DNA of 64,000 bases from the NCBI GenBank assembly GCA_937928595.1, contig CALGJV010000014.1:1-64000 (forward strand), written 5' to 3'. A program made the translations under genes and the position numbers. Shown here piece after piece: positions 1 to 64,000 of the stretch (position 1 is the stretch's first letter; each line of letters starts with the position of its first letter). Origin of the DNA: an uncultured Phycisphaerae bacterium (GTDB taxonomy: Bacteria > Planctomycetota > Phycisphaerae > UBA1845 > Fen-1342). Below the pieces are notes generated by a model. That model made no database searches, had not been told where the DNA came from, and saw only the letters and a program-made list of their open reading frames with translations.

Positions 1-270
1 GTCGGCGAGCTTGACGGCGAGCGTCTTCACGCGGTGCGGCCGGCGGACCTTCACCGCCCCGGATTTCGCCAGCGCTTCAAGGGCGCGCTGCATCGCCTTG
101 CGGTCGGCTTCGGTCGCGCCGCCGGATTCCCACGGCACGCCGCCCTTGGCGAACGCACGACGGGCGAAGTAGACGTTCGTCGGCCGGGGGCGGTTCCAGG
201 TGCGGCTTGGAATCCAAACCGCGTCCGTGTCGGCGAGCACTTGCACGAGACTCGAAGTTCTCAGGTCCAT
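1..270 (-). CDS. Hypothetical integrated-element protein, 3' end outside window
   Basis: An open frame runs from an ATG at 270 to the window edge (90 codons, no stop). An AAGGG Shine-Dalgarno core lies about 7 bases upstream. Codon use is clean, with readable composition such as VWIPSRTWNRP and TEADRKAMQRALEALAKSG, which suggests a small DNA-associated or winged-helix-like accessory protein. It is the third gene of a minus-strand run that starts at the tRNA-Gly fragment, so it probably belongs to the integrated element. I do not recognise the family, and the C-terminus is not visible. Confidence 0.6.
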   Translation of the reverse strand, partial: MDLRTSSLVQVLADTDAVWIPSRTWNRPRPTNVYFARRAFAKGGVPWESGGATEADRKAMQRALEALAKSGAVKVRRPHRVKTLAVKLAD

Positions 271-300
271 TTCTAAGCCCTTGTTATGTCACAACTTGTG

Positions 301-513
301 TCACCCCATATCCGCGGCTGTTCCCGCGGGCATCAGGAAGAAATCCCGCCAGGAAGGACCCCGCGAACAGCAGACAAGCCGTGTCATTCTCTGTCCCGTA
401 ACCGGTTCGTTCGCGTTCTGCGGCCCGCTGGCGCGTTCGGCGTGTCTTCCGGTACGTCGAGCCGACCCGACGGCGCAGCGTGCCACGGCGCGGCGGTTCC
501 GTGCGTGCATCAT
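301..513 (-). CDS. Possible small hypothetical protein
   Basis: A 70-codon frame whose ATG overlaps the stop of the preceding small ORF in an ATGA arrangement, typical of translational coupling. The product is Arg-rich with no recognisable domain. The only support is the overlap and its position between two better-supported frames on the same strand, so it may be noncoding. Confidence 0.3.
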   Translation of the reverse strand: MMHARNRRAVARCAVGSARRTGRHAERASGPQNANEPVTGQRMTRLVCCSRGPSWRDFFLMPAGTAADMG

Positions 514-830
514 GGCTTCCCCTTCGCGGTCTGGTCGCCGAGCAGCCGACGCACCGCTTCGGCCCGTTCGGTGTCGGTGAGTGGCAAGCGGGCGAGCATG
601 GCGACGGCTTCGGCGAAGTGTCCGCCCGCACCGTCGGCGTCGCCCGTGATCACCGCGCCGGTCGCGGTTGCCGTCGCCGCCTCAGCCGGTCCGCCGCGCT
701 CGATTTCCGCCCCGTCGGTACAAGCGTTGGTACAAGCGTTCGCCGGAGTGCTCGTAAGCTCTTGCGGATGCACATCTTCCGTGCGGCATTCGCAGCTTCC
801 CAAGCTGGACGTCGTGGGTTCGAATCCCAT
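510..830 (-). CDS. Small hypothetical protein starting inside the tRNA-Gly fragment
   Basis: 106 codons. The first dozen residues (MGFEPTTSSLGSC) are the antisense translation of the tRNA T-arm and anticodon arm. This is a familiar annotation artefact, so the true start may be further in. The C-terminal third (AMLARLPLTDTERAEAVRRLLGDQ) has an amphipathic-helix pattern that looks like real coding sequence. It reads away from the recombinase gene on the other side of the tRNA fragment. No function can be assigned. Confidence 0.45.
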   Translation of the reverse strand: MGFEPTTSSLGSCECRTEDVHPQELTSTPANACTNACTDGAEIERGGPAEAATATATGAVITGDADGAGGHFAEAVAMLARLPLTDTERAEAVRRLLGDQTAKGKP

Positions 831-838
831 CGCCCGCT
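792..838 (+). other. 3' half of tRNA-Gly(CCC), likely attachment-site remnant
   Basis: The anticodon arm (GCAGC, loop TTCCCAA, GCTGG, one mismatch) gives anticodon CCC. It is followed by a T-arm with stem GTGGG/CCCAT and loop TTCGAAT, then the acceptor strand CGCCCGC and discriminator T. The matching 5' acceptor strand (expected GCGGGCG) and a D-arm are absent upstream, and no CCA is encoded. A tRNA 3' half next to a tyrosine recombinase gene is the normal footprint of an element integrated at a tRNA gene, so this is read as an att core left by integration or excision, not a working tRNA. Confidence 0.75.
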
Positions 839-913
839 GTTGACGTAACTAACGCGGACCACGCCAGTTGCGTGGACCCGCCTGCGGGCGGAGCGGCCGT
901 AATCCGAGGCCCA

Positions 914-937
914 AACGCGAGTAGTACTACTCGCGTT
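914..937. promoter_or_regulatory. Perfect 24-base palindrome upstream of the recombinase
   Basis: AACGCGAGTAGT is followed directly by its exact reverse complement, with no spacer. It lies 14 bases before the recombinase ATG and just upstream of the GGAGG ribosome-binding site. It could be an operator for a dimeric repressor, a binding site for the recombinase itself, or a hairpin hiding translation initiation. Confidence 0.6.
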
Positions 938-951
938 ACGGAGGACGGCCG

Positions 952-1647
952 ATGCCCGTCAAGAAACCACCCCGAATTCCCAAGCTCCGCACCCACAAGG
1001 CCACCGGCCAGGGTTACGTCGTGCTCAACGGCCAGGCGATCTACCTCGGCCGCGCCAGCCTGCCCGAGACCGAACGGCGCTATCACCAGGTGATCGCCGA
1101 GTGGCTCGCGAACGACCGCCAGTCCCGCGTCGCACCCGAGCAGTTCACGGTCAAGGAGTTCATCGCCCGCTACTGGCTTTACGCCCAAAAGGATTCCCGC
1201 GACCTCGAAGGGAATGTCTCCCGCGAGCGGAAGAACATCCGCGACGCGGTCAGGCCGGTGAGGGAGCGTCTCGCGATGATGCCGGCGGCCAAGTTCGGAC
1301 CGCGAGCGCTGCGAACCGTGCGGCAAAAGATGATCGACGCGGGCCCGTGCCGACGCAACATCAACTGCCGCATCGGTCGGATCAAGCGCGTATTCCGCTG
1401 GGCGGCGAGCGAGGAGCTCATTCCCGGCGAGGTGTACCACGCCCTCCTGTCGGTCGAGGACTTGCGCCGCGGGCGTTGCGAGGCGAACGAGTGTCAGCCG
1501 GTTCGGCCGGTGCCCGACGCGCACGTAGGAGGCATCAAGCCCCTCGTGAGCCGCCAGGTCTGGGCCATAATTGAGCTCCAGCGGTCGACCGGGGCGCGAC
1601 CGGGCGAAATCGCGATCATCCGGCCGATCGACGGGGGGGCTGTCTAA
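952..1647 (+). CDS. Truncated tyrosine recombinase / integrase
   Basis: A 231-residue product. The first ~60 residues form a short basic N-terminal segment, residues ~60-170 resemble a SAM-like core-binding domain, and the catalytic domain starts near residue 200. The frame contains the box I segment TGARPGEI with its catalytic Arg and then stops within about ten residues. The His-x-x-Arg box and nucleophilic Tyr of the family (normally about 350-420 residues) are missing. The start is supported by GGAGG 7 bases upstream. It sits beside the tRNA-Gly half and is probably a remnant of the enzyme that used that site. It is unlikely to be catalytically active. Confidence 0.85.
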   Translation: MPVKKPPRIPKLRTHKATGQGYVVLNGQAIYLGRASLPETERRYHQVIAEWLANDRQSRVAPEQFTVKEFIARYWLYAQKDSRDLEGNVSRERKNIRDAVRPVRERLAMMPAAKFGPRALRTVRQKMIDAGPCRRNINCRIGRIKRVFRWAASEELIPGEVYHALLSVEDLRRGRCEANECQPVRPVPDAHVGGIKPLVSRQVWAIIELQRSTGARPGEIAIIRPIDGGAV

Positions 1648-1726
1648 ACAACTCCGAACTATCGCGGTGAGTGTGAGTCATGGTGTGTCGTGGTCATTCG
1701 GGGGCCTGCCGTCCGGCCCCGCGCGC

Positions 1727-2167
1727 TCAGGCCGGCATCGGAGGTGGACGGTTCCGCCCGCCCCAGTAGGCCCGCACGTCGTGAATCAGCGTGCGGTATT
1801 CGTCGAACTCCAGCGGCTTGACCAGAAAGCTGTTGGCGTAGTTGGCGTATGCCCGGGTGCGGTCGCGCTCGCCGTCGGAGCCGCTGAAGACGATCACCGG
1901 CGTGGTGCGCAACTGCGGGTCGGCCTTGATCTCGCGTAGCACTTCGTGTCCGTCCATCGTCCCCAGCCGCAGGTCGAGCAGCACCACCGTCGGCCGCGGG
2001 ACCGCGGCGAAGGGCCCCTCGCGCCGCAGGTAGGCCAGCGCCGCCGGGCCATCCGCGACCCGAGCGACCGTGTCGCGGCTGTTGCCCTCGGCGACCAGCA
2101 GACGAACGAGTTCCGCCTGAGTATCGTCGTCCTCGACCAGCAGGAAATGAACCGGACTCTGCGGCAT
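1727..2167 (-). CDS. Single-domain response regulator (Rcp1/CheY-like)
   Basis: 146 residues consisting of one receiver domain. The acidic pocket is VEDDD near residues 11-15, the phospho-acceptor is Asp65 in VVLLDLRLG, and the conserved Lys is in FLVKPLEF. There is no output domain, so it probably relays phosphate or controls a partner protein. The start at MPQSPVHF is preferred because GGAGG lies 6-7 bases upstream and the receiver fold begins there; a longer reading adds about 50 low-quality residues. It lies 186 bases beyond the molybdenum operon on the same strand, and no kinase is adjacent. Confidence 0.85.
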   Translation of the reverse strand: MPQSPVHFLLVEDDDTQAELVRLLVAEGNSRDTVARVADGPAALAYLRREGPFAAVPRPTVVLLDLRLGTMDGHEVLREIKADPQLRTTPVIVFSGSDGERDRTRAYANYANSFLVKPLEFDEYRTLIHDVRAYWGGRNRPPPMPA

Positions 2168-2353
2168 CGCGCCCTCCGCACCTGGTACGCTTGTCTCGCC
2201 AACAAGCCTCCACCGCATCATCGGCCGGCAGGCCGTCGGTCGACCCGCGTCGGCGGCTTGCAGCGCAAGATTCGCGGCCCGGTGTCGGCAGCGGCCGCAC
2301 AACCCGGACGCGGCCGGACGATTCACGCCGGCCGCGGCGGCCGAACTGAGGCG

Positions 2354-3343
2354 TCAGGCCCCCTCACCCGGCGCCGCAAAGCGCCCGGAGGCGGCCGGCG
2401 CGGCGTCGGGCGGGCGGTGACTCGTGTGGCCGCGGAGCAACGCGACGGCGTGCGGAATGACTTGCAGGACGGCGGTCAGGTTCTCGACCGCGCCCCGCTC
2501 GCTGCCGGGCAGGTTGAGAATCAGGGTCGCCCCGGCGATGCCGCAGACGCCGCGCTGCAACAGCGCGTGGGGCACGTGCGGGCGCGACGCGGCGCGCATC
2601 GCCTCGGCCAGCCCCGGCACTTCGCGGTTGATCACGGTGCGCGTGGCCTCCGGCGTCACGTCGCGGGGTCCGCAGCCCGTGCCGCCGACGGTTACGACCA
2701 GGTCGAGCCCGCGCTCGACTAGCTCGCGTAGTGTGCCGGCGATCGCCTCGGATTCGTCCGGCACGAGCGGGGCCGCGGCCACTCTGGCCCGCAGCTCGCG
2801 CTCCAGCAAGCCGGCCGCCGCCGGCCCCGCCGTATCCTGCATGCGCCCCGCGGCACAGCGGTCGGAAACCGTCAGCACGCCCGCTTGGATGACGTCCCGC
2901 GGGACGAGGTGCTCCACCGCGACCGGCGCACCGCGCGCGACCTCGCCGCCGGTCACGACGCGTGCGAACAGCCCGGCCCGCGGCATGATGCAATCACCGG
3001 TCTGGTGGAAAATGGCGCAGCGGTGGTGACAAACTTTGCCGACCTGCGTGATTTCCAGCTCGGCGGGTCCAACCCGCAGACGCGTGCCGATGCCGAGCTG
3101 CTCCAGCGGGAGCCCGGCGACCACGAGGTTCTCGCCGAAGGCCCCGGGCTTCAGACTCAAACCGCGAGCCCGCATCGTCTGGATATCCGCGTCGGACAGG
3201 AGACTGACCTGCCGGTGTCCGGGGCCCGCGTGGGCGTCGCCCTCGACGCCGTGATCCTCCCGCAGCCGCACCACCGGAACTACGACCTTGGGCGTGCCCT
3301 TGCGGTCCGACCGGCACACATGGAGCACCTCGGCGAACTGCAT
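2354..3343 (-). CDS. mogA: MOSC domain - MogA/MoaB fusion (molybdopterin adenylyltransferase)
   Basis: 329 residues with two domains. Residues 1 to ~160 are a MOSC domain (KPGAFGENLVV, CHHRCAIFHQTGDCIM), a family that binds Mo-pterin or handles sulfur of the cofactor. Residues ~165-310 are a MogA/MoaB-type fold with the GGTGCGPRDVTPEAT motif, which adenylylates molybdopterin before Mo insertion by MoeA. The ATG shares one base with the moaC stop (TGATG), indicating coupled translation. Joining the two functions in one chain is uncommon. It is the distal gene of the cofactor operon. Confidence 0.9.
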   Translation of the reverse strand: MQFAEVLHVCRSDRKGTPKVVVPVVRLREDHGVEGDAHAGPGHRQVSLLSDADIQTMRARGLSLKPGAFGENLVVAGLPLEQLGIGTRLRVGPAELEITQVGKVCHHRCAIFHQTGDCIMPRAGLFARVVTGGEVARGAPVAVEHLVPRDVIQAGVLTVSDRCAAGRMQDTAGPAAAGLLERELRARVAAAPLVPDESEAIAGTLRELVERGLDLVVTVGGTGCGPRDVTPEATRTVINREVPGLAEAMRAASRPHVPHALLQRGVCGIAGATLILNLPGSERGAVENLTAVLQVIPHAVALLRGHTSHRPPDAAPAASGRFAAPGEGA

Positions 3344-3840
3344 CACGAAACCTCCGGTGCTCCGAGGGCGTCGGGTGCGGCGTAGGTGCCCGAGCGGCCA
3401 CCGGACTTGCTGAGCAGGCGGACCTGCTGAAGAACCATCGTGCGCGAGAGCGCTTTCAGCATATCGTAGAGCGTGAGGCCGGCGATCGTCGCGGCCGTGA
3501 GGGCTTCCATCTCCACGCCGGTGGCGGCGCGCGTGGCCGCGGTCGCGACGATGCGAATCCGATCGGCACCGCTTTCGAAGTCCACGGAAACGTGATCGAG
3601 CGGCAGCAGGTGACACAGCGGGACGAGCTCGGCCGTGCGTTTGGCCGCCAGGATCCCGGCGAGGCGCGCCGTCTCGAAGACGTTGCCCTTAGGCGTGCAT
3701 CCGGAGGCGATGGCGGCGATGACGTCGGGTCCGGTGACGAGAACCGCCTCCGCGGCAGCCCGGCGTGAGGTCGTGGGCTTGTCGCCCACGTCGACCATTC
3801 GAATCCGACCGGCGTCGTCGAGGTGCGTCATATCACCCAT
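3343..3840 (-). CDS. moaC: Cyclic pyranopterin monophosphate synthase MoaC
   Basis: 165 residues, the normal length for MoaC. Characteristic stretches are MVDVGDKP near the N-terminus, KGNVFETARLAGI, the CHLLPLDH motif and GVEMEALTAA. With MoaA it converts GTP to cyclic pyranopterin monophosphate, the first step of molybdopterin synthesis in the cytoplasm. It lies between moeA (30-base gap) and the MOSC-MogA gene (1-base overlap). moaD and moaE are not in this window and must be elsewhere. Confidence 0.95.
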   Translation of the reverse strand: MGDMTHLDDAGRIRMVDVGDKPTTSRRAAAEAVLVTGPDVIAAIASGCTPKGNVFETARLAGILAAKRTAELVPLCHLLPLDHVSVDFESGADRIRIVATAATRAATGVEMEALTAATIAGLTLYDMLKALSRTMVLQQVRLLSKSGGRSGTYAAPDALGAPEVS

Positions 3841-3870
3841 GACTGCTCCTTGGCGGGCAGGCCCCGCTTT

Positions 3871-5061
3871 TCAGTCCAGCCGGTAGAAGGGTACCGGGTC
3901 TCCTGCGACGGCGGAGAGCCCGACGTCCAGTCGGGCCAGAGCGGACGCGCGCGCGGCGGTCACCAAGTCGTGCGACCCGCGCCAGTCCAGGAGACGGACA
4001 ACCGGCGGGTGGGTCGCGGTTTCCAGTTGCGCGGGCGCCAGGACCGTGCGGTCGGCGTCGTTGCGCGCGGGGTGCGCCAGCACGCCCGCCTCCGGTTGCT
4101 CGTCGAGCGCTGCGGGCACACCGGAGAGAGCTTGGGCGAGGGGTCGCCCGAACAGCCGCCAGGCGACCAAGGCGGCCACCGGGTTTCCGGGCAGACCGAC
4201 GATCCAGGCGCGGCCACGACGGGCCGCGAGTGTCGGCTTGCCGGGCTTGATGCGGGCGTGCTGGAAGAGAAGCCGCGCTCCGATGCCCTCCAGCGTACGC
4301 GGGACGAGGTCGTAGTCGCCGACGGAGGCGCCGCCGGACGTGAGCACGAGGTCGGCGGCGGTCAAGGCACGCTCCAGCGCGGCGCCCAGGGGCTCAGTGT
4401 CGTCGGGCGCGTGCGCGACCAGCACCACCGGGAAACCGGCCCGGCGGGCGAGGGCCGCGAGCATCACGCCGTTGGAGTCGCGGATCTGCCCGGGCGCGGG
4501 CCGCTGCTCCGGCGGGACGAGCTCGGAGCCCGTCGTGAGCACGGCCACCCGGGCGCGCGGCACGACACGCACCGGAGTGGCTCCGGCGGCGGCGAGCAGG
4601 GCGATGAGCTGCGGCGTAACCTCATCCCCAGGCCCGGCCAACCGGGCCCCGACCCGACAGAGCTCGCCACGCCGGCGGATGAAGGCTGCGCACGGCGTGG
4701 GCGACAGCTCGACCGAGCCATCCGGGCGGCGGATCGCCTGCTCCTGGGGTACGACGAGGTCGGCACCCGCTGGAAGCATCGCGCCCGTGAAGATCCGCGC
4801 TGCGGTCCCGGGGGCGAGCGGCGCCGGCGAATTTTCGGCGCGGATTTCGGCCACGACCGGCAAGGGCCCCCCTATCGCGACATCGGCGGCGCGCACGGCG
4901 TAGCCGTCCATTACGGCGACATCGGCCGGCGGCAGGTCGAGATCGGCGCGCGGCGACTCCACGAGCCGACACCCGAGCGCGTCGGCCAGCGACACGCTGA
5001 CGGCGGGTAGCGGCCGCACTTCGGCGGACAATCGTTCACGGACGGCGGCGATGGTCAGCAT
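3871..5061 (-). CDS. moeA: Molybdopterin molybdenumtransferase MoeA
   Basis: 396 residues, typical length. Hallmarks are VMDGYAV around residue 51, IFTGAMLPAGAD, the MoCF-domain motif TSGGASVGDYD and the later LPGNPVAA. MoeA inserts molybdate into adenylylated molybdopterin made by the MogA domain. It is in the same operon as moaC downstream and the molybdate permease upstream, so supply, activation and insertion of molybdenum are encoded together. Confidence 0.95.
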   Translation of the reverse strand: MLTIAAVRERLSAEVRPLPAVSVSLADALGCRLVESPRADLDLPPADVAVMDGYAVRAADVAIGGPLPVVAEIRAENSPAPLAPGTAARIFTGAMLPAGADLVVPQEQAIRRPDGSVELSPTPCAAFIRRRGELCRVGARLAGPGDEVTPQLIALLAAAGATPVRVVPRARVAVLTTGSELVPPEQRPAPGQIRDSNGVMLAALARRAGFPVVLVAHAPDDTEPLGAALERALTAADLVLTSGGASVGDYDLVPRTLEGIGARLLFQHARIKPGKPTLAARRGRAWIVGLPGNPVAALVAWRLFGRPLAQALSGVPAALDEQPEAGVLAHPARNDADRTVLAPAQLETATHPPVVRLLDWRGSHDLVTAARASALARLDVGLSAVAGDPVPFYRLD

Positions 5062-5104
5062 GGTGCCCTCCGAGCGACGCGCGCCGGGCCGGCCAGCCGC
5101 CGGG

Positions 5105-6265
5105 TCAGGCGGATCTCCCGCACGCGGCGGACTGCAACGCCGGCAGCCAGCGGGCCACGTGGTACGCCGCCGTGCCGACGACCAGGCCGACGACGAAGCC
5201 CTGCGGGACGCCTACGGCGAGGATCGCGACCAGCAGCGCGATGGTGACGTCGCGCGGTGCCCCGGCGACGTCGCCGACGAGACGCATCAGCACCAACGCC
5301 TCGAACACCAGCGCGACGCCCAGGATGGGAAGCGGGAACACCTCCAGCGCCTGGGACGCGACGCCGCCGAGCAACAGCCCGAGCACGACGTACGCAACGC
5401 CATAGATCACGACGGAGCCGCCGGTGCGCGCGCCGAAGGCGTAGTGCCCGGCCAGCCCGCCGCAGCCGTGGCAAACCGGCACCCCACCGAGCAAGGGCGC
5501 GATGAGATTCATCAGGCCGTATGTCACTCCCAGCCGGCGAATCGAGAGCGGGCGGCCGGGAAACAGATCGGCCACCGTCTGCCGCGTCGCGATCAGCGAG
5601 TTGGACAGCGAGAGCGGCAATTGCGGCAACGCCAGGACCACCGCGCCCGCGAGGATGTCGCTCCAGCCCGACAGACGGAGCTGCGGGAGCCGGAACCCCA
5701 CCCCGGCGATCACCGCCGCCCCGTCTAACCGCCAGACGAGCGCGTAGGCCGCGCCCACGGCGATGAGGACCAGGCCGGCCGGCACCCGGCGGTTGCGCGC
5801 CAGTATGAGCATCAGGACGAAGCCGACCGCGGCCAACCCCCAGCCGGAGAGGCCATGGGCCGGGATGTACTGCCGCAGCGCCAGGTTCGCCAACGAGAGG
5901 CCCAAGCCGAGCTGCACTCCGCGGACAACGCAGCGCGGAATAATCCGCACCAACCCCTCCAGCAGCCCGCTCAGACTGAGAAGCAGCACGGCGGCGCCGA
6001 TCGCCAGCCCCGCACCGTGGAGCGTTTCTCCCGGGATGCGCTGCGCGATGACCAGCACCGCCATCATCTTCAGCGGCTGCACCGGCATCGGCAGGCCATA
6101 CAGCAGACCGTTGAGGATCTGTAGCAAACCGAAGACCGTAAACACGCTGGCGGCGTCCAGCCCGGCCGCCGCGATCATGCCGACCAGCAGCGGCAGATCG
6201 GTGCCGATGTCGCCGAAGCTTCCGGCGAACTCGTGGCGATCGAAGCGGAGCCAGTCCCGTTTCAT
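5105..6265 (-). CDS. MOT1-type molybdate/sulfate permease
   Basis: 386 residues, almost entirely hydrophobic with about ten membrane segments. The opening FDRHEFAGSFGDIGTDLPLL and the second-half segment GGVPVCHGCGGLAGHYAFGA are the paired signatures of the MOT1 branch of SulP-like transporters, known for high-affinity molybdate uptake. The start is the ATG overlapping the mobA stop in ATGA; longer readings run through mobA in another frame. Position inside the cofactor operon supports molybdate as substrate. Confidence 0.88.
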   Translation of the reverse strand: MKRDWLRFDRHEFAGSFGDIGTDLPLLVGMIAAAGLDAASVFTVFGLLQILNGLLYGLPMPVQPLKMMAVLVIAQRIPGETLHGAGLAIGAAVLLLSLSGLLEGLVRIIPRCVVRGVQLGLGLSLANLALRQYIPAHGLSGWGLAAVGFVLMLILARNRRVPAGLVLIAVGAAYALVWRLDGAAVIAGVGFRLPQLRLSGWSDILAGAVVLALPQLPLSLSNSLIATRQTVADLFPGRPLSIRRLGVTYGLMNLIAPLLGGVPVCHGCGGLAGHYAFGARTGGSVVIYGVAYVVLGLLLGGVASQALEVFPLPILGVALVFEALVLMRLVGDVAGAPRDVTIALLVAILAVGVPQGFVVGLVVGTAAYHVARWLPALQSAACGRSA

Positions 6266-6891
6266 GGCGCGGTCTCGCAGACGACGTGTGCGAGGCTGGC
6301 GGGGGCCAGCAGGCGTGCCAGGTCCTCCGGCGTGTTCACGTTGGTCAATTCGCGCTCGCACACGGCATCCGGGGTCAGCACGCGCACCCGGCCGGCCCGC
6401 AGGACCGCATGCAGGCTGGCCCGGCCGTGCGTCAGCTCGTGCGTGACCGCCGTCCGCAGGCGCGGGTGGTACAGCGCGCAACAGGGGTGATAAGCGGAGC
6501 CTTGCCCCGCCCGAGCGAAAACGACCGCGTCGACGTCGGGAGCGCGAGCGCGCAGCAGGCGGCGCAGCAACACCGGGCCCAGCCAACCCAGATCGCAGGC
6601 CAGCAACAGGACCCAGCGGTCGCGGGCGGCCTCGAGCGCACGGTCGAGTCCCGCCAGGGGGCCGCGCTCCGGCTGGGCGTCGGCCAGACACGGCACCCGA
6701 CGCAACGCCTCGGGCAGCGGCCCGGGGCCGCCCAGCAGAACCACCTCTCGAACGACGCGCCGCGCGGTGCGCACGACGTGCTCGAGAAAGGTCCGGGATT
6801 CGGGGTGCGGCAGGAGGGCCTTGGGCCGGCCCATCCGCACGCTCCGGCCGCCCACGAGGACACCGGCGATGACGTCATCAAGCCGACGCAT
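6262..6891 (-). CDS. mobA: Molybdenum cofactor guanylyltransferase MobA
   Basis: 209 residues. The nucleotidyltransferase signature is near the N-terminus (AGVLVGGRSVRMGRPKALL), followed by ERGPLAGLDRAL and the metal-binding LLACDLGWL. MobA couples GMP to Mo-molybdopterin to form the bis-MGD cofactor used by DMSO-reductase-family enzymes. This fits the molybdopterin oxidoreductase upstream in the same operon. It overlaps the preceding MOSC gene by 14 bases. Confidence 0.9.
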   Translation of the reverse strand: MRRLDDVIAGVLVGGRSVRMGRPKALLPHPESRTFLEHVVRTARRVVREVVLLGGPGPLPEALRRVPCLADAQPERGPLAGLDRALEAARDRWVLLLACDLGWLGPVLLRRLLRARAPDVDAVVFARAGQGSAYHPCCALYHPRLRTAVTHELTHGRASLHAVLRAGRVRVLTPDAVCERELTNVNTPEDLARLLAPASLAHVVCETAP

Positions 6892-7393
6892 CGGCGCTCC
6901 GCTGCGACGGGGACGAAGCCGCGGCCCGCCGGGCGATGCGCTGCCCCGGGAACACGCGTCCGGCGGTCAGCACCCGCGCGAAGTACCCGCAGCGACCGAC
7001 GACGGCCTGCTGAATCGTGGGGTGGATGGCGTCCAGAACGTAGCAGGGTTTGCGCGTTTCGGTCAGCTCAAGCACCGGACCGTCCTCAAAACACAGCACG
7101 TCGCCGGGGGCCATTCGCTGTACGTGCAGGCCGCGTACGGTCACATTTTCGCCCAGCGTGCCGGGCTCGACGGGGTAGCCTTCCGCCCGGAGCTGGTCGA
7201 GCAGCTCGAGGTCCTGGATGCACACGGCGCGGTGCGGCCGGCGGTGCTTCTCGTGGTTGTGCCCGTCGCCGACCAGCCCATCGACGCCCACTTCGGCGAC
7301 GTCGACGGGGCGCTTGGGTACGCCGCCGGGCGAGACGCAAACGGCCACGACGTTCGGAGCCTCCGGCGGGCTCGAAGTATCACTGGAACTCAT
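6878..7393 (-). CDS. MOSC domain protein
   Basis: 171 residues forming one MOSC domain: VDGLVGDGHNHEKHRRPHRAV, GTLGENVTVRGL and a single Cys in KPCYVLD. It may act as a sulfur carrier or Mo-pterin binding factor in cofactor maturation. The start is taken at MSSSDTSSPPE because AAAGGAG lies 7 bases upstream; the nine extra codons before it lack a ribosome-binding site. This is the second MOSC domain in the operon, the other being fused to MogA. Confidence 0.85.
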   Translation of the reverse strand: MSSSDTSSPPEAPNVVAVCVSPGGVPKRPVDVAEVGVDGLVGDGHNHEKHRRPHRAVCIQDLELLDQLRAEGYPVEPGTLGENVTVRGLHVQRMAPGDVLCFEDGPVLELTETRKPCYVLDAIHPTIQQAVVGRCGYFARVLTAGRVFPGQRIARRAAASSPSQRSADASA

Positions 7394-7423
7394 ACGCACG
7401 CTCCTTTCGCCACCGCGCAAGCC

Positions 7424-8389
7424 TTAGCCTCCCAGCGAGCGCATGCACACGGGCTGCGCGGTGACCCCCGCGGCCGGCTTGTCCGTCAGGGCGGCGCGCA
7501 GCGTCGCATCGGCCCCGGCGCGATCAAGGGTGCGGCCGTCCCACCAGCGCCGCAGGTCGTAGCGGCGGTCGTCGTGCAGGCAGGTGACCAGCTCGCCACG
7601 GGCTGTGATCCGCAGACGCCGGCACTGCGCGCAAAACGGACGCGTCGTGGGCGCGATGATGCCGATCACGCCGCGCAGCCCGCCGCCGGTGGCGGCGTAG
7701 TCGATTGCCGGCTGGCCCGGTCGGGTCGCCATGGGCCGCAGCTCGAAGCGTTCCGACAGGCGCTCGAGAATTTCGGCGGCGGCGACCAGGTGCCGGTCGA
7801 GCACGGAGGCCAGCGGCCCGATGGGCATGACCTCGAGGAAACGGACCGCGCAGCCGCGGGCCAGCCCCCAGCCGGCGATGTCCGCGAGCTCGTGCTCGTT
7901 CAGGCCGCGCTGGACCACCACGTTGATGCGCACCGGCGTCAGCCCGAGCGCCAGCGCCGCCTCGATGCCGGCCAGCGTGTGCCGAACGCGTCCGCCGCGC
8001 GTGAGCTCCGCGAAACGCTGCGGGCCGAGCGTGTCAAGGGATACGTTGACACGGTCCAGGCCGGCCACGCGCAGGGCAGCGGCGCGGGCGGCCAGCAGTT
8101 GTCCATTGGTGGTGAGGGTCAGTTCCGGCGGAGAGCCGAGCCTCGACAAACGCCCGACGAGGGCAACGACCTGCGGGTGCAGCAGCGGCTCACCGCCGGT
8201 GAGGCGGACGGACCGGAGCCCGTGCGCCTGCACGAGCCAGTCCACCAAGCGCACGGCGAACTCGACGTCGATCGTTCCCACGGCGTGGGCGTCCGGGCGG
8301 GCGGGGACGCAATAGCGACAGGCGAGGTTGCAGCGGTCCGTGATGGACAGCCGCAGTTGGTCGATCTGTCGCCCGTGCCCGTCGATCAC
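7424..8389 (-). CDS. moaA: GTP 3',8-cyclase MoaA (radical SAM)
   Basis: 321 residues. The radical-SAM cluster motif is CNLACRYC (Cys20, 24, 27), followed by the SAM-binding LTGGEPLLH. The C-terminal cluster is visible as CAQCRRLRITARGELVTC, and the chain ends in the Gly-Gly tail needed for catalysis in MoaA. It opens the cofactor-synthesis part of the operon, 31 bases before the MOSC gene. Confidence 0.95.
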   Translation of the reverse strand: MIDGHGRQIDQLRLSITDRCNLACRYCVPARPDAHAVGTIDVEFAVRLVDWLVQAHGLRSVRLTGGEPLLHPQVVALVGRLSRLGSPPELTLTTNGQLLAARAAALRVAGLDRVNVSLDTLGPQRFAELTRGGRVRHTLAGIEAALALGLTPVRINVVVQRGLNEHELADIAGWGLARGCAVRFLEVMPIGPLASVLDRHLVAAAEILERLSERFELRPMATRPGQPAIDYAATGGGLRGVIGIIAPTTRPFCAQCRRLRITARGELVTCLHDDRRYDLRRWWDGRTLDRAGADATLRAALTDKPAAGVTAQPVCMRSLGG

Positions 8390-8449
8390 GCGTGCTCCCT
8401 TCCGGTCGCTCCGCGGACGACGCGAGCGTCGGCCCTTGGCCGGCGGTGG

Positions 8450-9184
8450 TCAGGCCTGCGCATGGGGTGATGCTCCTGCGGGGCCGGTCTGGTACGTCGG
8501 GGCCGAGGAACGGGCGGCGGGGCCCAGCTCCTGCTCGAGCGACGCCAAGTCGGCTCGCACGAATCCGACCGCGAAATCGGCGATGGTCCGGTAGTGCGTG
8601 CTGGTGGATTTTTCGTACAGTTTGTCGCGGAGGGCTCCCAGCCACGCGTCGACGTGCGCCGCGAGAAAGTCGCGCTGCATCTGGCGTGCCCGGTCCAGGC
8701 GCGGGCCGTCGCCGGCGGCGGCGAAATCCAGCTCTTTTTGACACAGATGCGCCAGGTACGCCAGCTCCACCCCGATATGGTCCGGCAGTTCCTTGCACTC
8801 GAGGTCCAGCGCGGCGAGCCGATACCACTGCTGCACGTCCACCGCGGACGGCCCCATCAGCAGGCCGCCCACCATGCGGCCCGCGATTTCGCGGCGGTCA
8901 CGATAGACGGACTCGAACGGCGTCAGGTATTTCGCGCCCGGCACCTTGAACAGATCCATGAACTCCCGCTCCAGCTCCGCCACGGACTCCGCGTCGGACG
9001 CCGAAGCCGCCGCGCTGCCGCGCCCGTCCGCGCAGAGCGCGCGTAGCCGGCCGGAGCGCACCGCCTCGGCCTGCTCGGGAGTCGGGACCCGGAGGAAACA
9101 CCCTGCCAGAAACTCGTAAATCGTCCGCCGCGCGGGAGCTGCGCTCTCGAGGTCGCTCTCCGGCGCGCGCTGCGTGTCAGCCAT
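8450..9184 (-). CDS. TorD/DmsD-family molybdoenzyme chaperone
   Basis: 244 residues, all-helical in character, with family hallmarks around YEFLAGCFLRVPTPEQ, the substrate-binding region LTPFESVYRD and the DHIGVELAYLAHLC motif. Such proteins bind the twin-arginine leader of a molybdoenzyme and hold it in the cytoplasm until cofactor is inserted. It overlaps the Fe-S subunit gene by 8 bases and is encoded next to an oxidoreductase with an RR leader, its probable client. Confidence 0.9.
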   Translation of the reverse strand: MADTQRAPESDLESAAPARRTIYEFLAGCFLRVPTPEQAEAVRSGRLRALCADGRGSAAASASDAESVAELEREFMDLFKVPGAKYLTPFESVYRDRREIAGRMVGGLLMGPSAVDVQQWYRLAALDLECKELPDHIGVELAYLAHLCQKELDFAAAGDGPRLDRARQMQRDFLAAHVDAWLGALRDKLYEKSTSTHYRTIADFAVGFVRADLASLEQELGPAARSSAPTYQTGPAGASPHAQA

Positions 9185-9719
9185 GGCCGTTCCGCCGGGG
9201 CACGAACTGGATACTGGGGCGCGTCAGAGCGGGGTCGGCGAACCCCTCTGGCGCGGTCGGGGTGTCACCCACGAACGCGGACGTGAACTCGATCGCGCCG
9301 GTCGGACAGGCCGTCGCGCAGGCCGGCGTCAGCTCCCCCTCGAGCCGGTGCACGCACATCGTGCATTTGCTGACCTTGTTGGTGTCCGTGTCGATCCGCG
9401 GCGCGCCGTAGGGGCACGCGAACATGCAGTAGCGGCAGCCGATGCACTTTTCCTGGTCGATCAGGACGACGCCGTCGCTTTCGCGTTTGACGATCGTGCC
9501 GGGCACCGGGCAGGCTTTCAGGCACGCGGGCTCCCGGCAGTGATTGCAGGTGAGCGACACGAACTCGCGCATCACGGCGGGGTAGCTCCCGCGCTCACGC
9601 GTGATGACCAGCCGCCAGTCGGTGCGCAGCGGCGTGCGGTTCTCGGCCTTGCAGGCCACGAAACAGGAGTGGCATCCGATGCAGCGGTTCAGGTCGAATT
9701 TCCAGCCCACTTGTGCCAC
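9177..9719 (-). CDS. Four-cluster ferredoxin-like subunit (DmsB/PsrB/TtrB type)
   Basis: 180 residues with four cysteine groups, each consistent with a [4Fe-4S] cluster: CIGCHSCFVACKAEN, CNHCREPACLKACP, CIGCRYCMFACPYG and CTMCVHRLEGELTPACATACP. This is the electron-transfer subunit that pairs with DMSO-reductase-family catalytic subunits. There is no signal peptide, so export would be by hitch-hiking on the RR leader of the catalytic subunit. The gap to the catalytic gene is 18 bases. Confidence 0.93.
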   Translation of the reverse strand: MAQVGWKFDLNRCIGCHSCFVACKAENRTPLRTDWRLVITRERGSYPAVMREFVSLTCNHCREPACLKACPVPGTIVKRESDGVVLIDQEKCIGCRYCMFACPYGAPRIDTDTNKVSKCTMCVHRLEGELTPACATACPTGAIEFTSAFVGDTPTAPEGFADPALTRPSIQFVPRRNGHG

Positions 9720-9737
9720 GGTTGCTCCTCCTTCGTG

Positions 9738-12569
9738 CTAGACCTTCGTCACCTGAACGCGGGTGTTGGAGAACGCCGCGCTGGCACCGATTTTGTCCTG
9801 AAGAGTGACGTTGCCCAGATACGGATCGAGCCGCATGATCACGTTGGGGGCCACGCCGCGGCCGCGCGTCGGATCGTACGGCATGTCCGCGCCGCCGACC
9901 TGATAAGCGCGCGCGGACATCTCCCAGTGGCCGAAGTGATGCGAGACGCCGACCACCCCCGGACAGAGCGTTTCGGTCACGCGGGCCAGCCCCACGACGC
10001 CGCCGGGCGCGGACGCCGACGCGACCCGGACCCGGTCACCGGTGCGGATGCCGCGGGCGCGGGCGTCGACGCCGCTGATCTCGATGAAGTTCTCGGGCTG
10101 GACCGAGACCAGCCAAGGGTAGCGAATCGTGTGCATCTGGGTGTGCCACGACATCTTGTAGGTGACCAACTGGAGCGGATACGCGGCGTCGAGCGGATCG
10201 ATGGGGTTGCCCATTACGTCCATGATGGGCTCATACTTGCCCAGGCCGTCGAAGTACTGCCCGGTCATCGAGTCGCGCGTCTTGGCCAGCTTCTCCGAGA
10301 AAAAGTAGAGCCGTCCGCCGAAGCGGTTCCGCAGTTTCTCGCCGTCGTAGGCCCGGTCCGCGTTCTCGAAGCGGCCGCCGCGCGCCAGCAGGTAGTCGAG
10401 GCCCGGACCGCTCGCATCGGCCCCGATGTTGGTGAGGATCTGCCTCCAGAAGTCCCAGGCGCGATCCCACGGCACCGCCAGGCCCATCGCCTTGCCGATG
10501 CCGATCAGGATGTCCTCCAGCATCTTCGTGTTGGGCAACACGCCGGTGTAATTCATCTGGGCGTCGAGCGTGCCGACCACCGGCTGGCGCACCCCGGTCA
10601 TTCGGGTCACGATCGTGGGCGCCACCGTCACGGCCGTCCACCGCTCGAAGTACGTCGTGTCGGGCAGCACGTAGTCGGCCCAGGCCGCGACCTCGCTCAT
10701 CGCGATATCGATCGCCACGACGAGCTCCACTTTGCTTTCGTCGGCGATCGTGCGCTCCCAGCAGGCCCGGGCGGCAGGGGCCGAGTACGGAATGCCGTTC
10801 CAGTACAGGATCAGCGCTTTGATCGGGTACGGATAGCCGTCCTCGATGCTGGGCATGATCTCCTGGAAGTTGTAGTGTCGCGCGATCGGGAACCACGGGC
10901 GCCGGGCGGGGTAGCCCCTGGTCGCGAACTCCGTGCTGCTCTCATAGGACTTGCCGACGCGTGTCAGCGGGATCCCGGATTCCGTGACCTTCCCGGGCCA
11001 GTTCGTGGGATCATACGGGGCGCCGGAAAAACTGTCCCTCCAGCCGCCGGCGGCGAACGCCAGACCGCCTTTCCAGTTGAAGTTGCCGACGAGCAGGTTC
11101 AGGGCGAGGATCGTCAGGCCCGTATAGGTGCCGTTCGTGTGCTGCACCGGGCCGCGGTACATCGAGACGCTGCCGCGCCGCCCGGCGGTGGCGAGCTGCT
11201 GCGCCAGCGATTCGATCGTCGCGACGTCGACGCCGCAGATCGCCGAATACTCGGCGAGGGTCCGCTCCCGCACGCGCTCCACGTAGAGCTGGAACGCGGT
11301 CTTGCAGGTGAAGCCGTTCACGACCACCGCGCCCGGCAGCAGATCGGCGGTGTCCACCGTGTTGAACTTGACCGGCGCTCCGCCCGACCAGACCACGAAG
11401 TCGGCGGACGTTCCGCCAGTAAGGCCCGCTTCGTCCGCACGCAGGAAGGCCAGCGGGTGCCCGTCGACGATCTTCACCAGCAGCGTCGCGTCCGTGACGT
11501 TGAGCTCGTTGGTGGGATTGGCCGCACCGTCATGCGGACGCTGCAGGAAGGCCGTGTTGTACAGGTTGTGATCGACGATGTAGCGACCGATCGCCAGGGC
11601 CAGCGCGGCATCGACTCCCGGTTTGATCGGCACCCAGGTGCCCTTCGACGCCGCCACGTTGCAGTGCGGGTCCACCACGTACAGTTTTCCGCCCCGCTCG
11701 ACCATCTCGATCACCTTCCGCGCCAGCGGCAGGAAGGGGAAGTTCGCGGAGCACGGGTCGGACCCGAACCACAGCACGAAGTCCGCGTTCAGCAGATCCG
11801 GTTTGGTGTGATCCTTGATGGTGGTCGCGATGCCGTTGCCGGTCAACAGCTCGTGGGCGGTGTGGTGGCTTTCCTCGCAGATGCTCGTGTGATCGTGCCG
11901 GGCGTTCACCGTGCCGACCACGTTCTTCCAGAACAGATCCGTGAAGCGCGACTGCTGGTTCCGCCCCCCGGAAAACATGATCTGGTTGACCTTCTTGCCC
12001 AGTTCGGGGGCCGCCGGGTCGATCGGCGTGCTCAGATCACGCAGGGCGGCCAGTTTCGCACCGATCTCGGCGAAGGCCTGGTCCCAGGAAATGGCCTGCC
12101 AGCGCCCTGACCCGCGCGGCCCGACGCGCTTGAGCGGCTCCTTCAGGCGGAAGGGGTCGTAGAGCGATTGCATGCCCGCCAGCCCCTTCGCGCACAGGCG
12201 GGCCGGCAGGAGCCGCGCGGCTTCCGGCGTCGTGTCATAGGGCAGGTGCGCATCCGTGTTGCAGGGGTTGAACGAATTCCCGTCGATCTTGACCAGCACA
12301 CCGTCCACGATCTTGCAGCGGATGCCGCAGCGCCCGTGACAGCCCTGGCAGGTGCTGTATTTGATCTGCACGCGACTGTCGGTCTCGAGCAGCACCGGGT
12401 CGCCGAAGCGGGCGGCCAGCGCCGCATTCTCGCGGAAGAAAAAGCCGCCCAGCGCCGCCCCCGCCGCGAGCAGGCCGCTGAGCTTGAGGAACGAGCGGCG
12501 ATCCAGCCCGGCGCCTGCATTTGCGGCTGCGGCCGTCAATTCCCAGCCTGCGGATAGCGGTGCGACCAC
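9738..12569 (-). CDS. Exported molybdopterin oxidoreductase, DMSO-reductase family (PsrA/TtrA/ArrA-like branch)
   Basis: 943 residues. A twin-arginine leader is visible (DRRSFLKLSG, then a hydrophobic stretch to about residue 45). A [4Fe-4S] motif follows with Cys74, 77, 81 and 126. The segment HDHTSICEESHH places Cys231 where the molybdenum ligand is expected; there is no in-frame UGA, so it is a cysteine enzyme. Later segments such as YRGPVQHTNGTYTG and the C-terminal molydopterin-dinucleotide-binding domain fit the family. The gene starts at a GTG with AGGAGAG 6-8 bases upstream, three bases after the cytochrome stop. The substrate is unknown; chalcogen or arsenic oxyanions are reasonable guesses. 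Confidence 0.85.
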   Translation of the reverse strand: MVAPLSAGWELTAAAANAGAGLDRRSFLKLSGLLAAGAALGGFFFRENAALAARFGDPVLLETDSRVQIKYSTCQGCHGRCGIRCKIVDGVLVKIDGNSFNPCNTDAHLPYDTTPEAARLLPARLCAKGLAGMQSLYDPFRLKEPLKRVGPRGSGRWQAISWDQAFAEIGAKLAALRDLSTPIDPAAPELGKKVNQIMFSGGRNQQSRFTDLFWKNVVGTVNARHDHTSICEESHHTAHELLTGNGIATTIKDHTKPDLLNADFVLWFGSDPCSANFPFLPLARKVIEMVERGGKLYVVDPHCNVAASKGTWVPIKPGVDAALALAIGRYIVDHNLYNTAFLQRPHDGAANPTNELNVTDATLLVKIVDGHPLAFLRADEAGLTGGTSADFVVWSGGAPVKFNTVDTADLLPGAVVVNGFTCKTAFQLYVERVRERTLAEYSAICGVDVATIESLAQQLATAGRRGSVSMYRGPVQHTNGTYTGLTILALNLLVGNFNWKGGLAFAAGGWRDSFSGAPYDPTNWPGKVTESGIPLTRVGKSYESSTEFATRGYPARRPWFPIARHYNFQEIMPSIEDGYPYPIKALILYWNGIPYSAPAARACWERTIADESKVELVVAIDIAMSEVAAWADYVLPDTTYFERWTAVTVAPTIVTRMTGVRQPVVGTLDAQMNYTGVLPNTKMLEDILIGIGKAMGLAVPWDRAWDFWRQILTNIGADASGPGLDYLLARGGRFENADRAYDGEKLRNRFGGRLYFFSEKLAKTRDSMTGQYFDGLGKYEPIMDVMGNPIDPLDAAYPLQLVTYKMSWHTQMHTIRYPWLVSVQPENFIEISGVDARARGIRTGDRVRVASASAPGGVVGLARVTETLCPGVVGVSHHFGHWEMSARAYQVGGADMPYDPTRGRGVAPNVIMRLDPYLGNVTLQDKIGASAAFSNTRVQVTKV

Positions 12570-12572
12570 GAT

Positions 12573-13130
12573 TCACTCTCCTGTCTGACGGACATAGAAC
12601 CCCAAGGCCCAATCGCCACTGTGACACGAGGTGCAACTTCCGATGAGGCCGACGTTGCGCTCGATGTTGACCGGCTCGCGCAGCCCGCCGGCGGAGTAGC
12701 TGAGGAAGTCCACCGCGTCCCGGTGACACCGGAGGCAGCGGGCGTTCCCGGTCGCCCACGACTTGAACAGCATGGTGCTGTGCGCGGCGGGCGTGACGCC
12801 GTCCAGAGCGACCTCGTTCGTGCGGTCTCCGTGACAACCGATGCAGTCCGCGTTGTAGTTCTTCGAGCGCGGGTCATGAATCCCGATCAGCTCCAGCCCG
12901 ATCGTTTTGGCCGGCAGCGCCACGACCACCTTCGGAGTCTCCCCCCCGGTACCCGCCCCGCCGCCCTCGTCGCTTCCGCCGCCGCCCCCGTCCGGCGTCT
13001 CGTCACCCCCGTCGTCCACCACCCCGCCCCCGTTGTCGATCGTGGGGCGGGTGAACCGCGGACAGCCGCCGAGCGTCGCTGCCCACAGTGACAGCAGCGC
13101 CGCCATCCAGACCCTCAGGGGCAGACCCAT
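12573..13130 (-). CDS. Tri-haem c-type cytochrome lipoprotein
   Basis: 185 residues. A short leader ends at a lipobox-like LGGC near residue 23, followed by a Gly/Asp-rich flexible linker (residues ~35-65) and three haem-binding motifs, CIGCH, CLRCH and CTSCH. The start is supported by AAAGGAG 7-8 bases upstream; a longer frame runs into the Rrf2 gene. It is probably anchored to a membrane facing the periplasm and exchanges electrons with the molybdoenzyme encoded three bases downstream. No quinol-oxidising membrane subunit is encoded nearby, so it may be the partner that links the enzyme to the electron-transport chain. Confidence 0.88.
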   Translation of the reverse strand: MGLPLRVWMAALLSLWAATLGGCPRFTRPTIDNGGGVVDDGGDETPDGGGGGSDEGGGAGTGGETPKVVVALPAKTIGLELIGIHDPRSKNYNADCIGCHGDRTNEVALDGVTPAAHSTMLFKSWATGNARCLRCHRDAVDFLSYSAGGLREPVNIERNVGLIGSCTSCHSGDWALGFYVRQTGE

Positions 13131-13147
13131 GTTCGGATCTCCTTTGT

Positions 13148-13768
13148 TCAACGGGCCCCGGTGCTCCGACCGCCGACAACGACCGGCTGCGGCTCCACGC
13201 GCCGTACGCCGGGCGCGCGGCCGGCATGCCGGTCCGCGGCCCGCCGCCGCGGTCGGCGCGGGCGGGCCTGACAAGAGGGGCAGCACTCCCCGCCCGCGGC
13301 GGAGCCCTCCGCGCCGCGGGCCGCAACCTGTGGCGCGACCCACACTCGGCAGCCCAACGCGCGCTGCTCGTGGGCCGCGACCTCTCGCAGCGACAACCCG
13401 GCCAGAAAGGCGCGAATGCGCTGCTTCTCCGCCTTCCAGAACTCATGGGTGGGGCAGAGGCGCTCGTCGCTGCACTGCTCGAGGCCCAAAAGGCAGTCCT
13501 CGAAACAGCCCGGGCCGTCGACGGCTTCCACGACCTCCAGAACGCTGATAGCGCCGGCGGGGCGACGCAGGCGGTATCCGCCCCGGTAACCCCGCTTGGT
13601 CTCGATGAGCCCGGCCCCACTCAGCGCGTGCAGCACGCGCGACAGATACGGCCCCGGCAAGCCGGTACACTCGACGATCTCTCGCCCGAGCACCCACCGC
13701 CCCCCGGGATCATCCAAGCAACTCAGAGCGAGTACCGCGTAGCCGGATGTCTGAGTCAGGGCGAGCAC
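13148..13768 (-). CDS. Rrf2-family transcriptional regulator with extended C-terminus
   Basis: 206 residues. Residues 1-140 form a standard Rrf2 winged helix (LTQTSGYAVLAL, GLPGPYLSRVLHALSGAGLIETKRGYRGGY) followed by CFEDCLLGLEQCSDERLC, whose cysteines match the Fe-S or redox-sensing loop of IscR/NsrR-type proteins. The ~60-residue tail, with an extra CCPSC group, is longer than usual. The GTG giving VLALTQTS is preferred because GGGGAGG precedes it; a GTG five codons earlier is possible. It is the first gene of the molybdoenzyme operon, 17 bases before the cytochrome gene, and probably regulates the operon in response to redox state or NO. Confidence 0.85.
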   Translation of the reverse strand: MLALTQTSGYAVLALSCLDDPGGRWVLGREIVECTGLPGPYLSRVLHALSGAGLIETKRGYRGGYRLRRPAGAISVLEVVEAVDGPGCFEDCLLGLEQCSDERLCPTHEFWKAEKQRIRAFLAGLSLREVAAHEQRALGCRVWVAPQVAARGAEGSAAGGECCPSCQARPRRPRRRAADRHAGRAPGVRRVEPQPVVVGGRSTGAR

Positions 13769-13803
13769 CGCGCACCTCCCCACCGCTGGGCGGCACTCTA
13801 CCT

Positions 13804-13827
13804 GTTCTTGATCTGCACGTCAAGAAC
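13804..13827. promoter_or_regulatory. Inverted repeat, candidate Rrf2 operator
   Basis: Perfect 8-base arms, GTTCTTGA and TCAAGAAC, are separated by 8 bases. The repeat lies 36 bases before the Rrf2 start codon, between the divergent Rrf2 and Fur-type genes. Its size suits a dimeric winged-helix regulator such as Rrf2 acting on its own operon. Binding is inferred, not shown. Confidence 0.55.
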
Positions 13828-14004
13828 ATTGATTACGCGCTCATCAACAAGTCCCCCGCCCCGGCCGCCCCCGCGTTGCGCGACCCTCCGCGAACGTTCA
13901 CCGCACCGTGCGCGCGTCCGAGGCTCCTTGCCGCAGCGCCCTCAGATGCAGATGCACCTTGATCTGTGAACATGGCTCATCACAAGGCAAGCGTAAGAAC
14001 GCGT

Positions 14005-14033
14005 TTGCAAGTGCATTTGTGCCGTATTATCAT
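14005..14033 (+). promoter_or_regulatory. Promoter for the Fur-DUF58-transglutaminase-MoxR operon
   Basis: A -35-like TTGCAA, 17-base spacer and -10-like TATCAT lie about 55 bases before the Fur-type start. The 320-base divergent gap between the Rrf2 gene and this regulator holds this promoter and the Rrf2-side inverted repeat; I see no further gene in it. Confidence 0.5.
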
Positions 14034-14088
14034 GGACAGGAAAGGCAGGTCGGTCGCGCCGCAACCGCACAGACAGCGAGGAAATCGT

Positions 14089-14490
14089 ATGCAACGTCAG
14101 ACTTCGCAAAGACTTGCGATCGAAGCGGCGTTCCGTTCGGCGAGCCGCCCGCTGGCCCCACAGGAAATTCTCCAAACCGCCCGGGGGCACGTGCCGTCGC
14201 TGAACCTGGCGACGGTCTACCGCACGCTGAAGCGCATGCTCGCGGACGGCGTCATCCAACCGGTCGACCTGCCGGGGGAGCCGGCGCGCTACGAGCTCCA
14301 AGCGGCCGCGGGGCAGCACCATCACCACTTCCGGTGCCGCCGGTGCGACTCCGTCTTCGATTTGCAGGGCTGCGTGGCGGGATTGCGGCGGCTGCTGCCC
14401 GAGGGTTTTCGGATGACGGGGCACGATATCGTGCTTTACGGTTCCTGCGCCGCGTGCAGCGCGCAAGCGGGCCCGGAGTTCAATACATGA
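14089..14490 (+). CDS. Fur-family metal- or peroxide-responsive regulator
   Basis: 133 residues. The winged helix is seen in QEILQTARGHVPSLNLATVYRTLKRM. The metal site is indicated by HHHHF, and two CxxC structural zinc pairs by CRRCD and CAAC near the C-terminus. The start follows a GAGGA ribosome-binding site; an upstream in-frame ATG would cross the promoter. Its stop overlaps the next start (ATGA), so it is cotranscribed with the DUF58/transglutaminase/MoxR genes. Whether it senses iron, zinc, manganese or peroxide cannot be told from sequence alone. Confidence 0.88.
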   Translation: MQRQTSQRLAIEAAFRSASRPLAPQEILQTARGHVPSLNLATVYRTLKRMLADGVIQPVDLPGEPARYELQAAAGQHHHHFRCRRCDSVFDLQGCVAGLRRLLPEGFRMTGHDIVLYGSCAACSAQAGPEFNT

Positions 14491-15683
14491 GCCGTGTCTG
14501 GCGTGCGATCGCTCGGAACGGCGGCATGCTGCGGCTGTCGGGACGTGGCAGTGCGGCACTGGTCATGCTGGTGCTGTGCACGCTCGTGGTCGGCGTCCTG
14601 GGGGCCGCGTTGCATCCGCGGCTGCTGCGACTGCTGCCTTCGCTGGGGGTGCTGCTCGCGGCGGGGGCGGTTTGGCCTTGGCTGACCGTGCTCCTCGTGC
14701 GCGGGCGGCTGCATTTCGTCCCGGACCGGATCCAAGAAGGTGAAAAAGCTGTGGCCGTGTTGCACCTCCGCTACCGTGGCCTCTGGCCGGCCTGGGGCCT
14801 GGTGCTGGATATCGATGCGGAGAATCGGCACCTGCTGGACGCTCTGCGGCCGTCTGGGTCGGCGTGCCGGCCCGTCACGCTGCAACCGCGCCGGCGGGGA
14901 GTGCTTCCGACGCGTGCCGCCAGCCTGCAAACAGGCTTTCCGTGCGGGCTGGTGAGCGCTTCGCGTCGCGTGCCGGCGGACCGCCCCTTGGTGGTCTGGC
15001 CGCGCCTCTTCCCGGTAGCGCCGCTTCCGGACTGGGTCGGCGTAGCCGAGCCGGCCGGGCACGTCGAGACGCGGCGCGTCGGTAGCTCCGGCGACACCGT
15101 CGGCGTGCGGGAGTACCGGCGCGGAGATCCGATGCGCTGGATTCACTGGCCCCAGACGGCGCGGCACGACCGCTTCATGGTGCGGGAGTTTCCGGCGAGT
15201 GGCGTGCCGCGCGTGCGCATCGTCCTCGATTGCGATGCCGACGTGCACGTGGGCGCAGGCCCGGATGGCTCGTTCGAGTGGGCGGTGCGGATCGCGGCCA
15301 GCTTGGCGGCGGGATGGCTGGCGGCGGGGGCGGAAGTCGCCCTGGAGGCAGGCCCGCTGCGTCTCCCTCCGGCCGGGGGGCCTCGCCAGCGGGTCCTCGT
15401 TCTGGATGCACTCGCTCAGGTGCAGCCGCTCGGTGCGGGCGCCGCCCAGCCCACGCCGCGCAGCGAGCTGACCACCGTTTTCGTCAGCACGGACCTGGGC
15501 TGGCAGAAACGAGCGGAGCCGCTCTGTTGCGCGTGGCGCGGTTTCCTTTTGCGTAATCAAGGTTTCGGCGGCCGCCGGACCGCGAACCCGACGGTGAGCG
15601 GCAAGGTGGTGGCAATTGACCGCCCCGCCGAGGTGCCGGCGGCGCTGCTCCGGATGAAACAGGGGCTGGCCGATGCGGCCTGA
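14487..15683 (+). CDS. DUF58 domain protein
   Basis: 398 residues. Two membrane segments lie within residues ~20-70 and are followed by a soluble part containing the DUF58 signature: VREYRRGDPMRWIHWPQTAR, then a von Willebrand A-like region beginning RIVLDCDADVHVG. DUF58 proteins are usually encoded with MoxR ATPases and transglutaminases, as here, and are thought to act as MoxR clients at the cell envelope. It overlaps the Fur-type gene by 4 bases and the transglutaminase gene by 11. Confidence 0.9.
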   Translation: MSRVWRAIARNGGMLRLSGRGSAALVMLVLCTLVVGVLGAALHPRLLRLLPSLGVLLAAGAVWPWLTVLLVRGRLHFVPDRIQEGEKAVAVLHLRYRGLWPAWGLVLDIDAENRHLLDALRPSGSACRPVTLQPRRRGVLPTRAASLQTGFPCGLVSASRRVPADRPLVVWPRLFPVAPLPDWVGVAEPAGHVETRRVGSSGDTVGVREYRRGDPMRWIHWPQTARHDRFMVREFPASGVPRVRIVLDCDADVHVGAGPDGSFEWAVRIAASLAAGWLAAGAEVALEAGPLRLPPAGGPRQRVLVLDALAQVQPLGAGAAQPTPRSELTTVFVSTDLGWQKRAEPLCCAWRGFLLRNQGFGGRRTANPTVSGKVVAIDRPAEVPAALLRMKQGLADAA

Positions 15684-18006
15684 GGGCAGCCGAGCTTCGG
15701 ACTCCGGGTGGCTGACGCTGCTGTTGGTGGCGCTGAGCGCGCTGTCCGCCCGGTTCGCCATCAGCGAACCGGAAACGCCGTGGTACGTGCCGGTGTTCCT
15801 GATCGGCAGTTACACCGGCGGCGCCTCGTTCCTGGGCGCGATCGACGCGCGCACGGGATGGCTCAGACGGTCCGGTCCCGGCGGAACGGTGCCGGCGTGG
15901 CCGGGCATACTCCTCGGAATGTTGCTCATCGTCGCGCCTTACGCCGCGAACGGGGCCCGCATCCTCGCGGACACGTACTGCCGGCCGCTGGAGCAGGTGA
16001 GCATCGTCGCCTTGACGAACTTCGCGTTCTTCGCCGCGGCGTTGTCGCGCATCCGAGGCAGCCTGTTGGCGGCCGGTGCGGTGTCGTTCGTGTTGGTGGT
16101 CGCGGCGCTGATGCTCGGCGAGCATCCCGCGATCGTGCCGTTGACGGCGGCGTACGGCGGCCTGGGCGTGGCGTGGCTGGCAACCCGCTACTGGCGCGAC
16201 GCGACCGCGGCCACACAGCCGGGCCGGACCGTGCGCTTTCCGCGTGTGCCGGTGCTCGGACTCGGTCTGCTGCTGGCGGGTGTGACGGCCGCTTCGACGC
16301 AAATGGCCCAGGGCGTGCCCGACATTTGGGGCGAGTGGGTGCCCGCCTCGGGCGGCAGTCGCTGGGCCAACCCTGCCGCGCTGCTGGGGGTCGGCGACGG
16401 AGACTGGGTGGTCAGCGGCCCCCGCGCGAAAAGCACCGGCGCAACCGACTCGGATCACTTCCTCGAGTCGGATTTGCCCACGCTCTACGACGTGCTGACG
16501 GAAACGTACGGCGAGCCGCGTTCGCCACAGGAGCTCCAGCGTGCGATCTTCGTGGACTCGGAGCAGATGCTGAGCCCACAGGGTCACAAAGCTCCGGACA
16601 GCGGCGCCGCGGGACGCCGCTTCTCCATCTATCGGAAGGATCGGTCGCGCCGTCCGCCCGCCGCGCGGGAAGCGGCCGACGCGTTGCTTTACGTGGAGGG
16701 CCGCGTCCCGTTGCACTTGGCCCTCAGGGTGTACGAGCACTTCGACGGCGTCCAGTGGCACGAGCGCGCCGCGCGGCAGGCCCCTTGCTCGCTCAAGGTA
16801 CGCGGGCCGGACAACTCCTGGCTGTGGCTGCCGGAGCGAAGCCCCGGCGGAATCTTCGCCGGCACGCGCCCCCATCAACTGCGGTTCGGCCGGTTTTCCT
16901 CCGATCGCCTGCCCTTGCCCAACCACTCCCAGCGCTTCCGGCTGGGACGACAGGTCGGCGACCACGTGCTGCGCTGGGCGGTGGATGTTCTGAGCTGGGC
17001 ATCGGACGGTATCCTGCAGGCGCGGCAGGTCCTTCCCCCGGGAACGTGTCTGGACGTCATCTCGTTCGGCGTTGACCGGGCAGCCCTCGGCCGGTCCGAC
17101 GAGCTGCGCCCCTGCCCGCCGCACGGCGCGGATCCGTGTCTGGATGTCCCTGACGCGCTGCGCGGCAGCGCAGCCGCCCTCGCGGAGGCCTTCGCGCACC
17201 TGCCGCGCGGCCTGCCGCAGATCGAGGCCTTGCTCGACCACCTGCGGACACACTGTGCGCACGATCGCGACGCGACCGTGCCGCCCGCCTGTGCCGATCC
17301 GATTCATCACTTCCTGCACCAGTCGCGACGCGGCCCGGCCTACCAGTTTGCCACGGCCGCCGCACTGGCGCTACGAAGTCTGGGTTATCCGACGCGTGTG
17401 GTCGCGGGCTTCTACGCGGATCCCGCCGGCTACGACGCGCGGATGGGCAACACGCCCATTCAGGCCGACGACGCGCACTTCTGGATCGAAGTTCGGACGG
17501 CGCGCGGAGATTGGCTCGCGTTCGATCCTACGCCGGGTTATCGGACAGAGTGGTACGAGCGGACGTGGCGCGAACGTATCGCCGCCGCCCTCGCGTCGCT
17601 GGGGCGCACGTTGACCGCCAACCCGATCGCCGCGGTGCTGGGCGCGACGCTCAGCGGGCTGATCTGGTGGCGACGCCTCTGGCTGCGCGAGCGTCTGTTC
17701 ACACTGTGGTGCCTGTGGTGGCCGTTTCAGGGACCGGAGCAACGCATCTGCAATACTCTGCGCCTGTTGGACTTGCGCAGCCGCGTGTGCGGACGCCCGC
17801 GCCCGGCGGGCCGCACGCCGCTGGCATGGTACGGCCGGGTGGACGACCCCGCCTGTCGGGTGTTCCTCGGCTTGCTGTACGCAGCGCTGTACAACCGCGG
17901 CGGTGTGGTTCCACCCTGCCCGGCCGACCGACTGGTGCCTGCCTGCCGCGGAGCGGTCCGGGCGACAGCGCCGGGCCGGCTCCGCGCGGCACTCGGGGGG
18001 GCCTGA
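15673..18006 (+). CDS. TgpA-like membrane transglutaminase, catalytic Cys replaced by Ala
   Basis: 777 residues. The N-terminal ~210 residues contain about six membrane segments, followed by a large soluble region and a transglutaminase-like core (residues ~540-620). The usual G-x-Cys-x-x-F-A nucleophile motif reads GPAYQFATA, so the Cys position is Ala556 (codon GCC). The other triad members are in place: His602 in DDAHFWIEV and Asp618 in FDPTPGY. Another membrane helix follows near residue 650. It may serve as a binding or structural scaffold rather than an enzyme. It is coupled to DUF58 (11-base overlap) and MoxR (1-base overlap). Confidence 0.88.
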   Translation: MRPEGSRASDSGWLTLLLVALSALSARFAISEPETPWYVPVFLIGSYTGGASFLGAIDARTGWLRRSGPGGTVPAWPGILLGMLLIVAPYAANGARILADTYCRPLEQVSIVALTNFAFFAAALSRIRGSLLAAGAVSFVLVVAALMLGEHPAIVPLTAAYGGLGVAWLATRYWRDATAATQPGRTVRFPRVPVLGLGLLLAGVTAASTQMAQGVPDIWGEWVPASGGSRWANPAALLGVGDGDWVVSGPRAKSTGATDSDHFLESDLPTLYDVLTETYGEPRSPQELQRAIFVDSEQMLSPQGHKAPDSGAAGRRFSIYRKDRSRRPPAAREAADALLYVEGRVPLHLALRVYEHFDGVQWHERAARQAPCSLKVRGPDNSWLWLPERSPGGIFAGTRPHQLRFGRFSSDRLPLPNHSQRFRLGRQVGDHVLRWAVDVLSWASDGILQARQVLPPGTCLDVISFGVDRAALGRSDELRPCPPHGADPCLDVPDALRGSAAALAEAFAHLPRGLPQIEALLDHLRTHCAHDRDATVPPACADPIHHFLHQSRRGPAYQFATAAALALRSLGYPTRVVAGFYADPAGYDARMGNTPIQADDAHFWIEVRTARGDWLAFDPTPGYRTEWYERTWRERIAAALASLGRTLTANPIAAVLGATLSGLIWWRRLWLRERLFTLWCLWWPFQGPEQRICNTLRLLDLRSRVCGRPRPAGRTPLAWYGRVDDPACRVFLGLLYAALYNRGGVVPPCPADRLVPACRGAVRATAPGRLRAALGGA

Positions 18007-19031
18007 TGCACTCGAAACCGCCCGCCGCCACGGACCCGGTCGGCAACCTGGCTGCGGACGCCGCTGTTGCGCCGCCGGGCGAGCGCGTGGCCGCCCTGCG
18101 GGCGCGGCTCAACGGGGTCTTGCAGGGCAAACAGGCGGTGGTGGAACACGTACTGACGGGGCTGCTGGCGCGCGGCCACATTCTCCTGGAGGACCTGCCC
18201 GGTCTGGGCAAGACCACCCTCGCCCGCGCGCTGGCGACGGCCATCGGAGGCCGCTTCGCCCGCCTGCAATGCACGCCCGATCTGCTGCCCAGCGACATCA
18301 CCGGCTTCAACCTGTTCAACCAGAAGCGGCGCGAGTTCGAGTTCGTGCCGGGTCCGGTGTTCTCCGACGTGCTCCTGGCGGATGAGATCAACCGCGCCAC
18401 CCCCCGCGCGCAGAGTGCGCTGCTGGAGGCGATGGCGGAACGCCAGGTCACGGTTGACAACCAGCGGTACGCACTCAGCCCGGCCTTCTTCGTCATCGCC
18501 ACGCAGAACCCGATCGAGCACCACGGGACCTACCCCCTCCCCGAGGCACAGCTCGATCGCTTCGCCATGAAGCTGAGCATCGGCTACCCGGCGCCCGAGG
18601 ACGAAGTGCGCATGCTCGCAGCCGATCTCACCGGCGACGACTCGTCGGACGCCGCCCCGCCGGTCCTCATGCCCGGGGAACTGCTGCGACTTCAGGCCGC
18701 GGTCCGGCGTCTGACCGTCGCCCCCGCTTTGCAGCGCTACATGGTGGATCTGGGGGCCGTGACGCGTGCCCAGCCCGAGTTCGAGTGCGGCCTGAGCCCG
18801 CGCGCACTATTGCTTTGGCAACGCCTGGCGCAGGCCCGCGCCTTTCTCGAGGGGCGGTCGTTCGTCATCCCGGACGATATCCAGGCGGTGGCCGCTCCGC
18901 TGCTCGGCGTGCACCTCGCCGCACTGCCCGCCGCGGCAGACGCCGTTGCGCAACAGGTGCTCGACCAGGTGCCCGTGCCGACCGCTCCGCCGCGGCACGC
19001 CGCGCGGGACGCCCCGGAGCGCGGTCCGTGA
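18006..19031 (+). CDS. MoxR-family AAA+ ATPase
   Basis: 341 residues. Walker A is DLPGLGKTTLARA, Walker B is VLLADEINRATPRAQSALLEAM, sensor 1 is FFVIATQNPIEHHGTYPLPEAQLDRF, and a helical lid follows. MoxR ATPases are chaperone-like and often work with DUF58 and vWA proteins in envelope maturation. The start codon overlaps the transglutaminase stop (TGATG) and the stop overlaps the next start (GTGA). Confidence 0.93.
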   Translation: MHSKPPAATDPVGNLAADAAVAPPGERVAALRARLNGVLQGKQAVVEHVLTGLLARGHILLEDLPGLGKTTLARALATAIGGRFARLQCTPDLLPSDITGFNLFNQKRREFEFVPGPVFSDVLLADEINRATPRAQSALLEAMAERQVTVDNQRYALSPAFFVIATQNPIEHHGTYPLPEAQLDRFAMKLSIGYPAPEDEVRMLAADLTGDDSSDAAPPVLMPGELLRLQAAVRRLTVAPALQRYMVDLGAVTRAQPEFECGLSPRALLLWQRLAQARAFLEGRSFVIPDDIQAVAAPLLGVHLAALPAAADAVAQQVLDQVPVPTAPPRHAARDAPERGP

Positions 19032-20587
19032 ACCCTCTGCTCGCCCACGGCCTCGTGGAGGCTTTCAGACCCTTCTGCGGTTGGACGTTTCTCCTCCGCT
19101 GCGGCGAGTTCCTGCTGATGGCCGCGCCGGGACTGGTGGCCGGTGTACTCGGCGCCGGCCTGCTTCGAACGCGCGCCGGCCACAACTGGGTGCGCGCCTG
19201 CCTAGGCGGAGAGCGCATCCGCAGCATGTTCCGCGCGGCGCTGCTGGGACTGATCGCGCCCGTCGGAGCGCTGGGAGCACTGCCGATCGCCGGCGAGCTG
19301 CTCCGCGCCGGGTTGCGACCGGGCGTCGTCCTGTGTTTCCTCATCACCGCCCCGCTGCTCATGCCCTGGTCGTTCGGCCACGCTGCCGACCGGATCGGTG
19401 TTGGGAACGCCGCGCTGGTGCTCCTGAGCGGCGTCGGCCTGGCATTGCTCGTCGGGGCCAGCGTCCGCGGGCCGGCGCGCGCGGCCGACGCGGCCCGGAC
19501 GGGCGCGCCGCCCCCCGCCGGCTCGGAGGTGCTCCGCGCGTTGCGGGGTAGCGCCGGGCACTGCGTCGGGGCGTTGCCCGTCTACGTGGTGATCGCGATC
19601 GGCTCAGCGGCCGCGTACGCGGCGCTCCTTCCGCCCGGTGCGCTCGAGCGCCAGCTCGAGCACCGCTCGACGGCGGCGCTGCTCCCGGTGGCCGCGCCGC
19701 TGGCGTTGGCCGCGCTGGACCCGGACCTGGCCGTGGTGCTCGCGGGCGAATTCTGGCGCGTCGGCTCGCTGACCGGCGGTGTCTGGGCCGCGATTCTGCT
19801 GGGGGCCGGCTGGAACCTGGGCACACTCGCGTGGTGCATCCACCGCCTCGGACGGGCCGGCGTGACCGCGTCGCTCGTTTGGCTCGTCATGGCAAGCACG
19901 CTGGCGCTCGGGGGCAACCGCCTCATCGCTCCCCCGCGTCTGGGCGAGCCGGACTCCCACGCCTTTGACCTGCTGACGCAGGCCCCCCAACCGGCCGGCA
20001 GCTCGCCCGCCGGCGCCGTCGTCGCTCGGTTGCGCCGGGCGGCCGCGGAGAACCCGGGCGCGGTCGCGATGCTGTTCAGCCTCGCCGCGGCCGGTCTGGT
20101 GGACCGCCAACTTCAGGCCCGTCGCGGCGCAGCTCCGCTCCGCGTCGCGCAACGCTCCGGCGATGAGCCGCAATGCTCGCAGTCGACGGTCCGCTGGAGC
20201 CTGACGGGGGCGGCCGCCGTCTGTCTGGCCGCCAGCGTGTACGGGTTCTTTCCGCCGCCCGCGGAGCTCCGCGATCGTTTGCGCGTGGAATGCGGCAATC
20301 TCACCGAGGCGGCCGCGACATTGGCGAGCCCCGAGCGCTCGCCCACTGAGCGCAGCGCCGCCGAGATCCGAGCCCTCAACGCGCTCGACCGCATCGACGA
20401 CATCCTGACCCGGTATCCGGTGTCGCGGGCCATCCGTGGGGGTCGTCCGTCCGACGCGGAGCACGACGCGGCGCGGGCCCACCAGGCGTCCCGGCACATC
20501 GCGCAGCTCATCCGTCAGGAGGCGGGTGCCCCGGTCCGGACCGCGGCGCTCGACCTGGCCCGACAACTCGCCCGGTTGCCGGACTGA
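19028..20587 (+). CDS. Permease related to the DUF318/ArsP group, with C-terminal extension
   Basis: 519 residues. Residues ~20-320 hold eight or more membrane segments. The segment APVGALGALPIAGELLRAGL resembles the LPLCSCGVVPVA signature of DUF318/ArsP permeases, but its cysteines are absent. The last ~130 residues include one more helix (near residue 400) and a soluble, partly helical tail. It starts at GTG overlapping the moxR stop. Position suggests a role tied to the envelope operon or to the Fur-type regulator's metal, but the substrate is unknown. Confidence 0.6.
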   Translation: MNPLLAHGLVEAFRPFCGWTFLLRCGEFLLMAAPGLVAGVLGAGLLRTRAGHNWVRACLGGERIRSMFRAALLGLIAPVGALGALPIAGELLRAGLRPGVVLCFLITAPLLMPWSFGHAADRIGVGNAALVLLSGVGLALLVGASVRGPARAADAARTGAPPPAGSEVLRALRGSAGHCVGALPVYVVIAIGSAAAYAALLPPGALERQLEHRSTAALLPVAAPLALAALDPDLAVVLAGEFWRVGSLTGGVWAAILLGAGWNLGTLAWCIHRLGRAGVTASLVWLVMASTLALGGNRLIAPPRLGEPDSHAFDLLTQAPQPAGSSPAGAVVARLRRAAAENPGAVAMLFSLAAAGLVDRQLQARRGAAPLRVAQRSGDEPQCSQSTVRWSLTGAAAVCLAASVYGFFPPPAELRDRLRVECGNLTEAAATLASPERSPTERSAAEIRALNALDRIDDILTRYPVSRAIRGGRPSDAEHDAARAHQASRHIAQLIRQEAGAPVRTAALDLARQLARLPD

Positions 20588-20648
20588 CGCCGCCCGGCCG
20601 GCAGCGTTCCAGGATCCCCCAGTCCGCACTCCGCTGACGTGGGAAATC

Positions 20649-20664
20649 TTCGGCCAAAGCCGAA
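20649..20664. terminator. Small hairpin after the MoxR operon
   Basis: TTCGGC and GCCGAA form a perfect 6-base stem with a 4-base loop, 62 bases beyond the permease stop. There is no T-run, so it may only stabilise the 3' end or act as a weak terminator. Confidence 0.35.
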
Positions 20665-20835
20665 CGAAGCTCATACCGCTCGTCACCCGGCGTTATTCAC
20701 TTCCCGGTGCGTGTAGTGTAACGCGGGTCGGGGGGGGCGATTCCGAGTCGAAATGGGCGTTGGGGCCAGGAAGAAGGGGCGGGCCCAGCTCGGCCCGCCC
20801 GCGGCGCCCGGCTGTCGCCCGGGGGCCCGCCCGGT

Positions 20836-20841
20836 CATAAT
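20836..20841 (+). promoter_or_regulatory. -10 element for the phasin-like/ubiB pair
   Basis: CATAAT stands out in a very GC-rich stretch, 43 bases before the next start codon. No convincing -35 is visible. The rest of the 297-base gap before it holds only the small hairpin after the preceding operon. Confidence 0.35.
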
Positions 20842-20884
20842 GCCGCCGAACCGGCCGCGGAACCCAGATCCAGGAGTCCCAGCC

Positions 20885-21193
20885 ATGCTGGACACGCTAA
20901 AACGACTTGCGCTCATCGGCCTCGGCGCTCTCTCGACCGCCGAGGAGGAGATCGAGCACGCGCTCGCCGAGCTCCGCGGCAAGGGCGGGCTCAGCGAGGA
21001 GGAGGGCAAGAAGGTGCTCGCCGCCTGGCGGGCGCGGGTCGCGGAGAACCGCCGCGAAATCCAGGAGCTGGCCGGCAAGGCGGTGCAGGAGACCCTCAAG
21101 AAGCTCGGTGCGCCGACGCGGGCCGAGTTCGACGCCCTCGTCGCGCGGGTCGCGGCGCTCGAGAGCAAGGGCCGCAAGGGACGGGCCGGATGA
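20885..21193 (+). CDS. Small helical protein, PhaF/phasin-like
   Basis: 102 residues, mostly amphipathic helix. The pattern EEEIEHALAELRGKGGLSEEEGKKVLAAW and the heptad-like C-terminal TRAEFDALVARVAALE resemble the short phasin-like proteins that precede ubiB-family genes in many bacteria. The start follows AGGAG. The stop overlaps the next start (ATGA), so it is coupled to the ABC1/UbiB kinase. The exact role is unknown; regulation or lipid-associated scaffolding is plausible. Confidence 0.7.
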   Translation: MLDTLKRLALIGLGALSTAEEEIEHALAELRGKGGLSEEEGKKVLAAWRARVAENRREIQELAGKAVQETLKKLGAPTRAEFDALVARVAALESKGRKGRAG

Positions 21194-22881
21194 CCGGCCT
21201 CGGTCGGCTGACGCGTGGCATCCACAACGTGCGCCGGCTGGCGGAGATCGTGCGGGTCCTGGTCCGGCACGGCCTGGGCGAAGCGGCGATCCACCTCCGG
21301 TTGCTCGACGCGGTTCCCGCCGGGCTCCTCGCCGGCCTCCACATTCGGCGCCGCGCCGCGGCGCCAACGGCCTCGCGCGGCGAGCGACTCCGCGCCGTCC
21401 TCGTGGAACTCGGCCCCACCTACGTCAAGCTCGGGCAGGTGCTCAGCACGCGCCCGGACCTGATTCCGCCGGACATCTGCGCGGACCTCGCGGCCTTGCA
21501 GGAGTCCGTGCCGCCCTTCCCCGCGAAGCAGGCGGCGGAGGTGCTCCGGGCCGAGCTGGCACGCCCCCCGGAGGAGCTCTTCGCCCACTTCGACCCGACG
21601 CCCGCAGCGGCGGCGTCCATCAGCCAGGTGCACCGCGCCACGCTCCCGGACGGTACCGCCGTCGCGGTCAAGATTCAGCGGCCCGAGATCGCCGGCACGA
21701 TCGCCGCCGACATCGAGCTGCTGGAGTCGCTGGCGGCCTGGATCGTCGAGCACGGCGTTCGCGTGCCGGGCTTCGACCCGGTCGGTGCGGTGAAGGAGTA
21801 CGCCCGCTCGGTGCGCCGGGAGCTCGACTTCACGCACGAGGCTCGGGTGGCCGAGCGTTTCGCGCGCGACTTCCACGGGTGCGAGTTCGCGCACTTCCCC
21901 GTGATTCACCGCGCCCTGTGCACGCCACGCGTCCTGACGATGGAGTGGATCGCGGGAACGTCGCTGCGGGACCTGCCGCGGCTGCGCGAGCAGGGGCACG
22001 ACCTGCCGCGCATCGCGCGCCACGGCGTCGCGCTGCTCCTGCGGCAGGTGTTCGAACACGGCCTGTTCCACGCCGATCCCCACCCCGGCAACATCTTCAT
22101 CCTGCCGGGCGAGGTCATCTGTCTGCTGGACTACGGCATGGTCGGTCAGCTCGTCCCCGAGGACACCGAACGCTTCGCCGAGCTGCTGGTCGCCGTCTTC
22201 CGCCAGGACGCCGCCGCCGCCACAACCGCGGTCCTCGAGCTCGCGGACATCACCGGGCCGGTGGACCGGCGGGCGCTGGAGCGCGAGCTCCACGAGTTCA
22301 TCGCGTTCGAGGCCGAACGGATCATGGCCGGCGTCGCCTTCGGCGAGGCCCTCGGACGCGTCCTGACCATCCTGCGGGAGCACGGGCTCCGTCTGCCGGC
22401 CCGCTACACGTTGCTGGTCAAGGCGCTGGCCACGATGGAGCAGGTCGCACACGACCTCGACCCGGCGCTCGATCTGGCCGCCCACATGCGGCCCTACATT
22501 GAGCGACTCATCCGCCGACGCTACTCCACCCGTCGCGTGCTGCGCGATCTGACGCGGACGGCGCGCGCCCTGCTCGTGCTCGGCCGCACGCTGCCGACCG
22601 ACGTGCACGGGTTGCTGGCCGGGCTGGAGCGCGACGGCCTGAAGCTCGCGCTGCGCCCCCCGGATCTGCACCGCCTGACGTACGCCCGCGAGCGCTCCGC
22701 GAGCTGGATCGCGCTCGGCCTCATCATCGCCGCGCTGATCATCGGCTCGGCGCTCGTGATGCACCTGCCGATCGGGCCGACCGTGCTGGGCATTTCGCTG
22801 CCGAGCCTCGTCGGTTACATCCTGGCGACCCTGCTCGGCCTGGGCCTGCTGTTCTCGATATGGCGCGCTCGACGTTCCTAG
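21190..22881 (+). CDS. ubiB: ABC1/UbiB-family atypical kinase
   Basis: 563 residues. Family motifs are KLGQVLSTRPDLIP near residue 80, the Ala-rich loop AAAASISQVHRA, the lysine in AVKIQRP, EYARSVRRELDF, FHADPHPGNIF and LLDYGMVGQL. Two hydrophobic segments at the extreme C-terminus (~residues 510-560) anchor it in the membrane. UbiB proteins are ATPases needed for ubiquinone or other isoprenoid lipid metabolism; the lipid in this organism is unknown. Confidence 0.92.
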   Translation: MTGLGRLTRGIHNVRRLAEIVRVLVRHGLGEAAIHLRLLDAVPAGLLAGLHIRRRAAAPTASRGERLRAVLVELGPTYVKLGQVLSTRPDLIPPDICADLAALQESVPPFPAKQAAEVLRAELARPPEELFAHFDPTPAAAASISQVHRATLPDGTAVAVKIQRPEIAGTIAADIELLESLAAWIVEHGVRVPGFDPVGAVKEYARSVRRELDFTHEARVAERFARDFHGCEFAHFPVIHRALCTPRVLTMEWIAGTSLRDLPRLREQGHDLPRIARHGVALLLRQVFEHGLFHADPHPGNIFILPGEVICLLDYGMVGQLVPEDTERFAELLVAVFRQDAAAATTAVLELADITGPVDRRALERELHEFIAFEAERIMAGVAFGEALGRVLTILREHGLRLPARYTLLVKALATMEQVAHDLDPALDLAAHMRPYIERLIRRRYSTRRVLRDLTRTARALLVLGRTLPTDVHGLLAGLERDGLKLALRPPDLHRLTYARERSASWIALGLIIAALIIGSALVMHLPIGPTVLGISLPSLVGYILATLLGLGLLFSIWRARRS

Positions 22882-22933
22882 AGCCGCCCCGCCGGGCCGG
22901 CCAGCCGGCTCACGCGTGGTCGCAAAAATTTCC

Positions 22934-22961
22934 TTGCCCGTCCCCTCACGCGGGCTACGAT
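22934..22961 (+). promoter_or_regulatory. Promoter of the Cys-rich exported protein
   Basis: TTGCCC, a 16-base spacer and TACGAT precede the gene by about 85 bases, leaving a leader of roughly 75 bases. Confidence 0.45.
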
Positions 22962-23045
22962 GCTCCCTGGTCGGTCGCGCTCGGGCCCACGCGACCGGCC
23001 CGGTGCTGGTTTTTGGCGCCCGCATTTCCGCTCTGGAGGCACATC

Positions 23046-23354
23046 ATGCGTTCCCTGGTCGTGGCAACCGTTCTGGCCGCGCTGTGCGGCAGCCTGGTGC
23101 TTGCAGCCCCGCGAAGGAAGCCGCCGACTCCCCCGCCGCTGCCCATCATCACCGTCTGCGGCACACTGGTCGAGGGGGTCGAGTGCACGCTGCTCGCCGG
23201 CAACGACGGCGGCCTGTACATCGTGAACACCGGAGGCTACGGCGAGGGGGCGTGCATCTGCGTCACCGGCCCGTACGACCGGTTCTGCATGTCGTATTGC
23301 CAGGAAGGCAACGGCTGCATCTACAACACGACGGTCACGCTCTGTAACCCGTAG
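23046..23354 (+). CDS. Small exported Cys-rich protein (DUF5818-like)
   Basis: 102 residues. A signal peptide occupies residues 1 to ~21 (ending SLVLA), followed by a Pro-rich linker and a compact domain with eight cysteines, including CICVTG and CMSYC, enough for four disulfides. The strand pattern VCGTLVEGVECTLL...GGLYIV resembles DUF5818-type OB-like domains. The start has GGAGG 7 bases upstream, and the gene is monocistronic with its own promoter. The function is unknown; it is probably secreted or periplasmic. Confidence 0.7.
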   Translation: MRSLVVATVLAALCGSLVLAAPRRKPPTPPPLPIITVCGTLVEGVECTLLAGNDGGLYIVNTGGYGEGACICVTGPYDRFCMSYCQEGNGCIYNTTVTLCNP

Positions 23355-23523
23355 TTCGGTCGCGTGCGCGCTTGCGCCCCGCGGCCGCAAGCGCTCGGAC
23401 TGCGGCCCGGTCGCGGGGCGAACGATCCGCAACCCCCCGCCGCTGGCGCCGCCAGCGCGCACCGGAGGTTTGAGAGATGGGCAGTGCCGACCTTCGCGGG
23501 CGGCGCTGCCCACGCGCGTCTCT

Positions 23524-24305
23524 CTACTTCGGCTCCAGCAAGTCCAGCTCTTCCGCGGGATAATCTGGCAGCCGCGCGTCGAGTACCAGCACCGTCCGCG
23601 CTCCGCGGCTTCCCGTGGTTCCGTACTCGCACTCCGGCACCACGAGGCACCCCACGATCCGCTCCGCCGGCGACGCCGGCCAGCCCGTCGCATCCGCCGG
23701 GTGCGGCTTCTCCGTCAGCAGCGTGAGGAACTCCTCGAAGTATTCCCGTCGCACCAACAGCAGGTCGCGCGTCTACCTGTCCTGGGTGTACCGCAGCGCC
23801 GCGGCCGCCTCGGTGTCCCAACTCAGGCAATCGTTGAGCGTGCGGTCCTTGCCGCTCGGTTCCGCCAAGTACCGCGAACCGGCCACCGCCGGAACGTCCG
23901 CCGGCAGCACCGGGTGAAACTTATGGGGCGTGAGCGCCGGTCCCGATGCAACGCCTCCAGACTCCCTTGCGAGAAGGACCCGCACAGGTCCTTCACGGCG
24001 TCGCTGCGCACCGCGACCAGAACGTCTTCGACGTTCGCCGCCGGGCCGCCGCGTCAGGAGGCCGGGCGGATGAGAAACGTTTCAGCCCCGGTCACGAGTC
24101 GGCCGCCGATCCTCTGCGTCTTCTCGCCGCGGTACGCCAGCTCGACCGCCTGCACGGCGCTGACTGCCTCGTACTGCGCGGCTGCCTCGCTCGCCCGATC
24201 CCCCACCGCGATCGTGCCGCCGGGGACCCAGTCGAACTCCTGCCCCCACGCGCTCCCGGACGCACCCAGCCAAGCCGCGACCGCGATCAGTCCCGCTGCA
24301 CGCAT
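23524..24305 (-). pseudogene. Decayed exported-protein gene (two stops, one frameshift)
   Basis: An ATG with GGAGG begins a signal-peptide protein (RAAGLIAVAAWLGASGSAWG). The frame hits TGA at 24056-24054 and remains readable beyond it as NVEDVLVAVRSDAVKDLCGS. It then shifts frame between about 23950 and 23990 (KFHPVLPADVPAVAGSRYLA), hits TAG at 23775-23773, and continues as RREYFEEFLTLLTEKPHPA to a final stop. Coding-like composition on both sides of each lesion argues for one broken gene. The ancestral function is unknown. Confidence 0.65.
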
Positions 24306-24545
24306 CGCCAAGACCTCCAACCCGAGCCCTACGCCCCGAAACCCGGCGGCCGATGCGCCCGCCGCCACAAGCCGCGTCCGACGGGTCTTCAGGAAGAAGC
24401 GTCAGCGCTGCCGGTCAGGCGCTCATGCTCGGAACCGCATGCCAACCACGCGACGCCGGGCCCGTGTCGCCACAACGACCGTCAACCCGGGGCCCGACGC
24501 GCACACGCCGCGCCACAGATCGCCCGCGCCCGCGGACGTCCGCCG

Positions 24546-25676
24546 CTATTCCTCGTTGCCCATCCACTTCGACCAGAGCTTGCGGAACTCCCCGGCGCTC
24601 TCCTGCGTGACGCGCCGGAGCGGGTCGAGGATGCGCTCGCTCTCGGGATCCTGGCCCTTCACGAGCTTGTTGAGCAGGATCTCGACCGAGCGATAGCCCC
24701 AGCCGTAGCAGTCCTGCGCATAGAGCGCCTGCACGTGGCCGCTCTCGAGGTACGAGAGCTGCGCCGGCAGCGCGTCGACCGCCACCACCTTGACCGTCCC
24801 CGGCTCCCACCGCAGCGCGTTCTTCGTGAACAGCGGCCAGCCGCCGATCATCGCCCAGCCCTGGATGCCCGGGTTCGTGCTCTGGGCGCGGTTGACGAAC
24901 TCGGCCGCCTGCTCCGGCGTCTCCGGGTGGTAGATGACGCCATCCGGCACGAGCTGCATGTCCGCATGCTTGGCGAGCTCATCCTTCACACCCTGCACGC
25001 GCCGCTGGAGGTTCGGCGCCGTCTGGTTGCCCGCCAGAATCGCGATCGCTCCCCGGCCGCCCATCGCCTCGGCCAGCTCGGCCATCACCTTCTGTCCGCA
25101 CAGCTCGTCGTCCATCCCGTAGTAGCACAGCCGCTTGCTCCGCGGGGCGTCGGAGTCGAAGCACACGACCACCACGCCGAGCGCGACCGCCTTGTCGATC
25201 GCCGGGGTCACCGTGTTGGCGTCCGAACACGACACCGCGATGCCGCGCGCCCCGCCCCGGGCGAGCTGCTCGATCGCCTCGGCCTGCTTCTGCGCGTCCT
25301 CGCCCGCCGGGGTCTGCCAGTCAATCACGACCTCGACGCCGTATTGCGGACCGAGCTTCTGCGCCGCCTCCCGTGCCCCGGTGTACGCCGCCTGGAAGAC
25401 CGGATTCGACTGGCTCTTGGCGACCAGGCCGATGACCAGCCGCTCGCCCCTCGGCTGCCCGGGCGCCGGCCGCGTGTTCGCCCGGACCGTGCCGATCCGG
25501 GTCGCGCCGGCCGGCTCCGAGGCGGGGGCCGATGCTTCCGTCTCGGACTTCGATTCGACGCGCTCCGCGGCGGGAGCGGGCGGTGTGCTGGTGGACTTCT
25601 CGGGCGCCTTGGACTCGCAGGCAGTGAGTGCCGCCGCAACGACCCCCAGCAGGATCACGGACGGAATCGTGCGCAT
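24546..25676 (-). CDS. Periplasmic binding lipoprotein, ribose/xylose type
   Basis: 376 residues. The lipoprotein signal has lipobox ALTAC (Cys20), then a low-complexity linker to about residue 75 and a type-1 periplasmic-binding fold: VIGLVAKSQSNPVFQAAYTGA, GIAVSCSDANTVTPAIDKA, VVCFDSDAP, IAILAGNQTAPNLQRRVQG. It would bind a sugar or related ligand for an ABC importer. No permease or ATPase gene is adjacent, so it may work with a distant transporter or a sensor. The start has AGGAG 8 bases upstream; the longer frame upstream is antisense to rarA. Confidence 0.88.
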   Translation of the reverse strand: MRTIPSVILLGVVAAALTACESKAPEKSTSTPPAPAAERVESKSETEASAPASEPAGATRIGTVRANTRPAPGQPRGERLVIGLVAKSQSNPVFQAAYTGAREAAQKLGPQYGVEVVIDWQTPAGEDAQKQAEAIEQLARGGARGIAVSCSDANTVTPAIDKAVALGVVVVCFDSDAPRSKRLCYYGMDDELCGQKVMAELAEAMGGRGAIAILAGNQTAPNLQRRVQGVKDELAKHADMQLVPDGVIYHPETPEQAAEFVNRAQSTNPGIQGWAMIGGWPLFTKNALRWEPGTVKVVAVDALPAQLSYLESGHVQALYAQDCYGWGYRSVEILLNKLVKGQDPESERILDPLRRVTQESAGEFRKLWSKWMGNEE

Positions 25677-25712
25677 GGTCGGATCTCCTCGCAGCCGGAA
25701 CGTTGTCCCTGC

Positions 25713-25718
25713 ATTGTA
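25713..25718 (-). promoter_or_regulatory. -10 element of the binding-lipoprotein gene
   Basis: TACAAT lies 36 bases before the start codon in the divergent gap with rarA. A clear -35 is not seen. Confidence 0.4.
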
Positions 25719-25755
25719 ACTCCTCCAGGCGGCGGGCGCGACCCGCGCGGGGGCG

Positions 25756-25761
25756 TATACT
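25756..25761 (+). promoter_or_regulatory. -10 element of rarA, probably a leaderless transcript
   Basis: TATACT ends 6 bases before the rarA ATG, so transcription should begin at or next to the start codon. No Shine-Dalgarno sequence is present. Confidence 0.5.
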
Positions 25762-25767
25762 GCCGGC

Positions 25768-27117
25768 ATGGACCTCTTCGCGGAGCAGCGGGCCGAGGCG
25801 CGGCGGCGGGTGCAGCCGCTGGCCGTCCGCCTGCGGCCGCGCTCCTTCGACGAGTTCGTCGGCCAGGAGCACTTCGTCGGCCCCGGCCGACTGCTGCGGC
25901 GGCTGCTCGCGGCCGACCGGCTCACGAGTGCGATCCTGTGCGGCCCCGCGGGCTGCGGCAAGACGACGCTGGCCGAGATCATCGCGGCCCACACCCGGGC
26001 GGCGTTCGTCACGCTGCACGCCGCCGAAGCCGGGGTGAAAGACGTGCGGGCCGTCCTCGACGCCGCCCGGGAACGGCTTCTGTCGGGGCAGCGCACGGTT
26101 CTCTTTCTCGACGAAATCCACCGCTTCAACCGGGCGCAGCAGGACGTGCTACTGAAGGATGTCGAAGAGGGGACGCTGATCCTGATCGGCGCGACGACGG
26201 AAAACCCGTTCTTCGCCGTCAACGGGCCGCTGCTCTCGCGCAGCCAGATCTTCGAGCTCAACGCGCTCACCCCCGAGCAGCTCGAGGTCCTGCTGCGCCG
26301 GGCGCTGGCGGACCGCGAGCGCGGCCTCGGCGCTTTGGGGGCGACGGCGGACGACGCCGCCCTGCGCCTGATTGCCCGGAGCGCCGAGGGCGATGCCCGC
26401 CGGGCCCTGACGGCGCTCGAGGTCGCGGTGGTGTCACTCTCGGCCGAGACCGGATCGGCCGCCGCGCCGCCGCACGTCACGGTCGAGGTCGCGGCGGAGT
26501 CCATGCAGCGGAAGGTCGTGCCCTACGATGCGACCGGCGACCTGCACTACGACATCGCCTCGGCCTTCATCAAGAGCATGCGGGGCAGCGATCCGGACGC
26601 CGCGCTGTACTGGCTCGCCCGGATGCTGGAGGGCGGCGAGGACCCGCGGTTCATCGCCCGCCGCATCGCCATCTGCGCCTCGGAGGACGTCGGCAACGCC
26701 GATCCACAGGCGGTGATCCTGGCGGCCGCCGCGCTCCAGGTCACGCTGGCCGTCGGCGTGCCGGAATGCGAATACGCGCTGGCGCAGGCAACCACGTACG
26801 TTGCGTGCGCGCCGAAATCGAACGCCGTAACCGTCGCGATCGGAGCAGCCCGGCAGGACGTTCGCGAAGGGCTGGCCCTGCCGGTCCCCAACCACTTGCG
26901 GGACCGGAGCTACGCCGGCGCCGCCCGACTCGGCCGCGGGGCCGGCTATCAGTATCCCCACAATGACCCCGCCGGGGCCCCCGCGCAGGACTACCTCGGG
27001 GCCCTCCGCTGCTATTACAATCCGACCGAGCGAGGATTCGAGGCCCAGATCGCCGCCACCCTGCGGCGGCTCCGAGAGGCCCGCGGCCGGCCTCCCACGG
27101 AAACCGGGACGGACTGA
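25768..27117 (+). CDS. rarA: Replication-associated recombination protein RarA (MgsA)
   Basis: 449 residues. The N-terminal clamp-loader-like motif is RPRSFDEFVGQEHFVGPG, Walker A is GPAGCGKTTLAE, Walker B is FLDEIHRFNRAQQD, sensor 1 is IGATTENPFFAVN, and a C-terminal tetramerisation region starts near residue 270 (HYDIASAFIKSMRGSDPDAALYWLARM). RarA acts at stalled replication forks. The next gene starts two bases after its stop. Confidence 0.95.
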   Translation: MDLFAEQRAEARRRVQPLAVRLRPRSFDEFVGQEHFVGPGRLLRRLLAADRLTSAILCGPAGCGKTTLAEIIAAHTRAAFVTLHAAEAGVKDVRAVLDAARERLLSGQRTVLFLDEIHRFNRAQQDVLLKDVEEGTLILIGATTENPFFAVNGPLLSRSQIFELNALTPEQLEVLLRRALADRERGLGALGATADDAALRLIARSAEGDARRALTALEVAVVSLSAETGSAAAPPHVTVEVAAESMQRKVVPYDATGDLHYDIASAFIKSMRGSDPDAALYWLARMLEGGEDPRFIARRIAICASEDVGNADPQAVILAAAALQVTLAVGVPECEYALAQATTYVACAPKSNAVTVAIGAARQDVREGLALPVPNHLRDRSYAGAARLGRGAGYQYPHNDPAGAPAQDYLGALRCYYNPTERGFEAQIAATLRRLREARGRPPTETGTD

Positions 27118-27119
27118 GC

Positions 27120-27701
27120 GTGCCGAAACGAGCCCTGCGACAGGAACTGCGCGCCCGGCTGCAAGCGATTCCGCCGGCCGACTGGCCCGCGCGCAGCGCC
27201 GCGGCGTGTCGGCTGCTGTGCGCGCAGCCGGAGTACCAGCGGGCGGAGACGGTCATGCTGTTCCTGTCGACGCCGCTCGAGGTCGACACGCAGCCGATCG
27301 CGCTGCAGGCCTGGGCCGACCTGAAGCGCGTGCTCGCCCCCCGCGTGTCCTTCGACCAGCGCCGCATGCTGCCGATCGAGATCCATTCGCTGTCGAGCGG
27401 CGTCGAAGAGGGGTACATGGGCATCCGGGAGCCGGCCGAGGGCATGCCGGTGCCGGTCTCCGACATCGACCTCGTGGTCGTACCCGGGCTGGCGTTCGAC
27501 CTGAACGGGAACCGGCTGGGCCGCGGACGGGGGTTTTACGACCGGTTTCTCTCACACCCCGACTTCCGCGGCGTCTCATGTGCGCTGGCCCTCGAGGAGC
27601 AGATTGTCGACGCGATTCCCACCGGCCCCGCCGACGTCCGCATTCACATGCTCGTCACCGACCGGGCCGTGCACCGCTTCGCGCCGTCCAGCCCCGGATG
27701 A
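27120..27701 (+). CDS. 5-formyltetrahydrofolate cyclo-ligase
   Basis: 193 residues. The N-terminal KRALRQELRARL supplies the ATP-binding lysine and arginines, and the C-terminal motif is LVVVPGLAFDLNGNRLGRGRGFYDRFL. The enzyme converts 5-formyl-THF to 5,10-methenyl-THF using ATP. It starts at GTG two bases after the rarA stop, indicating cotranscription. Confidence 0.93.
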   Translation: MPKRALRQELRARLQAIPPADWPARSAAACRLLCAQPEYQRAETVMLFLSTPLEVDTQPIALQAWADLKRVLAPRVSFDQRRMLPIEIHSLSSGVEEGYMGIREPAEGMPVPVSDIDLVVVPGLAFDLNGNRLGRGRGFYDRFLSHPDFRGVSCALALEEQIVDAIPTGPADVRIHMLVTDRAVHRFAPSSPG

Positions 27702-27837
27702 GCGCGCCTCGCCGGCGGGGAAGCGCCCGCGCGTGCGGAAACGGGCACGCTCCCCTACCATGACGGGGGAGATCGTTCCGGATCGGGCGGGCCGCGGCCG
27801 TGGCGGTCGGGCCCGCCCGGGGCCGCAGTGAGCCGGC

Positions 27838-29481
27838 ATGAGCACCGCGATCGGCCGCCGCCGTTACCTGACCAACTTCGAGCCGCATCGGCTGCCCCAC
27901 CTGTTCACGGACACCCTCGTGCTGGGGGCGGGTGTCGCCGGGCTCCAGGCGGCGCTGGAGGCGGCCGAAGAGGGCGACGTCCTGCTGATCACGAAGGGGC
28001 CCGCCGACGAGTCGGCCTCGTCGTGGGCGCAAGGCGGCATCGCGGCGGCGACGGAAGCGGGCGATTCGCCCGACCTGCACGCCGAGGACACGCGCGCCGT
28101 CGCCTGCGGCCTGGGGCACCCGGACGTGATCGCCGGCGCCGTCGCGGAGGCACCGGAGCTGATCGCCGAGCTGGCCCGGCGCGGCGCGGTGTTCGACCGG
28201 CACGGCGACGCCCTCGAAGCCGGACGCGAGGGCGGCCACACGCGGTCGCGGATCGTCCACGCCTCGGATGCCACCGGCCGTGAGATCGTGCGCGTGCTGC
28301 TGGAGGCGGTCCGCCGCCATCCGCGGATCCGCGTGTTTGAGCACTGCTTCGCGATCGACCTGCTGTCGCACGAAGACCACGTGGTCGGTGTCGTGACGCA
28401 CCACGGCAAGTACGGGCACCAGATGTTCTGGGCCACGACGACGATCCTCGCGACGGGCGGCTGCGGGCGGGTGTTCCGCGAGACGACCAACCCGCCGCTG
28501 GCCACGGGCGACGGGCTCGCGATGGCGCTGCGGGCCGGTGCCGTGCTGCGGGACATGGAGATGATCCAGTTCCACCCGACCACGCTCTACGTCGCCGGCG
28601 CGGCCCGCGCCCTGATCAGCGAGGCCGTGCGGGGCGACGGCGCGTACCTGGTGAACCGGGCCGGGCGGCGCTTCATGGCCGACTACGACCCCCGCGGCGA
28701 GCTGGCCCCGCGCGACGTGGTCAGCCGCGCCATCGCGGCCGAGATGAAACGCGAGCACGCGCCGTGCGTCTACCTCGACGTGCGCCACTTTCCCCCGGGG
28801 CGCTTCGCGGCCCGCTTCCCCAACCTGGACCGCTTGTGCCGGGACTTCGACATCCGCCCGGAACGTGACCTCATCCCCGTGCGCCCCAGCGCGCACTACA
28901 GCATCGGCGGCGTCATTGTGGACATGGACGGCCGCACGACGCTGCCGGGTCTGCTCGCCTGCGGCGAGGTGAGCTCGACCGGGCTGCACGGCGCGAATCG
29001 CCTGGCCAGCAACTCCCTGCTCGAGGGGCTGGTCTGGGGGCGGCGGGCCGGGCGCGCGGCCGCGGCCCGGACCCGGACCAACGGGCGTCCGAATCGGCCG
29101 CTGCCGGTCAGTCACTTGCTGCCGCCTTCGCCGCGGACGACGCTGGACCTGACGGACGTGCTCAACAGCCTCCAGAGCCTGATGTCACGCAATGTGGCGG
29201 TGGAGCGCAGCGGCGACCGGCTGCGGGAGACGCTCGAGATCATCGAATTCTGGGCGCGCTACGTGATGGACAAGGTGTTCGACGCGCCGCTGGCGTGGGA
29301 AACGCAGAACATGCTGACGGTCGCATACGCGATCACGACCGGCGCGGCCACGCGGTGCGAGTCACGCGGGGTACATTACCGCACGGACTACCCGGATACG
29401 GACGCACAGTGGCGGTGCCACATCGACCTCGTGCGGGTCGAGAGCGGCCTCCAGGCGGCGACCGCCCCGGTACCGGACTGA
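27838..29481 (+). CDS. nadB: L-aspartate oxidase NadB
   Basis: 547 residues. The FAD-binding motif is LVLGAGVAGLQAALEA near residue 27, followed by SSWAQGGIAAA, the substrate-region HTRSRIVHASDATG, FHPTTLY and the catalytic-Arg segment RGELAPRDVVSRAI. AHYSIGGVIVDMDGRT and GLHGANRLASNSLLEGLVWG complete the pattern. It oxidises aspartate to iminoaspartate for NAD synthesis; nadA and nadC are not in the window. Confidence 0.95.
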   Translation: MSTAIGRRRYLTNFEPHRLPHLFTDTLVLGAGVAGLQAALEAAEEGDVLLITKGPADESASSWAQGGIAAATEAGDSPDLHAEDTRAVACGLGHPDVIAGAVAEAPELIAELARRGAVFDRHGDALEAGREGGHTRSRIVHASDATGREIVRVLLEAVRRHPRIRVFEHCFAIDLLSHEDHVVGVVTHHGKYGHQMFWATTTILATGGCGRVFRETTNPPLATGDGLAMALRAGAVLRDMEMIQFHPTTLYVAGAARALISEAVRGDGAYLVNRAGRRFMADYDPRGELAPRDVVSRAIAAEMKREHAPCVYLDVRHFPPGRFAARFPNLDRLCRDFDIRPERDLIPVRPSAHYSIGGVIVDMDGRTTLPGLLACGEVSSTGLHGANRLASNSLLEGLVWGRRAGRAAAARTRTNGRPNRPLPVSHLLPPSPRTTLDLTDVLNSLQSLMSRNVAVERSGDRLRETLEIIEFWARYVMDKVFDAPLAWETQNMLTVAYAITTGAATRCESRGVHYRTDYPDTDAQWRCHIDLVRVESGLQAATAPVPD

Positions 29482-29519
29482 GAGGATCGGCCGTCGCCCC
29501 GGCGGCCCGCGAGGAGCGC

Positions 29520-30623
29520 ATGGTCGTCTGGCTGTACGTCGGGTTCATCGCCTTCGTCCTCGCCATGCTGGCGCTGGACCTGGGGGTGCTCAACCGCAAA
29601 GCCCACGTCATCGGGGCACGCGAAGCGCTGGCCTGGTCGGCCGGCTGGATCGCGCTCGGCCTGTTGTTCGCGGTTTTCGTGTACTACGCGTACCAGGGCC
29701 AGTGGCTCGGGCTGGGACACGGCGTCGACCCGGCGGACGGCCGCATCAACGACGGCCTGACGGCCACCACGAAGTATCTCACGGGCTACATCGTCGAGAA
29801 GTCGCTGAGCCTCGACAACATCTTCGTCATCGCGATGATCTTCGCCTTCTTCGGCGTGCCGGCGATGTACCAGCACCGCGTGCTGTTCTGGGGCATTCTC
29901 GGCGCGCTCATCCTGCGCGGCGTGATGATCGGCGTCGGCGCTCAGCTCGTCGCGGCGTTCCACTGGGTGCTGTACGTCTTCGGCGCGTTCCTGGTCGTCA
30001 CGGCCGTCAAGATGCTCTGGCTCAGCAACGAACCGAGCAACCCGCACCGCAACCCGGTCGTGCGGCTCGCGCGCCGCGTGCTGCCCGTGACCGACGGCTT
30101 CCACGGGGAGCACTTCGTGGTCCGCGCCGGCTCGGCCCAGTCCGCCGAAGCCGCGACGCCCGGCGCGCCGCGGCAAGCGGACGTCGCCGTGGCCGCCGCG
30201 CGGCCCGGGACCCTGATGCTCACCCCGCTAGCGCTAACGCTGGTCACCGTGGAAACCACCGACGTCGTCTTCGCGGTCGATTCGATCCCTGCCATCTTCG
30301 CCATCACGGCCGACCCGTTTCTCGTGTTCACGAGCAACGTGTTCGCGATCCTCGGACTCCGCGCGCTCTACTTCGCGCTGGCCGCGATGATCGAGAAGTT
30401 CCGTTATCTCAAGGTCTCCCTGGCGATCGTGCTGGCGTACGTCGGCGTCAAGATGCTTGTGTCGCGGCACTTCCACATCCCGACCACCGTGTCGCTCGTC
30501 GTGATCGCGGCGGTACTCCTCGGCGGGGCGGCGGTCTCCGTCATGATCGCCCGCCTCCGACCCCCGCTCGAGTCCCTGTCCGCCGCCCCCCTGGAGCAGC
30601 CCCATGTCCGCGGCGATTCCTGA
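29520..30623 (+). CDS. TerC-family membrane protein
   Basis: 367 residues with about seven to nine membrane segments. TerC signatures are YIVEKSLSLDNIFVIAMIF and, in the second half, VTVETTDVVFAVDSIPAIFAIT, both carrying acidic residues proposed to bind metal ions. TerC proteins are linked to manganese efflux or metal loading of exported proteins as well as tellurite resistance. The ATG follows GGAG. Its end overlaps the next gene by 20 bases. Confidence 0.93.
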   Translation: MVVWLYVGFIAFVLAMLALDLGVLNRKAHVIGAREALAWSAGWIALGLLFAVFVYYAYQGQWLGLGHGVDPADGRINDGLTATTKYLTGYIVEKSLSLDNIFVIAMIFAFFGVPAMYQHRVLFWGILGALILRGVMIGVGAQLVAAFHWVLYVFGAFLVVTAVKMLWLSNEPSNPHRNPVVRLARRVLPVTDGFHGEHFVVRAGSAQSAEAATPGAPRQADVAVAAARPGTLMLTPLALTLVTVETTDVVFAVDSIPAIFAITADPFLVFTSNVFAILGLRALYFALAAMIEKFRYLKVSLAIVLAYVGVKMLVSRHFHIPTTVSLVVIAAVLLGGAAVSVMIARLRPPLESLSAAPLEQPHVRGDS

Positions 30624-32316
30624 ACCGGGCACCCCGGCGGGCCCGCCCGACGCCGCCGCGTGGCGCATCGTGCGGCGACTGTTCCTGGGCGTCCTGCTCG
30701 TCGGCGTCGCCTGGCGCATCCTCCGCTACGCCCTCGGTTTCCCGATCTGGGGCGACGAGGCCTTCGTCGCCGTCAACTTCGTCGTCCGCGACTTTCGCAG
30801 CCTGTTCGATCCGCTCCTCTATGGCCAGATCGTGCCGCTGGGCTTTTCGTGGCTCGAACTCCTCGCCAGCCGCGCGCTGGGGTTCTCCGAGTGGGCTCTG
30901 CGGCTCGTCCCGTTCCTCACCGGGCTCGTGTCGCTGGGACTCTTCGCGTGGTTCGCGGCGCGCTTCGTCGACGGGCCCGCCGCCTGGCTGGCAGCCGGCA
31001 TCTTCGCGGTCTCGTACTACCCGATCCGCCACGCGGCCGAGGTGAAGCCCTACGCGCTCGACCTGCTCGTGTCGCTGCTGCTCACGGTCGTTGGCTGGCG
31101 GCTTCTGGCGGACCCGCGGCGGCGCGGCGCCTGGGTTGCGCTCGTCCTCCTCGTAGCCCTCGCCCCGTGGCTGTCGTACACGAGCCTTTTCGTGGCGGGC
31201 AGTCTGGCGCTGCTGCTGGCGTGGCGCGCCTGGCGCGAGCGGGGCCGCGGCGGTGCGTGGCCGGGGGTGGCGGCCGTGGTCGTCGTGCTGGGGCTGAGCG
31301 CCGGGCTGATGGTCCTGACGTACGCTCTGCCGCACGCGGCGGCCGCGGCGCGGCTCAAACAGATCGACATGTGGACTCAGGCGTTCCCCCCCCTGAGCGA
31401 GCCGTGGAAACTGCCTTTGTGGTTGCTGGTCATCCACGCCGGGCAAATGCTGGCTTACCCGCAAGGTGGATCCACCTTCGGCAGCGTGGGCACGCTCGCG
31501 CTCGTCGTCATCGGGGCGGTATGGGTCGCGCGCCGGCGCGGCGCGGAGGCCTGGCTCCTGCTCGGACCGCTCGCGCCGGCACTGATCGCGGCGGCCCTGC
31601 GGGCGTACCCGTACGGCGGCACGGCGCGCACCATGCTCTACATGGCGCCCGCGTTCTGTCTGCTCGCGGGGATCGGGCTGTGGGAACTGCTGCGGCGGCT
31701 GCCGCCGCGCGGTCCGCTGATCGGGGTCGCGAGTGCCGCCGGCGCGCTGCTGACCTTCGCCATCGTGGGCGCCGCGCGCGATGTGCGCGAGCCGTACAAG
31801 ACCGAGGCGGTGTACCGCAGCCGTGAGGCGGTGCGCACGCTCGCGCGGGAAACGGGCCCCGCGGATCGCTGGGCGGTGTTCAACGCCGACCGCGACGTGC
31901 CGTACGCGCCCAACCTTCGCGATTGGGGCGGCGTCGGCGGCCAGTTCGTATTCGACGTGCTGCGCTACGCACCGGTGCCGGTCGTGTGGGCCCCGCCGCC
32001 GGACGAGGTGGCCGCGCCGCCCGGCGGCCGGCTGTGGGTGCTGCTCTACCGCGCGGACAGCCCCAAGGTCGATTTTCCGGACGAGCAGTGGACGGCCTAC
32101 CGCGAGGCCCTCACGGCGCGCCTCGGTGTCGCCCAGCGCTGGGTCTTTCCGGTGAAGGACGAGACCGACAAGCACGGTCGCGCGAAGAAGGAATTCGTCG
32201 AAGGGTACGCCTTCGGCGGCTACAGCTCGGCCGGCGGCGGCGCAGCGCTCGACCGCACCCGCAGTCCCGCCAGCAGCACCACCGCCGCGACCGAGATGAC
32301 GGCGGACAGCCCGTAG
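30604..32316 (+). CDS. GT-C fold membrane glycosyltransferase (ArnT/PMT-like)
   Basis: 570 residues with roughly ten to twelve membrane segments across the first ~400 and a soluble C-terminal domain. The loop after the first helix reads FPIWGDEAFVAVNFV, the acidic pair expected of lipid-linked-sugar glycosyltransferases of the GT39/GT83 kind, and the second loop has RHAAEVKPYALDLL. It should transfer a sugar from a polyprenyl carrier outside the membrane; the acceptor is unknown. Its last 97 bases overlap the end of the convergent MFS gene. Confidence 0.8.
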   Translation: MSAAIPEPGTPAGPPDAAAWRIVRRLFLGVLLVGVAWRILRYALGFPIWGDEAFVAVNFVVRDFRSLFDPLLYGQIVPLGFSWLELLASRALGFSEWALRLVPFLTGLVSLGLFAWFAARFVDGPAAWLAAGIFAVSYYPIRHAAEVKPYALDLLVSLLLTVVGWRLLADPRRRGAWVALVLLVALAPWLSYTSLFVAGSLALLLAWRAWRERGRGGAWPGVAAVVVVLGLSAGLMVLTYALPHAAAAARLKQIDMWTQAFPPLSEPWKLPLWLLVIHAGQMLAYPQGGSTFGSVGTLALVVIGAVWVARRRGAEAWLLLGPLAPALIAAALRAYPYGGTARTMLYMAPAFCLLAGIGLWELLRRLPPRGPLIGVASAAGALLTFAIVGAARDVREPYKTEAVYRSREAVRTLARETGPADRWAVFNADRDVPYAPNLRDWGGVGGQFVFDVLRYAPVPVVWAPPPDEVAAPPGGRLWVLLYRADSPKVDFPDEQWTAYREALTARLGVAQRWVFPVKDETDKHGRAKKEFVEGYAFGGYSSAGGGAALDRTRSPASSTTAATEMTADSP

Positions 32317-33395
32317 GGCGCGGTCGCTCCCACCGCGCGGAACAGCCCGCCCGCGATCGGCGCGCCCACGCCGCGCGCCAGCGCCGTCACTCCCTGGTGC
32401 AGCCCCAACAGCGCCCCCTGCCGGTCCGCGCCCGCACAGGCGGACACCAGCGCCGTGATCGTCGGCGTGCTCAGCGCGGCGCCGACGCCCACGAGGCACA
32501 TGCCGACCCACAGCCCGACCCGCGGCGGACTCAGGGCGATCAGCGCTCCGCCGAGGGCGAGTGCGATCAGTCCGGCCAGTGCCGGCCACTTGTCACCAAC
32601 CCGCGGCACGAGCGCCCGAAGCACGCCGCCCTGGACGAGCGTCGCGAGCAGCCCGAACAGCGCGAAGAAGTACGCAACCTCAGCCTCCCGGTAGTCGTAT
32701 TCGGTCTTCGCGAGCATGCTGAACGTGGTCGTGATCTGCGTGACCGCCAGCGTGCTGATGAGCGTCGCGAGCAGCAGCGGGGTCACGTTGGGCAGTGCCC
32801 ACAAACCGCGATCGAGGCTCCTCAGGCGGACGCTGGTCGTGACCGCTTCCGGCGGCCGCGTTTCGCGCAGGCCCACGAGGCACGTCAGCACCGACACCGC
32901 CTGCAACCCCGCCCCTGCCCAACCGACCAGCGCATGCGAGCCGAAGTGCGTCACCAGCCCGCCCATCAGCGGGCCCAGGATCATCGACAGCCCGAAGGCC
33001 GCCCCGAGCACCCCCATCGCCGGGCCGCGTTTGGCGACCGGCGTCACGTCCGCGACAACCGCGGACGACAGCGCCGCCTGCGCGCCAAAGATGCCCGCGA
33101 GCAGCCGCGACACGGCCAGCCACAACAGGTTCGGCGCGATGGCCCACGCCACCGAGCTGGCAAGGGTCCCGAGGCTCGCGACGACCATCAGCGGCCGCCG
33201 GCCGAAACGCTCCGACAACCGCCCGAAAAGCGGGTTGAAGATGACGCGTGGTCCGGACATTAGCGCGAACAGGATGCCAACCCACACGGGCCCGCCGCCG
33301 AACTCGGCGCAGTAGTAGTTCATGATCGGGAACACGGCCCAGAGGACCATGCCCTCGCAGAACACAACGATCGCGGCCGCGATGACAGGCGACAT
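32220..33395 (-). CDS. MFS transporter, TCR/Tet-like drug exporter
   Basis: 391 residues, about twelve membrane helices. The MFS loop 2-3 signature is NPLFGRLSERFGRRPLM, and an antiporter-type motif C-like stretch is seen around MGVLGAAFGLSMILGPLMGG. A proton-driven efflux pump is the likely role; the substrate is unknown. It is convergent with the glycosyltransferase gene and starts near the end of selB on the same strand, with a 47-base gap. Confidence 0.85.
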   Translation of the reverse strand: MSPVIAAAIVVFCEGMVLWAVFPIMNYYCAEFGGGPVWVGILFALMSGPRVIFNPLFGRLSERFGRRPLMVVASLGTLASSVAWAIAPNLLWLAVSRLLAGIFGAQAALSSAVVADVTPVAKRGPAMGVLGAAFGLSMILGPLMGGLVTHFGSHALVGWAGAGLQAVSVLTCLVGLRETRPPEAVTTSVRLRSLDRGLWALPNVTPLLLATLISTLAVTQITTTFSMLAKTEYDYREAEVAYFFALFGLLATLVQGGVLRALVPRVGDKWPALAGLIALALGGALIALSPPRVGLWVGMCLVGVGAALSTPTITALVSACAGADRQGALLGLHQGVTALARGVGAPIAGGLFRAVGATAPYGLSAVISVAAVVLLAGLRVRSSAAPPPAEL

Positions 33396-33442
33396 GGCCG
33401 GGCATGGTACCGGAAGCCCCGGAGGCGCACAGGGCGGCGGGC

Positions 33443-35380
33443 TCAGGCGGGCGGGGCCTTCGGTCCGAGCACGCGCTGGTCACCGAGTCGGCGGGTAATG
33501 CCGGTGGCGTCGAGGTGCTCGACCAGCGGGACGACGTACTTGCGCGTGGAGTTGAGCAGCGTGCGAATGTCTGCCACGGTCAAAGGCCGCCCGCCGCGCA
33601 GCGCGCTCGTGACCTGCCGAACCACGACGTCCCAGGCGTCCGAATGCAGCCAGAACGCATTGGCGATCCGCACGAGCCGGCCGCGCGCCGTCGCCAGCGC
33701 CACGAGCTCGGCGACGCGCGGCGCGTTGCGGTCGGTGCGGCACCGCAGTGCCGCGAGGTCCGGCGGCGCGAGCCCGGCGGCGGCGAATTCGGCCACGATC
33801 GCGTCGTAGAGCCTCTGGTCGTCCGGGCTGAGCTCGTCGCGATGATCGCGCGGCACCACCCGGTCGCCAATGATCCGCACGTGTCCCGCGACGATCAGCC
33901 ACTCCGCCAGCGCCGCCCGGTGACGCGGGGGACAGACCCGCGGCATCCAGCCGACCCACTCCGCGCGCGGGACGCCGCCCGAGCGCGGGTTCGCGGCCAA
34001 GTGCCGCGCCAGCCGCGTGCCGATCTCGACGGCCACCGCTTCGAGCAAGGTCGCGTGCAGCGGCAAACCCGGGGACGCGCCCTCCAGTACCACGACCCGC
34101 CCGGCGTCACGAAGGCTTTGCAGGAGCCGCGCCGCCTCGCCCGCATCCGGCACGCCCGCCAGCGTCGCGAGCAGCGCGTCCGGCAGCAACCGCCAGCCCG
34201 CATCGCGGACGACTTCCTCGAGGCGCGCACGGGCCGAGCTCTCCGACAGAACCGCCAGACCGGCGGGATGCGGCGGATGCCGCGTTGTCCACCGCCGCGC
34301 GAGCGGCCGGAGGATGCGCCCCCCGCCAAGCGTTTGCGTCGCGGCCTCGTCGCGTAGCAGGAACGGCTGGCCCCAGGTTGCGACGACCGGCGTGGCGGTC
34401 CGGAGCTGCGCGTAGACACCGCGCAGGCCGGGCTCGCGCGGCGGCTCGGCCAGGCGCACCTCGGCCAGCGCCTCGGTCGTTGCGATGTGCAGGCGGGCAC
34501 GGACGACCTGGCGCAACGTCTTGCCGGGCATCCGCAGTGTCGCGAGCCGCGCTTCGAGCCACGTCGTGGCGTGCAGATAGCCGGGCGTCGCCAGCTCGCA
34601 TCCGCGGGAAACGCTTTCAAGCGGCACACCGGCCAGGTTCACGGCCAGCCGCGCCCGCCCGGCCACTACCTCGCGCGGGTCGTTGTGCGCCTGAAGTTCT
34701 CGCACGCGCACCCGTGTTCCCGCCGGCCAAAGCTCGAGCTCGTCATCGCGCCGCACGGCCCCGTGCGCCACCGACCCGGTAACGACGGTGCCGCGCCCCG
34801 CAACCGTGAACGCGCGGTCAATCGGCAGCCGGAACCAGTGATACGCCGCGCGCGGCCGTTGGGCGTCGCGGGCGCAGCGGACCAGCGCGGCGCGGAGTTC
34901 ATCCAGGCCGCGGCCGGTCAGCGCGGAGGTGCGAACACAGGCCCGCGGCACGAGTCCGCACGCAGCCAGCGTAGCACGGGCTTCTTCCTCGACCTCGTCG
35001 GCCCAGGCGTCGTCCACGAGGTCCATCTTCGTGAGCACGAGCAGGCAATCGCGGAGCCCCAGCAGCGCCAGCACCTCGGCGTGCTCCCGTGTCTGAGGCA
35101 TGACGGAATCGTCGGCCGCCACCACCAGCGCCGCGAGGTCGATGCCGGTGACGCCCGCCACCATGTTGCGCAGAAAACGCTCGTGGCCCGGCACGTCCAC
35201 GAACGCGATGTCGCAGCCGTCGATCGCCGTGTGGGCGAACCCGAGGTCGATCGTCATGCCGCGGGCCTTCTCCTCCGGCAGCCGATCCGGGTCCGTGCCC
35301 GTCAGCGCCAGCACGAGGCGGCTCTTGCCGTGGTCGATGTGACCCGCTGTGCCGACGACGAGCGTGGGGCGCTCCGCCAT
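33443..35380 (-). CDS. selB: Selenocysteine-specific elongation factor SelB
   Basis: 645 residues. The G1 motif is [19 protein letters not shown], followed by [24 protein letters not shown] and TKMDLVD. The EF-Tu-like domains II and III are followed by C-terminal winged helices (residues ~400-645), including the final segment [25 protein letters not shown] typical of SelB. It delivers Sec-tRNA to UGA codons at a SECIS hairpin. selA, selD and tRNA-Sec are not seen in this window, nor is any selenoprotein. Confidence 0.95.
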
Positions 35381-35388
35381 GGTGATGG

Positions 35389-35394
35389 ATTGTA
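35389..35394 (-). promoter_or_regulatory. -10 element close to the selB start
   Basis: TACAAT ends 8 bases before the selB ATG, so the transcript would have almost no leader. No ribosome-binding site is visible. Confidence 0.4.
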
Positions 35395-35537
35395 ATCCGC
35401 GTGCCGGACGGACCGCGCATCGCGGCAGCTTGTGCGTTCGGCGGCAGAGACCGCCGGCCCGAGCCTCAGGAGCAGGGGAAGTCGGGCAAGAAAAAGATCC
35501 AAACTACCTTGATTCCCCAATAGACCCGCACTTTGAA

Positions 35538-35555
35538 GTCCCCTAGATTAGGGAC
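35538..35555. other. Hairpin upstream of selB
   Basis: GTCCC and GGGAC, extended by a TA pair across a bulged C, form a short stem-loop in the 275-base stretch between selB and the candidate small RNA. No T-run follows on either strand. Confidence 0.4.
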
Positions 35556-35581
35556 AGGGTGGGGCTATGCCTCGGCACAAT

Positions 35582-35612
35582 GGCTCGTCAAGCAGGGGGG
35601 GCTTGGCGAGCC
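35582..35612. other. Strong 12-bp hairpin upstream of selB
   Basis: GGCTCGTCAAGC and GCTTGGCGAGCC pair over 12 positions with a single T-G wobble, closing a 7-base loop of A and Gs. Neither strand has a following T-run, so it is not a standard terminator. It may be part of a structured leader or another RNA. Confidence 0.5.
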
Positions 35613-35654
35613 ACTGTTATTTCAGGCACGGTTCTGCTTTGGAAGCGTAGCAAC

Positions 35655-35722
35655 AAAAAAAGTCCGAGTGGGGGGCCGACAGGCCGGGGGGGAAACCTGT
35701 ACGTGCCTCGCGCCACTCGGAC
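35655..35722 (-). ncRNA. Candidate 68-nt small RNA with intrinsic terminator
   Basis: A promoter with consensus -10 sits so that transcription should start at about 35722. The predicted RNA opens with GUCCGAGUGG and closes with its exact complement CCACUCGGAC followed by seven U (35661-35655). Inside the 10-bp stem is a ~40-nt region that can fold as ACAGG/CCUGU around a C-rich loop or alternatively GGCC/GGCC. Promoter, structure and terminator together define a complete short transcription unit in noncoding DNA. It matches no RNA family I recognise. The long stem doubles as the terminator, so it could alternatively be the 3' end of a longer transcript. Confidence 0.6.
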
Positions 35723-35728
35723 AGCTAG

Positions 35729-35756
35729 ATTATAGAAGCATTGTGACGGCTTGCAA
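35729..35756 (-). promoter_or_regulatory. Promoter of the candidate small RNA
   Basis: TTGCAA, a 16-base spacer and a perfect TATAAT. This is the best sigma-70-type match noticed in the window. A 6-base inverted repeat with AT-rich arms (GCAAAA/TTTTGC, 35765-35789) lies just upstream and may be an operator or UP-like element. Confidence 0.65.
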
Positions 35757-36138
35757 CACCGCCAGCAAAAACTTTCGGAGAACTTTTGCGAACCGTTTCG
35801 TTTCGGTGAAGGTCCGGCACACAGCTCGTCCATGAATCCTGTAAGATATTTTCAAACATGAGTTTATGAATACTGGCATCGGGCGGCCGGTTTGCCTTCC
35901 ATTCCCGAGCGGCACCCGCCAAGGTGGACCGCGCGGAAGCACGCGGTCGCGACGGTCCGGACGATCGCCGACTCCCCGCGGCGCGGGCTCACAGCGCCGC
36001 TCTCAATCGGGTCTCGCCCCCTTCACGAGTTTCCAACAGGGCCCGTCGGTCCGAGATGGCCGATACTCCTGTGCAGCTTGCGTCGTCGGGGGCGGGGCGC
36101 GAGAATCGCGTCACGACTCGCGGCCGCGAGCGACGAGG
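35757..36138. other. Noncoding stretch between the small RNA promoter and dedA
   Basis: No convincing gene is present; the short frames here have poor composition and no ribosome-binding sites. The first ~120 bases are visibly A/T-richer than the surroundings and contain the inverted repeat near 35765-35789. The remainder returns to high GC. Confidence 0.5.
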
Positions 36139-36144
36139 TACACT
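36139..36144 (+). promoter_or_regulatory. -10 element of the dedA gene
   Basis: TACACT ends 11 bases before the ATG, implying a leader of only a few bases. No good -35 is seen. Confidence 0.35.
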
Positions 36145-36155
36145 AGACTCCCCTG

Positions 36156-36926
36156 ATGCGTTTCCACCTGCTGGCGGTTTCTGGGTTCGTGCTGAGCCAG
36201 ATGGAGAGCATCCAGGGCTGGATGGATGTCGCGTTCTATCCTGCGTTGCTGCTCATCCTCGTGGTGGCGAGCCTGGGGGTTCCGATTCCCGAGGATCTGC
36301 CGCTGATCGCGGCCGGGGTAGTGCTCCGGACGACCGACGGCGTCGCCACCTGGCACGGCACGATTGTCGTGGCGCTGATCGGCATCATGAGCGGCGACCT
36401 TGTGTTATACACGCTGGGACGCCGTTGGGGGCCGGACCTGCTGAGTCACCGCTCGGTCCGCTGGCTGCTGACGCCCGAGCGCTATGCGGCGCTGAGCGCT
36501 AAGTTCCATTACCACGGCATGTGGCTGTGCTTCGTCGGCCGGTTCTTCATGGGCGTCCGGGCGGCCATGTGCCTGACGGCCGGTGCCACGCGCTTTCCGT
36601 ACTGGCGGTTCTTCCTCGCGGACTTCACCGGCGCCGTGCTGTCGGTGCCCTTCTTCATCATCCTGGGTTACTACTTCGCCGGCATGATCCCGCAACTGCG
36701 GGAGTACATCGCGGGGGCGGAGGGCGTGCTGCTCGGCACAGCAGCCGTCGTCGTGTTGATCCTCGCCCTGGTTTACCGGGCGCGCAAACGCCGACGCGCC
36801 GCCCGCGCCGCGGTTGCCGGCGAGTCTGCCCCCCCACCGGCCGCCGGGCCTCCCGGCGCGGAGCACTCCGCAGCCCGCCCGGTCGGCGCTGCGTGCGCAT
36901 CGGATTACCCGCGCGCTCCTCAGTGA
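36156..36926 (+). CDS. DedA/SNARE-associated family membrane protein
   Basis: 256 residues with about five membrane segments. Family marks are VASLGVPIPEDLPLIAAGVVL, GDLVLYTLGRRWG, FHYHGMWLCFVGRFFMGVRA and the C-terminal YWRFFLADFTGAVLSVPFFIILGYYFAG. DedA proteins are implicated in flipping polyprenyl or phospholipid carriers and in membrane homeostasis. The last ~40 residues are a low-complexity basic and Ala/Pro tail. It converges with the HIT gene, overlapping by 7 bases. Confidence 0.9.
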   Translation: MRFHLLAVSGFVLSQMESIQGWMDVAFYPALLLILVVASLGVPIPEDLPLIAAGVVLRTTDGVATWHGTIVVALIGIMSGDLVLYTLGRRWGPDLLSHRSVRWLLTPERYAALSAKFHYHGMWLCFVGRFFMGVRAAMCLTAGATRFPYWRFFLADFTGAVLSVPFFIILGYYFAGMIPQLREYIAGAEGVLLGTAAVVVLILALVYRARKRRRAARAAVAGESAPPPAAGPPGAEHSAARPVGAACASDYPRAPQ

Positions 36927-37432
36927 AGGCCGAGTTCCGCGCCGGCCGCCAGGAACAACCGTCGCACTTCGGCGAGGCTCTGGGGGATGACCTTCGCATC
37001 CGCCAGCACGGCCATGAAGTTCGTGTCGCCGGACCACCGCGGCACGATGTGCTGATGGAGGTGGCCCGGCAGCCCGGCCCCGGCGCAGTGCCCGAGGTTC
37101 ATGCCGATGTTGAACCCCTGCGCGGCCACCGCACGCTCCAAGACGCGCTTCGCATCACGCGTCCGCTGCATGAGCTCGAGCAGCACATCGTCGGGCAGGT
37201 CCTCCAGTTCCGCGGCGTGCGTGAGCGGCGCGATCAGGACGTGGCCGCTGCTGTAGGGGAAGCGGTTGAGCAAGGTGATCGTCGCAGGGCCGCGCCAAAG
37301 CACGTAGGCGGACTCGTCCTCCTCGGGGTGCGCCGCGGCGCGGCACAGGAAGCAACCCTCCGCCCCCGCGTTCAGCCCCCCGATGTACTCCATCCGCCAC
37401 GGTGCCCACAAATTCTGCTGCGGTACAGTCAT
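36920..37432 (-). CDS. HIT-family nucleotide hydrolase/phosphorylase
   Basis: 170 residues. The zinc-pair-like GCFLCRAAAHPEED is near the N-terminus, and the catalytic histidine triad is in GLPGHLHQHIVPRWSGDTNFM. The length and N-terminal WAPWRMEYI fit the Ap4A-phosphorylase/AMP-hydrolase subgroup of HIT proteins. The start is the ATG of MTVPQQNLWAPW; the longer frame overruns the next gene's end. Confidence 0.9.
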   Translation of the reverse strand: MTVPQQNLWAPWRMEYIGGLNAGAEGCFLCRAAAHPEEDESAYVLWRGPATITLLNRFPYSSGHVLIAPLTHAAELEDLPDDVLLELMQRTRDAKRVLERAVAAQGFNIGMNLGHCAGAGLPGHLHQHIVPRWSGDTNFMAVLADAKVIPQSLAEVRRLFLAAGAELGLH

Positions 37433-37476
37433 GGGGTGCGACCTCGCGACCGGCGCATCATCGGCCGCCGCCTCGG

Positions 37477-38895
37477 TCAGGGGTTGGCGTTCGCGGCGGG
37501 GGCTTCGGTGTCTCGCAACACCCGGATCGGGCGGCTGGCGCGGTACTCCGCGCCGGACTGCGTGACGACGAGCAGCTCGAGCGTGTAATCCCCCGGCTGA
37601 TTGATCGTCCGCTGTCCATTCACGCCGTGGCCGATCTGCTGGTTGTTGAGCGTCCAAAGAAAGTCGGCCGTGCGGTGCCAGTCCGCCGGACAATCCGCCG
37701 AGAAGACCAGCCGCAGCGGGGCGAAGCCGACCGCCGAGGAGACGCTGATGCCCACCGGGGCGGCGCGGCGCGGGGCGGGCGCGGCCGGCGGATTCGACCG
37801 CGGCGCGGGCGCTTCGCGCACCGGCGCGGCGGCGGCCGCGGGAGTCGTCTCCGGAGCAATCACGTCCGTCGGCGGGAGCGGGCGCGGCGGCGTCGGTCCC
37901 CGCACGGGGGTAGCGCCGCTGCTGACGAAGCCGCGCGCCGGCGATGATGAAGGCGGCGACTCGGGACTGCGCTCCACGCGGGTGAAGTTCCCCGCCAGCA
38001 AGGCGATCCCCGAGGCGTTGCCCTCGATCGCCTGCCGGCCCACCAGCACGTCGGGCGTGCGGTTCGGCTCCGCGCCGCAGACGTGGGCGAAGAAGTCCGC
38101 GGCCACGTCGGGCGTCCGCTCATGCCCGAGCTTGTTCAGGTAGACCCAGGCGAGGTTCTTGTACCCGTGCGACTCGTACCACTGAATCGCCTGGCGCGAC
38201 TCCTCCTTGCAGATGGCGAAGTCGTTGCGGGTGCTCAGAATCAGGATCGGGTGGTACCGGGAGCGGGCCACGAGGCCGGGGTCGAGGACGGCGGACGTGA
38301 AATTCGACTGCCGCACCGCCAAGCACGTGAAGCGCGCCGGGTGGCGGTTCAGGACGTAGTGCGCCATGTAACCGCCGCTCGACCAGCTCGTGGACAGCAC
38401 GTTGGCCGGATCAGCCCGGGTGGTCTGGAAGACGTGATCCATGATCGCGAGCACGGCGTCGGCGTCCGCCTCGAACGTGCTGTTCAACCGCCGCAGCGGG
38501 AATTCCCCGAAGAAGAAATCGAACGCACGCAGCTCCGGTGCGCACACGATGAAGCCGTACCGGTCGGCCTCCTGCTCCCACTCGCGGGCCTGGGCGTGCG
38601 CCGTGTCGTACGGCTTCATGCCGTGGAAGGTCATGACCAGCGGCCAGCGCCGCGTCTGACGGCTGGTTTCGTCCAGCGACGCGTAACCCTGCGGCAGGTA
38701 GCGCCAGTAGGCCCGACCTTTCGTGGGCTCGACGATCCGCTCCAGCCGGCCGGCGCCGCGGGGTTGCGGGACCGCGCAGCCCGTGAGCAGCGCCAAAACC
38801 GCAGCGGACAGAAGACAACACCTTGCCGCCCGCGGCGGGACGAGGTGACGGTATGCGGGCCGGTTCGATCCGATGGTTCGTGCTCTCCGCTGCAA
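37477..38895 (-). CDS. Exported alpha/beta-hydrolase lipoprotein with C-terminal PKD-like domain
   Basis: About 472 residues. A hydrophobic leader ends in a lipobox-like LLTGC. The esterase domain (residues ~80-310) resembles poly(3-hydroxybutyrate) depolymerase/feruloyl esterase proteins: VMTFHGMKPYDTA, nucleophile region NVLSTSWSSGGYMAHYVL, and late His in NKLGHERTPDVA. A Pro/Ala-rich linker leads to a PKD-like domain (APLRLVFSADC...FLWTLNNQQIGHG). No in-frame ATG or good ribosome-binding site precedes the leader; TTG at 38895 or 38913 is the best available, so the start is uncertain. Confidence 0.75.
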   Translation of the reverse strand: MQRRARTIGSNRPAYRHLVPPRAARCCLLSAAVLALLTGCAVPQPRGAGRLERIVEPTKGRAYWRYLPQGYASLDETSRQTRRWPLVMTFHGMKPYDTAHAQAREWEQEADRYGFIVCAPELRAFDFFFGEFPLRRLNSTFEADADAVLAIMDHVFQTTRADPANVLSTSWSSGGYMAHYVLNRHPARFTCLAVRQSNFTSAVLDPGLVARSRYHPILILSTRNDFAICKEESRQAIQWYESHGYKNLAWVYLNKLGHERTPDVAADFFAHVCGAEPNRTPDVLVGRQAIEGNASGIALLAGNFTRVERSPESPPSSSPARGFVSSGATPVRGPTPPRPLPPTDVIAPETTPAAAAAPVREAPAPRSNPPAAPAPRRAAPVGISVSSAVGFAPLRLVFSADCPADWHRTADFLWTLNNQQIGHGVNGQRTINQPGDYTLELLVVTQSGAEYRASRPIRVLRDTEAPAANANP

Positions 38896-38959
38896 GCGCC
38901 GCGACGACAACAAGTTGAGCGCGCACCGCGCGCACGCTCCGCCCCCAGGTAGTGCCACT

Positions 38960-38965
38960 AGTGTA
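38960..38965 (-). promoter_or_regulatory. -10 element upstream of the esterase gene
   Basis: TACACT lies about 65 bases before the proposed start, within a region that also has the small inverted repeat TAGTGCCACTA. Nothing else was found in the 281-base gap. Confidence 0.35.
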
Positions 38966-39176
38966 GCGGCTCGGCCGGGCCCTGCAATGGCCCCCGCCGA
39001 CGCACTGCCGCCCAAGCCCCGGCACCCGCCCCCTCTATCGGCACAGCCCGGAGCCGCCGCACAGCCCCTCGTCCCGGCCCGTCGCCGCCGTCCGGAGCGA
39101 CCGTCGTGCCTGCGGGCCCGCCGCCGCGCCCGCAACGAGCGCCCGACCGCGCGTCGGACGACCTGACGCGCGCCGG

Positions 39177-40520
39177 TCAGCGCAGCGCGGCCAGTGCGTC
39201 GTCGAGAATCTCGATGCCGGCGTCCAGCTCGCTGCGCTCGACGTCCAGCACGGGGCGGAAGCGCAGCGATTTCACGCCGCACGGCAGGATCAGCATGCCG
39301 CGGGCGAAGCAAGCGTCCCGCAGCTTGTTGCGCAGCGCCGGATCCGGAAGGTCGAACGCGCACATCAGCCCGCGGCCCCGCACCGCCGAAACGCAGTCGT
39401 GCCGCGCCGCCAGGCCCCGCAGCCGCTCGAGCAGGTACGTCCCGGACTCGGCTGTGTGCGTGAGCAGGTCCTCGTCCCGGATGATCCGCAGCAGCTCGGT
39501 GGCCCGGACCATGTCGGCGATGTTCCCGCCCCAGGTACTGTTGATCCGCGACGACGTGCGGAACACGTTCTCGGGCACCTCGTCGATCCGCGGCCCGGCC
39601 ATGAGCCCGCAAACCTGCATCTTCTTCCCGAACACGAGAATGTCGGGCCGCACGCCGAAGTGCTCGCAGCACCACATCCGGCCCGTGATGCCGCACCCGC
39701 ACTGGATCTCGTCGAAGATGAGCAGAAAGTCGTGCCGGTCGGCCAGCTCCCGCAGCTTCCGCAGGAACTCGCCGCGGAAGTGATTGTCCCCGCCTTCGCC
39801 CTGAATCGGCTCGACGATGAGCGCGGCGATTTCGGGACCGTAGCGAGCGACGGCGTCTTCGATCTGTCGGACCGCTTGCGCCTCGCGCGCCGCAACCTCG
39901 GCCGCACGCTGCGGCTCCGGCAGGGCGAAATCGAGCACCGGATTGTCGATCCGCGGCCAGTCGAACTTCGGGAAGTACATGGTCTTCCGCGGGTCGGGCG
40001 AGTCCGTCAGGCTCAGGGCATACCCGCTGCGCCCGTGGAAGCACTGGCGGAAGTGCAGGACCCGGTGGCCGATTTCGCCGCGGCCGGCCGCCAGGTTCTT
40101 CCGCACCTTCCAGTCGAACGCCGCCTTGAGGGCGTTTTCGACGGCCAGGGTGCCGCCGTCGATGAAGAAGAAGTGCTCCAGGCCGGGCAGCCCCGCCACC
40201 TCGTCGAGGGTTCGCACGAACTCCGCATAGAATGTCGTGTAGATATCAGAGTTGGCGACCTTGGTCGTGGCCGCCGTCAGGAGCCGGGCCTGGAAGTCCG
40301 GGTCGTGGAGACGTGGGTGGTTGTAGCCGACCGGGTACGACGCGAAAAAGGAGTAGAAGTCGAGATAGTCGCGGCCCGACCGGGCGTCGCGCAGGCGACT
40401 CCCGCGACTGGCGTCGAGATCGAGCACGATTTCGAAGCCGTCCACCTGGATCCGCTGCCGCAGAATCGCGAGGGCGTCCTCCGGCGACAGCGGTTGCGTC
40501 GGGTTCTTCGCGACCAGCAT
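39177..40520 (-). CDS. lat: L-lysine 6-aminotransferase (class III PLP enzyme)
   Basis: 447 residues. Class III features are FIDGGTLAVENALKAAFDWK, HGRSGYALSLTD, the PLP-region FDEIQCGCGITGRMWCCEH and the PLP lysine in LVFGKKMQVCG. The segment RINSTWGGNIADMVRATELLRII is typical of LAT rather than ornithine aminotransferases. It would transfer the epsilon-amino group of lysine to 2-oxoglutarate. The ATG has a perfect AAGGAGG 6 bases upstream. No lysine-catabolism partner is adjacent. Confidence 0.88.
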   Translation of the reverse strand: MLVAKNPTQPLSPEDALAILRQRIQVDGFEIVLDLDASRGSRLRDARSGRDYLDFYSFFASYPVGYNHPRLHDPDFQARLLTAATTKVANSDIYTTFYAEFVRTLDEVAGLPGLEHFFFIDGGTLAVENALKAAFDWKVRKNLAAGRGEIGHRVLHFRQCFHGRSGYALSLTDSPDPRKTMYFPKFDWPRIDNPVLDFALPEPQRAAEVAAREAQAVRQIEDAVARYGPEIAALIVEPIQGEGGDNHFRGEFLRKLRELADRHDFLLIFDEIQCGCGITGRMWCCEHFGVRPDILVFGKKMQVCGLMAGPRIDEVPENVFRTSSRINSTWGGNIADMVRATELLRIIRDEDLLTHTAESGTYLLERLRGLAARHDCVSAVRGRGLMCAFDLPDPALRNKLRDACFARGMLILPCGVKSLRFRPVLDVERSELDAGIEILDDALAALR

Positions 40521-40696
40521 ACAACCTCCTTCCGGACGACCGGCCGATGGGCCGGCCCTGGGACCGGATCGGCTATTCTCGCATTTTGCGCCCGCGGTGG
40601 GAACCCCCGCGGACCCCGAACGGACGCCCCGCGACTGCCCGATAGTGCCGTGCCTGCGATTCAATCGGCCGGGCGTGACCCCGGCAGGAGTCGGCC

Positions 40697-42199
<1,503 letters not shown>

Positions 42200-42315
42200 C
42201 GCCCGCGGGCGGCCGACCGGCCCGCCGCGGCCGTGACGGCGCCGGTACTGATTTACCGGGAGAGACCCAGAGTCCAGCGGAGCCGCGACGCCGGGCCGGG
42301 CGGGTCCGGGCACGG

Positions 42316-44607
42316 CTACAGCAGGTCGAGGGGGTCCACGTCCACCACGCACCGCTGCGTCGCCGGCCGCAGCAGCCGGTTGTCCGCGGCGGCCCGCAGG
42401 AAGTGCGTCAGCGTGCCGTCGCGCGGGCCGCGGACCAGCACCTGGTAGCGCGACAGGCCGCGCAGGCGCGGTCGCACGCACGGCTCGGCCGGGTCCACCC
42501 GCAGGCGAGCGTCGAGCCGGCCCGCCAGCGTGCGCAGGGCGTCGGCCAGCCGTCGGGCGGCGTCCCGCGCCCGTCCGGGACGATCATCGGCGACCACGAC
42601 CCGCGCGAGCCGCGTCCACGGCGGCCACTCCAGCGCGCGACGGGCCTCGAGCTCACGCGCGGCGAAGGACTCGTAGTCGATGCGCAGCGCGTCCGCCACC
42701 GTGGCCGACGGCCGGCGGCACTGCACCAGCGCGAGCGATTCGCCCGCGCGGCGCCCGGCGCGCCCGACGACCTGCACGATGAGCTGGAAGACGCGCTCGG
42801 CGGCCCGAAAATCCGGCAGCGCGAGCGCGGCGTCCGCGTCGATCACGCCGACCAGCCGCACGCGCGGGAAGTCCAGGCCCTTCGCGATCATCTGCGTGCC
42901 GAGCAGCACGTCTGCGGCCCCTTCCTCGAACGCCCGCAGCGCCGCCTCGTAATCGCTCCGCCGCCGCATCGTATCGCGGTCCAGGCGCAGCAGCCGCAGC
43001 CCCGGCAGCGTCGTGTGCAGCTCGTCCTCGAGTCGCTGGACGCCCGCGCCGCACCGCTCCAGCCGACCGCCGCAGGTGTCATCCCGGCACGTCGCGGGCG
43101 CGTCCTGCGCCCGGCCGCAGCGGTGGCACTTCAGCCGGCCGTCCGACTTGTGGAAGACCAGCGCGACGCCGCAATGCTCGCACGTGAGCACCTGCCCGCA
43201 CTGCGCGCAGCGCAGCGCGACGGCGAAGCCGCGGCGGTTGTGCAGGAGGATGGCCTGCGCACCGGCGTTCCGCACCGCGCGCAACTGCTCGACGAGCTCG
43301 ACGGAGAGCAGCGTGACGCCCCGCTCCCGGGTCGGTGTGCATGCCAGCCGCGCCACCGGCAGTTGCGCTCCCGGCACGCGCTCCGGCAGCCGCAGCAGTC
43401 GAAAGTGCGGGCGTCGCTCGACGTTGTGCCACGTCTCGAGCGCGGGCGTCGCGGAGCCGAGCACGACCGGCACCCCCTCGAGCTGGGCGCGCCGGATCGC
43501 GACGTCGCGCGCGTGGTAGTACGGCGCCGCCAGGTTCTTGAAGCTGCTTTCCTGCTCCTCATCCACGACCAGCAGGCCGAGCCGCGGGCACGGCGCGAAG
43601 ACCGCCGCGCGGGTCCCGAGCACCACGTCGCACGAGCCGGCGGCGATCGCGGCGTGCGCGGCCAGCCGCTCGCGCGGCGCCAGTCGGCTGTGCAGCACCG
43701 CCACGCGTCCGAACCGCCGACGCAGGCGCGCGACGAGCTGCGTCGTCAGCGCGATCTCCGGAATGAGCAGCACGGCCTGCCGCCCCGCCGCCACGACCGC
43801 CCGGATCGCGCGGACGTAGACTTCCGTCTTGCCGCTGCCGGGCACGCCGAACAGCACGAATACGCGAAACGACGGCGCGGGTGCCGCGGCCGCGCGGATC
43901 TCGTCCAGCGCCGCCTGCTGGCCGGGCGTCAGCGCGAAGGCATCCTCGTCAACCGTGGCCGGTCCGCCCGGGTCCGGCGGCTCGACCGGCGCCGCGGGCG
44001 GCGCGTCTTCCGTACGCACGCTGCGAGCCAGCACTCCGCCGGCCACCAAGCGCCGGAGGACCGCGGCCGACGCGCCCGTCCGCGCGGCCAGTTCGCGGCG
44101 CGGCAGCGGCCCCTCGGCCAGCGCCGCCAGCACCGCCCGCTGGCGGGGGGTCAGACGGGCGGGGGCGGCACCCGGCCCCCGCTCCAGGTACTCGACGCGG
44201 CGGGTCGGCGGCCGCCGCAGGCCGAGCGGCAGCACGGCCGCGAATACCTTCCACGGCGGACACGCGTAGTACTCACTGATCCACAGGCCCAGCGTCACCA
44301 GCGCTGCCGACAACGGCAGCGGCGACCCGGCGACATCTGCGATGGGTGGGCGCGTCTGGTCCCACGGCCGTTCCGCGATCCCCACACACAGCCCGTCGAC
44401 CATGCGGCGCCCGCTGCGAAGCGGAACGCGCACCGGCGTGCCGATGGCGATCTGAGCGAGGAGGGCGTCCGGTACGGCATATGGGACCGGGGCGAACACC
44501 GGCGCCCGGAGAATCACGTCGGCGACGTGTTGCCGCGCGGCTTCACCGGCGCCGGGCATCAGCCAGTATTGGCGGACCTTGCGGGAGCCTTCGCCGCGCC
44601 GGGCCAT
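42316..44607 (-). CDS. priA: Primosomal replication protein N' (PriA helicase)
   Basis: 763 residues. The N-terminal 3'-DNA-binding domain is followed by Walker A GVPGSGKTEVYVRAI, the DEEQ box LLVVDEEQESSFKN, and zinc motifs (CAQCGQVLTCEHCG, CHRCGRAQDAPATC, then CGGRLERCG). Helicase motifs V/VI include GTQMIAKGLDFPRV and QVVGRAGRR. It restarts stalled replication forks. The start is the ATG with AGGAGG upstream; 43 additional codons in the longer frame lack support. Confidence 0.95.
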   Translation of the reverse strand: MARRGEGSRKVRQYWLMPGAGEAARQHVADVILRAPVFAPVPYAVPDALLAQIAIGTPVRVPLRSGRRMVDGLCVGIAERPWDQTRPPIADVAGSPLPLSAALVTLGLWISEYYACPPWKVFAAVLPLGLRRPPTRRVEYLERGPGAAPARLTPRQRAVLAALAEGPLPRRELAARTGASAAVLRRLVAGGVLARSVRTEDAPPAAPVEPPDPGGPATVDEDAFALTPGQQAALDEIRAAAAPAPSFRVFVLFGVPGSGKTEVYVRAIRAVVAAGRQAVLLIPEIALTTQLVARLRRRFGRVAVLHSRLAPRERLAAHAAIAAGSCDVVLGTRAAVFAPCPRLGLLVVDEEQESSFKNLAAPYYHARDVAIRRAQLEGVPVVLGSATPALETWHNVERRPHFRLLRLPERVPGAQLPVARLACTPTRERGVTLLSVELVEQLRAVRNAGAQAILLHNRRGFAVALRCAQCGQVLTCEHCGVALVFHKSDGRLKCHRCGRAQDAPATCRDDTCGGRLERCGAGVQRLEDELHTTLPGLRLLRLDRDTMRRRSDYEAALRAFEEGAADVLLGTQMIAKGLDFPRVRLVGVIDADAALALPDFRAAERVFQLIVQVVGRAGRRAGESLALVQCRRPSATVADALRIDYESFAARELEARRALEWPPWTRLARVVVADDRPGRARDAARRLADALRTLAGRLDARLRVDPAEPCVRPRLRGLSRYQVLVRGPRDGTLTHFLRAAADNRLLRPATQRCVVDVDPLDLL

Positions 44608-44861
44608 GCCGCGGGCCTCCTGTCGCCGCGTCGGGCGCGGCGCTCGACACATTATGGGCCGCGGGTCCGCAGGCCGCACGTTGATCCGGGACGACAACGC
44701 GATTGCGGTTGCCGCCCTACTGTAAACCCCGAACAAGGTGGCCGATGACAGACCAGTACGGCTGATCCGGGGCCCGCGGCGGCGGTACGCAGCGTTGCAC
44801 GGGGCCGGTGCCGGACGGGGGCGGCGCCCGTCCAGTGATGGTACACCCAGGAAGATTCGAG

Positions 44862-45884
44862 ATGGCGGACACGCCGGCAGAACACATCGTGGTCGTGGAC
44901 GACGATACGGCGCTGCTCGCGCTGCTGACGCGGCAGTTGCAGCGGGCCGGGTTCGAAGTTCACGCGTTCGACTCAGGTCCTCCCGCGCTGGAGGCCGTGT
45001 CCAGGCTGGTTACGTGCCTGGTCGTGGCGGACTGGAACATGCCCGGCATGGACGGCCTTCAGCTCTGCCGCGCCGTGCGCGAGCTCGAGGCGATGCAGGC
45101 GGTCCAGCAGGTCTACTTCATCCTTTTAACCGCCCACGACCGCAAGGAACAGGTTGTCGAGGGGCTCGCCGCCGGCGCCAACGACTACCTCACCAAGCCC
45201 TACCACGAAGGCGAACTGCTGGCCCGTGTGCGCGTCGGTGAGCGCATGGTGCGGCTGTCGCGCGAACTGCTGCAACGCACGGTCGAACTGCACAAAGCCA
45301 ACGCTCAGATGGCGGTTCTGGCTGCCCGCCTGGAACAGCAGGCCCGCTCGGATACTCTGACCGGGCTGCCGAACCGACGCTGCCTGTTCGAGCGCTTCCA
45401 CGAGCAGTGGGAGCTGAGCACGCGCAGCGGCCTACCGCTGAGCTGCGTCGTCATCGACGTGGACCGCTTCAAGCAGATCAACGACACGTTCGGGCATGCC
45501 ACCGGTGACCTCGTGCTGCAAAAACTCGCCGAAGTCCTGCGAGACTCCTCGCGGCGTCCGGACCTGTGCGCCCGGTACGGCGGTGAAGAGTTCGCGATCG
45601 TCTGCCCCGCCACCGACTTGAGGGGCGCGGCACAGCTCGCCGAGCGACTTCGCGCGGCGGTGGAGCTGGAGTCCAGCACTTGGAGCCTCGGCCCGCCGCG
45701 CATCACGGTCAGTTGCGGCGTGGCCGAGCGCCGCTCGGACATGCCCGGACCGGACGAGCTCCTGCGGCTGGCCGACGCCATGCTCTACGAGGCCAAGGCC
45801 CACGGACGCAACCAGGTCTGGCGCTGCGTCGGTGCGGGCGGCGGCGAACGCGTGCCAGCCGAAACGGCCCTGAGCACCTCCTGA
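44862..45884 (+). CDS. Response regulator with GGDEF diguanylate cyclase output
   Basis: 340 residues. Residues ~5-125 form a receiver domain (VVVDDDTALL; phospho-acceptor Asp in VADWNMPGMDG; TKPYHEGELL), then a short coiled-coil linker and a GGDEF domain (TLTGLPNRRCLFE, DVDRFKQINDTFGHATGD). The active site is RYGGEEF, an accepted active variant. It would make cyclic-di-GMP on phosphorylation. No I-site RxxD is obvious five residues upstream. The start at MADTPAEH has AGGAAG upstream. Confidence 0.93.
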   Translation: MADTPAEHIVVVDDDTALLALLTRQLQRAGFEVHAFDSGPPALEAVSRLVTCLVVADWNMPGMDGLQLCRAVRELEAMQAVQQVYFILLTAHDRKEQVVEGLAAGANDYLTKPYHEGELLARVRVGERMVRLSRELLQRTVELHKANAQMAVLAARLEQQARSDTLTGLPNRRCLFERFHEQWELSTRSGLPLSCVVIDVDRFKQINDTFGHATGDLVLQKLAEVLRDSSRRPDLCARYGGEEFAIVCPATDLRGAAQLAERLRAAVELESSTWSLGPPRITVSCGVAERRSDMPGPDELLRLADAMLYEAKAHGRNQVWRCVGAGGGERVPAETALSTS

Positions 45885-45973
45885 GCCGGCTCCGCCGGCA
45901 CGCGGACCGACCCGCGCAGAGCCGCCGACGGGTTCGCGGTGCCGGCCGTTGGCCCGTCCCATCCACCCGCGTC

Positions 45974-45979
45974 TACAAT
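45974..45979 (+). promoter_or_regulatory. -10 element of surE, probably leaderless
   Basis: TACAAT ends 6 bases before the surE GTG, the same spacing as TATACT before rarA. TTGGCC lies 19 bases upstream and is a weak -35 candidate. Confidence 0.45.
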
Positions 45980-45985
45980 GCCCGC

Positions 45986-46750
45986 GTGCATGTGCTCCTG
46001 ACCAACGACGACGGCATTCTCGCGCCGGGGCTGGCGGCGCTGTACCGCGCCGTCGCCGACCTCGGCCGCGTAGACGTCGTGGCCCCGGCCGACTCGCAGT
46101 CCGCCGTCGGGCATGCGATCTCGGTGCTCAAGCCGCTCGCCGTGCGGCGGCTCCATGTCGGAAACACGTTCCACGGGTGGAGTGTCGCGGGGCGGCCGGC
46201 CGACTGCGTGAAGCTGGCGATGATCGAGCTGCTGGATCGCCAGCCCGATCTCGTCCTCAGCGGGATCAACGCGGGCGCCAACACCGGCGTGAACGTGCTG
46301 TACAGCGGGACCGTGGCCGGGGCGATCGAGGGGGCGCTCTTCGGCGTGCCGGCGGTGGCAATTTCGCAGGAACTCTGCGACGAGCTCGATTTCGACCGCT
46401 CGGGAGCGGTCGCGCGCCGCGTGCTGGACACTTTTCTCGCCACCCGCCCCGCGCCCGGAATGTGCATCAGCATCAACCTCCCGGCGTCGCGCCCCGGCTG
46501 GCCGCGCGGCGTCCGCTGCTGCCCGCAGGCACCCGTCAGCTGGCAGGAGCACTACCGCAAGCAGGTCAATTCGGACGGCGAAACGATCTACTGGCTCGAC
46601 GGGTGGCAGTCCGACGAAACCGGGACGCCGGACAGCGACGTCGCGGCCGTGCGCGACGGGTTCGTGGCCGTGACGCCGCTGCGGGCCGACTTGACGGACC
46701 GCGACCGGCTCGACGCGTTACGCGCATGGCCGTGGCCGAGACTGGACTGA
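45986..46750 (+). CDS. surE: 5'/3'-nucleotidase SurE
   Basis: 254 residues. The family signature LLTNDDGILAPGLAALY begins at residue 4, with further motifs APADSQSAVGHAIS, DLVLSGINAGANTGVNVLYSGTVAGAIEG and the C-terminal VTPLRADLTD. It dephosphorylates nucleoside monophosphates and short polyphosphates using a divalent metal. The GTG start is the only in-frame option that keeps the N-terminal strand. Its end lies 29 bases from the convergent redox operon. Confidence 0.95.
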   Translation: MHVLLTNDDGILAPGLAALYRAVADLGRVDVVAPADSQSAVGHAISVLKPLAVRRLHVGNTFHGWSVAGRPADCVKLAMIELLDRQPDLVLSGINAGANTGVNVLYSGTVAGAIEGALFGVPAVAISQELCDELDFDRSGAVARRVLDTFLATRPAPGMCISINLPASRPGWPRGVRCCPQAPVSWQEHYRKQVNSDGETIYWLDGWQSDETGTPDSDVAAVRDGFVAVTPLRADLTDRDRLDALRAWPWPRLD

Positions 46751-46779
46751 GAACGCCGCGCTCGGCGTATCGCCGGCGT

Positions 46780-47442
46780 TCACACGCGCGTGTTAGGCCG
46801 GCGCGGCGTGAGCGCGCCGGTCGGGCAGGCGGCGGCGACGCGCCGGCCCGCGCGCGTCAGGGCAGCGGCCACGGACTGCTCGAACGGGACGCCGATGCGC
46901 GCGTCGCTGCCCCGGCCGACCACGGTCAGGCCGAGGGGCTCGCCGACCTGCTCGGCCAGCTGCACGCAGAGTCCGCAGAGAATGCACTTGCCGGGGTCGA
47001 AGATGATCTCGGGGTGATCGTCCCGCGGCGTGCTCGGGCGCGGCGTCGCCGCGAAACGCCGCGGATTCGCGCCGTAGGCCAGCGCGTACTTGCGCAGGCG
47101 GCAGAGCTCCTCCTGGCCGCAGTCGCAGGGACCGTCGCCGCGCAGACCGCAGGCCGTGGCGTGCTCGGAGAGCAGCAGCTCCAGCGCCGTGCGGCGCAGC
47201 GCGCGAAGCGCCTCGGTTTCGCTCTCGATGCGCTGGCCGTCCTCGGCCGGCGTCGCGCACGCGGGGACGATCCGGCCGGTCTCGACCAGCCGCACGACGC
47301 ACGCCATGCAGGACGTGTTGGGCGTGCAGCCCGGGTGGTAGCAGAGCGCCGGAATGTCGTGCCCGGCCTTGCGGACCGCGGCCAGCAGGTTGCTGCCCGG
47401 GGCCACATCGACTACGACGTCATCGACGATCACGCGCGGCAC
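46780..47442 (-). CDS. NuoG N-terminal/HoxU-like Fe-S subunit
   Basis: 220 residues with no hydrogenase or molybdopterin domain attached. The [2Fe-2S] motif is CYHPGCTPNTSCMACVVR with the fourth Cys in VPACATP. The His-Cys [4Fe-4S] site typical of NuoG/HoxU is in HATACGLRGDGPCDCGQEELC, and a further [4Fe-4S] site is CILCGLC with a late CPTGAL. It should pass electrons from the NuoEF fusion encoded just upstream; the start overlaps that gene by 13 bases with AGGAG 5 bases before GTG. A GTG nine bases further on, overlapping the stop (GTGA), is an alternative. Confidence 0.85.
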   Translation of the reverse strand: MPRVIVDDVVVDVAPGSNLLAAVRKAGHDIPALCYHPGCTPNTSCMACVVRLVETGRIVPACATPAEDGQRIESETEALRALRRTALELLLSEHATACGLRGDGPCDCGQEELCRLRKYALAYGANPRRFAATPRPSTPRDDHPEIIFDPGKCILCGLCVQLAEQVGEPLGLTVVGRGSDARIGVPFEQSVAAALTRAGRRVAAACPTGALTPRRPNTRV

Positions 47443-50321
47443 ACGGACTCCTCGGGCTCGGCCGATGCGGGCCGCGGCGGAGCGGCGGTCCGCCCCACGC
47501 GCGGCGAGACGATCTCGATGGCGCCTTCCGGACAGCGCACGCGGCACCCGTCGCAGCGCGTGCAGCGGCCGGTGTCGATCGTGTGCCGCTCGTACGGCCG
47601 CGGCAGGATCGCGTCGGCCGGGCAGTGCTGCGCGCAGAGCGTGCAGCCGGTGCAGCGCTCGGTGATGACGTAATCAATCAGCGCGGCGCAGCGGCCCGCG
47701 GGGCAGCGGCCCGCGACGTGAGCTTCGTACTCCGCGCGGAAGTAGCGCAGCGTCGTGAGCACCGGGTTCGGAGCGGTGCGACCCAGCCCGCAAAGGCTGC
47801 CGAGCCCGACGTGCCCGGCGAGCCGCTCGAGCTCGTCGAGGTCGGCGGGGCGGCCCCGGCCCGCGACGAGCCGCTCTAGGACGTCGAGCATGCGGCGCGT
47901 GCCGACGCGGCACGGCCCGCACTTGCCGCAGGACTGGCTCTGGGTGAAGCTCAGGAAGTAGCGGGCCATGTCGACCATGCAGTCGCCGTCGTCCAGCACG
48001 ACCAGGCCGCCCGACCCCAGCATGGCGCCGACCTCCGCCAGGGCGTCGAAATCGACCGGCGTGTCGAGCAGCGCGGCGGGCACGCACCCGCCCGACGGGC
48101 CGCCGATCTGGACGGCCTTCAGCCGGCGCGGCCGCGGCCCGGCGGCGGTCGCCTCCGGTCGGACGCCGCCGCCGATGTCGTCGATGATTTCGCGCAGGCT
48201 CACGCCCATCGGCACCTCGATGAGACCCCCGCGCGCGATCTTGCCGGCGAGTGCGAAGACCTTCGTGCCGCGGCTGCGCGGCGTGCCGACCGCGGCGAAC
48301 GCCTCCGGCCCGCGGCGGATGATCCACGGAATGCACGCCAGCGTCTCCACGTTGTTCACCAGCGTCGGGCAGTCCTCCAGGCCGCGCTCGGCCGGGTACG
48401 GCGGCCGCAGGGTCGGCGTGCCGCGCCGACCTTCGAGCGAGGCGATCAGGGCCGTCTCCTCGCCGCAGACGAACGCGCCGGCGCCGTGGACGACGCGGAA
48501 GTGCGGGTGCGCGGGGGTCGCGCCCTCGGCCGACGAATGCAGCAGGCCGTGCCGCACGCAGGTCCGCAGCGCCGCCTCGATCCGCTCGCAGGCCAGCGGG
48601 TACTCGGCCCGGATGTAGAAGACTCCCGCGGCCGCCCCGACGGCCCGCGCGGCGATCGCCAGGCCCTCGATGATGCGGTAGGGGTACGACTCCATCAGCA
48701 TCCGGTCCATGAACGCGCCGGGGTCGCCTTCGTCGCCGTTGCAGATCACGAACTTGCAGGCCCCCGGCGCGTCGTGCACACGCCGCCACTTCGTGCCCGT
48801 CGGAAAGCCCGCGCCGCCGCGGCCGCGCAAGCCGCTGTGCTGTACCCGGTCGATGATCTCGATCGGCGTCAGCCCCGTGCGGCAGCGCTCCAGCGCGACG
48901 AAGCCTTCGTGCCGGACGTACTCGTCGAAGTCCAGCGGATCGAGCCGCCCGGCGTGCTCGGTCGCGATGTGGATCTGCCGCCCGAGAAACGCCGCAAGCT
49001 GCGGGTCGCGCGGCTGACGTGGCTGCGGCGCGGGCGGCACCGGCCGCGGCCGACGGCGCAGCGGGACCGCCGCGTCACGCAGGGCGCTCGCCACGCGCGC
49101 GACGGGGTGCCGCGCGAGGTGCCGGCGCGCGATCGCGGCGGCCTGGTCGGGCGTGACGCGCGTGAAGATCAGCGGCTCGCGGCCGTCGCGGCTGATCTCG
49201 ACGAACGGGGTCTGGTGGCACATGCCGACGCAGCCGACCCGCTTCAGCTCGACGGGCGCGCCGCCGCGCGCCACGGCCGCGCGGAGCGCCTCGTACACGG
49301 CGCCGCTGCCGTTGGCGACGCAGCACGATCCGAGACCGATGCGCACTTCGATCCGATGGGCCCCCGCCGCCCGCGTCGGCGGCTCCGGGGGCGCGGCGGC
49401 CCGCCTCGCGCCGTCGGTCGGGACCGTCAGCACCGCCTGGAGGGCGTCCGGCTGCACGCGGCCGTGTGTGACCCCGTCGATCTGCACCACCGGCGCCAGC
49501 GTGCAGCAGCCCAGGCACGGCACCGGCTCGACCGTGTAGCGGCGCTGCGGGTCGGTATCGTCGCCCGCGGGAATGCCGAGACGGCGACCGAGCTCGGCCG
49601 CGACGCGGTCGGCGCCGGCGGCATGGCAGGCCGTGCCCACGCAGACGCGGACGTGGTGCTCGCCGAGCGGGCGCCGCCGGAACTGCGGGTAGAACGAGAC
49701 GACGCCCGCGAGCTGGGCGGGCGTGATGCGCGTGCGCTCGCAGATGCGTCGCAGCGCCGCCTCCGGGATGTAGCGGAACCGCGCCTGCAACGCGTGCAGG
49801 ATCGGCAGGACCGCCGCGGGGGCGGTGCCGCACCGGTCGATGATCGCATCCACGGCCGCGAGATCGACATCGTCCACACACGCGCAGGTCGGCGGCTCAC
49901 TTGTCGCGGTCGGCACGGCCGGGCCCGGCCTCGGGGGCTCGGCCTGGCGCTGCGCGACCCGAACCTGCAACTGAACGAGCTGCGGCGGCACGGGCACGCC
50001 CGGATGCCGCAGCGCGAGAAACCCCTTCGTCGCAGCCACGCAGACGGCCGCCGCGGCCAGCAGCCCCCACGCGAGCCGCTCCGACCGGCGATCGCGCGCC
50101 AGCGAATCGGCCGTCTGTTCGTCCAGCAAGCGTTGGAGCTCCGGCGCTTGCCGGGCGTCCTCCTGCACGGCCGCGGTCAACTCCGCGATGCGCTGCTGTG
50201 CGGCGGCCTGAGCGCGCGCACTGCGTACGGCATCGACCGCCAGCAGCATCGCGAGCGTGAGCGTGGCGGCGCCCGCAACCAGAGCCAGCGTACCAGCCAG
50301 GATGCGCCGCGCCCGCGTCAT
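47430..50321 (-). CDS. Membrane-anchored NuoE-NuoF fusion, NADH-oxidising flavoprotein
   Basis: 963 residues. In order: two membrane helices (~7-29 and ~82-104) separated by a predicted coiled coil; a NuoE-like [2Fe-2S] domain (~150-290; CVGTACHAAG, CLGCCTLAP); a second thioredoxin-like [2Fe-2S] domain (~320-400; GLGSCCVANGSG, CVGMC); a NuoF core with FMN motif GRGGAGFPTGTKW, NADH region CNGDEGDPGAFMDRM and cluster motif SCGKCGPCRVGTRRML; and a C-terminal pair of [4Fe-4S] motifs (CTGCTLCAQHCP, CTRCDGCRVRCP). Soluble homologues are usually two or three separate chains without the membrane hairpin. GGAGG precedes the ATG. Confidence 0.9.
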   Translation of the reverse strand: MTRARRILAGTLALVAGAATLTLAMLLAVDAVRSARAQAAAQQRIAELTAAVQEDARQAPELQRLLDEQTADSLARDRRSERLAWGLLAAAAVCVAATKGFLALRHPGVPVPPQLVQLQVRVAQRQAEPPRPGPAVPTATSEPPTCACVDDVDLAAVDAIIDRCGTAPAAVLPILHALQARFRYIPEAALRRICERTRITPAQLAGVVSFYPQFRRRPLGEHHVRVCVGTACHAAGADRVAAELGRRLGIPAGDDTDPQRRYTVEPVPCLGCCTLAPVVQIDGVTHGRVQPDALQAVLTVPTDGARRAAAPPEPPTRAAGAHRIEVRIGLGSCCVANGSGAVYEALRAAVARGGAPVELKRVGCVGMCHQTPFVEISRDGREPLIFTRVTPDQAAAIARRHLARHPVARVASALRDAAVPLRRRPRPVPPAPQPRQPRDPQLAAFLGRQIHIATEHAGRLDPLDFDEYVRHEGFVALERCRTGLTPIEIIDRVQHSGLRGRGGAGFPTGTKWRRVHDAPGACKFVICNGDEGDPGAFMDRMLMESYPYRIIEGLAIAARAVGAAAGVFYIRAEYPLACERIEAALRTCVRHGLLHSSAEGATPAHPHFRVVHGAGAFVCGEETALIASLEGRRGTPTLRPPYPAERGLEDCPTLVNNVETLACIPWIIRRGPEAFAAVGTPRSRGTKVFALAGKIARGGLIEVPMGVSLREIIDDIGGGVRPEATAAGPRPRRLKAVQIGGPSGGCVPAALLDTPVDFDALAEVGAMLGSGGLVVLDDGDCMVDMARYFLSFTQSQSCGKCGPCRVGTRRMLDVLERLVAGRGRPADLDELERLAGHVGLGSLCGLGRTAPNPVLTTLRYFRAEYEAHVAGRCPAGRCAALIDYVITERCTGCTLCAQHCPADAILPRPYERHTIDTGRCTRCDGCRVRCPEGAIEIVSPRVGRTAAPPRPASAEPEESVCRA

Positions 50322-51322
50322 GAGCGGGCCTCCGCCGCTGCGGCGGGCGCGCCGTTGGGAACGTGGTGGCGCGGGCAGTGCCGGTAGCACCGAGCGCAGG
50401 ACACGCAGTCCGTCCGGACGGCGCGGCGCTCCTCGATCGCGCCGTACGGGCAGGCGGTCGCGCACAGCCCGCAGTCGTACTCCCTGTCGGGCGTGATGCT
50501 CACGCTGCGCCACGCCACCCGTGCCGGCAGCGAAAGCAGCGCGCCGTACGGGCAGAGCCAGCGGCAGTAAGGGCGCCCGATGACCGTGCCGAGCACCAGA
50601 AAGGTCCCGCCCAGCACCAGCATGTAGGCGGGACCGGCGAACCGGAACAACGGCACGAACGGGTCGAAGCGGCAGATGATGAAGTCGCGCACCGGCGCCG
50701 GCCGCACCGCGAGCGTTAGCGCCAGGCCGAGGTAAGCCCAGCGCAGCCAGCGCAGCGCGCGATCCACCCGCGCCGGCACCTGGATCGGCCGCAGGAGCAC
50801 GAGTTCTTGGATGGCGCCCAGCGGGCACACGCCGCCGCAGAACACCCGGCCGAACAGCGCGGCCGCCATGAGCGGCAACAGGAAGATCGCGACCGTGAAA
50901 TAGGAGACGGCGTACTGCGGGTCAGTCAGGGCCACGGCGACGTTCTGGATGGATCCGATCGGGCAGACGCACCCCCGGCGATAGAAGCCGAAATACGCCA
51001 CGCCGCCGACGGCCAGCAGGAGCATCCCCGCGCGGCTGCGGCGCGCCAGGCTGAGCCAGGCCCCGAGGCCCAGCCCGACGGCGAGCAGGCCCACATCCAC
51101 CGCCTCGCGCCACTGCGCCCGCGGCGGCGCGTGCTGCACGACGGGCGTCCGGTAGTCCGCCCCGATGTCACGCTCCTGCGGGGCGGCCTCCACCGGGCGG
51201 GCGTAGTCGACGTGCTGCGCCGCGGCGAGAACCGCGCCGGCCAGCAGCAACAGCGCCGTCCCGAGCAGCCCGAGCGCGCGGCGCTTGCGAATCCGGTCGG
51301 GGGTGGGGGGCGTCGACGCCAT
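50318..51322 (-). CDS. NapH/CcoG-like membrane Fe-S protein
   Basis: 334 residues. One N-terminal helix is followed by a periplasm-facing loop and four helices between ~80 and ~260 carrying CVCPIGSIQN, CGGVCPLGAIQE and CRWLCPYGALL. A soluble C-terminus has two [4Fe-4S] motifs (CGLCATACPYGA and CVSCARCYRHCP). This matches the NapH-type quinol dehydrogenase module that moves electrons between the quinone pool and Fe-S partners. It overlaps the NuoEF fusion start by 4 bases. The start could also be a GTG at 51331 that overlaps the upstream stop. Confidence 0.85.
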   Translation of the reverse strand: MASTPPTPDRIRKRRALGLLGTALLLLAGAVLAAAQHVDYARPVEAAPQERDIGADYRTPVVQHAPPRAQWREAVDVGLLAVGLGLGAWLSLARRSRAGMLLLAVGGVAYFGFYRRGCVCPIGSIQNVAVALTDPQYAVSYFTVAIFLLPLMAAALFGRVFCGGVCPLGAIQELVLLRPIQVPARVDRALRWLRWAYLGLALTLAVRPAPVRDFIICRFDPFVPLFRFAGPAYMLVLGGTFLVLGTVIGRPYCRWLCPYGALLSLPARVAWRSVSITPDREYDCGLCATACPYGAIEERRAVRTDCVSCARCYRHCPRHHVPNGAPAAAAEARS

Positions 51323-51327
51323 CGGGA

Positions 51328-51912
51328 TCACGCATCCAGCGGGCGGCGCGCGTACGCGTCGTCCGGGCAGGCGCTGGCGATGGCGCAGCGGTTGCAGTCC
51401 ACGCACAGGTCGTACCGCACCGCGAGCCGGATGGAGCCGAGGCCCGCCGGCTCCTTGCAGCCCATCACGCACTTGCCGCACCCATTGCACTTCGTCTCGT
51501 CGATCACGTACTCGTAGTAGTTGTTCGCCGGGTCCCGCGGGTCGAAATCGCCGATGACCGTCCGCACGATCGCGTCCCGCGGGCAGAGCTTGTGGCTCGG
51601 CAGGCCGTCCGGGCCCACCGCGCTCTTGATGTCGAAGTACGCCGGGCAGATGTAGCACCGGCCGCACTTCGCGTGGTCATTGACCGCCCGCACGGCCGAG
51701 AGCGCCAGCACGCAGGTCGTCGCGCACTTGTCGCAGACGGGAACGCCGACCGCGCCGTGCCGGCTGTTCACACAGCGTTCGACGTCGAGCTGCCACACGC
51801 CTTCGCGCCCGGCCTTGAGCGCGAGAAACGCCCCGACGCCGCCGAGACCGACGAGCGTGGCGCCGCGGGCCGCCGTCTGGAGCACCTCCCGTCGCGTGTA
51901 CTGCTCTGCCAT
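51328..51912 (-). CDS. NapG/MauM-type exported ferredoxin
   Basis: 194 residues. The N-terminus has a twin-arginine-like YTRREVLQTAA followed by a hydrophobic stretch (residues ~13-32), which may stay as an anchor. Four cysteine clusters follow: near CDKCATTC, CGRCYICP, CNGCGKCVMGC and CVDCNRCAIASACP. NapG proteins relay electrons with NapH at the periplasmic side of the membrane. It lies 5 bases before the NapH-like gene. Confidence 0.87.
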   Translation of the reverse strand: MAEQYTRREVLQTAARGATLVGLGGVGAFLALKAGREGVWQLDVERCVNSRHGAVGVPVCDKCATTCVLALSAVRAVNDHAKCGRCYICPAYFDIKSAVGPDGLPSHKLCPRDAIVRTVIGDFDPRDPANNYYEYVIDETKCNGCGKCVMGCKEPAGLGSIRLAVRYDLCVDCNRCAIASACPDDAYARRPLDA

Positions 51913-51916
51913 GCGC

Positions 51917-52801
51917 TTACCTCCCGCCGGCCGCCGGCGCCGCCGCGGGCCCGGTCGTCGCAGCGGCCCGCGTCGCGGCCGGGTCCGGCTCGTAGGTCAG
52001 GATCGTGCGCCGCTCGGTGTCGATCACGTGGATGCGGTCGCGCCCGTCGATCGCGACGTCCATGTTCTTGCAGCTCAGGTCGAAATCACCGGAGCCGAAC
52101 ACGTCGAGCAATCGCCCCTCGGGCGTGTAGACCTTCACGCGTGGGTCGGCCTTCTCGGTGACGACGATGCGGCCGTCCCGGGCGACCGCGATGTTGGTCG
52201 GGTTGCAGCAGCCCGCGAAGCCGGCCGGATCGGGCCCGCGGTAGCCGCCGAAAAACCCGACGAGTTCCCCCTCGAGCGTGTAGGTCTCGACGCGGAGCTT
52301 GCCCGGATTCGGCGCGAGGACGCGCCCGGCCGCATCGAACGCCACGTCGAGGTGCCGATTGGGAACCATGAACCCGCGACCCCGGCTGGGTTTGCCGATG
52401 TCGTTGCGGAACTTGCCCCCGCGGTCGAAGCGTCGGAGGCACTTGTCGCCGACGTCCGCCGCGATGACTTCGTCACCCCGCACGGCGAGACCGGTCACGA
52501 GCCCCAGCCGCTCGCGGTCGCGCCAGAAGTCAACCAGCTTCCCGGACGGGGACAGAACGGCGACCCCGCCCTCGCCGCCCGCGTAGACCGTGCCGTCGTC
52601 GTGAACCGCGATGCACAGGGCCGGCGCGGGCAGACTCCACGTGTTCCACACGGCGCCGGCGGGGGCGAAAACCACGACGCGGCGGTCCCCGGCGGCATAC
52701 AGCCGGTCGGCGACGTCAACTGCCAGCCCGCACAGGCTGTCGGTGAACGCGGCCGGACCGGCGTCCGGACCACCCAGGCTACGCACTCTGCGGTAGGCCA
52801 T
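51917..52801 (-). CDS. NHL-repeat beta-propeller protein
   Basis: 294 residues forming one six-bladed NHL-type propeller. Repeats are visible as LCGLAVDVADRLYAAG, LCIAVHDDGTVYAGG, VTGLAVRGDEVIAAD, HLDVAFDAAGRVLAP, PTNIAVARDGRIVVTE and NMDVAIDGRDRIHVID. There is no signal peptide and no catalytic motif. It is the first gene of the NADH/NapGH redox operon, 4 bases before the ferredoxin, suggesting a structural or regulatory subunit. Confidence 0.85.
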   Translation of the reverse strand: MAYRRVRSLGGPDAGPAAFTDSLCGLAVDVADRLYAAGDRRVVVFAPAGAVWNTWSLPAPALCIAVHDDGTVYAGGEGGVAVLSPSGKLVDFWRDRERLGLVTGLAVRGDEVIAADVGDKCLRRFDRGGKFRNDIGKPSRGRGFMVPNRHLDVAFDAAGRVLAPNPGKLRVETYTLEGELVGFFGGYRGPDPAGFAGCCNPTNIAVARDGRIVVTEKADPRVKVYTPEGRLLDVFGSGDFDLSCKNMDVAIDGRDRIHVIDTERRTILTYEPDPAATRAAATTGPAAAPAAGGR

Positions 52802-52889
52802 GCGTACGGCAAACGGCTCGGCCTAAACAGTTTACAGCAAGCCGCGTGCCGGAAGAAGCGCGGAGCGCCCCCCCTCTGTGCACTTCGCC

Positions 52890-53978
52890 TCAAAGAGCTT
52901 CGAGCCGCAGTTTGAGGTCGCGGTCGTGCAGCTCGGTCAGAAACTCGTCGAGGTCGCCCTCGAGGATGCGGGGCAGGTCGTACACGTCCTTGTTGATGCG
53001 ATGATCGGTTACCCGGTTCTGCGGGAAGTTGTACGTGCGGATCCGATCGCTGCGGTCGCCGGACCCCACCATGCTCCGGCGCTCGGAGGCGATCTTCTTC
53101 GCTTGCTGCTGCTGGAAGTGCTCGTAGACTCGGGACAGGAGGACGCGGCGGGCCTTCGCGCGGTTCTTGTGCTGGCTCTTCTCGTCGCGCATCGAGACCG
53201 TGATGCCCGTCGGCAGGTGCTCGAGCTTGATCGCGCTCGAGACCTTGTTGACGTTCTGGCCGCCCGGCCCGCCCGCGCGGCTCACGTGCTCGACGACGTC
53301 CTTCTCCCAGTCGATGTCGATCGCAATGTCTTCCGGCTCGGGCAGAACCGCGACCGTCGCCGCCGACGTGTGAATGCGGCCCTGCGTCTCGGTCTTCGGC
53401 ACGCGCTGCACCCGGTGCCCGCCGGCCTCGAAGCGGTAGTGCAGGTACACCTCCTCGCCCGTGATGTTCAGGATCGCCTCACGAACGCCGCCCAGCTCCG
53501 AGGGCGAGATGGACAGCGGCTCGACCTTGAAGCCTTTGCGCGCCGCGTACGCCGTGTACATGTTGAGCAAGTCGGCCGCGAACAGGGCCGCTTCGTCGCC
53601 GCCGGTGCCCGCCCGGATCTCGAGGATGATCGAGTGGATCGACGCCTCGTCCCCCGTGACGAGCCGCTCCTGGAGCGCCTCGATCAGCCGCTGCCGCCGC
53701 GCCTCCAGCACCGGAATCTCGGCCTGCGCGAGCTGTTGCAGCTCCGGGTCCGACCCGTCCGCGACGAGCTGGTGCGACTCCGCCAGCTGCGCGCTGATCT
53801 GCTCGTACTCGCGAAACGGCTTGGCGATCTTCTCGAGTTCCCCGAGTTCACGCGACAAGCGCGTCATGAGGGCGCCGTTGGTGGCGACCTCCGGCTGGTT
53901 CATCTGGGCGGTGATCTCGTCGGCGCGCGTCACCATCGAGCGGACGCGCGTCAGCCAGGGCGGGTCCTGGAGCGGCAT
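52890..53978 (-). CDS. prfA: Peptide chain release factor 1
   Basis: 362 residues, usual length. The catalytic GGQ is in RAGGPGGQNVNKVSSAIKL, with RAGTGGDEAALFAADL and the C-terminal YNFPQNRVTDHRI. The stop-codon recognition region is consistent with PrfA (UAA/UAG) rather than PrfB, and no programmed frameshift is needed. It lies downstream of rpmE on the same strand, as in many bacteria. Confidence 0.96.
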   Translation of the reverse strand: MPLQDPPWLTRVRSMVTRADEITAQMNQPEVATNGALMTRLSRELGELEKIAKPFREYEQISAQLAESHQLVADGSDPELQQLAQAEIPVLEARRQRLIEALQERLVTGDEASIHSIILEIRAGTGGDEAALFAADLLNMYTAYAARKGFKVEPLSISPSELGGVREAILNITGEEVYLHYRFEAGGHRVQRVPKTETQGRIHTSAATVAVLPEPEDIAIDIDWEKDVVEHVSRAGGPGGQNVNKVSSAIKLEHLPTGITVSMRDEKSQHKNRAKARRVLLSRVYEHFQQQQAKKIASERRSMVGSGDRSDRIRTYNFPQNRVTDHRINKDVYDLPRILEGDLDEFLTELHDRDLKLRLEAL

Positions 53979-54068
53979 GGCGGGTCCTTCCGCGAAGCCG
54001 GCGAGGCGGGGACGTCCGAACCGGCGGGCGGGCGTCGGTCGACCGGCGGCCGCACGCGGGCCCCCGGC

Positions 54069-54299
54069 CTACTTGGCGTCCGCACCCTTCTTCGCGAAGT
54101 ACTGGCTGCCGAACTTCTTCTGGAACCGCTCGACGCGGCCCGCGGCGTCCACGAACTTCTGCTTGCCCGTGTAGAACGGGTGGCACGCGCTGCAAATATC
54201 GACCTTGATCTCGTCGACCGTCGCCCGCGTCTTGAACGTGTTCCCGCAGGCGCAATGCACCTGCACCTCTTTGTACGGCGGATGGATGTCGGGCTTCAT
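54069..54299 (-). CDS. rpmE: 50S ribosomal protein L31, zinc type
   Basis: 76 residues. The opening [20 protein letters not shown] and the second pair [16 protein letters not shown] give four zinc-binding cysteines, so this is the C+ form of L31. The start has AAAGGAA upstream. The gene precedes prfA by about 90 bases. Confidence 0.96.
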
Positions 54300-54544
54300 C
54301 GCGCAGTTCCTTTCCCGCGGCGCTCCGACCGGGGCCGCCGCGTCACGGCAGAGCCCCGTATTATGCCTTGAAAGACCCGATAGGGCAACGCGGCCGGCCT
54401 CCTCCGGCCGCCCGGATTTTTCCGGACGTGCCGCCGCCCCGGCGGCGCAGGGCACCCTCATGGCGGCGGGTGACCGACCCTGCCGGCCCGCTTGCGTCCT
54501 CAGTCCTTCAGGTCCCCCATCCCTCACTCCCGGGTCTGCGTCCG

Positions 54545-58396
<3,852 letters not shown>

Positions 58397-58458
58397 CGCA
58401 CAGCCGGCGGCCGAACGGGCCGCCGTCCCCACGCCACGGCCTGGCACGCCGGCAACGG

Positions 58459-58487
58459 AGTATACCTAACAAACAACGAACAAGCAA
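58459..58487 (-). promoter_or_regulatory. Promoter of dnaE2
   Basis: TTGCTT, a 17-base spacer and TATACT lie just outside the proposed coding start. A transcript starting 6-7 bases downstream would have a leader of about 55 bases to the ATG or only about 5 to the upstream GTG. The divergent 253-base gap to motA shows nothing else convincing. Confidence 0.55.
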
Positions 58488-58700
58488 GCGTTCACATAGA
58501 GGTGAGGCGGTTGCGGCCGCCGTGCCGGCGCAAGTCCTGCGGGCGGCGACGCGGACCCGCCCCGAGTCCGCGCCACCGCCCCCAACCCGTCAACTTACGC
58601 CCCCCGCCCGGCGAGTCGATACCTCCAGCACGGGCAGCTGCGGAGCCGCGCCGCACCGGACGCAGGCCCGACGGTTGTGACCGAGACGACCCGGAAGCGT

Positions 58701-59483
58701 ATGGACCTGGCCACCATTATCGGCTACCTGGCGACGATCGGGCTGTGCCTCAGCGCGATCATGATGGGTTCGACGCTGTCCACGTTCTGGGACACGCCGT
58801 CCGCGGTCCTGGTGTTCGGCGGCGCCGTCACCGCCACGTTCATGTCGCTGCCGCTGGGGAAGTTCCTGCGGGTCGGCAAGGTCGCGACCAAGGTGGTCCT
58901 GTGCAAGGCCCCGGATCCCGTGACCAACGTGGTGGCGCTGGTGAAGCTGGCGGAGGTCGCGCGCCGCGAGGGCATCCTCAGCCTCGAGAATCACCTGGCC
59001 AACGGCGAGTTCGACGACTTCCTCGTGCGCGGGCTGCGGATGGCAATCGACGGGCAGGACCCGAGCATCATCCAGAGCGCGATGGAGAAGGAAGTCGAGG
59101 CCATGCTCGAGCGGCACGGCACCGGCAAGCTGATCTTCGACTCGCTCGGCAAGTACGCGCCCGCGTTCGGCATGCTCGGCACGATCATCGGTCTGGTCGT
59201 CATGCTGAAGAACATGAACGACCCCGCGGCCATCGGCCCCGGCATGGCCCTCGCCCTGATCACGACCTTCTACGGCTCGTTCCTGCTCAACACGCTGTTC
59301 GGGCCGATCGCGGACAAGCTCGTGCTGCGCAGCAACGAGGAAGCCGCTCTGAAAGCCCTCATCATCGACGGCGTCATGAGCATCCAGAGCGGCGACAACC
59401 CGCGCATCGTCCAGCAGAAGCTCATGGCCACGCTCGACCGACACCAGCGGGCGCGCGTGGAAGCCCTGCTGCAGAAAGGCTGA
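58701..59483 (+). CDS. motA: Flagellar motor stator protein MotA
   Basis: 260 residues from MDLATIIGYLATIG. Four membrane segments lie in the pattern of MotA, with VFGGAVTATFMSLPL, the cytoplasmic loop containing LENHLANGEFDDFLVRGLRMAIDG, and the conserved GKYAPAFGMLGTIIGLVVML and PGMALALITTFYGSFLLNTLF. The start has GGAAG 5 bases upstream; a GTG eight codons earlier is possible. With MotB it forms the proton-driven stator. Confidence 0.92.
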   Translation: MDLATIIGYLATIGLCLSAIMMGSTLSTFWDTPSAVLVFGGAVTATFMSLPLGKFLRVGKVATKVVLCKAPDPVTNVVALVKLAEVARREGILSLENHLANGEFDDFLVRGLRMAIDGQDPSIIQSAMEKEVEAMLERHGTGKLIFDSLGKYAPAFGMLGTIIGLVVMLKNMNDPAAIGPGMALALITTFYGSFLLNTLFGPIADKLVLRSNEEAALKALIIDGVMSIQSGDNPRIVQQKLMATLDRHQRARVEALLQKG

Positions 59484-59516
59484 TACGTCGCGCAGCGCTG
59501 CGCCGCGGAGTCTGTC

Positions 59517-60269
59517 GTGGCCATCAAGAAGAAGGAAACGCCCGCGCCCTCCTGCCCGATGTGGCTCGCCACGTACGGCGACCTCGTGACCAACATGCTC
59601 GTGTTCTTCGTGCTCCTCGTCTCCATGAGCGAGATCAAGACCGACGACACGCGCTGGCTGGACGTGCTGCGCTCCCTCCAGGAGGCCTTCGGCTACGTCG
59701 GCGGCGTCAAGTCCTTCCCGCTCGACCCCGAACTCCAGGTCAAGAACGCCGACCTCGGCGAGGTCGTCGTGATCCCCATCAAGCCCCAGGAGTGGGCCCA
59801 GTCCCCCGATCGCGGCGCCCGCGGCCAAAAGAGCCGCGTGCAGGCGCTCCGCCGCGCCGACTACTACAGCACCGGCGGAAAGTACTACTTCACCCCCCTG
59901 TCCGCCACGCTCGCCCCGGACGTCGCGGAGCGCATTGCCGAGTACGCGCAGCAACTGCGCGGGCACGCCAACCAGATCGAGGTCCGCGGTCATTGCGACC
60001 GGCGGCCCACCGACGGCTCTCCGTATCCGGACCACACGGCCCTGGCGTTCGCGCGGGCGCGGGCCGTCGCGGACGCGCTGGTCGCGGCCGGCGTCGAGCG
60101 CGAGCGGATCGTCGTCGTCGCGGCCGGCACGCACGAGCCGATGGTCGCCGCGGCGTACACCCCCGCGCAGCGCAGCGAGAACGACGTCGTCGAAGTGCTC
60201 CAGATCGACCGGCGCATCGACGAGTTCGTCAACCCCGAGCCGGCAAGCCCGCCGCCAACGGCACCGTGA
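59517..60269 (+). CDS. motB: Flagellar motor protein MotB
   Basis: 250 residues. A single N-terminal membrane helix follows the family's WLATYGDLVTNMLVFFVLLV, where the Asp is the proton-binding residue, and a C-terminal OmpA/MotB peptidoglycan-binding domain has IEVRGHCDRRPTDG and FARARAVADALVAAGV. GGAG precedes the GTG start. Its last 41 bases overlap the end of the convergent aminotransferase gene. Confidence 0.92.
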   Translation: MAIKKKETPAPSCPMWLATYGDLVTNMLVFFVLLVSMSEIKTDDTRWLDVLRSLQEAFGYVGGVKSFPLDPELQVKNADLGEVVVIPIKPQEWAQSPDRGARGQKSRVQALRRADYYSTGGKYYFTPLSATLAPDVAERIAEYAQQLRGHANQIEVRGHCDRRPTDGSPYPDHTALAFARARAVADALVAAGVERERIVVVAAGTHEPMVAAAYTPAQRSENDVVEVLQIDRRIDEFVNPEPASPPPTAP

Positions 60270-61452
60270 CCCCGCCGCGACGCCGGCCGTCCGACCGCCC
60301 CGGCCCGTCGCCCCCGCAGCTCACCGTCTCGGCCACCGCCGCCGTCACCCGATCCACCTGCGTCTCGCTCAAGCCCGGATAAAGGGGCAGCGTCACCGTG
60401 CGGTCGCCGATGCTTTCCGCGACCGGCAGCGTACCGCGCGTGTAGCCCAGCGCGCGGCGGTAGTACTCGAGCAGATGCACGGCGCGGTAGTTCACCGCCA
60501 CGCCGACGCCGCGGTCCTGAAGACCCGCCAGCACGTCGTCACGCCGGCCCGGCGGCACCCAGATCGTGAACAGGTGGCGGGCGGAGGCGTCCCGGGCGAT
60601 CACGCGTGGAAACGTCACGCCCGGAACGTTCGTCAGGCCGGCCTCGTAACGCTCCGCCAGCAGTTGTCGCCGCCGCCAGCGCTCGTCGAGCCGCCGCACC
60701 TGCGGCACCAGCAGGGCCGCGCGAATGTTGTCGAGGTTGTACTTCCAGCCCCACTGCGGCATGTCCCAGTGCCGGTAGCGGTGCCCGAAGCGCTCGTACG
60801 CCGACGTCGTCATCCCGTGCAGCGCCAGGCGCCGCACCCGCGCCACCAGGTCCGGGTCGCGCGCCGCCAGCGCCCCGCCTTCGCCGCAAGTGATGTTCTT
60901 CGTGGCGTAGAACGAGAAACAGGCGCAGTCCCCGTGCGACCCCGGCCGCACGCCGGCGTGCCGCGCCTCCAAGCAATGGGCGCTGTCCTCGATCAGCTTC
61001 AGCCCGTGCCGATCGGCCAGCGCCCGCAACCCGATCATGTCGCAGAGCTGGCCGTACAGATGCACCGGAATGATCGCCCGCGTCTGCGCCGTCACGTGCC
61101 GCGCGACCGTCTGCGGCGTCAGCAGCGCCGTCACGGGATCGACGTCGGCGAAAACCGGCCGGGCCCCCGCCATCAGCACCGCGTTGGCCGTGGCCGTGAA
61201 GGTCATCGCGGGAACGATCACTTCGTCGCCCGGTTGGATGCCCAGCGCGAGCAGCGCCAGGTGCAGCGCCGCCGTGCACGAGTCGAGGCAGACCACCTCC
61301 GGCAGACCGAGGTACTCCGCGAGCGCCCGCTCGGCGGCCGCCGTCGCCGCGCCGGTGGTCAGGATCGGCTCGTCGAGCGCGGCCAGGACCGCGGCCTTCT
61401 CCTCCTCGCCCAGATGATGCCGGTAGAACTCGATCCGCGGCTGCTCGGACAT
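60229..61452 (-). CDS. DegT/DnrJ/EryC1-family sugar aminotransferase
   Basis: 407 residues. Features include LGLPEVVCLDSCTAALHLALLALG, PGDEVIVPAMTFTATANAVLMAGA, the PLP-phosphate region EDSAHCLEARHAG and the PLP lysine in CFSFYATKNITCGEGGALA. It would aminate a nucleotide-linked keto-sugar for surface polysaccharide or flagellin glycan. The last ~25 residues are a low-complexity tail overlapping motB. Confidence 0.9.
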   Translation of the reverse strand: MSEQPRIEFYRHHLGEEEKAAVLAALDEPILTTGAATAAAERALAEYLGLPEVVCLDSCTAALHLALLALGIQPGDEVIVPAMTFTATANAVLMAGARPVFADVDPVTALLTPQTVARHVTAQTRAIIPVHLYGQLCDMIGLRALADRHGLKLIEDSAHCLEARHAGVRPGSHGDCACFSFYATKNITCGEGGALAARDPDLVARVRRLALHGMTTSAYERFGHRYRHWDMPQWGWKYNLDNIRAALLVPQVRRLDERWRRRQLLAERYEAGLTNVPGVTFPRVIARDASARHLFTIWVPPGRRDDVLAGLQDRGVGVAVNYRAVHLLEYYRRALGYTRGTLPVAESIGDRTVTLPLYPGLSETQVDRVTAAVAETVSCGGDGPGRSDGRRRGGVTVPLAAGLPARG

Positions 61453-61728
61453 CGAAACGCTCCCAGGTCGGCAGACACGGCGCGCCGCCGGCGACGGACC
61501 CCGCTGCTGCCGCCCGTCCTATCGGCCCCCGGCGGCACCCCGCCGCACGCCGCCCGAACGTCCGGCGCCCGCGCGGGCGGGCGCGGGGCACCGTTCCGGG
61601 GTAAGGCCCGACGCCGCGCGCGGCCGATAACACATGCGGAAGCCGGCGCGCCCCGGCCCCGTGGGAGCGGAGCGCCACAACGAGTCTCCGGCGTCGGTTG
61701 CCCTCACCGGCGCCTCCGGATCGGCCCC

Positions 61729-62451
61729 ATGAAGCGTCGCATCGCGATCCTCCAGCCCGGGTATCTGCCGTGGCTCGGATACTTCGACCAGCTCGCGCGC
61801 GTGGACCTGTTCGTGCACTACGACGACGTGCAGTACACGCGGCGCGACTGGCGGAATCGCAACCGGATCAAGGGCCCCGCGGGGCCGCAATGGCTGACCG
61901 TCCCGGTCGCCGTCAAGGGTCGCTACGACGTGCTCATCCGCGACGTGCCGATCGCCGACGCCGACTGGACGCGCTTGCACCTCGCGACGCTCCGGCACTG
62001 CTACGCCCGCGCGCCCCACTTCGATCTCGTGTATCCGCGTCTGGAAGCCTGGCTGACCCGGCCGTGGGAGCGGTTGGCCGACCTATGTATCGCCGGCGTC
62101 GAGCTGCTCGCCGGGCTGCTGGGCATCGCCACGCCGACGGTGCGCTCATCGACGATCCCCGGCTGCGACGGACTGCACAAGACGGACCGGCTCCTCGCCG
62201 TCTGCCGCGCGCTCGGCGCGACGGACTACCTCTCCGGCGCGGCGGCCCGCGATTATCTTGACGTGGCCGCGTTCGAACGGGCGGGAATCGCGGTCGCTTT
62301 TCAGGATTACGCCCACCCGGTCTACCCGCAGCTCTGGGGCAAGTTCGTTTCCCACCTGTCGGTGGTTGACCTGCTCATGAACGTCGGCCCGGACGCCCGC
62401 GCCCTGCTTACGGGCACGGCGACGCCGACCACGGAGGTACTCGTCGGATGA
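61729..62451 (+). CDS. WbqC-family protein
   Basis: 240 residues. The opening RIAILQPGYLPWLGYFDQLARVDLFV and DDVQYTRRDWRNRNRIKGPAG are the WbqC signature; later LSGAAARDYLDVAAFERAGI and YPQLWGKFVSHLSVVDLLMNVG fit as well. These proteins occur in O-antigen and capsule clusters, where they are thought to catalyse N-acylation or a related transfer, but the reaction is not firmly known. It starts a three-gene plus-strand operon and overlaps the next gene by 4 bases. Confidence 0.9.
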   Translation: MKRRIAILQPGYLPWLGYFDQLARVDLFVHYDDVQYTRRDWRNRNRIKGPAGPQWLTVPVAVKGRYDVLIRDVPIADADWTRLHLATLRHCYARAPHFDLVYPRLEAWLTRPWERLADLCIAGVELLAGLLGIATPTVRSSTIPGCDGLHKTDRLLAVCRALGATDYLSGAAARDYLDVAAFERAGIAVAFQDYAHPVYPQLWGKFVSHLSVVDLLMNVGPDARALLTGTATPTTEVLVG

Positions 62452-63095
62452 ACACGCCGGTCTGCGATCCCGCAGCGCCCCCGGATATCGTGCGCCCGGT
62501 CGCCGACTACTATGCCGGCCGCCTGCGGGAGCATGGTCCCACGCCGCGCGGCGTCGATTGGAACTCGACCGCGGCGCAGGAGATCCGCTTCGAGCAGGTC
62601 CTGCGGATCTGCGACCTGCGCAGCCCGTTCACGTTGCTGGACTACGGCTGCGGGTACGCGGCGCTCTACGACTACCTCGCCGCGCGCAACATCGCCTGCC
62701 GCTACGTCGGCTACGACATCGCGGACGACATGATCGCGGCGGCCCGGCAGAGGCACCCGGACCTGCCGCCCGAGGCGCTGACGACCGACGCGGCCGCCCT
62801 GCGCCCGTGCGACTACGTCGTGTGCAGCGGCCTGTTCAACGTGCGGCTGGCGATCGACCCCGCCCGCTGGGAGGCGTACGTGCTGGCCACGATCGATCGG
62901 TTGGCGGCCCTGGCGTTGCGCGGCTTCGCGTTCAATGCGCTGACGCGCTACTCCGACCCGGAGAAGCGCCGCGCCGACCTGCACTACAGCGACCCGGCGG
63001 CGCTGTTCGACTACTGCCAGCGGCGGCACGCGCGCAACGTCGCGCTGCTGCACGACTACGACCTGTACGAGTTCACGATCCTGGTGCGCAAGTAA
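62448..63095 (+). CDS. SAM-dependent methyltransferase
   Basis: 215 residues. Motif I of class I methyltransferases is seen in FTLLDYGCGYAALYDYLA, followed by YVGYDIADDMIAAARQRHPD and the post-II region CDYVVCSGLFNVRL. The acceptor is unknown; by context it may methylate a sugar or its nucleotide. The start overlaps the WbqC stop (ATGA). Confidence 0.87.
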   Translation: MNTPVCDPAAPPDIVRPVADYYAGRLREHGPTPRGVDWNSTAAQEIRFEQVLRICDLRSPFTLLDYGCGYAALYDYLAARNIACRYVGYDIADDMIAAARQRHPDLPPEALTTDAAALRPCDYVVCSGLFNVRLAIDPARWEAYVLATIDRLAALALRGFAFNALTRYSDPEKRRADLHYSDPAALFDYCQRRHARNVALLHDYDLYEFTILVRK

Positions 63096-63107
63096 CGGGA
63101 ACCGGCG

Positions 63108-63767
63108 GTGGCACGTCTCGTCATCTACGGCACCGGCGTCGTCGGGCGGCTGGCCTTTCACTACTTCTCGCACGACACCCCGCACGTGGTGGTCGCGTTC
63201 GCGGTTGATGCCGCGCACCTCCGCGCGGACACCTGGTGCGGCCGGCCGGTCGTCCCGGCCGAGGAGCTCCCGCAGCGCTATCCGCCGGAGACGCACCGCC
63301 TCTTCGTGGCCCTGGGGTACGCCCGCATGAACAGCGTGCGGGCCGCGAAGTACGCCGCGTTCCGCGGCCTGGGCTACCAGCTCGTGAGCTATGTCAGCAG
63401 CAAGGCGCTCTGGCTGGCCGAGGAGCCGCCGGGCGACAACGCCTTCGTGCTGGAGGGCGTGATCGTCCAGCCGTCCGTGCGGGTCGGGGCCGACGTGACG
63501 CTGTGGACCGGCGCGTGCCTCAGCCATGACACCCACGTTGAGGACCACGTCTTCATCGGGCCGCGGGCGGCCGTGGCCGGCCGGGTGCGCATCGGTGCGG
63601 AGAGCTTCCTCGGCGTCGGGGCGCTCGTACGGGACAACGTGACCCTCGGCCCGCGCACGCTGGTCGGCGCGGGCGCCGTGATCACGGCCGACACCCCGCC
63701 GGGCTCCGTGTACGCCGCCCCCCGGGCGGTGCGCCTGGCGCGCACGAGCGACGAGGTGACGCTCTGA
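63108..63767 (+). CDS. Left-handed-helix acetyltransferase, PglD/NeuD-like
   Basis: 219 residues. An N-terminal Rossmann-like part (RLVIYGTGVVGRLAF) is followed by hexapeptide repeats from about residue 115 (VIVQPSVRVGADVTLWTGACLSHDTHVEDHVFIGPRA, then GRVRIGAESFLGVGALVRDNVTLG) forming a left-handed beta-helix that binds acetyl-CoA. It would acetylate an amino-sugar such as that made by the DegT-type aminotransferase nearby. It starts at GTG. Confidence 0.88.
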   Translation: MARLVIYGTGVVGRLAFHYFSHDTPHVVVAFAVDAAHLRADTWCGRPVVPAEELPQRYPPETHRLFVALGYARMNSVRAAKYAAFRGLGYQLVSYVSSKALWLAEEPPGDNAFVLEGVIVQPSVRVGADVTLWTGACLSHDTHVEDHVFIGPRAAVAGRVRIGAESFLGVGALVRDNVTLGPRTLVGAGAVITADTPPGSVYAAPRAVRLARTSDEVTL

Positions 63768-63779
63768 TCGAGCGCTGCG

Positions 63780-64000
63780 TCAGGGGCCCTGTGCCGGGGG
63801 CGGGACCGCCGGTTGCGTCGCGGCGGGCGCGGTCGCCGGCGGGGCCTCCGCAGCCTGCACCGCGCTGCCGAACGGTCCCCGGTACGGGTTCTCGTAGACC
63901 AGCCCGTAGTCCGGCCGCGGATCGAGCAAGAAGTCCAGCCACTCGAGCACCGCCCGGTAGCCGGGGTCCCCGGTGTCGCGGAACATCGGCTTGAATGCGG
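63780..64000 (-). CDS. C-terminal end of a hypothetical protein, start outside window
   Basis: The visible ~73 residues include MFRDTGDPGYRAVLEWLDFLLDPRPDYGLVYENPYRG, then an Ala/Pro/Thr-rich low-complexity tail. The frame stays open to the window edge, so the gene continues beyond it. No domain can be assigned. Confidence 0.5.
   Translation of the reverse strand, partial: AFKPMFRDTGDPGYRAVLEWLDFLLDPRPDYGLVYENPYRGPFGSAVQAAEAPPATAPAATQPAVPPPAQGP

Follow-up and report, generated by a model that had tools for sequence, protein, structure and literature searches.

Locus and predicted structure of the putative small RNA gene

The window, which is the whole stretch of 64,000 nucleotides analysed here from an uncultured Phycisphaerae bacterium, was found to carry a putative small RNA (sRNA) gene on its minus strand, between dedA and selB. 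The features of this gene are as follows:

35751..35756, minus strand: -35 hexamer TTGCAA (promoter scan; a TTGNNN-like hexamer is present at this spacing in most of 20 homologues)
35729..35734, minus strand: -10 hexamer TATAAT (a TAnnnT hexamer precedes the stem by 4-10 nt in 19 of 20 copies)
35655..35722, minus strand: small RNA gene of 68 nt (homologues and covariation; without an Rfam match)
35713..35722, minus strand: 5′ arm of the basal (terminator) stem, GUCCGAGUGG (double compensatory changes in 5 of 10 pairs within the family)
35662..35671, minus strand: 3′ arm of the basal stem, CCACUCGGAC (family covariation)
35696..35707, minus strand: 5′ arm of the inner hairpin, GGCACGUACAGG, in which an A and a U are bulged (folding and family covariation)
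35674..35683, minus strand: 3′ arm of the inner hairpin, CCUGUCGGCC (folding and family covariation)
35686..35695, minus strand: apical UUUCCCCCCC, proposed target-pairing seed (predicted unpaired; nearly invariant across the class)
35655..35661, minus strand: U7 tract of the intrinsic terminator (sequence)

An earlier note on this DNA had described a minus-strand TTGCAA-16-TATAAT promoter, which proved correct to the base (35756..35729), as well as a 10-bp stem seven bases after the -10 hexamer and a closing run of seven U, all of which were found where it had placed them. The spacer between the two hexamers is 16 nt, and the stem begins 7 nt further downstream, at G35722; transcription is predicted to start at or adjoining this base. 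The sigma-70-like promoter was the sole match within the 5 kb scanned, where 0.3 matches were expected. The highly structured RNA of ~68 nt that had been proposed corresponds to 35722..35655, with a folding energy of -36.6 kcal/mol versus -21.9 ± 3.1 kcal/mol in dinucleotide shuffles (z = -4.7). Within the basal stem sits the inner hairpin (GGC-CG-ACAGG / CCUGU-CG-GCC), which is closed by the loop UCCCCCCC; the last U and the seven C of this loop are predicted to be unpaired, with probabilities of 0.95-1.0 over these eight positions. Against a G+C content of 71% across the window, 35481-35860 has 53%, the promoter region 46% and the RNA 66%, such that the "A/T-richer pocket" of the earlier note holds for the promoter side but not for the RNA. 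The window's own genome carries one copy of the RNA.

A further palindrome, GGCTCGCCAAGCCCCCCCTGCTTGACGAGCC with seven C in its loop, was observed at 35582-35612 (minus strand), without promoter or U-tract. It is repeated downstream of the RNA in relatives (L033, L036, and L043) and occurs alone elsewhere (L050, L051, and L052); one solitary hairpin of this type lies directly 3′ of a CoA-ligase/acetyltransferase gene. On the plus strand, the palindrome of the window would present a G7 loop, the complement of the loop of the RNA. The hairpin was considered as belonging to the RNA or as a leader element of selB and was rejected in both roles, as it occurs alone elsewhere and has no promoter of its own.

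Conservation of the RNA within the family and across the class Phycisphaerae

BLASTN analysis of 100 relatives returned strong matches (E-values down to 3.5e-24) that were confined to the window's own family, often with several per genome. A covariance model (R1) built from 19 copies detected 20 strong copies in 9 of the 27 family genomes, at one to four per genome: four in G021; three each in G013, G016, and G026; two each in G002 and G010; and one each in G000, G001, and G006. The named records with matches were Phycisphaerales/Phycisphaerae metagenome-assembled genomes (MAGs). Weak in-family matches to R1 (G001:C40, G007, G009, and G019) were left out, as they resemble coding sequence or unrelated palindromes; the genome searches scored a limited number of candidates per genome, and absences are therefore soft. 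The TAnnnT hexamer precedes the stem by 4-10 nt in 19 of the 20 family copies, where chance would place it at ~1.5% of positions, and in most cases a TTG-type -35 hexamer was found 15-19 nt upstream of it. In the family alignment (A1), 98.9% of base-pair cells were paired and six pairs displayed double compensatory changes, versus a pairing of 24-47% when the partner was slid by 1-3 columns. Since promoter, stem, and loop all recur in 19-20 homologous copies, the question of a chance origin is settled. The proposal of a complete sRNA unit is thus well supported by sequence comparison, in terms of (i) a promoter position retained in 19 of 20 copies; and (ii) covariation, which the earlier note had named as a check and which proved strong among the family copies and very strong at class level. 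The boundaries of the gene likewise follow from this comparison.

A divergent copy at L042 3666-3737 lacks the -10 box, lies between repeated coding-like sequences and is probably decaying, and another copy is followed directly by a REP-associated transposase-like gene (L032 5162-5668), which may represent a route of duplication.

Matches to R1 were also found to reach families beyond the window's own. In these, the layout is GGCGAGG-CAG-CGUGG-NNNN-CCGG-UUUCCCCCCC-AGCCGG-...-CCUCGCC-UUUUUU, the RNA is extended to about 110 nt by an additional 5′ hairpin, and most members have a TTGACA-17-TAnnnT promoter ~77 nt before the loop. A second covariance model (R2), representing these related families, matched 79 of 347 Phycisphaerae genomes (families f1, f3, f7, f15, f21, f23, f25, and f28) and none of the 272 genomes sampled from the phylum outside the class (294 less 22 of the same class). 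In an alignment of 39 sequences (A5), 16 of 17 pairs displayed double changes (90 cells in all), with a covariation of 0.458 versus 0.145 when shuffled and at most 0.09 when slid; A5 was fitted to the model and leans toward the structure, and the unfitted alignments A1 and A4, the latter with six pairs of double changes, agree with it. The kinship of the two structural types rests on the shared layout, the loop and moderate model scores, and one genome of family f3 (G028) bridges both types, with 40.7 bits by R1 and 42.5 bits by R2. The apical motif GGUU(U)CCCCCC(C)RRCC was found to be nearly invariant across the class while the surrounding stems change, and all sequences in alignments A1, A3, and A4 contain at least six consecutive C. 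Matches of a pattern scan outside the Phycisphaerae were rejected as chance, as none exceeded 19.1 bits with the covariance model; the 15 strong matches all came from Phycisphaerae or planctomycete MAGs.

Variants of the architecture were also observed. The motif UUCCCCCCCGG is present twice in one stem in G030 and is doubled within one terminator stem at L204 6001-6070. Family f25 has tandem units near yjbQ/argS, in which two to three C-loop hairpins lie behind one strong TTGACT-17-TATAAT promoter (L226 4001-4201, L227 4001-4210, and L228 4001-4213). Directly 5′ of the basal stem, L185-L202 carry a conserved 5′ hairpin and ACGAACCUCGG, where CCUC could pair with the GAGG of the basal stem as an alternative to the terminator stem. 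Two RNAs of family f4 (L205 6001-6070 and L206 6001-6069) have the same layout and their own promoters, but their apical loop (GGUUCACCCCGGC) is shorter and a separate run of seven C lies in the 5′ internal segment; these are possible distant relatives, at only ~25 bits.

Relationship to known C-rich-loop RNAs

The region 35540-35840 was scanned against all of Rfam 15 by cmscan at E-values up to 10, and no family was matched, including 6C. The relatives L185, L204, and L227 gave only chance matches to Rfam far below the gathering scores, with none to 6C. A full-text literature search for sRNAs of Phycisphaerae returned no relevant paper and no description of this RNA. In 6C RNA, both of the two hairpins carry six or more C in their loops. 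The RNA of the window has one apical C7 loop, and two or more C-run loops were found only in some relatives (L204 and L226-L228). Based on the absence of an Rfam match and of a literature description, and with 6C failing both on model match and on its two-loop architecture, the RNA appears by sequence comparison to be a new family of a known functional kind, the C-rich-loop sRNAs, with no common ancestry implied. It resembles this kind in having its own predicted promoter and intrinsic terminator, in being short and structured, and in exposing a conserved C-run in a loop.

The likeness to individual members of this kind is partial, and the RNA is not detectably a member of any of their families. 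The 6C RNA of Actinobacteria (M. tuberculosis 6C and M. abscessus B11) is likewise small and structured, and its loops contain about six C, but the RNA of the window differs in its single apical C-loop inside the terminator stem and in its phylum. M. abscessus B11 is reported to have two C-rich loops, with a G6 tract in the 5′ UTR of a target (PMC10470900); the title of Mai et al. 2019, as cited in that paper, states that the 6C sRNA binds mRNAs via C-rich loops independently of an RNA chaperone. sX13 of Xanthomonas shares the apical C-rich loop and acts without Hfq on G-rich motifs near target starts (PMC3771888), whereas it is proteobacterial and has three stem-loops with shorter C-runs; no sequence relation to it was detected. 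GsrN of Caulobacter pairs through an exposed C-rich loop with a G-tract of the katG leader (PMC5869019), but it differs in fold and lineage, and its loop is 5′ rather than in the terminator stem. RepG (HPnc5490) of Helicobacter, mentioned in PMC3771888 as using a UCCCCCU loop on a G-rich site, and LhrC of Listeria, a multicopy sRNA with several copies per genome (PMC4132741), are similar in working principle only, without homology. The RNA thus appears to represent an undescribed conserved sRNA family of Phycisphaerae and adds a further, unrelated lineage that has retained an exposed C-run loop, which bears on the recurrence of this loop chemistry in bacterial sRNAs. With the exact gene boundaries and the covariance models at hand, anyone can look for it in existing RNA-seq data.

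Proposed mode of action and candidate targets

Overall, these results suggest, with a probability of about 0.7, that the RNA is a class-wide, Hfq-independent, trans-acting sRNA that pairs through its C-run with G-tracts of mRNAs. The sigma-70-type promoter would drive transcription in vivo from the base of the hairpin, and the entire transcript, of 68 nt in the window and about 110 nt in the families with the 5′ hairpin, would fold such that the basal stem doubles as an intrinsic terminator and the inner hairpin presents a single-stranded (U)CCCCCC(C) loop. This loop would make the first contact with G-tracts of mRNAs in trans and without Hfq, probably near ribosome-binding sites, by which translation starts may be blocked or exposed. 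Pairing of this type is proposed because the exposed loop is the only nearly invariant sequence and the C-rich-loop RNAs that have been studied (sX13, GsrN, and B11/6C) pair with G-tracts close to translation starts. Hfq was not found in the 10 genomes tested, eight of which are at least 90% complete, and its absence fits the Hfq-independent cases of C-rich-loop RNAs; the family may be a case of sRNA control without Hfq. We see even odds for the broader proposal that it is a core regulatory RNA, specific to the Phycisphaerae and ancient, which some lineages have lost or relocated and others have multiplied, and which controls a regulon of G-tract mRNAs without Hfq.

The predicted pairing energy of UUUCCCCCCC was -19.5 kcal/mol with its full complement, -13.1 kcal/mol with GGGGG flanked by A and -6.2 kcal/mol with a plain GGAGG Shine-Dalgarno sequence. 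Because pairing with GGAGG is this weak, the loop would be expected to select G-tracts over ordinary ribosome-binding sites. The complement GGGGGGAAA was not clearly enriched in the RNA-bearing genomes; in six genomes of family f23 it was positioned just before a start or open frame at 7 of 77 sites versus 3 of 57 for the reversed motif, a difference that is not convincing. The patchy occurrence of the RNA, in only 9 of 27 family genomes and roughly one in four of the class, also counts against the proposal, although few candidates per genome were scored. Candidate target sites include L237 (a pilus-type membrane protein as predicted by eye), L249, and L286.

The lack of target-motif enrichment would also fit a real RNA that acts as a sponge or binds a protein; the partner caught by the C-run loop would then be an RNA-binding protein or a different RNA, not an mRNA leader. 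The conservation of the loop far exceeds the need of one mRNA target, and the multiplied copies (one to four per genome), with two or three C-loop hairpins per unit in f25, point in the same direction. However, the few exposed-C-run RNAs that have been studied pair with G-rich mRNA, and no known poly-C-binding partner was identified; we regard capture of this type as distinctly less probable than pairing with mRNA G-tracts.

Neighboring genes of the RNA copies

The location beside selB and dedA described in the earlier note is accurate for the window but does not extend to a general link. Within the family, six copies are divergent from a DedA/VTT-domain gene, three of these being upstream of selB; it is in the window and two relatives that selB lies downstream on the same strand as the RNA. 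Other copies of the family adjoin unrelated genes, among them those for an aromatic/histidine ammonia-lyase (identified by Pfam), an RNase Y-like protein, purL and a radical-SAM protein (the latter three identified from reading the protein). In families f15, f21, f23, and f25, the RNA adjoins yjbQ/argS/rsfS, often with yggS, and is mostly on the opposite strand to that operon; its syntenic position at yggS/yjbQ is retained from family to family. By this comparison the RNA is independent of any one neighbor: no neighbor function is common to all copies, and the vicinity of selB is incidental. A link to selB function was considered and rejected, the synteny being limited to three genomes. ARAGORN found no tRNA in the window, and the RNA displays neither a tRNA fold nor a selenocysteine element; the tRNA-Sec of this genome is located elsewhere (C17:69327-69421, 65.1 bits). 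An encoded peptide is also unlikely, since the C-run is kept while the flanking pairs change and the length changes between six and seven C would shift the frame.

That the element is a leader, an attenuator or a mere terminator of a neighbor such as selB is suggested by the same-strand selB in these three genomes and by the intrinsic terminator at the end of the RNA. However, most copies have different genes downstream or genes in the opposite orientation, and the yjbQ/argS operon is mostly on the opposite strand in the syntenic families. The earlier note had allowed for a longer transcript of which this would be only the terminator, yet the gene upstream is divergent at the dedA locus and leaves nothing to terminate. 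With neighbor genes that differ between lineages and paralogues, a leader role is most improbable and already largely refuted. Equally far-fetched is a REP/MITE-like interspersed palindromic repeat devoid of RNA function, for which the several copies per genome at unrelated sites in some relatives, the different C-loop palindrome nearby and the L042 copy without a -10 box could be cited, but which is countered by promoters that lie outside the palindrome, by base-pair covariation and U-tracts, and by the synteny across families at the yggS/yjbQ locus.
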